Shown: one piece after another, positions 1 to 32,499 of the stretch | How the letters are laid out: each line of letters opens with the position of its first letter | Numbering within the stretch: position 1 is the stretch's first letter | DNA from: an uncultured Clostridia bacterium | GTDB lineage: Bacteria; Bacillota; Clostridia; Christensenellales; CAG-314 | NCBI GenBank assembly: GCA_947586855.1 | Contig: CANPXV010000015.1 | Location: forward strand, 1-32,499 | Reading direction: 5' to 3' | DNA length: 32,499 bases | Program-made: the position numbers and the translations under genes | Notes under the pieces: model-generated | Database searches by the model: none | Told to the model about the DNA's origin: nothing | Seen by the model: the letters and a program-made list of their open reading frames with translations, nothing else

Positions 1-408
1 GAGGGTTTTTTGCGCAGCGATACGGCGCTCATCCAGACCATCGGCCGTGCCGCCCGCAACAGCGAGGGTCGCGTGATAATGTACGCCGACGTGGTGACGG
101 ACAGCATGCGCCGAGCCATCGACGAGACCAACCGCCGCCGTCAGGTGCAGCACAGCTACAACGTGCAGCACAACATCACGCCCAAAACCATCGAGCACGA
201 CGTGGAAAACACGTTGGAAATCACTCAAAAAGGCACCGATACCCTCACCCCCGCCGAGATGGAGCGAGAGATAGACAACCTCACCGCCCGCATGAAGACG
301 GCCGCCAATCAGCTGGATTTTGAAAAGGCCATCGTCCTCCGAGAGCAGGTAGTGCAGCTCACCAAGAAGCTGGAACGTGCCAAAAAGCAGCAATCCAAGC
401 GCAGATAG
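1..408 (+). CDS. uvrB: UvrABC system protein B, C-terminal part (5' end outside window)
   Basis: This is the 3' end of uvrB, the damage-verifying helicase-like subunit of nucleotide excision repair. The reading frame is open from base 1. The first residues ([20 protein letters not shown]) match the UvrB helicase motif VI region, where the IGRAARN arginines contact ATP. The last ~40 residues form a UVR domain ([30 protein letters not shown]), the coiled-coil hairpin that UvrB uses to bind UvrA and UvrC. The stop is TAG at 406-408. About 500 residues are missing upstream because of the window edge, not because of damage. uvrA follows 143 bases downstream, the usual uvrBA order in Firmicutes. 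Confidence 0.96.
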
Positions 409-449
409 GCCGCCTTGCGGCGCATTGCAAAATTTGTAATAAAAGAGTA

Positions 450-520
450 AAAATTTTGTCGCAAAAGATAAAATCTTGTCGAAAAAAAAGATAAAAAATT
501 GTCGAAAAAAGTAAAAATAT
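450..520 (+). repeat. Three imperfect AT-rich direct repeats upstream of uvrA
   Basis: The uvrB-uvrA gap holds three spaced copies of TTGTCG (456-461, 476-481, 499-504), each followed by an A-run, and the first two by GATAAAA. The spacing is 20 and 23 bases. No LexA box of the Gram-positive type is visible. No convincing -35/-10 pair was found; TTGCAA at 425-430 with TAAAAA at 448-453 is the best weak candidate. A role in uvrA expression is only a guess. Confidence 0.5.
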
Positions 521-551
521 AGGCACAAACATCGCAAAAAAGCTACACAGT

Positions 552-3374
552 ATGAAAGATATCGTCATCAAAAACGCCAAGGAAAACAATCTCAAAAGCG
601 TCAGCCTCACCATTCCGAGGGACAAATTGGTGGTATTCACGGGTTTGTCGGGCAGCGGCAAGTCCTCTCTGGCCTTCGACACCATTTTTGCCGAGGGTCA
701 GCGGCGCTATGTGGAAAGTCTCAGCAGTTATGCCCGTCAATTTCTCGGGCAGATGGACAAGCCCGATGTAGAAAGTATCGAGGGGCTGTCCCCCGCCATA
801 TCCATCGACCAAAAGACCACCAGCTCCAATCCCCGCAGCACGGTGGGCACCGTCACGGAAATTTACGACTATCTGCGTTTGCTTTTTGCCCGAGTGGGCG
901 TGGCCTATTGTCCCCATTGCGGCAAGCCCATTTCCAAAACCACGGTGGATCAGATCTGCGACCGTATCAACGCCCTTGGCGAGGGCACCAAGCTGCTCAT
1001 CATGGCGCCTGTTGTGCGGGGTCGCAAGGGAGAGTACGCCAAGCTGTTCGATTCTCTCAAACGTCAGGGCTATCTGCGTGTCAACGTGGATGGCGAGGTG
1101 CGCACTCTTGACGAAGAAATCAAGCTGGTCAAAAACAACAAGCACAACATCAGCGTGGTAGTGGACCGTCTCACCGTCAAGGCAGAGATGAACACCCGCC
1201 TCTCCGACAGTATCGAGACGGCGCTCAAACTTGCCGATGGATTGGTGACGGTATCTGCCAACGGCAAGGATACCACCTATTCGGACAAATTTGCCTGCCC
1301 CGATTGCGGCTTTACCATCGAGGAGTTGGAGCCTCGCTCCTTTTCCTTCAACAGCCCCTTCGGCGCCTGTCCGGAGTGTCTCGGCTTGGGCTTCAAACAG
1401 GAGTTCGACGAAAATCTGATCATCCCCGACGACAGCAAAACGCTGCACGAGGGCGCCGTCAGGCTGTTGGGCTTCAATCTTGGGGCGGCAAGTTGGATGC
1501 GCACCCTGTTTGAAGCATTGGCGCAAAAGCACGGTTTCAGTTGCGATGTGCCCGTCAGGGACCTGCCCAAGCAGGCCTACGACACCATCATGTACGGCAA
1601 CGGCAACGAGCAGCTGGTGTGCCGATTGAGGGACGGCCGCACCTTCAACGCCACTTGGGAGGGCATCATACCCATGATGACCCGCCGCCACAACGAGTGC
1701 AAAAGCGATTGGACCCGTCAGGAATACGAAAAATTTATGGTGGACAAGCCTTGCCATCATTGTCACGGCAAGCGCCTCAAAGAGGAAATTCTCTCTGTCA
1801 AGGTGGGAGGCCTCAACATCTGGGAGGTGGGCGAGCTGTCCATCAACAAGGCGTTGGATTTTTTTGCCAACCTGCAATTGGACGAAACCCGTGCCAAAAT
1901 CGCCTACATGGTGCTCAAAGAGATCAACGCCCGCCTCAAATTTTTGGTGGACGTGGGGCTGGGCTACCTCACCCTCAACCGTTCGGCAGGCACGCTCAGC
2001 GGCGGCGAAGCGCAGCGCATACGTCTTGCCACGCAGATAGGCTCGGGGCTGACGGGCGTGCTGTACATTCTGGACGAGCCGTCGATAGGCTTGCACCAAC
2101 GGGATAATGGCAAGCTCATCAACACCCTCACCCACCTGCGGGATATCGGCAACACCCTCATCGTGGTAGAGCACGACGAAGATACCATTCGTTCGGCGGA
2201 TTTTGTGGTGGATGTCGGCCCGGGCGCAGGCGTGCACGGCGGCGAAATCGTCTTTGCGGGGCCTGTGGACGAGCTTGTCAAGTGCAAGCAGTCCTACACA
2301 GGCAAGTACCTCAGCGGAGAGCTGTCCATACCCATTCCCGACGAGCGCCGCAGCGGCAACGGACACCTGCTCACCGTCAGGGGCGCCTACAAAAACAACC
2401 TCAAACACATCGATGTCAGCTTCAAGCTGGGCTGTCTCAACCTTGTCACGGGCGTTTCGGGCAGCGGCAAAAGCAGCCTTGTCAACGAAGTGCTTTTGCC
2501 CTATCTCGAACAGCACCTCAACCGTGCCCGCCGCAACGACGTCTGCTGCCAAAGCATCGACGGCTTGCAGTATCTGGACAAGGTTATCAGCATCGACCAA
2601 AGTGCGATAGGGCGCACACCCCGCAGCAATCCCGCCACCTACACGGGCGTTTTCACCCTCATCAGGGACCTGTTTGCCGCCACCCCCGACGCCAAGGAAC
2701 GGGGCTACGGCAGCGGCCGATTCAGCTTCAACGTCAAGGGCGGACGCTGCGACCACTGCGACGGCGACGGCATTTTGCGCATCTCAATGAACTTTTTGCC
2801 CGATGTTTACGTCCCCTGCGAGGTGTGCCACGGCGCCCGCTACAACCGAGAGACGCTGGCCGTCAAGTACAAGGGCAAGTCCATCGCCGACGTGCTGGAT
2901 ATGACCATCGAGGAGGCCGTCAGCTTTTTTGCCAACATTTCTCCCATCAAAAACAAAATCCAGACCCTCTACGACGTGGGCCTCGGCTACATGAAGCTGG
3001 GCCAATCGGCCACAACGCTAAGCGGCGGCGAAGCGCAACGTGTCAAGCTGGCCACCGAGCTGTCCAAGCGAAGCACGGGCAAAACGCTGTACATTCTGGA
3101 CGAACCCACCACGGGATTGCACTCTCACGACGTCGCCAAGCTCATTTCCATTTTGCAGCGATTGGTGGCGGGCGGCAACACCGTCATCGTCATCGAGCAC
3201 AACCTCGATGTGGTCAAGGTGGCCGACTACATTGTGGACCTCGGCCCGGAAGGCGGCGACGAAGGGGGCACAGTGGTGGCATGCGGCACGCCGGAGCAGA
3301 TCGTCAACGTGCCAAGCAGCTACACAGGGCAATTTTTGCGTCCCGTCCTTGCCAAAGGCCGCCCCGTCAAGTAG
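552..3374 (+). CDS. uvrA: UvrABC system protein A (excinuclease ABC, damage sensor ATPase)
   Basis: UvrA dimers scan DNA for bulky lesions and load UvrB. At 940 residues this is full length. It shows the duplicated ABC-ATPase plan. The first Walker A (GLSGSGKS) is at residues 31-38 and the second (GVSGSGKSS) near 634. The two ABC signatures (LSGGEAQR) lie near 482 and 822, and each is followed by a Walker B of the LDEPS/T type. Zinc-binding cysteine clusters are visible: CPHC near 120, CPDC...CPEC near 250-275, and CDHC...CEVC near 735-760. The ATG at 552 gives the canonical N-terminus ([14 protein letters not shown]), but it has no clear Shine-Dalgarno sequence. uvrB lies immediately upstream, and an intrinsic terminator follows at 3458. 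Confidence 0.98.
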
Positions 3375-3457
3375 TTGTGCGGCCAAATCCGACAGTCACT
3401 GCTGCAAACTCTTTTCGACCAAGCGCAAGCAACCGATTACAGAAGTCACCATCTCAC

Positions 3458-3491
3458 AGAAGTCAACCTCTCGCCGTTGACTTCTTTTTTT
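3458..3491 (+). terminator. Intrinsic terminator after uvrA
   Basis: A perfect 10-bp stem (AGAAGTCAAC, 3458-3467, pairing with 3476-3485) with an 8-base loop runs straight into seven T residues (3485-3491). It separates the uvr genes from polA. Confidence 0.9.
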
Positions 3492-3511
3492 GCCCGAAAC
3501 CCTTTTGCCAC

Positions 3512-3540
3512 TTGTAAAAAAATTGCATTTAGTGTACAAT
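3512..3540 (+). promoter_or_regulatory. Sigma-A type promoter for polA-coaE
   Basis: TTGTAA (3512-3517), a 17-base spacer, then TACAAT (3535-3540). The predicted start, near 3547, lies about 40 bases upstream of the polA ATG. Confidence 0.75.
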
Positions 3541-3586
3541 ATTGATAACAAACAGCGGTGCAAAGCCGCACCAAAGGGTGAATTTT

Positions 3587-6121
3587 ATGTCCAATTGCAA
3601 GCTACTGCTTATCGACGGCAACAGTATCGTCAACCGAGCCTACTTTGCGCTGCCCATGATGAACGACAGCCAAGGCCGCAACGTCAATGCCGTGTACGGT
3701 TTCACCAATATTTTGTTGAAGGTGCTTTCCGAGCTAAAACCGGACAAGCTCATCGTGGCCTTCGATATGCACGGCCACAACTTCCGCAAGGACCTCTACC
3801 CCGACTACAAGGCCAACCGCCATGGCATGCCGCAGGACCTTGCCGACCAGATGCCCGTGCTGCACGAGCTGCTTGCCGCCATGCAGGTGCAGATAGCCGA
3901 GGCGCCCGGCGTTGAGGCGGACGACATCATCGGCACCGTCAGTTCTCACTTCGACGGCCACAGCTACATCGTTTCGGGCGACAGGGATATGTTGCAGCTT
4001 GTATCGGACAAAACCACCGTGCTCATCACCAAAAAGGGCGTCACCGAGACGGAAACGGTCACGCCGCAGACCCTGCAAGAAAATTACGGCCTCACGCCAA
4101 GTCAGGTCATCGAGTTCAAGGCGCTGCGTGGCGACACTTCCGACAATATCCCCGGCGTCAAGGGCGTGGGAGAAAAAACTGCGCTGTCACTGCTAAGCAA
4201 GTACGGCAATATCGACGTCCTCTACGACAATCTGGACAAGGAAAAGGGCGCCCTGCACGACAAATTGCAGCAGGGCCGTCCCATGGCCTACCTCAGCAGA
4301 CAGCTGGCCACCATCGTCACCGATGCCAACGTCGCCTACAACACGCAAACGGCCTCTTTGCCCGTGCTTAACGCCGCCGTGCGCAGCATGTTGGAGCAAT
4401 TGCAATTCCGCACCATAGTGGGGCGCCTCACCTTCGACGAAACGCAGCCCGCCCCCTCGTCCGTCTCCGCAGAGACAGTGCAGGTGCTCACTTTGCAACA
4501 ATTGCGGCAGGTGGCAGAGCAAATGAGTGCCGCCGATTGCCTTGCCTTCCATTTCGACGGCAAAACGGTGTTGCTAAGCGACAGCGACGTCCGTCAGTAC
4601 TCCGTCACGCTGTCCGATAGCTTTTTGGACGAGCTTACCACCGATTCGGTTTGGCAAACGCTCAAACCGCTGCTGGAAAGCGACACCGTCAAGGCGGTAT
4701 TCGACAACAAAGCGTTGCGCCACATGCTCAGCGACAGCGGTGTGCAGCTATGCGGCGTCAGGTACGACGTTTGCCTTATGCAATACCTTGTGGACTATCG
4801 GGCGTTCAAGGATGTGGAGGGCATTGCGGCCGCCAACGGTTATCAGCAGTACGTGTGCGCCGCCGTCCACGCATTGGCAAGCCGACTTGCGCAGCAGCTG
4901 ACCGAGCTGGGTGTGGAGCGCCTCTACTACGAGGTGGAGCTGCCGCTATCCGATTTGCTGTACCGCATGGAGGTGGAGGGCGTCAAGGTGGATATGGAGC
5001 TGCTGGACAAGATGTCCGTCGAGCTGCACGCCCAATTGGACGGCCTCACCCAAGAAATTTACGCTCTTGCGGGCGAAACCTTCAACATCAACAGCCCCAT
5101 GCAGCTGCAAAAAATTCTCTTCGACAAGTTGCAACTGCCTCACGGCAAAAAAAATCAGCGGGGCTACTCCACAGGCAACGACATTTTGGAAAAACTTGTG
5201 GATCTGCACCCGATAGTCAGCAAAATTTTGTCCTATCGCCAAACGGCCAAGCTGCTCGGCACCTATCTGGACGGCCTCAAACCGCTTGTACGTCAGGGCG
5301 TGGTGCACACAACCTTCAACCAGACGCTCACCGCCACAGGCAGGCTAAGCAGCAGCGACCCCAATTTGCAAAATATACCCATTCGCAGTGACGCCGGCAA
5401 GGAGATCCGCCGCCTGTTCCTGTCCAAGTACGGCACATTTGTTGGTGCGGACTACTCTCAGATAGAGCTGCGCCTTTTGGCGGCATTCAGCAAGGACGAG
5501 GCGCTGTTGGATAGCTTTCGCAAGGGCGAGGATATCCACCTGCGTGTTGCGTCCGAGCTGTTGGGCATACCGCCCCAGATGGTCAACCACGACATGCGCC
5601 GCATGGCCAAGGCGGTCAATTTCGGCATCATCTACGGCATATCCGATTTCGGCCTCAGCCAAAACGTGCATTTGCCCGTCAAAAAGGCCCGCGAGTACAT
5701 CGATTTGTACTTTCAGCGTTTTCCCACCATCAAAAGCTACCTCGACGGCAGTGTACAGCAGGCCAAGCGGGACGGCTACGTCACCACGCTTACGGGGCGC
5801 CGCCGTCAGATACCGGAGCTGAAAAACGCCAACTACAATGTGCGCTCCTTTGGCGAAAGGGCCGCCATGAACATGCCTTTGCAGGGCAGTGCGGCGGATA
5901 TCATGAAGATTGCCATGCTCAAAGTGGACGAGGCCATGCGCCGCAACGGTCTGCGCAGCAAGATAGTGTTGCAGATCCACGACGAACTCATCGTGGATTG
6001 CTACCCCGACGAGGCGCAGCAGGTCAAGCGGATAGTCAAGGAGCAGATGGAATCCGCCGTCGAGCTGGCCTGTCCGCTCACCGTCGAGACAGAGGAGGGC
6101 GCCACTTTGTATGAAGCGTAA
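3587..6121 (+). CDS. polA: DNA polymerase I, proofreading domain apparently inactive
   Basis: This family A polymerase (844 residues) handles Okazaki fragment processing and repair synthesis. The start at 3587 is preferred over an upstream in-frame ATG at 3542 because AAAGGGTG (3573-3580) sits 6 bases before it and the protein then starts at the 5'-nuclease domain. That domain is intact: DGNSIVNRAYFALP, YPDYKANR, EADDIIG, SGDRDMLQLV and GDTSDNIPGVKGVGEKTA. The middle domain (about 295-430) keeps the 3'-5' exonuclease fold region but has no Asp-x-Glu motif; the expected site reads LAFHFDG. Proofreading is therefore probably lost, as in Bacillus and Thermus enzymes. Polymerase motifs A (DYSQIELR), B (RRMAKAVNFGIIYG) and C (QIHDELIVDCY) are intact. 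The stop overlaps coaE by 11 bases. Confidence 0.97.
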   Translation: MSNCKLLLIDGNSIVNRAYFALPMMNDSQGRNVNAVYGFTNILLKVLSELKPDKLIVAFDMHGHNFRKDLYPDYKANRHGMPQDLADQMPVLHELLAAMQVQIAEAPGVEADDIIGTVSSHFDGHSYIVSGDRDMLQLVSDKTTVLITKKGVTETETVTPQTLQENYGLTPSQVIEFKALRGDTSDNIPGVKGVGEKTALSLLSKYGNIDVLYDNLDKEKGALHDKLQQGRPMAYLSRQLATIVTDANVAYNTQTASLPVLNAAVRSMLEQLQFRTIVGRLTFDETQPAPSSVSAETVQVLTLQQLRQVAEQMSAADCLAFHFDGKTVLLSDSDVRQYSVTLSDSFLDELTTDSVWQTLKPLLESDTVKAVFDNKALRHMLSDSGVQLCGVRYDVCLMQYLVDYRAFKDVEGIAAANGYQQYVCAAVHALASRLAQQLTELGVERLYYEVELPLSDLLYRMEVEGVKVDMELLDKMSVELHAQLDGLTQEIYALAGETFNINSPMQLQKILFDKLQLPHGKKNQRGYSTGNDILEKLVDLHPIVSKILSYRQTAKLLGTYLDGLKPLVRQGVVHTTFNQTLTATGRLSSSDPNLQNIPIRSDAGKEIRRLFLSKYGTFVGADYSQIELRLLAAFSKDEALLDSFRKGEDIHLRVASELLGIPPQMVNHDMRRMAKAVNFGIIYGISDFGLSQNVHLPVKKAREYIDLYFQRFPTIKSYLDGSVQQAKRDGYVTTLTGRRRQIPELKNANYNVRSFGERAAMNMPLQGSAADIMKIAMLKVDEAMRRNGLRSKIVLQIHDELIVDCYPDEAQQVKRIVKEQMESAVELACPLTVETEEGATLYEA

Positions 6122-6677
6122 AGTCATTGCCATCACGGGTTTTATCGGCAGCGGAAAAAGCACCGCAAGCGCCATTTTGCGCCAATGGGGTTACAAAACT
6201 GTCGATTGCGACCAACTTGCCGCCGAGATTTCTCAGCAGCCGCAGGTGGTGCAACAGGTGCAAAATTTGCTGGGAGAGGGCTACGTTACCGACGGCAAAC
6301 TCGACCGCCGCAAGATACGCGACAAGGTGTTTGCCGACGCCCAATTGCTGCAACGCTACCAATCGCTGTTTTTCGACGGCGTGCACAGCCGCTTGCAACA
6401 AATCGCCTCGCAGTGCGATGGGCCGCTGTTTGTGGAGATAGCCGTTTTGGGCGCATTCGACTTTTGCTGGGACGAAGTTTGGCAGATACAAAGCGACCGT
6501 GACGCACTCGTTTTCCGTGTGGTCAACCGAGACGGCGTAACCGAGAACAACGTCCTCGACGTCCTCGCCCGACAGTCGGATGTAGCCGCCCCCACCCGCA
6601 TCATACTCAACAATGGCACCGAGGCCGAACTGCGTGCGCAGCTGCGCCGTGCCCTTGCCGAGGCCGACCTGTTGTAA
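6111..6677 (+). CDS. coaE: Dephospho-CoA kinase
   Basis: CoaE phosphorylates the 3'-hydroxyl of the ribose in dephospho-CoA, the last step of coenzyme A synthesis. The protein has 188 residues, close to the family norm. The P-loop GFIGSGKST is at residues 10-18, followed by the substrate-side aspartates (VDCDQLAAEI, ~33-42). A lid/NMP-like region and the conserved RDGVTENN...ARQ segment lie near residues 140-155. The middle is divergent from well-known CoaE proteins, but the order of motifs is right. The gene starts inside the last codons of polA, so translation is probably coupled; polA-coaE linkage is common in Firmicutes. No clear terminator follows. Confidence 0.88.
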   Translation: MKRKVIAITGFIGSGKSTASAILRQWGYKTVDCDQLAAEISQQPQVVQQVQNLLGEGYVTDGKLDRRKIRDKVFADAQLLQRYQSLFFDGVHSRLQQIASQCDGPLFVEIAVLGAFDFCWDEVWQIQSDRDALVFRVVNRDGVTENNVLDVLARQSDVAAPTRIILNNGTEAELRAQLRRALAEADLL

Positions 6678-6729
6678 CGCCGCCAACGCAGCCTACTTTT
6701 CTTCCGTTGCAAATTTTCCGTCAAATCGT

Positions 6730-6759
6730 TTGACAAAATTCTCTAAATAGTACTAAAAT
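6730..6759 (+). promoter_or_regulatory. Promoter for the antiporter gene
   Basis: TTGACA (6730-6735) and TAAAAT (6754-6759) are separated by 18 bases. The predicted start near 6766 leaves a ~95-base untranslated leader before the antiporter ATG. Confidence 0.75.
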
Positions 6760-6769
6760 ATACAGGGCT

Positions 6770-6847
6770 GTGAGGCAGAGTACGACCGTGCTTGCCTCAC
6801 TAACTTTTGTTTTGAGCGGCGTTTCGGCGTCCTCAAACGCAACAAAA
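6770..6847 (+). other. Structured 5' leader of the antiporter mRNA
   Basis: Two hairpins fill the leader. The first pairs GTGAGGCA (6770-6777) with TGCCTCAC (6793-6800). The second pairs 6805-6816 with 6832-6847, 12 base pairs with a four-base CGCA bulge. Its 3' arm abuts the ribosome binding site (AAAGGGGG, 6845-6852). No T-run follows, so translational control is more plausible than attenuation. It matches no riboswitch class that I recognise. Confidence 0.5.
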
Positions 6848-6861
6848 GGGGGTACACAACC

Positions 6862-8391
6862 ATGATTTCTTCTTTCGGCAGTTTGCTTGCGGCCGCTCCG
6901 CTCATTCCGGGCGGATATATCGGCAGTCTGCTCGCCATAGCGATAGCGCTCATTTTCGGCCTGTTGTCCACTCGTTTGATGAAGCTTATCGGCATGCCCA
7001 ACGTCACGGGCTATCTGATAGTGGGTCTCATCATCGGGCCGCACGCATTGGGCCTCATCAGCAGCGACGTCCTCAGCGGCGTCAACGGTGGTGGCGGGCT
7101 TAGCATAGTCAGCACGGTGGCGCTGGGCTTTATCGGGTTCAGCATCGGCGTGGAGTTCAAGCTGTCCCACATCAAAGAAATCGGCAAAAGCGCCATCACG
7201 ATAACGTTTTTTCAGGCGCTTGCCGCCACATTGTGCGTAGATGTCGGCCTCATTGCGCTCAGTTTTGCGCTACCCTCCGTCATGACGCTGTACGAAGCGC
7301 TCATTTTGGGCGCCATCGCCACAGCCACGGCCCCTGCCGCCACATTGATGGTGGTGCGCCAATATAAAGCCAAGGGCGTTGTGACGGGCACCCTTTTGCC
7401 CGTTGTTGCTCTGGACGACGCCGTCGGTCTGATCGTGTTTGCCATTTCCAACTCGATTGCGTTGTCGCTGGCCAGCGGCAATGCCGTCACGGTGATGTCC
7501 ATTGTGGTGATACCCATTTTGGAGATTTTGCTGTCCCTTGTGATGGGCGCAGCTATCGGCGCATTGCTGGCCGTTGTGCCCAGATTTTTCAAGTCCCGCG
7601 ACAACCGCACAATCGCCACGATAGTTTGCGTGTTTTTGTCCTTGGGCATGTGCGAGCTTGTCTCAGAGCTGTTCGCACTTCTGCCGGAAACATCCGATTG
7701 GCACTCTTTCAGCCTGTCCGACCTGCTTGTGTGCATGATGTCCGGCGCTGTGTTTGTCAATCTGCGTAAGGAAGCCAACGTGATGATGGAAGGCACCGAC
7801 CGCTGGACGCCCGTCGTGCTGATGTTGTTCTTTATCTTGTCCGGCGCCGAGTTGGACGTGATGATGTTTGCCGAAAATCCCCTGTTGGTGGTGTGCATAG
7901 TTGCCTACATCGTGCTGCGCTGCGCAGGCAAGTATCTTGGCACAATGGCAGGCGCCGCCGTCACCAAAAGCGACAAAAAGGTGCGCAACTATCTGGGCAT
8001 AACGCTGTTTCCGCAGGCAGGCGTGGCGATAGGTATGGCCACCATGTGCAAAAACGAGTTTGCTGCCGCCGCAGCCAAAGCCACAGGCGAAACGGCAGTC
8101 ACCCTTGCCCACGTTGGCGCCAACATTGTCACCATCACGATGTGCGCCGTGCTTATCTATGAGCTTATCGGCCCCATTCTCACCAAGTGGGCGCTGTCCC
8201 GTGCGGGCGAGATTGCTCCGGAGAATCTCCACTCCCGCCGCAACAAACTTGTGCCCGTAACAGCCAACGGCGCCGATACGACCCCTGTCGAGGCCGCCCC
8301 TGTCGAGGCCGCCCCTGTCGAGGCTGACCCCGCCGATAACGCACAGTCCAACGATGTTTCGGCACAAAACCCCGCCGACAAGACCGAGTAG
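6862..8391 (+). CDS. Cation:proton antiporter, CPA (Kef/NapA-like) family
   Basis: A 509-residue polytopic membrane protein of the monovalent cation/proton antiporter superfamily. It probably exchanges Na+ or K+ for H+ across the cytoplasmic membrane. Roughly twelve hydrophobic segments run through residues 10-450. Family features visible are GMPNVTGYLIVGLIIGP (early gate helix), GFSIGVEF, the unwound-helix segment ATAPAATLMVVRQYKAKG, and LDDAVGLIVF with the Asp-Asp pair typical of electrogenic exchangers. There is no KTN/TrkA-N domain; instead the tail (~465-509) is hydrophilic and contains a PVEAA repeat. The strong site AAAGGGGG precedes the ATG. The gene next to rnf may let a Rnf-generated ion gradient be used for pH or sodium balance, but this is inferred only from position. 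The ion specificity is unknown. Confidence 0.88.
   Translation: MISSFGSLLAAAPLIPGGYIGSLLAIAIALIFGLLSTRLMKLIGMPNVTGYLIVGLIIGPHALGLISSDVLSGVNGGGGLSIVSTVALGFIGFSIGVEFKLSHIKEIGKSAITITFFQALAATLCVDVGLIALSFALPSVMTLYEALILGAIATATAPAATLMVVRQYKAKGVVTGTLLPVVALDDAVGLIVFAISNSIALSLASGNAVTVMSIVVIPILEILLSLVMGAAIGALLAVVPRFFKSRDNRTIATIVCVFLSLGMCELVSELFALLPETSDWHSFSLSDLLVCMMSGAVFVNLRKEANVMMEGTDRWTPVVLMLFFILSGAELDVMMFAENPLLVVCIVAYIVLRCAGKYLGTMAGAAVTKSDKKVRNYLGITLFPQAGVAIGMATMCKNEFAAAAAKATGETAVTLAHVGANIVTITMCAVLIYELIGPILTKWALSRAGEIAPENLHSRRNKLVPVTANGADTTPVEAAPVEAAPVEADPADNAQSNDVSAQNPADKTE
8283..8330 (+). repeat. 15-bp in-frame tandem repeat in the antiporter tail
   Basis: Three near-identical 15-base units (core GAGGCCGCCCCTGTC) encode PVEAA, PVEAA and PVEAD. 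The repeat is in frame, so changes in copy number would only lengthen or shorten the cytoplasmic tail. Confidence 0.85.
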
Positions 8392-8392
8392 T

Positions 8393-8566
8393 ATGAAAAA
8401 GAGTACCATGTACGAGCTTATGCGCCAAAGCGAGCTTGCCGACGACGACGGCATGGATCTGGACGACGCCTCCGCCGAGGACAACCGCCCCGAAGCGCAA
8501 AAGTTCAAGGAAAAATACAAGGATTTCTACACCGACATCAAGCTGTCCGATCGCGAAGATTGGTAG
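8393..8566 (+). CDS. Small acidic hypothetical protein (57 aa)
   Basis: A short reading frame starts one base after the antiporter stop codon and ends just before a terminator. The product begins MKKSTMYELMRQSELADDDG and ends TDIKLSDREDW. It is soluble, strongly acidic in the middle (DDDGMDLDDASAED) and Lys-rich afterwards (FKEKYKDFY). No known domain is recognised. The start at 8393 is chosen for the tight junction with the antiporter, which suggests translational coupling, since no good ribosome binding site is seen. It could be an accessory subunit of the antiporter or an unrelated small protein. Confidence 0.6.
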   Translation: MKKSTMYELMRQSELADDDGMDLDDASAEDNRPEAQKFKEKYKDFYTDIKLSDREDW

Positions 8567-8591
8567 CCGCCCGTCCCCTCTCAACTCGAAT

Positions 8592-8630
8592 AAAAGTCGC
8601 TTTTCTCCCTGAGAAAACCGACTTTTTTTT
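8592..8630 (+). terminator. Strong intrinsic terminator
   Basis: Nested stem: AAAGTCG pairs with CGACTTT and TTTTCTC pairs with GAGAAAA, with one C/C mismatch and a CCT loop, followed by eight T residues. It ends the antiporter transcript. Confidence 0.92.
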
Positions 8631-8690
8631 GGCTTTCCACGTTCCATTTGTTCATATTTTTCTGCTCGCTATCACGTCCCCCACACATGC

Positions 8691-9069
8691 TTTCACCCTC
8701 GTCTCACCCCTCAATGCTCCCCTCTTCCTTCCTCTCCCCCTCTTCTTTTCTCTTTTTTCTTCTTTTTTTTCTCAATCACTTAATTTTTCTTCTTCCTCGC
8801 CTGTTTTTAGAGATTTTCCCCTTTCACGGCAGTGGTGCGGTGATGTGATAGTGCGGCATTACGCTACATCGCCGACCCCCTTCTTCTCCCCCTCTCTATT
8901 TCTTTCTTTTTCTTCCTACCCCTTTCTTCTTTCTTCTTTTTTTCTTCTCTCTTCTTTTTTTTACTTCTCCCCTCTTTTTTTCTCCCCTCTTTTTTTCCTC
9001 TCCTCTTCTTTTCCTCTCCTCTTCTTTTCTCTTTTTCTTCTTTTTTTCTCTCCTCTCTCCCTTTTCCCC
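8691..9069 (+). repeat. Polypyrimidine tract in a gene-free region
   Basis: The 8631-9117 stretch holds no credible gene. The plus strand is strongly T/C-biased at 8691-8820 and nearly pure pyrimidine from about 8875 to 9069, with only a handful of purines. Short tandem units are visible: a 15-base period of the form CTCCCCTCTTTTTTT at 8966-8996 and a 16-base period of the form CCTCTCCTCTTCTTTT at 8997-9028. Reading frames across it are low-complexity (Ser/Phe/Leu or Lys/Glu/Arg) and are not genes. Such tracts can form triplex (H-DNA) structures in supercoiled DNA. Confidence 0.85.
8838..8874 (+). other. Isolated hairpin between the two pyrimidine tracts
   Basis: CGGTGATGT (8838-8846) pairs with ACATCGCCG (8866-8874) with one G-U wobble. 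An inner AGTG/CGCT stem extends it after a GAT bulge. It is the only mixed-sequence block in the pyrimidine-rich region and is not followed by a T-run of terminator type. Function unknown. Confidence 0.45.
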
Positions 9070-9117
9070 GTGCTCGGGTTATAGCTATTTCTTTGTTTAA
9101 CAATTTAATTTATTTAT

Positions 9118-9146
9118 TTTACATTTATTCGATATTATGATATACT
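9118..9146 (+). promoter_or_regulatory. Promoter of the rnf operon
   Basis: TTTACA (9118-9123), a 17-base spacer, then TATACT (9141-9146), in an AT-rich stretch that could act as an UP element. The predicted start near 9153 gives a ~50-base leader before rnfC, with AAAGGAG as the ribosome binding site. Confidence 0.85.
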
Positions 9147-9204
9147 ACCTTTTGTATGGTGCCAAACAGGCGCAATAACACAAAATCCAACAAAGGAGCG
9201 ATTT

Positions 9205-10530
9205 ATGAAAACATTCAAAGGTGGTTTTCATGTGCCCGATCACAAGGATCTCACGGCGTCGGCTGCGATAGAGCAAATGCCTCTCGTCACAGACTACTAT
9301 GTATCCTTGTCTCAGCACATCGGCAAACCTGCGCAGCCCGTCGTCAATGTCGGGGATCAAGTTGTCGAAGGGCAGCTGATAGCGCAAGCCTCGTCGGCAA
9401 TTTCGGCCAATGTTCACTCTCCTGTGTGCGGAGACGTGGTGGAGGTAGTCAAGCGCAAAAATGCCCAAGGCGTGCTTGTGGATACGATACACATTCGTTC
9501 CAACGGCCGTCAGGACAGGCAAACTTTGCCCGCACTCACCGATCCCACCCCGCAGCAGATAGTGGAGCGTGTTGCCGAGGCAGGTATCGTCGGCATGGGC
9601 GGGGCGGGATTTCCCACGGCTGTCAAGTTGCAGCCCAAGGACCCTGTTGACAGCCTCGTCATCAACGCCGCCGAGTGCGAGCCCTATCTCAACTGCGACA
9701 ACCGTCTGCTGTTGGAGCGCACCGAGCAATTTTTGCAGGGCGTTCGGCTGCTGGCCAAGGCGATAGGCGTATCCAACGTGTACATCGGCATCGAGGAGAA
9801 CAAGCAACAAGCCTACGAAAAGCTGTTGCAACAGCCCCATGTCATTGCCGACACCAAAGAGGCGCTTGCCTCCAAGCAGCAGGACGACATCGTTGTGGTG
9901 CAGCTCAAAGCCAAGTATCCGCAGGGTGCCGAAAAGACCCTCATCAAGGCCTGCCTCAACCGAGAGGTACCCGTGGGCGGTTTGCCTGCGGCGGTGGGCT
10001 GCATTGTGGACAACGTCGGCACGGCCTATGCCGTATATGATGCGGTGGTCAACGGCGTCCCCCTCTACAAGCGCCTGATGACGGTCAGCGGCGGCGGTAT
10101 CAACGACCCCAAAAACCTCGAAGTTGCCGTGGGCACGCCCATTTCGGCCATTGTGGAGCTGTGCGGCGGTCTCAAAGAGGACACCGTCAAGCTGGTAAGC
10201 GGCGGCCCCATGATGGGTTTCAGCCTGATGAACACAGACGTTGCCACCACCAAGACGGATAGCGGCTTTTTGGCCCTCACCGACAAGGAGGCCAGCTCGG
10301 TGCTGCCCACCCCCTGTATCAACTGCGGACGTTGTGCGTCGGTGTGCCCCATGCGGCTGATGCCCATGTATATCGATTTCTACACAACCGTCGGCGACAC
10401 CGAAAATGCCGTCAAGTACGGCGCTCTCAACTGTTTCGAGTGCGGCACCTGCGCCTATGTGTGCCCTGCCAAGCGCCCCATCGTGCAGAGCGTCCGCCTG
10501 ACAAAAATCAAAGCAAAGGAGAAGAAATAG
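9205..10530 (+). CDS. rnfC: Rnf complex subunit RnfC
   Basis: RnfC is the peripheral NADH-facing iron-sulfur subunit of the Rnf complex, which couples ferredoxin:NAD+ oxidoreduction to ion pumping. The 441-residue protein opens with the RnfC barrel-sandwich domain (FKGGFHVPDHKDLTA...). The nucleotide/FMN-binding region follows with GMGGAGFPTAVKL and NAAECEPYLNCDNR (~residues 130-170), and then an SLBB-like part. Two ferredoxin clusters end it: CINCGRCASVCP (~371-382) and CFECGTCAYVCPAKRP (~410-425). It is the first gene of the operon, and its stop is one base from the rnfD start. Confidence 0.97.
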   Translation: MKTFKGGFHVPDHKDLTASAAIEQMPLVTDYYVSLSQHIGKPAQPVVNVGDQVVEGQLIAQASSAISANVHSPVCGDVVEVVKRKNAQGVLVDTIHIRSNGRQDRQTLPALTDPTPQQIVERVAEAGIVGMGGAGFPTAVKLQPKDPVDSLVINAAECEPYLNCDNRLLLERTEQFLQGVRLLAKAIGVSNVYIGIEENKQQAYEKLLQQPHVIADTKEALASKQQDDIVVVQLKAKYPQGAEKTLIKACLNREVPVGGLPAAVGCIVDNVGTAYAVYDAVVNGVPLYKRLMTVSGGGINDPKNLEVAVGTPISAIVELCGGLKEDTVKLVSGGPMMGFSLMNTDVATTKTDSGFLALTDKEASSVLPTPCINCGRCASVCPMRLMPMYIDFYTTVGDTENAVKYGALNCFECGTCAYVCPAKRPIVQSVRLTKIKAKEKK

Positions 10531-10531
10531 T

Positions 10532-11707
10532 ATGAGCTACGTATATTCGAGTTCTCCGCATATCAAATCTCCTCGCACCACTCGCAGCATAATGATAGAC
10601 GTATGTATCGCCCTGTTGCCCGCATGTCTGGCCGGCGTGATACTGATGTTCACGGCCAATGCGGCATTCCCCATGCTGGGCGCATTGTCCCTTATGCATT
10701 TGGTCATTTGCTGCGTAACATCTGTGGCGGCCGAGTGGGTATTTTTGCTCTGCTGCAAAAAGCCTTTCAAGCAAATTTTGGCAGAGTTTGACTTTTCCTC
10801 TCTCGTCACGGGTCTGCTGATAGGCATGAACCTCTATCCCACCTCCAAGTGGTATGTCGGCATATTGGCCAGCATATTTGCGGTAGTGGTGGTCAAGATG
10901 TTGTTCGGCGGCACGGGCAAAAACCTCGTCAACCCCGCCATTGCAGGCAGAGTGTTTGCCTTTATCGCATTTGGTGCGGCCTTTGGCGGAGCAATGAGCT
11001 ATGTCAACCCCAACACCAACAGTCCGATGGTGTTCACTTCGCCTATCAGCGGCGGCAAGGTCGAGGGCTTTGACGCCTCGGGCGCCGTTACGGGCGCAAC
11101 TCCCCTGCAAGTGCTGATGGGCAGTGCAGGCACGGGCGCAACCAACACGCTTTCCAATCTGGATCTGTTCCTCGGCACGGGCGTTGCCGGCTGCATAGGC
11201 GAAACCTGCAAGCTGGCACTCATTGTCGGCGGTATCTATCTTGTGGTCAGGGGCGTGCTCAACTTCCGTTGGCCGCTTGTGTACATAGCCACCACGGGTG
11301 TGGTGTCGGTGCTTATCGCCTGGATAAGCGGCTGCTACAACAGTGAGGGCGTGTTCATCCCCGAGCTGATGGGTACCAAGTTTGCTCAGGCGTGGGAAGT
11401 TTTCCTGCCCAGCATACTCAGCGGCGGCCTCATTTTGGGAGCCATCTTCATGGCGACCGACTATGTAACCACCCCAAACACCAAGGTGGGCAACTACGTC
11501 TACTTTGTGTTTTTGGGCATACTGACGGCGGTATTGCGCAAGGCAGTCAAGGGCGAGGCGGTGTCCTTTGCCATCTTGCTGGGCAACCTTGTGGTACCCC
11601 TCATCGATATGTACATTCGTCGCAAGCCCTTTGGTTATGTCAAGCCGCAAAAGCAGCGCAAAGCCAAGCCTGCCGATGAAGCCGTAGTTGCAAAGGAGGG
11701 GGACTGA
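10532..11707 (+). CDS. rnfD: Rnf complex subunit RnfD (covalent flavoprotein)
   Basis: RnfD is an integral membrane subunit carrying a covalently bound FMN. The protein has 391 residues with about nine or ten hydrophobic segments. The flavinylation motif reads AVTGATPLQ, with Thr190 as the expected FMN acceptor, transferred by ApbE; no apbE gene is in the window. GGTGKNLVNPAIAGRVF near residue 127 is the conserved NqrB/RnfD signature. GGAG at 10518-10521 precedes the ATG. The C-terminus is a Lys/Ala-rich tail whose last codons overlap the ribosome binding site of rnfG. Confidence 0.96.
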   Translation: MSYVYSSSPHIKSPRTTRSIMIDVCIALLPACLAGVILMFTANAAFPMLGALSLMHLVICCVTSVAAEWVFLLCCKKPFKQILAEFDFSSLVTGLLIGMNLYPTSKWYVGILASIFAVVVVKMLFGGTGKNLVNPAIAGRVFAFIAFGAAFGGAMSYVNPNTNSPMVFTSPISGGKVEGFDASGAVTGATPLQVLMGSAGTGATNTLSNLDLFLGTGVAGCIGETCKLALIVGGIYLVVRGVLNFRWPLVYIATTGVVSVLIAWISGCYNSEGVFIPELMGTKFAQAWEVFLPSILSGGLILGAIFMATDYVTTPNTKVGNYVYFVFLGILTAVLRKAVKGEAVSFAILLGNLVVPLIDMYIRRKPFGYVKPQKQRKAKPADEAVVAKEGD

Positions 11708-11708
11708 T

Positions 11709-13040
11709 ATGGCAGAAAAAGTCAAAAAACCCGCAAATCCCGCACTGATAGCGGCAGTCAAAGCCGTGGCGGTGCTGGTGTGTATCTGCTTGGTGTGCGT
11801 TGCGCTGCTTGCATTGTGCAACGACCTGCTCTACATCAGCGACGACGAAAAGTTGGCTCGCGCCATGAGCGCTATCTATGCCGACTACGGCACGGGCGAC
11901 AAAGAGTTTAACGACAGCTACACCCTCACCAACGGCAAAAACTCCTTTGGCGAGGTAACCGACGTCAAAAAGGCCCAGGACGGCGCCTATGTGCTCACCT
12001 CCAAGGGTGGCGGCGGCTACAAGGGCACTGTCACCATCTACATCGTCATCAAGCAAGAGGGCTCGGGCGCTCAGATGGACGCCGTTGTCAAGGCTTGGAC
12101 GGTCAAGGAGCACGACGGCGAAACCTTCCTCGGCAACATCGGCGACGCTCAGCGCAAAAGCTGGTATGTCGACCAAAGCATCACACTGTACAACTCTGAC
12201 GCATTTGCCCTCAACAACAACAAGGTCACGGGCACAACGCTTTCCAGCACGGCCATCAACAACGCCGTCAAAGCGGCCTGCGATTACTGCGTAAACGTTC
12301 TCGAACTTGTCTCCACACCGGAAAGCGACGCAATCAAAGCCACAAGCGCCCTTTCGGGTCTGGACGGCTACACCTTCTCGGTGGCGGCGTCCGACGGTCT
12401 GGACGACTACAAGGTGGGCGATACGGCATTGTCCTTTGTGTTGCAAGGCGTCAAGGATGGCGCCGACGAGCTGGAAGCGTTTGTGTACGGCTCGGGCGAC
12501 GACGTTCAGATAGTTGTTTGCAAATCCTGGCTCACCCATCAAGAGCGTGCCCGGCAGGATCCCGTTGCCAAGACGGCCAACGTCTCCGACGAGGTCGTCG
12601 CCAAGGTCAAGGGACTCAGCTACTTCGAGCACAGGGTACGTCAATCTCTCGCCGACTTCGAGTTTGTCGGCACCGAGGAGACGATCACTCAACCCGCCGG
12701 TATCAACGGCACCATCAACAAGGTGTACAACGGCACCAACGGCACCGTTATCGAGGCCACGGGCACGGGCGGTTACAGCAATGGCACAGTCACTGTGGAT
12801 GTGGTCATCGGCGATGACGCCATCAAGGCTTGGTGGATAGTTGGCAACGAAGGCCAGACCTTCATCAACAGATTCTTCGACGATTGGGCAAATGTAAGCA
12901 AATGGTACGTCGGCAGCTCGATAAACGATCCTATCGCTCTCGGCGACAACAAAGTTACAGGCGCATCGATGTCCAGTACGGCTATCAACAACGCCGTCAA
13001 CGCCGCTTGCAGCTATGCAAAGGCTGCCAAAGCAGCGTAA
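11709..13040 (+). CDS. rnfG: Rnf complex subunit RnfG with two FMN-binding domains
   Basis: RnfG is a membrane-anchored flavoprotein that passes electrons within the Rnf complex. Usual RnfG proteins have about 200 residues; this one has 443. After one N-terminal membrane helix (~14-38), an FMN-binding domain appears twice. The first copy runs GGGYKGTVTIYIVI...AVVKAW...GETFLG...KSWYV...NKVTGTTLSSTAINNAV. The second runs GGYSNGTVTVDVVI...AIKAW...GQTFIN...SKWYV...DNKVTGASMSSTAINNAV. The flavinylation-type motifs place the acceptor at Thr177 in the first copy and Ser420 in the second. The start at 11709 follows AAAGGAGG; an in-frame ATG seven codons upstream lies inside rnfD. A tandem duplication is clear, but whether both sites carry FMN is not. 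Confidence 0.93.
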   Translation: MAEKVKKPANPALIAAVKAVAVLVCICLVCVALLALCNDLLYISDDEKLARAMSAIYADYGTGDKEFNDSYTLTNGKNSFGEVTDVKKAQDGAYVLTSKGGGGYKGTVTIYIVIKQEGSGAQMDAVVKAWTVKEHDGETFLGNIGDAQRKSWYVDQSITLYNSDAFALNNNKVTGTTLSSTAINNAVKAACDYCVNVLELVSTPESDAIKATSALSGLDGYTFSVAASDGLDDYKVGDTALSFVLQGVKDGADELEAFVYGSGDDVQIVVCKSWLTHQERARQDPVAKTANVSDEVVAKVKGLSYFEHRVRQSLADFEFVGTEETITQPAGINGTINKVYNGTNGTVIEATGTGGYSNGTVTVDVVIGDDAIKAWWIVGNEGQTFINRFFDDWANVSKWYVGSSINDPIALGDNKVTGASMSSTAINNAVNAACSYAKAAKAA

Positions 13041-13054
13041 AGGAGGGCACAAAT

Positions 13055-13726
13055 ATGAAATTGCAACGATTCAAAGAAATAGCTCTGGACGGAACCGTCC
13101 GTCAAAATCCCACCTTCCGCCTGGTGCTGGGCACCTGCCCCACGTTGGCGCTTACCACCGCAGCGATCAGCTGCCTTGGTATGGGTGCGGCAGTTACGTT
13201 TGTGCTCATTTGCAGCAACATCATCATCTCGCTGCTGCGCAACATCATACCGGACAAGGTGCGTATCCCCTGCTTCATCGTGATCATCGCCACCTTCGTC
13301 ACATTGGTGCGTATGTTTTTGGAGGCGTTTGTGCCCGACCTGTACGACGCATTGGGCGTGTTTTTGCCGCTGATAGTGGTCAACTGCATCATTCTGGGCC
13401 GTGCGGAGAGCTTTGCAAGCCACAATCCCGTGTTGGATTCGGCCTGCGACGGCCTGTTTATGGGCTTGGGCTTCACTTGCGCAATCACACTGATGGCGAT
13501 AGTGCGCGAGGTGCTGGGCAGCGGCAAGCTGTTCGGCGTAACCCTGTGGGAGGGCTTCAAGATCGGCTTCTTCACCAATGCGGCGGGCGCATTCCTCACC
13601 TTTGGTTTGTTCATCGCCCTGTTCAATCTGTGCTATGACGCTGTGGAGCGCAAGCTCAAACACAAGGCTGCGCACAACGCCATGCTGCAAGAAAAGGCCG
13701 CCGAGGCCGCAACTAAGGAGGCATAA
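13055..13726 (+). CDS. rnfE: Rnf complex subunit RnfE
   Basis: RnfE is an integral membrane subunit homologous to NqrD and RnfA; together with RnfA it forms the membrane core holding an iron-sulfur centre. The product has 223 residues with six hydrophobic helices. Typical segments are NPTFRLVLGTCPTLALTT, the ICSN helix, FVTLVRMFLEAF, and PLIVVNCIILGRAESFAS, where the conserved Cys lies in VNC. The start at 13055 has AAAGGAGG about 8 bases upstream; longer in-frame starts lie inside rnfG. The C-terminal ~25 residues are charged and Ala-rich. Confidence 0.96.
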   Translation: MKLQRFKEIALDGTVRQNPTFRLVLGTCPTLALTTAAISCLGMGAAVTFVLICSNIIISLLRNIIPDKVRIPCFIVIIATFVTLVRMFLEAFVPDLYDALGVFLPLIVVNCIILGRAESFASHNPVLDSACDGLFMGLGFTCAITLMAIVREVLGSGKLFGVTLWEGFKIGFFTNAAGAFLTFGLFIALFNLCYDAVERKLKHKAAHNAMLQEKAAEAATKEA

Positions 13727-13728
13727 CC

Positions 13729-14370
13729 ATGGATATTTTCGGAATCATCATTGCTGCTCTGTTTGCAGACAACTTTGTTCTTTCTCGTTTCTTGGGTATA
13801 TGTCCCTTCCTCGGCGTATCCAAAAAGACAAGCTCGGCCGTGGGCATGGGCTTGGCAGTGACGGCCGTCATGGTCATCACCTGCGCCGTGTGCTACCCGA
13901 TATATGTGTATCTGCTGTTCCCTCTCGGGTTGCAGTATCTTGAAATTTTGGTATTCATTCTCGTCATCGCATCGTTGGTGCAGATACTCGAAATGGTGCT
14001 CAAACGTTTCAGCCCCGGTCTGTACTCGGCAATGGGTATCTATCTGCCCCTTGTAACCACCAACTGCGCCATCTTGGGCGTGGCCGAGCTGGTTATCGGG
14101 CAGGTGGCCGCCGGTACCGAGGGCGCCTATCACGTTGCCGGCGTGATGCTGGGCAACTTTTACAGCGGAAACTTTGCCATGAACTACGGCACGGCAGTGG
14201 TGTCCGGCCTGTTCTACGGATTGGGCTTCACCCTTGCCATCGTGCTACTGTCCGGCCTGCGTCAAAAGGCGGACAGACTGCACGTCGCCAAGGCCATGAA
14301 GGGCTTTCCCATCACGATGCTTGCCGCTTGCTTCATGGCAATGGCATTCTATGTGTTCACATTGATCTGA
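13729..14370 (+). CDS. rnfA: Rnf complex subunit RnfA
   Basis: RnfA is an integral membrane partner of RnfE. It has 213 residues with six hydrophobic helices. It begins with DIFGIIIAALFADNFVLSRFLGICPFLG, where the conserved Cys sits in the first helix, and contains YSAMGIYLPLVTTNCAILGVAE with the second conserved Cys. The family fold is an inverted repeat, matching the two Cys-bearing half-repeats seen here. Its start lies 2 bases after rnfE, with AAGGAGG ahead of it. Confidence 0.97.
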   Translation: MDIFGIIIAALFADNFVLSRFLGICPFLGVSKKTSSAVGMGLAVTAVMVITCAVCYPIYVYLLFPLGLQYLEILVFILVIASLVQILEMVLKRFSPGLYSAMGIYLPLVTTNCAILGVAELVIGQVAAGTEGAYHVAGVMLGNFYSGNFAMNYGTAVVSGLFYGLGFTLAIVLLSGLRQKADRLHVAKAMKGFPITMLAACFMAMAFYVFTLI

Positions 14371-14383
14371 GGAGGGCGCAACG

Positions 14384-15265
14384 ATGTCGTTATTGTATTT
14401 GGTAGGTCAGCCCATCAATTGGGCGGGAGTAGGCATTGCAATCGCCATCATGGTGGTCGTTTCGCTGCTTTTGGGCGTGTGCATTTTGCTGATAAACAAA
14501 TTTACGCAGGTCAAGGAGGACCCCCGTATCAAGGAGGTGCAGTCCTGTCTTGCGGGCGCCAACTGCGGTGCATGCGGTTATCCCGGGTGCGCAGGCTTTG
14601 CCAAGGCGCTTGTAGAGGGCAAGGCCAAGCTGGATAGCTGCGGTCAGACCCCCACCGACAAGCGCATAGAGATAAGCAACATCCTCGGTATCGAGGTCAG
14701 CGGCAACACCGAGCCGACAATAGCCGTGGTGGGCTGCAACGGCGGCAACAAATGTCAGGACAAGTACGCCTATCAGGGCTACGGCAACTGCGTCAGTCAA
14801 AACCTGCTTGCAGGCGGCCGCAAGGCGTGCGAAGTGGGCTGCATGGGCGCAGGAAGCTGCTCTGACGCTTGCCCTTATCACGCCATCGAGTGCAGGGACG
14901 GCTACGCTCACGTCGATCCCGATTTGTGCCGCAGCTGCGGATTGTGTATCCAAACCTGCCCCAAGTCCCTCATCAAGCGTGTGCCCGTCTCCGCCAGAGT
15001 GTATGTGGCGTGCAGCACCCAATGCCGCGGCAAGGATGTCATGAGCAAGTGCTCGGCAGGCTGCATTGCTTGCGGCAAGTGCGAGCGCAACTGCCCCTCG
15101 GGTGCGATACATCTTGTCAACAACGTGCCCATCATCGATTACAGCAAGTGCACCCACTGCTACAAGTGTCTGGAAGGCTGCCCCCGCAAGTGCATCAAAT
15201 ACGTGCATCCGGAGGACGAACCGCAGCCCGTCCAAGAACCGCAACCCGCCGCCGAGGCAAAATAA
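14384..15265 (+). CDS. rnfB: Rnf complex subunit RnfB (ferredoxin-side iron-sulfur subunit)
   Basis: RnfB accepts electrons from reduced ferredoxin. The 293-residue protein has an N-terminal membrane anchor (~10-35). The 4Fe-4S Rnf/Nqr domain follows, with GANCGACGYPGC (Cys61, Cys64, Cys69) plus a later Cys in DSCGQT. A cysteine-rich segment (~110-165) comes next, then ferredoxin-type clusters CRSCGLCIQTCP, CIACGKCERNCP and CTHCYKCLEGCP. It is the last gene of the operon, as is usual in Clostridia. The tail is Pro/Glu-rich. Confidence 0.97.
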   Translation: MSLLYLVGQPINWAGVGIAIAIMVVVSLLLGVCILLINKFTQVKEDPRIKEVQSCLAGANCGACGYPGCAGFAKALVEGKAKLDSCGQTPTDKRIEISNILGIEVSGNTEPTIAVVGCNGGNKCQDKYAYQGYGNCVSQNLLAGGRKACEVGCMGAGSCSDACPYHAIECRDGYAHVDPDLCRSCGLCIQTCPKSLIKRVPVSARVYVACSTQCRGKDVMSKCSAGCIACGKCERNCPSGAIHLVNNVPIIDYSKCTHCYKCLEGCPRKCIKYVHPEDEPQPVQEPQPAAEAK

Positions 15266-15445
15266 ACAAAGTTTTGTAAGCAATCAAAATACAAAACAAG
15301 ATGTTTCAACTAACCTCTGCAATCACGGACCTGCGCCGAAAGTAGTGTCCCCTACCAAGGCGACGCACTATATTGGATAAAAATCTGTTACTACTTGCCT
15401 CACCGGCGAGGTGCGGCGAGGTGCGTTTGGCCGGAGAAAAAATTC
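15266..15445. other. Gap after rnfB with short repeats
   Basis: No gene was seen. It contains AAGTAGT and ACTACTT as a loose inverted pair, a CCTC/GAGG mini-hairpin near 15399-15412, and a direct 10-base repeat GCGAGGTGCG near 15406-15425. None forms a convincing terminator; the first good one lies further on, at 15446. Confidence 0.4.
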
Positions 15446-15484
15446 AACAAAGCAGCTGTCTGTGACGGCTGCTTTTTGTTGTTA
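15446..15484 (+). terminator. Terminator of the rnf operon
   Basis: AAAGCAGC (15449-15456) pairs with GCTGCTTT (15468-15475), continuing into a T-rich tail. It lies about 180 bases after rnfB. Its tail overlaps the -35 element of the next promoter. Confidence 0.8.
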
Positions 15485-15507
15485 TTTGGCGCAATATGTG
15501 CTAAAAT
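15479..15507 (+). promoter_or_regulatory. Promoter of the HD/ABC-like/S41 operon
   Basis: TTGTTA (15479-15484), a 17-base spacer, then TAAAAT (15502-15507). The start is predicted near 15514, about 26 bases before the first ATG. Confidence 0.65.
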
Positions 15508-15539
15508 GATACAAAACCACTTTTCAAGGACCAACAGCC

Positions 15540-16115
15540 ATGTACAAATTTTTTGCATATCTCAACAGAATGAAGTATATTTCTCGCTGGGGGCTGATGC
15601 ACTCCAACCTCACCGAAAACATCATGGAGCACAGCCAGCAGGTGGCGGTGATAGCGCACGCCTTGGCCACCATATCCAACGTGTATTTCGGCGGACATCT
15701 GGACGCCAACAGCATAGCCGTCAAGGCGCTTTTCCACGAGACCAGCGAGGTGCTGACGGGCGATCTGCCCACCCCAATCAAGTATTTCAACCCGGAGATT
15801 CGCGACGCCTACAAGCGTTTGGAGCGTTACAGCAACCAACGCCTGCTAACCTATCTGCCGCAGGAGCTTGCGCAGCAGTACGAGCAGATCATCGACGACA
15901 CCGACAGCGTAGAGCACCGTTTTGTCAAGTACGCCGACAAACTTTGCGCCTACATCAAGTGTATCGACGAGGTAAAGATGAGCAATTCGGAGTTTTCCAA
16001 GGCAGAAAAAACCATTCTGGAAGAGATCCGAGCCTACAACAGCCCCGAAGTAGACTACTTTGTTGACAACTTTATCGAGGCGTACAAGCTCACGCTGGAC
16101 GAGTTGGAAGGATGA
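15540..16115 (+). CDS. YfbR-like HD-domain 5'-deoxynucleotidase
   Basis: This resembles YfbR, which dephosphorylates deoxyribonucleoside 5'-monophosphates in the cytoplasm using a metal held by an HD domain. It has 191 residues, near the family norm. YfbR signatures visible are RWGLM (Arg16, Trp17, substrate recognition), EHSQQVA (His31), the metal site FHETSEVLTGDLPTPIKYFNP (His66, Glu67, Glu70, Asp75) and KYADK (Asp133). The classical His-Asp pair reads His66-Glu67 here; Glu can still bind metal. Its stop overlaps the next gene by four bases (ATGA), so the two are translated together. Confidence 0.88.
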   Translation: MYKFFAYLNRMKYISRWGLMHSNLTENIMEHSQQVAVIAHALATISNVYFGGHLDANSIAVKALFHETSEVLTGDLPTPIKYFNPEIRDAYKRLERYSNQRLLTYLPQELAQQYEQIIDDTDSVEHRFVKYADKLCAYIKCIDEVKMSNSEFSKAEKTILEEIRAYNSPEVDYFVDNFIEAYKLTLDELEG

Positions 16116-16783
16116 TAGAGTTCAGCAACGTTCACCTGCGCTATCCCTACGAGCAGTTCGAGTTGTTCAAGGGCGCCACTTTTACGCTGTGCGATGGCCC
16201 CAACACCGTGCTGTGCGACACGCAAAGCGGCAAAACCTCGCTGTGTCGTCTGCTCATCAAGGACGTTGCGCCCACTTGCGGCAGCATAACGGTGGACGGT
16301 CAAGATATCGCAAGTATCTCCCACGCCCATTTGGATATACTTTATTTGTCCGCCCAACCTGTTTTTTTCGAGGGGCGCAGCATACTTTATAATGTTGCCT
16401 ACCCCCTCAAAGTGCGCAAAGTGCCCAAGCGGCAGCGTTTGCAGATGGCGGCGGAGCAGTGTCAACGCCTCTGTTTGGCGGATATGGGTCGCAAAACAGG
16501 CAAACTCAGCCCCGACGTGCGCAAGCAAACGGCACTGGCGAGGGGGCTCACCGTCCCCCGCAAAACGGTGCTTTGGGACGACTTTTGCCGCGACAAGCAA
16601 TTTCTTGCGCAGTGCATGCAATTGTTCGGCGACGTCACCCACGTCATCGTCACAAGCGACCCTCGTCTGGCCGTGGGCAACACAGTGGTGCTGGATGGCG
16701 GCGTAGCGGTGTTTCAGGGCGACGCCGACGAGGCCGTGCAGGTGGTATCGCAGCTGCATTGGCTAAGCAATTTGGAGAGTTAG
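16112..16783 (+). CDS. ABC-ATPase-like protein with degenerate catalytic motifs
   Basis: The fold is that of an ABC transporter ATP-binding subunit (223 residues): ordered beta strands, a P-loop region, a Q-loop (Gln82 in LSAQP), a signature region and Walker B. The catalytic features are altered. Walker A reads CDTQSGKT (residues 35-42), missing the first glycine. The signature is LSPDV (132-136) instead of LSGGQ. Walker B ends WDD (155-157), with Asp in place of the catalytic Glu. The H-loop His is Ser182. The reading frame is intact and embedded between two genes with tight junctions, so it is maintained, not decaying. It may bind nucleotide without normal turnover. No cognate permease is nearby, so a transport role is doubtful. 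Confidence 0.75.
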   Translation: MIEFSNVHLRYPYEQFELFKGATFTLCDGPNTVLCDTQSGKTSLCRLLIKDVAPTCGSITVDGQDIASISHAHLDILYLSAQPVFFEGRSILYNVAYPLKVRKVPKRQRLQMAAEQCQRLCLADMGRKTGKLSPDVRKQTALARGLTVPRKTVLWDDFCRDKQFLAQCMQLFGDVTHVIVTSDPRLAVGNTVVLDGGVAVFQGDADEAVQVVSQLHWLSNLES

Positions 16784-16786
16784 CAA

Positions 16787-18382
16787 ATGGCAAAAGATTT
16801 TTTCGACGACGAATACGAAAAACAACAACAAAAAGAGGCCGAGCGCAACCAAAGCGCCCGCCAAAGTCTGGACGATTGGTACGGCACGCCCACTCCCCCG
16901 CCCAAAACCAACAACAAGCCGCTGTACATCGTGCTGCTGTGCGTGGCATTGGTGGCGTGTATCGGTCTGGGTTGGTTGCTGTGTTTTATTTTCCAATCGG
17001 TACCCGCCGAAACTCCTCAAACGGACGCCGACGGTATTCTGGACGAGGTGATAACCTACCTGCAACAAAACTACTATCAGGATATCACCGACGAGGAGTG
17101 GACAGCGGCCATCGAAGTTTCGGGCACGGCGCTCATGCAGACGGCGGGCGACCGTTTTTGTCGGCTAATGTCCCCGCAAACCTACTACGATTTCAACTTC
17201 CCCACGGGCGTTGCGGTCAGTTCGGACGAAGTTTTCGGCATATCATTCACGGTGGATGAGGGCATCGGCATGTATGTTTCCTCCGTCGTAACCGATAGCG
17301 CCGCCTTTGGCAAGATCAACGACGGCGACTTGGTGCTGAAACTTACCAACATGCGCACCAAATCGGGCAGCGTCGTGTCTGTGGGCGGCAAGCAGTTCGA
17401 CGAAATCGTGTTTGCCGATTGGGACAGCACCTCTATCAGACAGGTGATGGCCGTCACTCATTCGGCCGACTTCCACATTTTGCGCACCGACCCCACAGCC
17501 GACTCGGGCTTCAAATTGGTGTCGGTATCCCTTCGCCGAGCCGCCCTGCCCAAGCTCAACACGCAGTACAACTTCAACTTTGTGGAGTTCTATTTCGGCA
17601 GCGATTGCACCAACGTCTCCACCGAGAGCAACAAGCCGTCGGGCGCCACCGTCTCTACGGAAACATTGCGGCACCTCAACCAGCTGCCCGCCGATACAGG
17701 CTACATTCGCATAACGGAGTTTATGGACTACGTAGATGACAACGGCAAAACCGTCTCCGCTTCGGAGGAGTTTCGTCAGGCAATGGAGTTGTTCCGTCAG
17801 CGCAACCTCAAACACCTTGTGCTGGACCTCAAAGGCAACCCGGGCGGCAACGTACAGTACGTCAGCGAGGTTGCGGCCATGCTCATCACGGACAGCAAAC
17901 TGACGGACGTGCAAAAGGCCAAAGTCACCGACGCACATGGCAATCTGCTCGTCACCTATCTGGAAATCACCAAGCCCCGCACCGCCCGCCAAAATCAGTA
18001 CAAGCAAAGCACCTACAATCAGTATTTCGGCCCCACAAGCGATGTCTGCGACATAGCGGTGTGGACGGATGTCAATTCCGCCAGCGCCAGCGAGCTGCTT
18101 ACGGGCTGCCTGCGAGACTACGGCACGGCGGTGCAGATGGGCACCAAAACCTACGGCAAAGGCATAGCGCAAACTTGGGAGGAATTGCCCTTCCAAGGCC
18201 CCGCAACGGATATCTACGGCAACACCATTCAGTATCCGTGGGCGGTGTACTACACTTGCGCCAAGTACTATTCTCCGTTGGGGCTCAACATTCACGACGT
18301 TGGCTACACCCCCGACAAGCCCTACAACAACCTGTCCGACTACGCCGACCTTTGGCAGGCCGTCAACGGATATTGGGGCTGA
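16787..18382 (+). CDS. S41 family C-terminal processing peptidase (CtpA-like)
   Basis: A membrane-anchored serine protease of the tail-specific/CTPase family, 531 residues. A charged cytoplasmic N-terminus is followed by one membrane helix (~44-66), so the catalytic part should lie outside the membrane. The PDZ-like region (GIGMYVSSVVTDSAAFGKINDGD) spans ~160-240. The catalytic domain has LVLDLKGNPGGNV (~345-357). The nucleophile lies in VNSASASELL (Ser433) and the base in TKTYGKG (Lys458), the 25-residue spacing expected for this Ser-Lys dyad. GGAGAG precedes the ATG. It starts 3 bases after the degenerate ABC gene. The target is unknown. Confidence 0.92.
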   Translation: MAKDFFDDEYEKQQQKEAERNQSARQSLDDWYGTPTPPPKTNNKPLYIVLLCVALVACIGLGWLLCFIFQSVPAETPQTDADGILDEVITYLQQNYYQDITDEEWTAAIEVSGTALMQTAGDRFCRLMSPQTYYDFNFPTGVAVSSDEVFGISFTVDEGIGMYVSSVVTDSAAFGKINDGDLVLKLTNMRTKSGSVVSVGGKQFDEIVFADWDSTSIRQVMAVTHSADFHILRTDPTADSGFKLVSVSLRRAALPKLNTQYNFNFVEFYFGSDCTNVSTESNKPSGATVSTETLRHLNQLPADTGYIRITEFMDYVDDNGKTVSASEEFRQAMELFRQRNLKHLVLDLKGNPGGNVQYVSEVAAMLITDSKLTDVQKAKVTDAHGNLLVTYLEITKPRTARQNQYKQSTYNQYFGPTSDVCDIAVWTDVNSASASELLTGCLRDYGTAVQMGTKTYGKGIAQTWEELPFQGPATDIYGNTIQYPWAVYYTCAKYYSPLGLNIHDVGYTPDKPYNNLSDYADLWQAVNGYWG

Positions 18383-18411
18383 TCTGCCACCTGTTCCAAT
18401 TTCAAACAAAC

Positions 18412-18445
18412 AAAAAGCGCTTCCAATCTAAGGAAACGCTTTTTT
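18412..18445. terminator. Bidirectional terminator between convergent genes
   Basis: AAAAAGCG-C-TTCC pairs with GGAA-A-CGCTTTTT, with one C/A mismatch. A-run and T-run flanks let it work on both strands. It separates the S41 gene (plus) from the minus-strand gene at 18482. Confidence 0.85.
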
Positions 18446-18481
18446 GACCATTTCTTACAAAACAGATAATTTTGCCGCAAA

Positions 18482-18946
18482 CTACTTGGTGTACCAATTG
18501 TCGTAGAACCAATACAGTTTGTGCTTGATTTCGACGTCGGCGATGTTGTCTATCGGGCGAAAGAACTCCTGCGACGCCTGCGACGGCGTTTCAAAGCGGT
18601 ATCCCTCCTCGTTGACGTGCTCAGTCTGCGCCGCCTGTGCCGCCTGTTGCGCCTCCTGCGGTTGATTGTCACTCTTTGTCTCTTGCGCTTCCTGCGGATG
18701 TCCCTGCCCAAACAACGCTCCTGCCCACTGTTGCATTGCGGGATTGGCAAAAATTTCAAATATCGCCCCTGCTTTTTCCTCCTGCGAGCAATCGGGTTTG
18801 GATAGTTTTTGTGCGCTGTCAAGTATGCTTTTCACCTCGTCCGAAAGCATATCCTGCAATTGCGGTTGTGCAACGTTTTGCCGCTGCCTGTCGGGCGCAA
18901 GCAACTGCCAAGCCAGCAATATCAGCGCTATTGTGGACAAATTCAT
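18482..18946 (-). CDS. Hypothetical protein with N-terminal hydrophobic segment (154 aa)
   Basis: It begins MNLSTIALILLAWQLLAPDR, a short signal-anchor-like helix, then becomes hydrophilic. A helical segment (QLQDMLSDEVKSILDSAQKL, then EEKAGAIFEIFANPAMQQWAGALFG) is followed by a Gln/Ala-rich linker (~85-110) and an aromatic C-terminus (KHKLYWFYDNWYTK). No family is recognised. The start is supported by AAGGAG upstream on the minus strand. It is divergent from the gene at 19026 and convergent with the S41 peptidase. It could be a small membrane or sporulation-type protein, but nothing proves this. Confidence 0.65.
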   Translation of the reverse strand: MNLSTIALILLAWQLLAPDRQRQNVAQPQLQDMLSDEVKSILDSAQKLSKPDCSQEEKAGAIFEIFANPAMQQWAGALFGQGHPQEAQETKSDNQPQEAQQAAQAAQTEHVNEEGYRFETPSQASQEFFRPIDNIADVEIKHKLYWFYDNWYTK

Positions 18947-18975
18947 TTTGCTGCGCTCCTTTTTGTAATCAATAT

Positions 18976-18995
18976 ATTATATGCCGACATATAAT
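18976..18995. promoter_or_regulatory. Divergent -10-like elements
   Basis: TATAAT occurs on the minus strand at 18976-18981 and on the plus strand at 18990-18995, in the 79-base gap between the two divergent small genes. Neither has a good -35 at normal spacing. Confidence 0.35.
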
Positions 18996-19025
18996 TTTAG
19001 TAACCAACATTTTCAAGGAGCAATC

Positions 19026-19379
19026 ATGAACCACGACGACCCCCGCAACATATTTGTCAACCAGCGCAACGACTATTCTCGTCCGCAAAACCCGCAGCAA
19101 GGGCCTTCCGCCACGGATAGCGAGGCGCCTCGCCCACAAAACTCTGCCGACGACTACCAAACTAAATTGGATCAAATGCGGCGCCTTGCCTCCAAGTACG
19201 AGCGAGAGGGCGAAGGCCAGCTTGTCAAGGACATCGTCAACAACGTTTTGGAACAAAAAGCCCGAGGCCAACTCAGCAACGAGCAGCTGACAGCCTTTGC
19301 CAACCGCCTGCGTCCTCTGCTCAACGCCGAGCAGCGCACCCGTCTGGACGGTCTCCTCGAACAACTCCTCCGCCTCTGA
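19026..19379 (+). CDS. Hypothetical protein, helical C-terminus (117 aa)
   Basis: The start at 19026 is chosen because AAGGAG lies 5 bases upstream; an earlier in-frame ATG at 18981 falls within the divergent promoter area. The N-terminal half is polar and Asn/Gln/Pro-rich (MNHDDPRNIFVNQRNDYS...). The rest is a predicted helical bundle: DQMRRLASKYEREGEGQL, LSNEQLTAFANRLRPLL and LLEQLLRL. No membrane segment or known domain was recognised. Like its divergent neighbour it has a disordered polar part and short amphipathic helices, so the pair may act together. Confidence 0.65.
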   Translation: MNHDDPRNIFVNQRNDYSRPQNPQQGPSATDSEAPRPQNSADDYQTKLDQMRRLASKYEREGEGQLVKDIVNNVLEQKARGQLSNEQLTAFANRLRPLLNAEQRTRLDGLLEQLLRL

Positions 19380-19500
19380 CCTTCTCCCCCTTTTCTGCCG
19401 TAACTCACCCCAAAGGGATCATTCTTTCACTTTGCTGCTTCCTCTTCCGCCCTCTTTTCGAGGGCGAGGGCACAACGGCAAATCAATTTAGGCTCAATTG

Positions 19501-19529
19501 TTGACGTGCTGCAAAGATAATGGTATAAT
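19501..19529 (+). promoter_or_regulatory. Extended -10 promoter for the AmaP-like gene
   Basis: TTGACG (19501-19506), 17 bases, then TATAAT (19524-19529) preceded by TGG, which gives an extended -10 element. This is among the strongest promoter matches in the window. Confidence 0.88.
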
Positions 19530-19559
19530 TTAGTGGAAAAAATCTTTGAGAGGTAAGCT

Positions 19560-20288
19560 ATGAAAAAACTTGCAGAAAAAGTCGCACTGGTTGCGCTTGT
19601 GTGCATCACGTTTGTATTTGTGCTGTTGGCGATACTCTATGCCACCAACGTCATCCCGCAAAAGGAAATTGCCGATAACGCCGTTGCGATAGTGGTGTTG
19701 TCCGTGCTGTCGGCGATGTATGTTGGGTTGTCGGTATATCTGCTCATCGTTGCCTTTTCGGAGGCGCTCAACGTCAAGCGCATTTTGTTGTTTTACGATG
19801 CGGAAAGCACCACCCGTGCCAGCCACAAGGTAGTGGCAAATATCGTCAAGGGCTGCACCAAGGAGTTTCCCCAGCTCAAAGTCAAAAAAGCCGTTTTTCG
19901 CGTGGACGACAAAATGGGCCTCATCGCCAACATCGATGTGGAGTCGCTTGTAGCGGAGGATATCGCTATCTACATTCCCAAGCTGCGCAGCCTCATATCG
20001 CAAAGCTTTCAGGATGCGCTTGGCCTGCGCTTCAACGCCATCAATTTTGACGTGGTCAAGCTCACCAAAAAGTTCACCCCCACCGATACCGAGGTGGAGA
20101 CGGCCAACCAAGCTCCTGCGCAAGAGGTAGCCGAGCTGCCCGCCGAGACGGTCCCCGTGCAAGAGGACGAGCTCGAAGAAGTCGCCGCAGCAGAAGTGCA
20201 GCCGTCCGAAGTGCCCCAGGACGACGAACCCGAGCACAAGCAGGACGACATCGCCGACGGCGAAAGGGCCGACGCCCCCGTCGATTGA
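19560..20288 (+). CDS. AmaP-like alkaline shock response membrane anchor protein
   Basis: AmaP anchors the Asp23 envelope-stress protein at the membrane of Firmicutes. This 242-residue protein has the expected plan: two N-terminal membrane helices (about 8-30 and 40-64), then an Asp23-like domain with the alternating pattern KVVANIVKGCTKEFPQLKVKKAVFRVDDKMGLIANIDVE (~86-126) and a helix ending SFQDALGLRF. Unlike short AmaP proteins it carries a ~75-residue acidic, Pro/Glu/Val-rich tail. No asp23 gene is nearby in the window. AGAGG precedes the ATG. The assignment rests on architecture, not on strong motif identity. Confidence 0.7.
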   Translation: MKKLAEKVALVALVCITFVFVLLAILYATNVIPQKEIADNAVAIVVLSVLSAMYVGLSVYLLIVAFSEALNVKRILLFYDAESTTRASHKVVANIVKGCTKEFPQLKVKKAVFRVDDKMGLIANIDVESLVAEDIAIYIPKLRSLISQSFQDALGLRFNAINFDVVKLTKKFTPTDTEVETANQAPAQEVAELPAETVPVQEDELEEVAAAEVQPSEVPQDDEPEHKQDDIADGERADAPVD

Positions 20289-20368
20289 TCTCCGCCCTCA
20301 TCAAACAGATTGCACGTAACTCCCTTGCAAGGGATAATATCTCAAATTGTGCATTCACGATAACAAAA

Positions 20369-20401
20369 AACTCTCGGACAATCCGCCCGAGAGTTTTTTT
20401 T
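20369..20401 (+). terminator. Intrinsic terminator after the AmaP-like gene
   Basis: AACTCTCGG (20369-20377) pairs with CCGAGAGTT (20387-20395), and T residues run from 20394 to 20401. Confidence 0.93.
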
Positions 20402-20500
20402 GTACCTGCCATCATATTGTTGCGCACGTCTCCCGTCGGCGGCTTGCCCGTTGGCAAATTTTCTGTTGAAAAAATCTTCCGTTATTTTTTGCAATTTCTC

Positions 20501-20529
20501 TTGACAAATGCCGCCCGCCCGTCTATAAT
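20501..20529 (+). promoter_or_regulatory. Consensus promoter of the TetR-ABC operon
   Basis: TTGACA (20501-20506), 17 bases, then TATAAT (20524-20529): perfect consensus hexamers and spacing. It is overlapped downstream by two palindromes, so strong repression is likely. Confidence 0.95.
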
Positions 20530-20557
20530 AACAAGTGTTATCAATAACAATTGTTAT
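20528..20557. promoter_or_regulatory. Two palindromic operator-like sites, probably for the TetR regulator
   Basis: ATAACAAGTGTTAT (20528-20541) and ATAACAATTGTTAT (20544-20557) are near-identical palindromes repeated at a 16-base period. The first overlaps the -10 element and both cover the predicted start of transcription. This is the geometry expected for autorepression by two TetR dimers. The binding protein is inferred from proximity. Confidence 0.8.
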
Positions 20558-20572
20558 TTTTGCGAGGTAAAT

Positions 20573-21133
20573 ATGGCCAAAAAGCAAATAACCGCCCAAA
20601 TGATAGTGGATGCCGCCTTGCAGGTGATAGAGGAGCAGGGCATGGATGCGCTCAATGCCCGCTCGGTAGCGCAAAGGTGCGGTTGCTCCACGCAGCCGAT
20701 ATATCTGTGTTTTGCCAACCTGGGGCAGCTAAAACAGGCGGCAGTGGAGCAGATGCAGGCGCTATATGACCGCTACATCGCCGACGAAATCGCCTCCAAC
20801 GCCTATCCTGCCTACAAGGCAAGCGGCATGGGCTACATTCGGTACGCCAAGGAACACCCCAACTTTTTCAAGTATCTGTTCATGCGGGATCGCACAGGCG
20901 AAAGCCGCACCGAGGACGCCTATCACTTCCGCCGAGAGAGCAAGTTGGCCAAGGGATACGGTCTCAGCGACGACGAGGCGGACCGCATGCACGCCCACAT
21001 GTGGATATACGTGCACGGCATAGCCACTATGTACGCCACAAACTATTTCGATTGGGATTGGCAAACTGTCAGCGCCATGCTGACGGAGGAATTTATGTCC
21101 GTCAAGGACAAACTGTTTGGGGGCAAGCAATGA
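20573..21133 (+). CDS. TetR/AcrR family transcriptional regulator
   Basis: A 186-residue one-component regulator. The N-terminal TetR helix-turn-helix is clear: ITAQMIVDAALQVIEEQGMDALNARSVAQRCGCSTQPIYLCFANLGQLKQAAV (residues 5-57), with recognition helix CSTQPIYLCF. The C-terminal ligand domain (~70-186) contains the YAKEHPNFFKYLF segment seen in WHG-type TetR proteins. The start at 20573 has GAGGT upstream; longer in-frame starts fall inside the promoter. Its TGA stop overlaps the ATPase start (ATGA). It most likely represses its own operon through the palindromes at 20528-20557, with the exported substrate as possible inducer. Confidence 0.93.
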   Translation: MAKKQITAQMIVDAALQVIEEQGMDALNARSVAQRCGCSTQPIYLCFANLGQLKQAAVEQMQALYDRYIADEIASNAYPAYKASGMGYIRYAKEHPNFFKYLFMRDRTGESRTEDAYHFRRESKLAKGYGLSDDEADRMHAHMWIYVHGIATMYATNYFDWDWQTVSAMLTEEFMSVKDKLFGGKQ

Positions 21134-22041
21134 CGATACAAATTACCGATTTGTGCAAGGCCTACAAGGGGCTGCAAGCGGTGGATCACCTGTCCTTCGA
21201 GGTCAGGGAGGGCGAGCTGTTTGCCTTTTTGGGCGTCAACGGCGCAGGCAAATCCACCACGATCAACATCATCAGCGGCATTTTGCCCAAGGATAGCGGC
21301 ACGGTAAAGGTGTGCGGCTACGACATCGGCACCCACGCCGACAGCGTCAAGCCCAAGCTGGGCATAGTGTTTCAAAGCTCGGTAGCGGACAAAAATCTCA
21401 CCGTGCTGGACAATTTCAAAAGCCGAGCCGCCCTCTACGGTATCAGCGGCAAGGGGCTGTTGCGCCGACTTGACGAGCTGGACGAGCTGTTGGGCTTGGG
21501 GGATATCCTCAAACGCCCCGTCTGCAAGCTAAGCGGTGGCCAACGCCGCAGGGTGGATATTGCCCGTGCGCTGTTGCATCGGCCGGAGTTGCTCATTCTG
21601 GACGAGCCGACAACGGGTCTGGACCCGCAAACCCGCAGTGCGGTGTGGAGCGCCATCGACAATCTTCGCCGACAGCACGGGCTGACGGTATTTTTGACCA
21701 CACACTATATGGAAGAGGCGTCCATTTCCGACTATGTTGTCATCTTGGACGGCGGCAAAAAGGTGGCGGAGGGCACCCCGCACGACCTCAAAACGGCCTA
21801 TGCCACCGACGTTGTGCGGTTGTACAGCCACACGCAGCAAGCCGTCGAGCTGCTTTCCGACCGCTATCACGTCAAGTCCGAGCGAGACTTTGCCGATATC
21901 GAAGTGGGCAGCACGGCGCAGGCCACGCAGCTTATTTTGCAATATCCGCAGCTTTTTGACGACTACGAGGTGCTAAAAGGCGATATGGACAGCGTGTTTT
22001 TGCATGTCGTGGGCAAAAACATCGGGGGAGACATGGTATGA
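21130..22041 (+). CDS. ABC transporter ATP-binding protein, ABC-2 exporter type
   Basis: The ATPase subunit of an export system of the DrrA/NatA kind, 303 residues. Walker A is GVNGAGKST near residue 36, the Q-loop is VFQSS, the signature is LSGGQRRRVDIARALL, Walker B is [13 protein letters not shown], and the H-loop is TTHYMEE. All catalytic residues are present. After the nucleotide domain (~1-225) there is an ~75-residue C-terminal extension, common in drug-type exporters. The start at 21130 overlaps the TetR stop, and the end overlaps the permease start by four bases. The operon organisation suggests TetR-controlled drug or lipid export. Confidence 0.93.
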   Translation: MTIQITDLCKAYKGLQAVDHLSFEVREGELFAFLGVNGAGKSTTINIISGILPKDSGTVKVCGYDIGTHADSVKPKLGIVFQSSVADKNLTVLDNFKSRAALYGISGKGLLRRLDELDELLGLGDILKRPVCKLSGGQRRRVDIARALLHRPELLILDEPTTGLDPQTRSAVWSAIDNLRRQHGLTVFLTTHYMEEASISDYVVILDGGKKVAEGTPHDLKTAYATDVVRLYSHTQQAVELLSDRYHVKSERDFADIEVGSTAQATQLILQYPQLFDDYEVLKGDMDSVFLHVVGKNIGGDMV

Positions 22042-22967
22042 GCGAGCTGAAAAAATTGTGGGCGCTCACAATGCGCCACACCAAGTGCTATTTCAAGGAT
22101 AAATTTTTGTTTTTTGTGTCGTTGCTTACGCCCATGATACTGCTGGTGTTGTTTGTCACCTTTTTGCGGACGGTGTATATCGACAGCTTCAACGGCATTT
22201 TCCGGATGTTCGACTTCGAGGCGGCCCCGCAAACGGTCAACGGTCTGGCGGGCAGCTGGCTGCTGTCCTCGGTGATATCGGTTTGCGCCGTCACGGTGGC
22301 GGTGTGCTCCAACGCCGTCATGATACAGGACAAAATCGACGGCACCGTCAACGACTTCCGCACGGCGCCCGTGGGCGGCGTAACGCTGTCGCTAAGCTAC
22401 TTTGTCGCCAACTTTTTGGTGACGCTCATCGTCATGCTGGTGGCCCTTGCGATAGGCTTTGTGTATCTGGCGATAGTGGGTTGGTGCCTCTCCTTTGTCA
22501 ACGTGCTGCTGATACTTGCCGACACCCTTTGCTGCGTCCTGTTTGGCACGCTGCTGGCCAATTTGTGTGAGAGTTTCATTCACACGCAGGGTGCGCTTTC
22601 GGCGCTGTCCTCGCTGGTCAGCGGATTGTACGGCTTCATCTGCGGCGCCTATATGCCCCTTTCGCAGTTCGACGAGGGCGTGCGCAACTTTTTGTGCGTG
22701 CTGCCGGGCACGTACGGCGTCGGGATAATGCGCAACCACTTTATGCAGGGATATGTGCAGGAGCTGGGTCGTCAGGGCTTGTCGCAGCAGGGGCAGGATC
22801 AGCTGCTGCGCTCCTTCGACGCCCACATCTACTTCGGCGACACGCAAATGCCGCTCTGGTCGATGTACGTCATTTTGCTGGGCACATGCGCCTTGCTGCT
22901 GTGCGGCTACATCGCAATGGTGCTGTTGCAGCACAGAAAGTACGTCCGCAGCAGGCAAAAGGGCTAA
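22038..22967 (+). CDS. ABC-2 type transporter permease
   Basis: The membrane subunit partnering the upstream ATPase, 309 residues. Six hydrophobic segments are visible: FLFFVSLLTPMILLVLFVTFL (~30-50), a ~75-95 segment, FVANFLVTLIVMLVALAIGFVYLAIVG (~120-146), a ~155-180 segment, ALSSLVSGLYGFICGAYMPLSQF (~193-215), and a last helix at ~277-299. SGLYGFICGAYMPLSQF is typical of the ABC2 membrane family. The substrate cannot be told from sequence. The gene ends 26 bases before the next promoter and has no evident terminator of its own. Confidence 0.92.
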   Translation: MSELKKLWALTMRHTKCYFKDKFLFFVSLLTPMILLVLFVTFLRTVYIDSFNGIFRMFDFEAAPQTVNGLAGSWLLSSVISVCAVTVAVCSNAVMIQDKIDGTVNDFRTAPVGGVTLSLSYFVANFLVTLIVMLVALAIGFVYLAIVGWCLSFVNVLLILADTLCCVLFGTLLANLCESFIHTQGALSALSSLVSGLYGFICGAYMPLSQFDEGVRNFLCVLPGTYGVGIMRNHFMQGYVQELGRQGLSQQGQDQLLRSFDAHIYFGDTQMPLWSMYVILLGTCALLLCGYIAMVLLQHRKYVRSRQKG

Positions 22968-22992
22968 AATACAAAAACAGACGCAAAATCGT

Positions 22993-23021
22993 TTGACAAG
23001 CACGTTGCCCCGTGCTACAAT
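22993..23021 (+). promoter_or_regulatory. Promoter of the lysine riboswitch/ABC transporter operon
   Basis: TTGACA (22993-22998), 17 bases, then TACAAT (23016-23021). The start falls near 23028, just before the riboswitch P1 helix, leaving a leader of about 370 bases. Confidence 0.9.
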
Positions 23022-23030
23022 AGCAATATA

Positions 23031-23200
23031 ATTGATAGAGGTTGTGGCTTCCATGACAAACCCATTCGGTCAGACAAACGTTTGGGCGGCAAAGGGGAAG
23101 CAACCGAAGTGCAGACGCTTGGTCTGAAAGGCGGCTGTGCTGGGACGGCGCACAATATGCGTCGTACTGTCACGCAAGTGGAGCGCTATCGTATATTGTG
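23031..23200 (+). ncRNA. Lysine riboswitch (L-box)
   Basis: The leader matches the known L-box layout in order. GATAGAGG (23034-23041) opens P1/P2. AAAGGGGAAGCAACCGAAG (23091-23109) is the core GGGG-AGC-CCGAAG junction sequence. CTGGGACGG, ACTGTCACGCAAGTGGAG and GCTATC close P5 and P1. P2 pairs GGTTG..GCTTCC with GGAAGC.AACC. P4 shows CAGAC/GTCTG. The P1 3' strand (CTATC, 23186-23190) is followed by TATATTG, which can instead pair with CGCAATATA (23209-23217) as antiterminator. Lysine binding should stabilise P1, free the terminator and switch the downstream ABC transporter off. Assigned from memory of the family, without a covariance-model search. Confidence 0.88.
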
Positions 23201-23207
23201 ATTTTTT

Positions 23208-23242
23208 CCGCAATATAGCTTCGCTTGTTGCGGATTTTTTTT
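23208..23242 (+). terminator. First riboswitch-controlled terminator
   Basis: CCGCAA (23208-23213) pairs with TTGCGG (23228-23233) around an inner AGC/GCT stem, followed by eight T residues (23235-23242). Its 5' arm is shared with the predicted antiterminator, as expected for a lysine OFF switch. Confidence 0.9.
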
Positions 23243-23285
23243 GTACCCGATGCCCGCTGCCGAAAGGCAATGCAAAGGGGCTGCT

Positions 23286-23324
23286 CCGCAACGGCGACCG
23301 TCGCTCGCTTGTTGCGGATTTTTT
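23286..23324 (+). terminator. Second, related terminator
   Basis: CCGCAA (23286-23291) pairs with TTGCGG (23312-23317) around an inner GCGAC/GTCGC stem, then six T residues. Its 3' half (TCGCTTGTTGCGGATTTTTT, 23305-23324) is identical over 20 bases to the first terminator's 3' half at 23221-23240, so one is a copy of the other. Confidence 0.85.
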
Positions 23325-23401
23325 GTTGTCCCGCAGCAAGTTTTGGCACCCCATATGCTGTTTTTGCCCTCTTCGATTAAATTTCTTCGGGAGAGTTTCC
23401 A

Positions 23402-24277
23402 ATGAAAACCCTGCACAAATTTATGTTGTTTGCCACCCTTGTGGCGCTGTCGCTCACCTTCGCTTTGTCTTTGGCGGCCTGCTCGGGCGCCAAGCAAGAT
23501 GACAAACTGTACGTCGGGCTGGAATGTGCCTATTCGCCCTTCAACTACACCCAGCGAGACGACGCAAACGGCGCCGTGCCCATCTACAACACCAACTACA
23601 AGCAGATGCGCAACGCCTACGCCAACGGATACGACGTGATGATCGCCCAAAAAATCGCCGATGGACTCGGCAAGGAGCTGGTGGTGGTCAAGATGGAGTG
23701 GGACGCTCTCATCCCCGCCCTCAACGCCGGCACGGTGGATCTGATCATCGCCGGCATGAGCCCCACCGACGAGCGCAAGCAGCAGATAGATTTCTCTCAG
23801 CCCTACTATCAAAGCAATCTGGTGCTGGTGGTGCGCAAGGACGGCAGCTACGCCTCCGCCACATCCCTTTCGGATATGAGCGGCGCCAAGGTCTGCGCCC
23901 AAAAGAGCACCTTCCACGATGACGCCTTGCAGCAGCAGGGCGGGCAGTACGGCATTGTCCGTCAAACCCCGCTGGAAGATTTTCCTGCGCTCATCAATGC
24001 GCTCAAAGTCAAGGCCATCGACGCCTACGTGGCCGAGGAGCCGGGTGCCATCGAAAACTGCGCCTCCAACACAGAGTTTACCTACGTCAAGCTCAAAAAC
24101 AACGACACAGGCTTTGCCGCAACCGATGCCGACACGGCCATTGCCGTGGGCGTCAAAAAGGGCAGCACCCTCACGGCGCAAGTCAACGCACTGTTGCAGG
24201 GTATCACTCAATCGCAGCGGGATGAAATGATGAGCAAGGCCATATCCCTTTCCGGCGGCGACAACATCGTGGACTAA
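23402..24277 (+). CDS. Amino-acid ABC transporter substrate-binding lipoprotein (probably lysine)
   Basis: A family 3 extracellular solute-binding protein, 291 residues. The N-terminus is a lipoprotein signal with lipobox Leu24-Ala25-Ala26-Cys27, so the mature protein is tethered outside the membrane. Family segments are LYVGLECAYSPFNY (start of lobe 1), MEWDALIPALNAGTVDLIIAGMSPTDERKQQIDFSQPYYQSNLVLVV and AYVAEEPGA. The ISAGMS-type segment with the following Arg is typical for binding the alpha-carboxylate of polar amino acids. GGGAGAG lies 6 bases before the ATG. Lysine specificity is inferred from the lysine riboswitch upstream, not from the pocket. Confidence 0.93.
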   Translation: MKTLHKFMLFATLVALSLTFALSLAACSGAKQDDKLYVGLECAYSPFNYTQRDDANGAVPIYNTNYKQMRNAYANGYDVMIAQKIADGLGKELVVVKMEWDALIPALNAGTVDLIIAGMSPTDERKQQIDFSQPYYQSNLVLVVRKDGSYASATSLSDMSGAKVCAQKSTFHDDALQQQGGQYGIVRQTPLEDFPALINALKVKAIDAYVAEEPGAIENCASNTEFTYVKLKNNDTGFAATDADTAIAVGVKKGSTLTAQVNALLQGITQSQRDEMMSKAISLSGGDNIVD

Positions 24278-24283
24278 CGCAAT

Positions 24284-25033
24284 ATGATAGCAATTTTACA
24301 AGAATACATAGTGGACATATTGATAGGCGTAGGCTACACCATGCTGGTGGCGGTCATCGGCACGGTGGTGGGTCTGGCGATAGGCGTGCTTATCGGGGTG
24401 TATCGCACCCTGCCCTGCCCCCGCAACAAGGCGGCAAAGTTTTTCAAGCGGGCGGGCGATTGGGTGCTGGGCGCCTATGTGGAGATATTCAGGGGCACGC
24501 CCATGATGGTGCAAGCCATGGTGATATATTGGGGCTTTGCGCTGCTCAACAACGGCCAAACCCTCAACGTCACCTTCAGCGGTCTGTTTATCGTCTCCAT
24601 CAACACGGGCGCCTACATGGCCGAGATTGTCAGGGGCGGCATCATCTCCGTGGATAGGGGACAAACAGAGGGTGCCCACGCATTGGGTCTTTCGCACACG
24701 CAAACCATGTTCAATGTGGTGTTGCCACAGGCGTTGCGCAACATTTTGCCCAGCGTCAGCAACGAGTTTGTCATCAACATCAAGGATACGTCCGTGCTCA
24801 ACGTCATCGGCTTTACCGAGCTGTTTTTTGTGGCCAAGGACATCGTAACGCAAACCTACCAAACCTTCCGGACCTATCTGCTTGTGGCGATAGTGTATTT
24901 TATCCTGACTTTCGGCATCAGCATGTTGCTGCGTCTGTGCGAGCGCAAAATGGACGGCAAGCAGAACTTCAAGCTGCTCGGCTCGCAAAATCTCGACGCA
25001 CAGTCCTACGCATTGGAGGCGCAAAATGACTGA
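24284..25033 (+). CDS. Amino-acid ABC transporter permease (HisM/GlnP type)
   Basis: The membrane subunit of a polar amino-acid importer, 249 residues with about five hydrophobic helices. The EAA loop that contacts the ATPase is clear: [34 protein letters not shown] (about 130-165). [16 protein letters not shown] near residue 66 is the family signature following the second helix. It starts 6 bases after the binding-protein gene and overlaps the ATPase gene by 8 bases. Confidence 0.95.
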
Positions 25034-25778
25034 CATCACCGCCCCCGCCACCGCTTCGCAGCCCGTGCTCTGCGTGCAGCACCTCGGCAAAACTTTTGGC
25101 GAGCACACCGTGCTCAAAGATATCGATTTCACCGTCAACAAGGGCGACGTCATCTGTATCATAGGCCCGTCGGGCAGCGGCAAATCCACATTGCTCAGGT
25201 GCGTCAACCTGTTTGAGCGCCCCACAAGCGGCAAAATCGTGTTTTGCGGCGACGACAACGCCTGCCAAAACCCCCGATTGCTGCGTCAACGGGTGGGCAT
25301 GGTGTTTCAGAACTTCAATCTGTTCAACAATCTCAACGTGCTGCACAATTGCACGCTTGGCCCCCGCAAGGTGCTCAAAATGGGCAAAACCGAGGCCGAA
25401 ACGCTTGCCAAAAAGTATCTTGCCGCCGTGGGCATGGATAGCTACCTCAACGCCAAGCCCAAACAGCTAAGCGGCGGACAAAAACAGCGAGTGGCCATCG
25501 CCCGTGCGCTGTGCATGGGCCCCCAAGTGTTGCTTTTTGACGAGCCTACCAGCGCCCTCGACCCCGAAATGGTGGGAGAGGTACTCTCCGTCATGAGCGA
25601 TCTGGCGCAGCAGGGCCTCACCATGCTGGTGGTCACGCACGAAATGAACTTTGCCCGCAACGTCGCCAATCGAGTGATTTTTATGGACGACGGCGTGATA
25701 GTGGAGCAGGGCACTCCGCAGCAAATTTTCGACGCCCCGCAGCAGCAGCGCACCAAAGATTTTTTGTCCCGCAGCTGA
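25026..25778 (+). CDS. Amino-acid ABC transporter ATP-binding protein (GlnQ/HisP type)
   Basis: The ATPase of the importer, 250 residues. All motifs are intact: Walker [10 protein letters not shown] near residue 48, Q-loop VFQNFNLF, signature [15 protein letters not shown], Walker [21 protein letters not shown]-loop SALD, and H-loop VTHEM. The N-terminal ~12 residues (Thr/Ala-rich) are longer than usual, but the 8-base overlap with the permease supports this start. An intrinsic terminator lies ~200 bases further on. Confidence 0.96.
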
Positions 25779-25904
25779 CCTTTGCGCCCAAAACCGTGCT
25801 TGCGGCCGATATGTCAAGCGGCAGTCCTGTTGCACATCACTGTATCGGGATTATCCAACACCCCTTCGCCCAAGACACTCCCGTCAACGGCCTCATATGC
25901 AGAT

Positions 25905-25967
25905 GTAAAAATTGCAAGATTTTGTCTTACCTCCTTATAATTTTTTTCTTCGCTTGCAATTTTTTAC
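25905..25967. other. Long inverted repeat with a promoter-like element in it
   Basis: GTAAAAATTGCAAG (25905-25918) is complementary to CTTGCAATTTTTTAC (25953-25967) apart from one extra base. Within it the plus strand shows TTGCAA (25912-25917), 18 bases, then TATAAT (25936-25941), a promoter-like pair with no gene downstream before the terminator at 25974. The rest of 25779-25904 shows nothing recognisable. Confidence 0.45.
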
Positions 25968-25973
25968 ATAACC

Positions 25974-26003
25974 AAGGAAGCGACCTACCTCGCTTCCTTT
26001 TTT
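25974..26003 (+). terminator. Intrinsic terminator after the amino-acid ABC operon
   Basis: AAGGAAGCGA (25974-25983) pairs with TCGCTTCCTT (25990-25999), a 6-base loop, then a run of T. Confidence 0.93.
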
Positions 26004-26087
26004 GCGCAAAAAACACCTGCCGCACGCTTTGTCTCTGTTATTGCCCCGACTTTTTTCAAGGTGCGTAATCATCAGGTCGGGTATAAG

Positions 26088-26113
26088 AAAAACGCCCGTT
26101 TTCACGAGCGTTT
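26088..26113 (-). terminator. Terminator hairpin in repeat copy 1
   Basis: On the minus strand AAACGCTCGT and ACGGGCGTTT pair around a GAAA tetraloop, continuing to five T residues. Confidence 0.85.
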
Positions 26114-26239
26114 GGTGATTGGTACATTTGACGTTAAGCCAATCTCCGCAGTGCGGAGTTGGTAGTCAAATGTGCAAGGACACATTCCGCTTGCGCAATG
26201 AATGTGTCCGCAGCATATACTGTCAAAAGTTTTTTAACC

Positions 26240-26334
26240 GTCACACACTGAGCTCTACCGACTGAGCCGCACCCTTTGGCACAAATTTAAGTTGCGCCGC
26301 TTTGGTGGAGGGAATACTCCGTTCGCTTTGCTCA
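26240..26334 (-). pseudogene. tRNA-like remnants in repeat copy 1
   Basis: The minus strand reads GGGTGCGGCTCAGTCGGTAG and then AGC, a plausible tRNA 5' part with D-arm (about 26250-26275), but no anticodon stem can be formed after it. Upstream of it on the same strand lies ATTCCCTCCACCA, the 3' half of a tRNA-Thr-like T-arm. These pieces cannot fold together into a tRNA. The same block recurs in copy 2 at about 26575-26669. Confidence 0.6.
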
Positions 26335-26386
26335 CTCCGTGGCGTTCACTCACTACGTTCGTTCGGCTGAGCGGACCCCCGACCCC

Positions 26387-26721
26387 TTTTTTCAAGGTGC
26401 GTAATCATCAGGTCGGGCAAAAGAAAAACGCCCGTTTTCACGAGCGTTTGGTGCTGGTACATTTGACGTTAAGCCAATCTCCGCAGTGCGGAGTTGGTAG
26501 TCAAATGTGCAAGGACACATTCCGCTTGCGCAATGAATGTGTCCGCAGCATATACTGTCAAAAGTTTTTTAACCGTCACACACTGAGCTCTACCGACTGA
26601 GCCGCACCCTTTGGCACAAATTTAAGTTGCGCCGCTTTGGTGGAGGGAATACTCCGTTCGCTTTGCTCACTCCGTGGCGTTCACTCACTACGTTCGTTCG
26701 GCTGAGCGGACCCCCGACCCC
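26387..26721 (-). repeat. 335-bp tandem repeat, copy 2
   Basis: Almost identical to copy 1. The visible differences are GGGCAAAAG for GGGTATAAG near 26417 and one base fewer after the terminator (GTGCTGG for GTGATTGG). High identity over non-coding DNA indicates a recent duplication, strong constraint or gene conversion. Confidence 0.9.
26424..26449 (-). terminator. Terminator hairpin in repeat copy 2
   Basis: Identical GAAA-loop hairpin and T-run to that of copy 1. Confidence 0.85.
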
Positions 26722-26794
26722 TTTTTTCAAGGTGCGTAATCATTAGGTCGGGTATAAGAAAAACGCCCGTTTTCACGAGCGTTTGGTGATTGGT
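26722..26794 (-). repeat. Partial third copy of the repeat, joined to tRNA-Thr
   Basis: The first ~73 bases of the unit (T-run, reversed tRNA piece, terminator) are repeated again. They run directly into the 3' CCA end of the tRNA-Thr gene. Here the reversed piece reads CATTAGG like the tRNA itself, whereas copies 1 and 2 read CATCAGG. Confidence 0.88.
26759..26784 (-). terminator. Terminator of the tRNA-Thr transcript
   Basis: Same GAAA-loop hairpin, lying 6 bases downstream of the tRNA CCA end on the minus strand. This copy has the clear function from which the others probably derive. Confidence 0.92.
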
Positions 26795-26866
26795 GCTGGT
26801 GGAGGGAATCGGACCCCCGACCTAATGATTACGAATCATTCGCTCTACCGACTGAGCCACACCAGC
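26791..26866 (-). tRNA. tRNA-Thr (anticodon CGT)
   Basis: The minus strand folds as a full cloverleaf of 76 bases. The acceptor is GCTGGTG/CACCAGC, the D-arm is GCTC/GAGC with AGTCGGTA, and the anticodon stem AATGA/TCATT encloses TTCGTAA (anticodon CGT, reading ACG). The T-arm is GGGGG-TCCGATT-CCCTC, then discriminator A and an encoded CCA. The T-loop reads TCCGATT, not the usual TTCGAAT or TTCGATT. It lies 50 bases downstream of rpsT on the same strand with no separate promoter seen, and is followed by a terminator. Confidence 0.95.
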
Positions 26867-26916
26867 AATTCAGCCGCAATTTGGGGCAAAACCGCTCCAA
26901 TCTGCGGCAAAAGCAA

Positions 26917-27480
26917 CTACTTTATTTCGTCCTCTACCTCGGTGGGCTCTTCCGTAACTACGGGCGCCGGCGTTTTCTTGGCGGTGGTGCGCTTTTTGGG
27001 CGTTTCTTCGCTCTTGGTCTCCTTGGGAGCTTTGGGTGCGGCAGCCTTCTTGGCGGGGGCCTTCTTGCTCACGGGAGCTTTGGCGGCTTCTTTGGCCTTT
27101 TTGGCCTCGTTGCGTTGCGCCTTGATAGCTTCGGCTTCTTCGGCCTTGCGCTGAGCGGCAGCCTTTTGCTCGGCCTGTTTCAATGTCTTGGCGTCCACCT
27201 TCACCACGACAATACCTCTTTCCAGCTGGCTAAGCGCCTTGGCGATCTGCGCCTTTTTGCGGTTGGCGGCGTTTTTGTGGATAACGTTTTTGGTGGCGGC
27301 GTTATCGATCTTGGACGAAGCAACAGGCAGCAATTTTTTAGCCGTTTCCACATCGCCCTCTGCGATAGCTGCGTTAAACTTTCTCACAGCTGTCTGCATC
27401 TGGGAGCGGATCATTTGGTTTTGAAGTTTTTTGGTTGCGGATACAGAAACTCTTTTTTCTGCGGATTTGATGTTAGGCAT
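26917..27480 (-). CDS. rpsT: Ribosomal protein S20 with long basic C-terminal extension
   Basis: S20 binds 16S rRNA early in 30S assembly. The N-terminal ~88 residues are a standard bacterial S20 (PNIKSAEKRVSVSATKKLQNQ...AAIAEGDVETAKKLLPVASSKIDNAATKNVIHKNAANRKKAQIAKAL). The whole protein has 187 residues, so about 100 are extra. After a short hydrophobic bridge (GIVVVKVDAK), the tail is a Lys/Ala/Glu-rich helix (~100-135), then Ala/Pro/Lys-rich (KKAPAKKAAAPKAPK), ending in an acidic stretch. AAGGAG precedes the ATG on the minus strand. The tail is histone H1-like in composition. Confidence 0.95.
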   Translation of the reverse strand: MPNIKSAEKRVSVSATKKLQNQMIRSQMQTAVRKFNAAIAEGDVETAKKLLPVASSKIDNAATKNVIHKNAANRKKAQIAKALSQLERGIVVVKVDAKTLKQAEQKAAAQRKAEEAEAIKAQRNEAKKAKEAAKAPVSKKAPAKKAAAPKAPKETKSEETPKKRTTAKKTPAPVVTEEPTEVEDEIK

Positions 27481-27526
27481 TAGTATCTCCTTAAATTCAT
27501 AGTACCACTACTAATTTTGCCTATAT

Positions 27527-27555
27527 ATCTTAGCATACTTCCGTCTTTTTCGCAA
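27527..27555 (-). promoter_or_regulatory. Promoter of rpsT (and probably tRNA-Thr)
   Basis: On the minus strand TTGCGA (27550-27555), 17 bases, then TAAGAT (27527-27532). The start is expected near 27520, about 40 bases upstream of the rpsT ATG. Confidence 0.65.
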
Positions 27556-27628
27556 CAATTTTTAGGCAGATTGTGCAAAGTTTTTGCGCAAAAGGCCTTG
27601 TGTCCTCATTTTTGAGGGGCGCAGCTCG

Positions 27629-27634
27629 TACAAT
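27629..27634 (+). promoter_or_regulatory. Possible -10 element for the MurI-like gene
   Basis: TACAAT lies 32 bases before the ATG at 27667. No good -35 is seen; a small CCTCA/TGAGG hairpin (27604-27617) occupies that place. Confidence 0.4.
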
Positions 27635-27666
27635 AAGTAAGACAAATGCTTTGCGGAGGGATTTTT

Positions 27667-28344
27667 ATGCTTATCGGGATAGTAGACGACGGCATTGGGC
27701 TGTATCCTACGTTGTGCAAATTGCGGCAGGCGGTCTCGGCGGAGTTTGTGTGCGTGGTGTGCGACAAGGAGCTGCCTCTTGGCGACAAATCCGCCGCCCG
27801 ATTGCGCTATATTGGTGGCCAAGCGCTTGCTTTGCTTGCCGATTTGCATTGCGACGCAGCCGTGTTCAGTTCCGTCTCGCTGTCCACTGCCCGCAGCTCA
27901 AAAACGCCCGCCCCGATGCCCCTTTTCGGTTGTGACGCACCCCTGTTGCACGCCTCTGCCTACACGGCGTCGCAGGTGTTGGCGGTGGGGGACGCTTTTG
28001 CTTTGCGCAGCCGCAACTTCGACGGCCTTGCCGTGTGCATGCCCCGTTTTCCGCTGCTGGCCGAGACGGGCAACGAGCGCCAGATTGTGCAGTACATATC
28101 CGATTGCTGCGACGCATACAGCGGTCAGTTCGATTGCATCGCCCTTGCCAACAGCAGCATGAACCTCTACAAGCACTGCTTCAAGAGGGTTTTTCCCAAT
28201 GTCAAAATTTTCGACAGCTTAGAGGGCGTTGCCCGCCGCCTGCGCAAACAGTACAAAAAACAGCCCAAGGAGGACGCCGTTTGTCGTCTTGTGGATCTGG
28301 ACGGGCGCCCCCTGCAAGAAAAATACACATTTTTTACGGAATAA
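27667..28344 (+). CDS. Glutamate racemase-like protein lacking both catalytic cysteines
   Basis: The 225-residue product follows MurI (glutamate racemase) from end to end. IGIVDDGIGLYPTLCKL matches the IGVFDSGIGG start. CDKELPLGDKS matches the GDxxxxPYGxKS loop. MPLFGCDAPLL matches the PVIGVIEPG strand. VKIFDSLEGVARRL matches the LIDSGxxxA end. The two cysteines that do the racemisation are absent: the ACNT site reads SSVS (Ser69), and the GCTHYP site reads ANSSMN (Asn162). The Asp-Ser pair is Asp7-Asp8. Racemase activity is therefore unlikely. GCGGAGGG precedes the chosen start. It could bind a ligand or partner (some MurI proteins inhibit gyrase), but this is speculation. Confidence 0.75.
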   Translation: MLIGIVDDGIGLYPTLCKLRQAVSAEFVCVVCDKELPLGDKSAARLRYIGGQALALLADLHCDAAVFSSVSLSTARSSKTPAPMPLFGCDAPLLHASAYTASQVLAVGDAFALRSRNFDGLAVCMPRFPLLAETGNERQIVQYISDCCDAYSGQFDCIALANSSMNLYKHCFKRVFPNVKIFDSLEGVARRLRKQYKKQPKEDAVCRLVDLDGRPLQEKYTFFTE

Positions 28345-28358
28345 AATATCATAACCTC

Positions 28359-28387
28359 TTGAAAAAAACCGCCGTTTAGTGTATAAT
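28359..28387 (+). promoter_or_regulatory. Promoter of the EF-G-like gene
   Basis: TTGAAA (28359-28364), 17 bases, then TATAAT (28382-28387), leaving a leader of about 70 bases. Confidence 0.88.
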
Positions 28388-28465
28388 TACAAATAGTTGT
28401 TTGTTTAGAATGGAAAATATGGGCAAACGCACAAAAACGAAATTTTTATAGGAGTACTAACTAAC

Positions 28466-30511
28466 ATGGCAGTTTATGCGAAAGACATACGCAACATTGC
28501 ACTGATCGGCCACAGCGGCGAGGGCAAAACGACGCTGGCCGAGGCGCTTCTGTACAATGCCGGAGCGCTGGATAGGTTCGGCAAGGTGGATGACGGCAAC
28601 TCCACAATGGACTTCGATCCGGAAGAAATTTCCCGTCACATATCCATATCCTTGTCGGTAGCCAATTGCACCTACAAGGGCACCAAGCTCAACATCATCG
28701 ACGTCCCCGGCTATTTCGATTTCGAGTGCGAGATGTTAGAGGCGCTTACTGTTGCGGACAGTGCAATCATCGTCACCAGCGCAACAGGCTCTATGAGCGT
28801 CGGCACGGAAAAGGCTTTGGAGTACTGCTTGGAGAAAAAGATCCCCGCCGTGTTGTTTGTAAACGGTATCGACAAGGAAAACAGCAATTTCCAAGCCACC
28901 GTAGACGCCATCAAGGCCCGTTTCGCCAAGGTATCCTCCATTGTGGTGCCCCAGCTGGAAGGCCACAAGTTGGTGGGATATGTCAATGCCGTCAGCGGCG
29001 AGTACGTCAACTTTGCAGGTAACGGCGGTGCAATGCCCGCTTCTCTCAACGGAGAGTACCAAAACGCCCGTTCTGCCGTCATCGAGATTGCAGCCGAGGG
29101 CGATGACGAGCTGATGATGAAGTTCTTCGACGGCGAAGAGCTTTCCGCCGAGGAGATCACCCGCGGCTTTGCCGCCTGCTTGCTCAACGGCGCCACTGTG
29201 CCCGTGCTGGTAGGCTCTGCATTGCAGCGTCAGGGCATCGATCAACTGTTGGATTTCATCGTGGGCACCCTTCCCAGCCCCGCCGATTGCCCCACAAAGC
29301 TTGCGGACGGCAGCACCCTTGCCGCCAATGCCGACGGTCCCATCGTGCTGAGAGTTTTCAAAACTATCACCGACCAATTTTCCGGCAAGTTGTCCATCTT
29401 CAAGGTGGTCAGCGGCACCGTCAAGGGCGGTATCTCCCTCAAAAACGGTCGCACGGGCGCCACAGAAAAGATTGGCGGCGTGTCCTTTATGAAGGGCAAA
29501 AAGCAAGAAACCGTCGACGCAGCCTATGCGGGCGACATCGCAACGGTGGCACGCCTATCCGAGACGGCCACAGGCGACGTGCTGTCGGAGAGCGGCGAAG
29601 TGGAGCTGGTCAAGGTAGATCTGCCCCGTCCCGTCTATTCGCGCGCTGTCTATGCTGCCAAAAAAGGCGATGAGGACAAGGTGTTTGGCGGCCTTTCCCG
29701 CTTGAAGGACGAGGATATCGCCTTCACCGTCACCAAGGACCCCGAAACGGGCGAAATGTTACTTTCCGGTCTGGGCGACACCCAGCTGGATGTCATCTGC
29801 AAAAAGCTCAAATCCAAGTTTAACTGCGAGGCCGTGTTGCAGGATCCCCGTATCCCCTATCACGAGACCATCCGCAAGTGCGTCGAGGCCGAAGGCAAGC
29901 ACAAAAAGCAATCGGGCGGCGCCGGACAGTACGGCCACTGCAAAGTTCGTTTTGAGCCGGGAGCACAGGACGGCGTGTTCGAGTTTGTGGACGCCGTTGT
30001 GGGCGGCACAGTGCCCCGTCAGTTCATTCCCTCTGTGGAAAAGGGCCTTCGTCAGGCCATTCAGAAGGGCGTTCTCACCCAGCTGTACCCCATGGTAAAC
30101 CTCAAAGCCACGCTGTTTGACGGTTCCTCTCACCCGGTCGACTCCAAGGATATCGCCTTCCAGATGGCGGCCATACTTGCCTACAAGGCCGGCTGCGAAA
30201 AGGCCAGCCCCGTGCTGTTAGAGCCCATCTACGAGCTCAAAATCACCGTCCCTGCCGATTATCTCGGCGACGTCATGGGCGATATGAACAAGCGTCGCGG
30301 CCGCATCATGGGCACCGAGATGGTCAACGGCAAGCAGGTTGTCACCGCCGAGGTTCCCCTGTCGGAAATTCAAAAGTACGCCACCGATCTCCGTTCGATG
30401 ACGCAGGGCCGCGGCAGATACGAAATGAAGTACGTCCGCTATGAGGAGGTCCCCGCCCCCAGCGTGCCCAAGATCATCGAGGACGCCAAGAAACTTTTGG
30501 ACGAGGAGTAA
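28466..30511 (+). CDS. Elongation factor G-like GTPase (EF-G2/FusA2 type)
   Basis: A translational GTPase of the EF-G family (681 residues, five-domain layout). It belongs to the EF-G-like paralogue group, not the main FusA, judging by the N-terminus: NIALIGHSGEGKTT (P-loop residues 15-22), lacking the AHIDAGKTT form. Switch II is DVPGYFD. The guanine-specificity motif reads NGID (133-136), where most have NKxD. Domain IV has QSGGAGQYGHCKVRFEP, and domain V has ADYLGDVMGDMNKRRGRIMGTE. The true fusA is expected elsewhere, in the str operon. Paralogues of this type show weak or altered translocation activity in other bacteria. The gene is monocistronic with its own promoter. Confidence 0.9.
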   Translation: MAVYAKDIRNIALIGHSGEGKTTLAEALLYNAGALDRFGKVDDGNSTMDFDPEEISRHISISLSVANCTYKGTKLNIIDVPGYFDFECEMLEALTVADSAIIVTSATGSMSVGTEKALEYCLEKKIPAVLFVNGIDKENSNFQATVDAIKARFAKVSSIVVPQLEGHKLVGYVNAVSGEYVNFAGNGGAMPASLNGEYQNARSAVIEIAAEGDDELMMKFFDGEELSAEEITRGFAACLLNGATVPVLVGSALQRQGIDQLLDFIVGTLPSPADCPTKLADGSTLAANADGPIVLRVFKTITDQFSGKLSIFKVVSGTVKGGISLKNGRTGATEKIGGVSFMKGKKQETVDAAYAGDIATVARLSETATGDVLSESGEVELVKVDLPRPVYSRAVYAAKKGDEDKVFGGLSRLKDEDIAFTVTKDPETGEMLLSGLGDTQLDVICKKLKSKFNCEAVLQDPRIPYHETIRKCVEAEGKHKKQSGGAGQYGHCKVRFEPGAQDGVFEFVDAVVGGTVPRQFIPSVEKGLRQAIQKGVLTQLYPMVNLKATLFDGSSHPVDSKDIAFQMAAILAYKAGCEKASPVLLEPIYELKITVPADYLGDVMGDMNKRRGRIMGTEMVNGKQVVTAEVPLSEIQKYATDLRSMTQGRGRYEMKYVRYEEVPAPSVPKIIEDAKKLLDEE

Positions 30512-30540
30512 TCCCTCACCACCCTTTGCCATATTGGACA

Positions 30541-30609
30541 TCGCATTTGCGCACGTCGTGTATCGTATTTGCGCACGAAATCGTTCTTTAACGGGCAGCT
30601 TTTGCGCAC
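30541..30609 (+). repeat. Short direct repeats downstream of the EF-G-like gene
   Basis: TCGCATTTGCGCACG (30541-30555) and TCGTATTTGCGCACG (30563-30577) repeat at 22 bases, and TTTTGCGCAC recurs at 30600. A C9 run follows at 30629-30637. Function unknown; no gene in 30512-30737. Confidence 0.6.
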
Positions 30610-30665
30610 ACAAGGTGCCGAGCCGTTTCCCCCCCCCGCACACAACTTTATATTTGCAAATATCC

Positions 30666-30689
30666 AACGCCGCACCCATGCGGCGTTTT
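30666..30689 (+). terminator. Probable terminator of the EF-G-like gene
   Basis: AACGCCGCA (30666-30674) pairs with TGCGGCGTT (30679-30687) around CCCA. The T-run is short (four T), with a second T-run a few bases later. Confidence 0.7.
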
Positions 30690-30737
30690 GCATACCCCTT
30701 TTTTGCACGGTTGTTTTGGTGCAGGCACGTTGTGCTC

Positions 30738-30766
30738 TTGACAAGTCGGCCGCAGGCGGTTAAAAT
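30738..30766 (+). promoter_or_regulatory. Promoter immediately before the ASCH gene
   Basis: TTGACA (30738-30743), 17 bases, then TAAAAT (30761-30766). Only six bases separate the -10 from the ATG at 30773, so transcription should begin at or next to that codon. Confidence 0.85.
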
Positions 30767-30772
30767 GTTGGT

Positions 30773-31135
30773 ATGTGCACAAACGCAACACACACAATGC
30801 ACCTGGACGATGTGCCCTTTTGCAAAATCGCCGACGGTGCCAAAACCATCGAGTTGCGCCTTTACGATGAGCGTCGCCGTGCCATCAAGGTGGGCGACAA
30901 TCTGCTTTTTGTGGGCAAGCGGGGCACCCTCTCCGCAAGAGTGACGGCGCTGCACGTTTTCGACAGCTTTCAGACGCTGTACCGCACGTTGGATCTGCTC
31001 AAATGCGGCTATTCGCCCGGCGAGCTTTCTTCCGCCCACCCCGACGACATGTTGCAGTACTACTCGGCCGAGCAGCAGCGCAAGTGGGGCGTTGTGGGCG
31101 TCCAATTTGAGCTTTTGCCCGTCAGCGGCAAGTAA
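30773..31135 (+). CDS. ASCH domain protein
   Basis: A 120-residue ASCH-domain protein. ASCH is a PUA-like beta-barrel fold thought to bind RNA or modified nucleotides. The family pattern is LDDVPFCKIADGAKTIELRLYDERRRAIKVGDNLLFVG (residues 10-47), with the conserved G-x-K-T-x-E-x-R segment. A beta strand with VTALHVFDSFQTLYRTL follows, and the C-terminus is YYSAEQQRKWGVVGVQFELL. Two starts are possible, 30773 and 30797 (Met9); neither has a Shine-Dalgarno sequence. With the promoter so close, the message from 30773 would be leaderless. It precedes an aldo/keto reductase by 18 bases. Confidence 0.85.
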   Translation: MCTNATHTMHLDDVPFCKIADGAKTIELRLYDERRRAIKVGDNLLFVGKRGTLSARVTALHVFDSFQTLYRTLDLLKCGYSPGELSSAHPDDMLQYYSAEQQRKWGVVGVQFELLPVSGK

Positions 31136-31153
31136 ACACCAAAGGAGGCTACT

Positions 31154-32251
31154 ATGGAGTACCGAAAGTTACCGCACGGCGACGAGCGCCTCGGCGTTCT
31201 CGGATTGGGCACGGGCGGCTTTGTCAACACGTCCCCAAGGGATATTCAGGCCATCTTCGAGAGTGCTATCGGGCACGGCGTCAACTTTTTCGATCTGTGC
31301 GCAGGCAGCGACGTCGTTTTTGCGCCCTTTGGACGTGCCATCAGCGGCGCACGCAGCAAGGTGCATTTTCAGTTGCACTTCGGGGCAGTCTATCGCAACG
31401 GCGAGTACGGCTGGTCCCGCAACTTGCAGCAGATCGAGCGCACCTTCGGCCGGCAAATGGATCGTCTTGGCACGGACTATGTGGATTTTGGCTTTTTGCA
31501 CTGCGTGGACGAGCTGTCCGATTGGCAGCAGCTGGTGCAAAACGGCATTGTAGATTATGTCCTCCGCCTCAAACAGCAGGGCGTGGTGCGGCATATCGGG
31601 TTTTCTTCACACACGCCGCAGGTATGCAACGCCGTGTTGGATAGCGGTTTGGCGGATATGATGATGTTTTCGCTCAACCCCGCCTACGATTTGGAACAGG
31701 GCGACGAATACGGCATAGGCAGCACGTCCGAGCGTGCACAGCTTTTGCGACGTGCGCAGGCAATGGGCGTGGGCGTCAGCGTGATGAAGCCCTTTCACGG
31801 CGGTCAGTTGTTGCGTGCGGACAGTTCTCCCTTCAAGCAAGCGCTTACTGTGGCGCAATGTTTGCAGTATTGTCTGGATCGCCCTGCGGTGCTGTCCGTC
31901 GTGCCGGGAGTTTCCTCTTTGGGCGAGCTGGACGAGCTGTTGGCTTTTTGCAACGCAACCGATGCCGAGCGGGACTATTCCGCCATCGGCGCCTTTACCC
32001 CTGTGCAGGCGTTGGGCAACTGCGTGTATTGCAATCACTGCCAGCCCTGCCCTGCGCACATCGACGTGGGCCTGGTCAACAAGTACTACGATCTGGCGCA
32101 AGCGGGCGATGTGATAGCCGCCGACCACTACACCAAGCTCACTGTCAAGGCCAATGCCTGTATCGGGTGCGGCCACTGCAACCGCCGTTGCCCCTTCAAG
32201 GTGGATCAGCAAGGCAAAATGAGGCGTATCGCCGCCTATTTCGACAAATAA
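31154..32251 (+). CDS. Aldo/keto reductase with C-terminal ferredoxin-like clusters
   Basis: A TIM-barrel oxidoreductase (365 residues) of the AKR superfamily subgroup that carries 4Fe-4S clusters, common in anaerobes. The N-terminal barrel shows LGLGTGGFV, NFFDLCA (Asp47 of the AKR tetrad), DYVDFGFLHCVDE (His of the tetrad) and HIGFSSHTP. The usual catalytic Tyr position reads Phe56 (DVVFAPFG), and the usual Lys strand reads FQLHFG, so the classical tetrad is incomplete. The C-terminus has CVYCNHCQPCP (~289-299) and CIGCGHCNRRCP (~336-347), two ferredoxin-type clusters. AAAGGAGG precedes the ATG. The substrate is unknown. It is cotranscribed with the ASCH gene, or read from its promoter. Confidence 0.9.
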   Translation: MEYRKLPHGDERLGVLGLGTGGFVNTSPRDIQAIFESAIGHGVNFFDLCAGSDVVFAPFGRAISGARSKVHFQLHFGAVYRNGEYGWSRNLQQIERTFGRQMDRLGTDYVDFGFLHCVDELSDWQQLVQNGIVDYVLRLKQQGVVRHIGFSSHTPQVCNAVLDSGLADMMMFSLNPAYDLEQGDEYGIGSTSERAQLLRRAQAMGVGVSVMKPFHGGQLLRADSSPFKQALTVAQCLQYCLDRPAVLSVVPGVSSLGELDELLAFCNATDAERDYSAIGAFTPVQALGNCVYCNHCQPCPAHIDVGLVNKYYDLAQAGDVIAADHYTKLTVKANACIGCGHCNRRCPFKVDQQGKMRRIAAYFDK

Positions 32252-32317
32252 TTGCCCAAGGACACACTCACAATTTGCGTAAAAACGTCTTTTTTGAGAA
32301 AATTTTATTCAAAATGT

Positions 32318-32346
32318 TTGACAATTTGTCTGTGATGTAGTATAGT
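32318..32346 (+). promoter_or_regulatory. rRNA operon promoter
   Basis: TTGACA (32318-32323), 17 bases, then TATAGT (32341-32346), with an AT-rich block upstream (about 32291-32316) resembling an UP element. The start is predicted near 32353, 130 bases before 16S. Confidence 0.9.
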
Positions 32347-32352
32347 AAATAG

Positions 32353-32482
32353 GCTGTTGTTGAATAGGCAGCAGCGAGGAGCTTGACAATAGAATAGTAA
32401 GAAGAATTGAACACAGTCAACGAAATTCGGATATTAGCCTGCGGTTGAGTGGAACTCAACCAAAAGTTAACATAGTCAGATT
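32353..32482 (+). other. rRNA leader region
   Basis: The transcribed leader contains GAGCTTGACAAT (32379-32390), which loosely resembles the boxA antitermination/processing element before 16S genes. It also has a hairpin GGTTGAGT/ACTCAACC (32443-32450 with 32454-32461), probably part of leader folding. The TTGACA in it has no -10 partner. Confidence 0.55.
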
Positions 32483-32499
32483 AAACTCAAGAGTTTGAT
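32483..32499 (+). rRNA. rrs: 16S ribosomal RNA, first ~17 bases (continues past window)
   Basis: The window ends with AAGAGTTTGAT, the universal 5' region of bacterial 16S rRNA (positions ~7-17). The strong promoter and leader directly upstream agree. The exact mature 5' end is set by alignment to the E. coli numbering. Confidence 0.93.

Follow-up and report, generated by a model that had tools for sequence, protein, structure and literature searches.

The window analysed here (the whole stretch of DNA, 32,499 bases) is one entire contig (C15) of a 1.47-Mb draft genome of 36 contigs, and in our comparison its species is represented by this one draft. On the minus strand, a gene that we take to be rpsT, a name assigned by eye, is followed by one intact tRNA-Thr(CGT), then by a terminator-like hairpin, and then by a tandem array lying immediately 3' of the tRNA (Table 1). 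ARAGORN and Rfam concur on the intact tRNA gene, with its lower boundary at 26791 or 26794. The sole array that TRF reported there spans positions 26050-26794, with a period of 335, 2.2 copies and 97% matches; the two full units, compared in register, are 99% identical over 300 nt and are separated by three small edits, two of which are adjacent. An earlier note, made from the letters alone, had claimed a tandem array of 335/336-bp units (two full and a partial third) leading into an intact tRNA-Thr(CGT), and both parts of this claim are confirmed.

Read along the minus strand, each unit contains the 5' strand of a tRNA-Thr T-arm, a 56-bp insert (A), the 3' side of the T-arm with the acceptor, a spacer, a D-arm block and a further stretch. 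These are followed by a 32-nt hairpin, a hairpin element (D), a tRNA-like 3' end, a terminator-like hairpin and an inverted piece of tRNA-Thr. All the pieces named in the earlier note (split T-arm, D-arm block, CCA-ended hairpin, reversed anticodon-side piece and terminators) are thus present; however, "rearranged pieces" understates their order. When the sequences flanking A on both sides are joined, they form the exact T-arm of tRNA-Thr (25 nt), with the junction between nucleotides 57 and 58, in the T-loop, i.e., the T-arm is split by the exact insertion of a 56-bp repeat. The array contains three terminator-like hairpins and three copies of the inverted anticodon-side piece, the nearest of which is fully complementary to the tRNA. 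ARAGORN and Rfam recovered the intact tRNA-Thr only, and recognised no full cloverleaf in the units.

Table 1. Coordinates of the features at the tRNA-Thr(CGT) locus (window positions)
Feature	Position	Strand	Evidence
Presumed rpsT (ribosomal protein S20, long Lys/Ala-rich tail), upstream of the tRNA	26917..27480	-	ORF list; homologue in 25/25 genus genomes
Intact tRNA-Thr(CGT)	26791..26866	-	ARAGORN; RF00005, 71 bits
Terminator-like hairpin 3' of the intact tRNA	26761..26784	-	hairpin search
Inverted tRNA-Thr fragment (anticodon side to T-stem), 18/18 complementary to the intact gene	26735..26752	+	inverted repeat I2
Partial third unit	26721..26788	-	96% identity to unit positions 268-335
Full unit 1, 335 bp	26386..26720	-	TRF and unit comparison
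Full unit 2, 336 bp	26050..26385	-	TRF and unit comparison
Unit 1, tRNA-Thr T-arm 5' strand GGGTCGGGGGTCCG	26707..26720	-	sequence
Unit 1, insert A (56 bp), at the 57/58 junction of the T-arm copy (tRNA numbering)	26651..26706	-	A model and junction analysis
Unit 1, 3' side of T-arm and acceptor ATTCCCTCCACC	26639..26650	-	sequence
Unit 2, T-arm 5' strand	26372..26385	-	sequence
Unit 2, insert A (56 bp)	26316..26371	-	A model and sequence
Unit 2, 3' side of T-arm and acceptor	26304..26315	-	sequence
Unit 1, D-arm block GGCTCAGTCGGTAGAGC	26587..26603	-	sequence
Unit 2, D-arm block	26252..26268	-	sequence
Unit 1, 32-nt hairpin GGACACATTC...GAATGTGTCC	26513..26544	-	sequence
Unit 2, counterpart of this hairpin	26178..26209	-	sequence
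Unit 1, hairpin element D, core CTAC-hairpin-CTTAACG	26460..26507	-	folding z -7.06; covariation
Unit 2, hairpin element D	26125..26172	-	covariation and sequence
Unit 1, tRNA-like 3' end ACCAGCACCA, continuing into terminator-like hairpin 26449-26426	26449..26458	-	sequence
Unit 1, inverted tRNA-Thr fragment, 94% complementary	26400..26417	+	inverted repeat I4
Unit 2, terminator-like hairpin	26090..26113	-	hairpin search
Unit 2, inverted tRNA-Thr fragment, 94% complementary	26064..26081	+	inverted repeat I3

A search of the unit in its own genome and in related genomes, as proposed in the earlier note, covered 101 genomes (own genome and 100 relatives). Matches were found in 18 of these, beyond the own genome as pieces only; many adjoin tRNA-Thr(CGT), and others adjoin Val, Ala, Leu or Gly tRNAs. 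Among 11 rpsT loci with an intact tRNA-Thr(CGT), six carry extra tRNA-Thr pieces and five (G023, G024, G021, G007, G010) have none in the flank examined; therefore, a clean state exists.

Three other features of the window should be mentioned. The product of the presumed rpsT has 187 aa, including its tail, and across the 25 genus genomes the open frames of its homologues span 154-224 aa; an ordinary S20 has about 90 aa. A lysine riboswitch (23028-23196, plus strand) lies upstream of what appears, by eye, to be an amino-acid ABC transporter operon. Positions 8719-9056 form a long low-complexity stretch rich in pyrimidines, in which TRF found several short tandem periods.

Insert A interrupts tRNA copies at a few exact sites

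In most copies, A has a size of about 30-57 bp, and it contains no gene. A sequence-only model (E up to 0.01) found A-like inserts in at least 24 of 25 genus genomes, among the matches listed. The own genome has at least seven of the listed matches: besides the two window copies, three lie in tRNA-Met copies or next to them, one lies in a tRNA-Leu copy, and one in an IS200 remnant. Direct reading of related loci showed that the insert recurs in different tRNA copies.

The association with tRNAs was quantified for 145 distinct A cores from the fetched loci. An AAT/A left edge (a slash marks the junction) is present in 97 cores, and 94 of these had enough flank; the tally required AAT, so that the other 48 cores, and three more with short flanks, were left out. 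Each insert was removed in silico, and a tRNA match spanning the junction was sought. Such a match, in Thr, Leu, Gly or Arg tRNA copies, was found for 73 of the 94 inserts, while three lie at the edge of a tRNA, two nearby, and 16 have none; as a control, 2000 AAT sites were drawn at random from these loci, and five of them span a tRNA. It should be noted that the tRNA reference set was drawn from the same loci as the inserts. Some loci had been chosen for their similarity to the window, and the set was therefore also split by how the loci were found: where the A pattern or model alone had retrieved the locus, a tRNA is spanned in 40 of 52 cases in the genus, and in 14 of 21 in a named genome collection. 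When the AAT requirement was dropped and the edge was placed at the insert's own start, 64 of 116 inserts follow AAT and 99 of 116 follow T, some of these starts being misplaced.

Few sites are used per tRNA type, and A is found in both orientations relative to the tRNA. In tRNA-Thr(CGT), the inserts lie between nucleotides 39 and 40 (11 inserts), 57 and 58 (nine), 30 and 31 (two), or 8 and 9 (one). In tRNA-Leu, all 19, over four anticodons, lie between nucleotides 16 and 17. The Arg sites are 5/6 in Arg-ACG (17) and 56/57 in Arg-CCT (seven), and the Gly sites are 55/56 in both Gly-CCC (six) and Gly-TCC (one). Compared to the tRNA sequence, 68 of the 73 junctions are gapless within 6 nt, indicating that there is no duplication at A junctions. 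Exact empty sites for A were observed as well. Other repeats, too, contain some copies of A, and one of the empty sites is not in a tRNA: in IS200 copies, the site CACGAAAT/CGTG is empty in one locus (L051) and filled in three (L054, L055, L239).

An intact cognate tRNA is present on the same stretch for 50 of the 73 interrupted copies, in 47 cases within 500 bases; for 21 copies the stretch examined has no intact tRNA, and for two it has another tRNA only. By our estimate, tRNAs make up about 0.2% of the own genome (38 matches of about 76 nt in 1.47 Mb); thus, plain retention of inserts in non-essential DNA explains the preference poorly. The preference of A for tRNA copies could be the result of targeting or of selective retention.

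In an order-wide sample of 297 genomes, 30 have A matches at E up to 1e-5, and 15 of these 30 belong to the genus. The other 15 genomes, in 30 stretches, yielded 34 cores in 26 stretches; with a looser E-value limit than in the genus tally of 94 inserts, 19 of the 34 span a tRNA (including Glu and Thr-GGT), one lies at an edge, one nearby, and 13 have no tRNA match. The interrupted-tRNA pattern extends to other families of the order. The exact A pattern, searched in the named genome collection, which overlaps our comparison set (some genomes are the same, judging by equal coordinates), was found in 47 stretches, all of them from Clostridia/Clostridiales drafts, some obtained from animal gut samples.

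Several further arrangements were seen in individual loci. In two genomes of other genera (G255 and G196), A is dispersed at repeated non-tRNA sites with fixed flanks, TCGAAAT/A/GAC and GACGGAT/A/GAGG (L244-L248, L252-L254). One genus genome (G009, locus L228) has tandem copies of tRNA-Arg(ACG), of which two or more are interrupted by A; apart from that they are perfect, and a search of the draft revealed no intact copy. By eye, tRNA-Leu(CAA) copies of three species (L037, L041, L042) have two inserts in common: the D-loop holds A, and the variable arm holds another small hairpin. Another structured repeat, consisting of a CCCGTCAA-like hairpin, then GGAGAGGA, and then a long hairpin, lies near or inside tRNA copies (L004, 200-320; L005, 1330-1450; L014, 2075-2300); by eye, it apparently splits tRNA sequence too in L018 and L005.

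Hairpins, known elements and the candidate reaction

In A, the joints GGCGTTC and TCGGCTRAG are conserved, and the stems are variable, yet self-complementary. For hairpin 2 of A (80 segments), the sequence varies and the complementarity is kept, with a mean stem of 3.44 compared to 2.14 for half-swapped segments, the best of 200 controls reaching 2.36; stems of two pairs or fewer occur in 36 of the 80 segments. A consensus-like copy of A folds into two hairpins (z -1.66). The window copy does not (z +0.99), suggesting that it may be degenerate.

Element D has an invariant core around a stem of 10 pairs. In our alignment of 13 sequences, taken from 20 candidates after six judged to be chance hairpins and one near-duplicate were left out, 99.2% of the cells of the inner stem are paired, nine of the 10 pairs are changed on both sides, and none of 500 shuffles was as good; slid controls were far lower. 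The sequences were found by requiring a stem, so that the percentage paired is favoured; however, such a choice would hardly give rise to nine pairs with changes on both sides. These covariation figures apply to D, the stems of A being variable in length. An integron attC reading of D was tried and rejected by eye, as one box is similar and its partner box is not. No group I intron matched in the window or in nine related loci, and no other known RNA family accounted for the units at curated cut-offs; scores for Gut-1, SpF41, LPR69 and similar RNA families were weak, all of them below these cut-offs.

We compared A and D to described small mobile elements. IS200/IS605 elements have hairpins or palindromes near their ends, no terminal inverted repeats, no target duplication and a conserved left target flank (PMC6006769, PMC3119063), and the PATEs/SMRs of Haloquadratum are treated as small, non-autonomous IS200/IS605-type derivatives or mobile repeats (PMC3119063). 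Like both, A has hairpins, no terminal inverted repeats and a fixed left target flank, and it is inserted 3' of a conserved short target without target duplication, the AAT edge being set by our tally. In contrast to IS200/IS605, A carries no gene, has ends different from those of the local IS200, and favours tRNA copies. Another resemblance is to REP/REPIN sequences, which A and D recall in their short hairpins with variable stems, in a conserved tetranucleotide at the 5' foot (GTTC for hairpin 2 of A; CTAC, once CTGC, for D), and in having many copies per clade. Unlike REP/REPIN (whose RAYT is TnpA-REP), they do not have the canonical GTAG/GTGG foot, they have few copies per genome, mostly in tRNA copies, and the transposases tested fall below the REP cut-off: all four Y1 proteins examined, out of 26 listed Y1 matches, are of IS200 type, and the REP model, whose cut-off is 80 bits, gives them 31-34 bits. 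A further parallel, as far as the cited account describes it, is SDR5, a tiny mobile repeat found in cyanobacteria (Elhai et al. 2008), whose module lies between nucleotides 3 and 4 of HIP1 (PMC4390886). In both, a repeat module enters a short target word at an exact position; SDR5, compared here by description, differs in its host phylum and in having HIP1 instead of a tRNA as its target. Compared by description as well, A is similar to the Rickettsia palindromic elements in being small, palindromic and inserted inside genes. The Rickettsia elements are longer than A and lie mainly in protein genes.

The fixed left flank (mostly GAAT, TAAT or AAAT), the lack of target duplication, the hairpins and the small size of A are in keeping with transposition as single-stranded DNA, of the IS200/IS605 or REP type (PMC6006769). 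Y1_Tnp matches, representing IS200 genes, are present in 12 of 25 genus genomes, and some IS200 copies of the genus are apparently inserted after AAAT. No Y1_Tnp match was found in 12 of the 24 A-bearing genus genomes, and the ends read at eight Y1 loci differ from those of A; thus, these searches point to no particular mover. Inspection by eye for guide/target pairing according to IS608 rules gave no clear match in A, GTTC and TRAG being candidates only. IS200/IS605-like movement could explain the AAT flank of A, but not its strong tRNA preference.

Origin of the array

Our best reading is that the array consists of supernumerary, non-coding copies of tRNA-Thr(CGT), interrupted by, and built with, members of a clade-wide group of tiny hairpin elements, whereas the intact gene beside rpsT presumably still produces tRNA. 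This accounts in large part for the composition of the unit, with the exception of the spacer pieces, the stretch that precedes the 32-nt hairpin, and the inverted fragments. As to its history, we consider it probable, though by no means certain, that spare tRNA copies arose by local duplication, were invaded by tiny hairpin-bearing elements similar to IS200/IS605-derived or REP-like ones, and were then amplified in tandem. A local duplication at the tRNA locus would have provided a spare tRNA-Thr(CGT) copy; tRNA gene duplication is known from experimental evolution (PMC7661048). Insert A would then have entered the T-loop copy precisely behind the antisense-strand sequence 5'-GGGAAT, most likely moving as single-stranded DNA through a reaction of the HUH/Y1 type (IS200/IS605- or REP-like). 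The covarying hairpin D would also have come into the spare copy, putatively by insertion, and the interrupted copy would finally have multiplied as head-to-tail units of about 335 bp. This order of duplication, insertion and amplification is suggested by the partial copies and by the near identity of the units. Two options of the earlier note are thus combined: the "decayed tRNA array" is right in that spare tRNA copies are present, but is incomplete alone, as the copies also bear very small insertion-type elements, and the "tRNA-targeting mobile element" agrees with the presence of such elements in tRNA copies, but has to be joined with an array of spare copies.

A broader reading, which we put forward tentatively and hold to be less probable than the local history, is that A, D and their companions are an order-wide class of tRNA-homing miniature elements, each a hairpin-bearing unit of about 40-57 bp, that prefer tRNA genes as targets, enter them after AAT on either strand, and persist via spare tRNA copies.

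The units might instead be genes for functional, tRNA-derived structured RNAs that are read through from rpsT-tRNA-Thr and ended by the three terminators, as the earlier note had also considered. This is unlikely in our view, although the strong covariation of the D stem, the same terminator-like hairpin at the end of each unit and of the tRNA, and a paired acceptor-stem change read directly in one disrupted copy (L013) speak for it. The occurrence of A in both orientations relative to its host tRNA argues against an RNA role of A, and the covariation of D can equally reflect the recognition of a DNA hairpin. Moreover, the composition varies between species, and the clean rpsT loci have no copies in the flank examined. 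A terminator-like hairpin lies ahead of the units, and no sigma-70-like promoter was found there on the minus strand.

Somewhat less probable still are remnant att sites of a phage or ICE that used tRNA-Thr, the 3' end being restored at each integration and the cargo being lost. The interrupted 3' parts do lie downstream of the intact tRNA here, and the T-loop and the anticodon loop are favourite crossover sites of tyrosine integrases. Yet the gapless junctions show no core duplication, A also occupies the tRNA-Leu D-loop and a site close to the 5' end of tRNA-Arg, and no integrase was noticed by eye among the ORFs of the window. The exact patterns of A and D had no match in viral contigs, phage records matched only tRNA-Thr itself (among 20 of 22 matches listed), and plasmids gave no match; thus, at the sensitivities used, the array has no phage, viral or plasmid link. 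In Haloquadratum, a partial tRNA-Thr duplication is reported to be tied to prophages (PMC3119063), which counts for the att reading.

An assembly artefact, i.e., a chimera or collapsed repeat in the metagenome assembly, is very improbable. The draft is fragmented, the window being a contig of 32,499 bases, and an A match lies 300 bases or less from a contig end in 14 of 40 fetched stretches (hand count, among the matches listed). However, the array is internal with unique flanks, its units differ, and comparable tandem arrays lie beside the same tRNA in the separate assemblies of relatives (L005, L006, L014), which makes an artefactual structure unlikely, the copy number being given as assembled; the assembly error suggested earlier is therefore an unlikely source of the composition.

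Least probable of all is the removal of A at the RNA level, in the manner of an intron, from interrupted tRNAs that still work: the three tRNA-Arg(ACG) matches of G009 are all without nucleotides 1-5, two being visibly interrupted and otherwise 100% identical, but the contig begins exactly at the repeat edge, so that an intact copy may be unassembled, and both the two orientations of A and the lack of a self-splicing family match count against it, as do full-length tRNA-Arg(ACG) matches in 18 of the 25 genus genomes (partial matches only in G008, G009, G010, G022, G002 and G012; none in G001).

We found no account of such interrupted tRNA copies in the literature, judged from titles and the beginnings of abstracts. 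In these Clostridia, tRNA counts and pseudo-tRNA calls need care, and A-type elements may help to explain why their assemblies break at tRNA loci. If tRNA homing is true, these elements would probably be among the smallest site-selective mobile units described, inserting with single-nucleotide precision, and their preference for tRNA genes would go beyond what single-strand transposition, as described, explains. In that case, the spare copies may serve as sinks that spare the essential tRNA gene.
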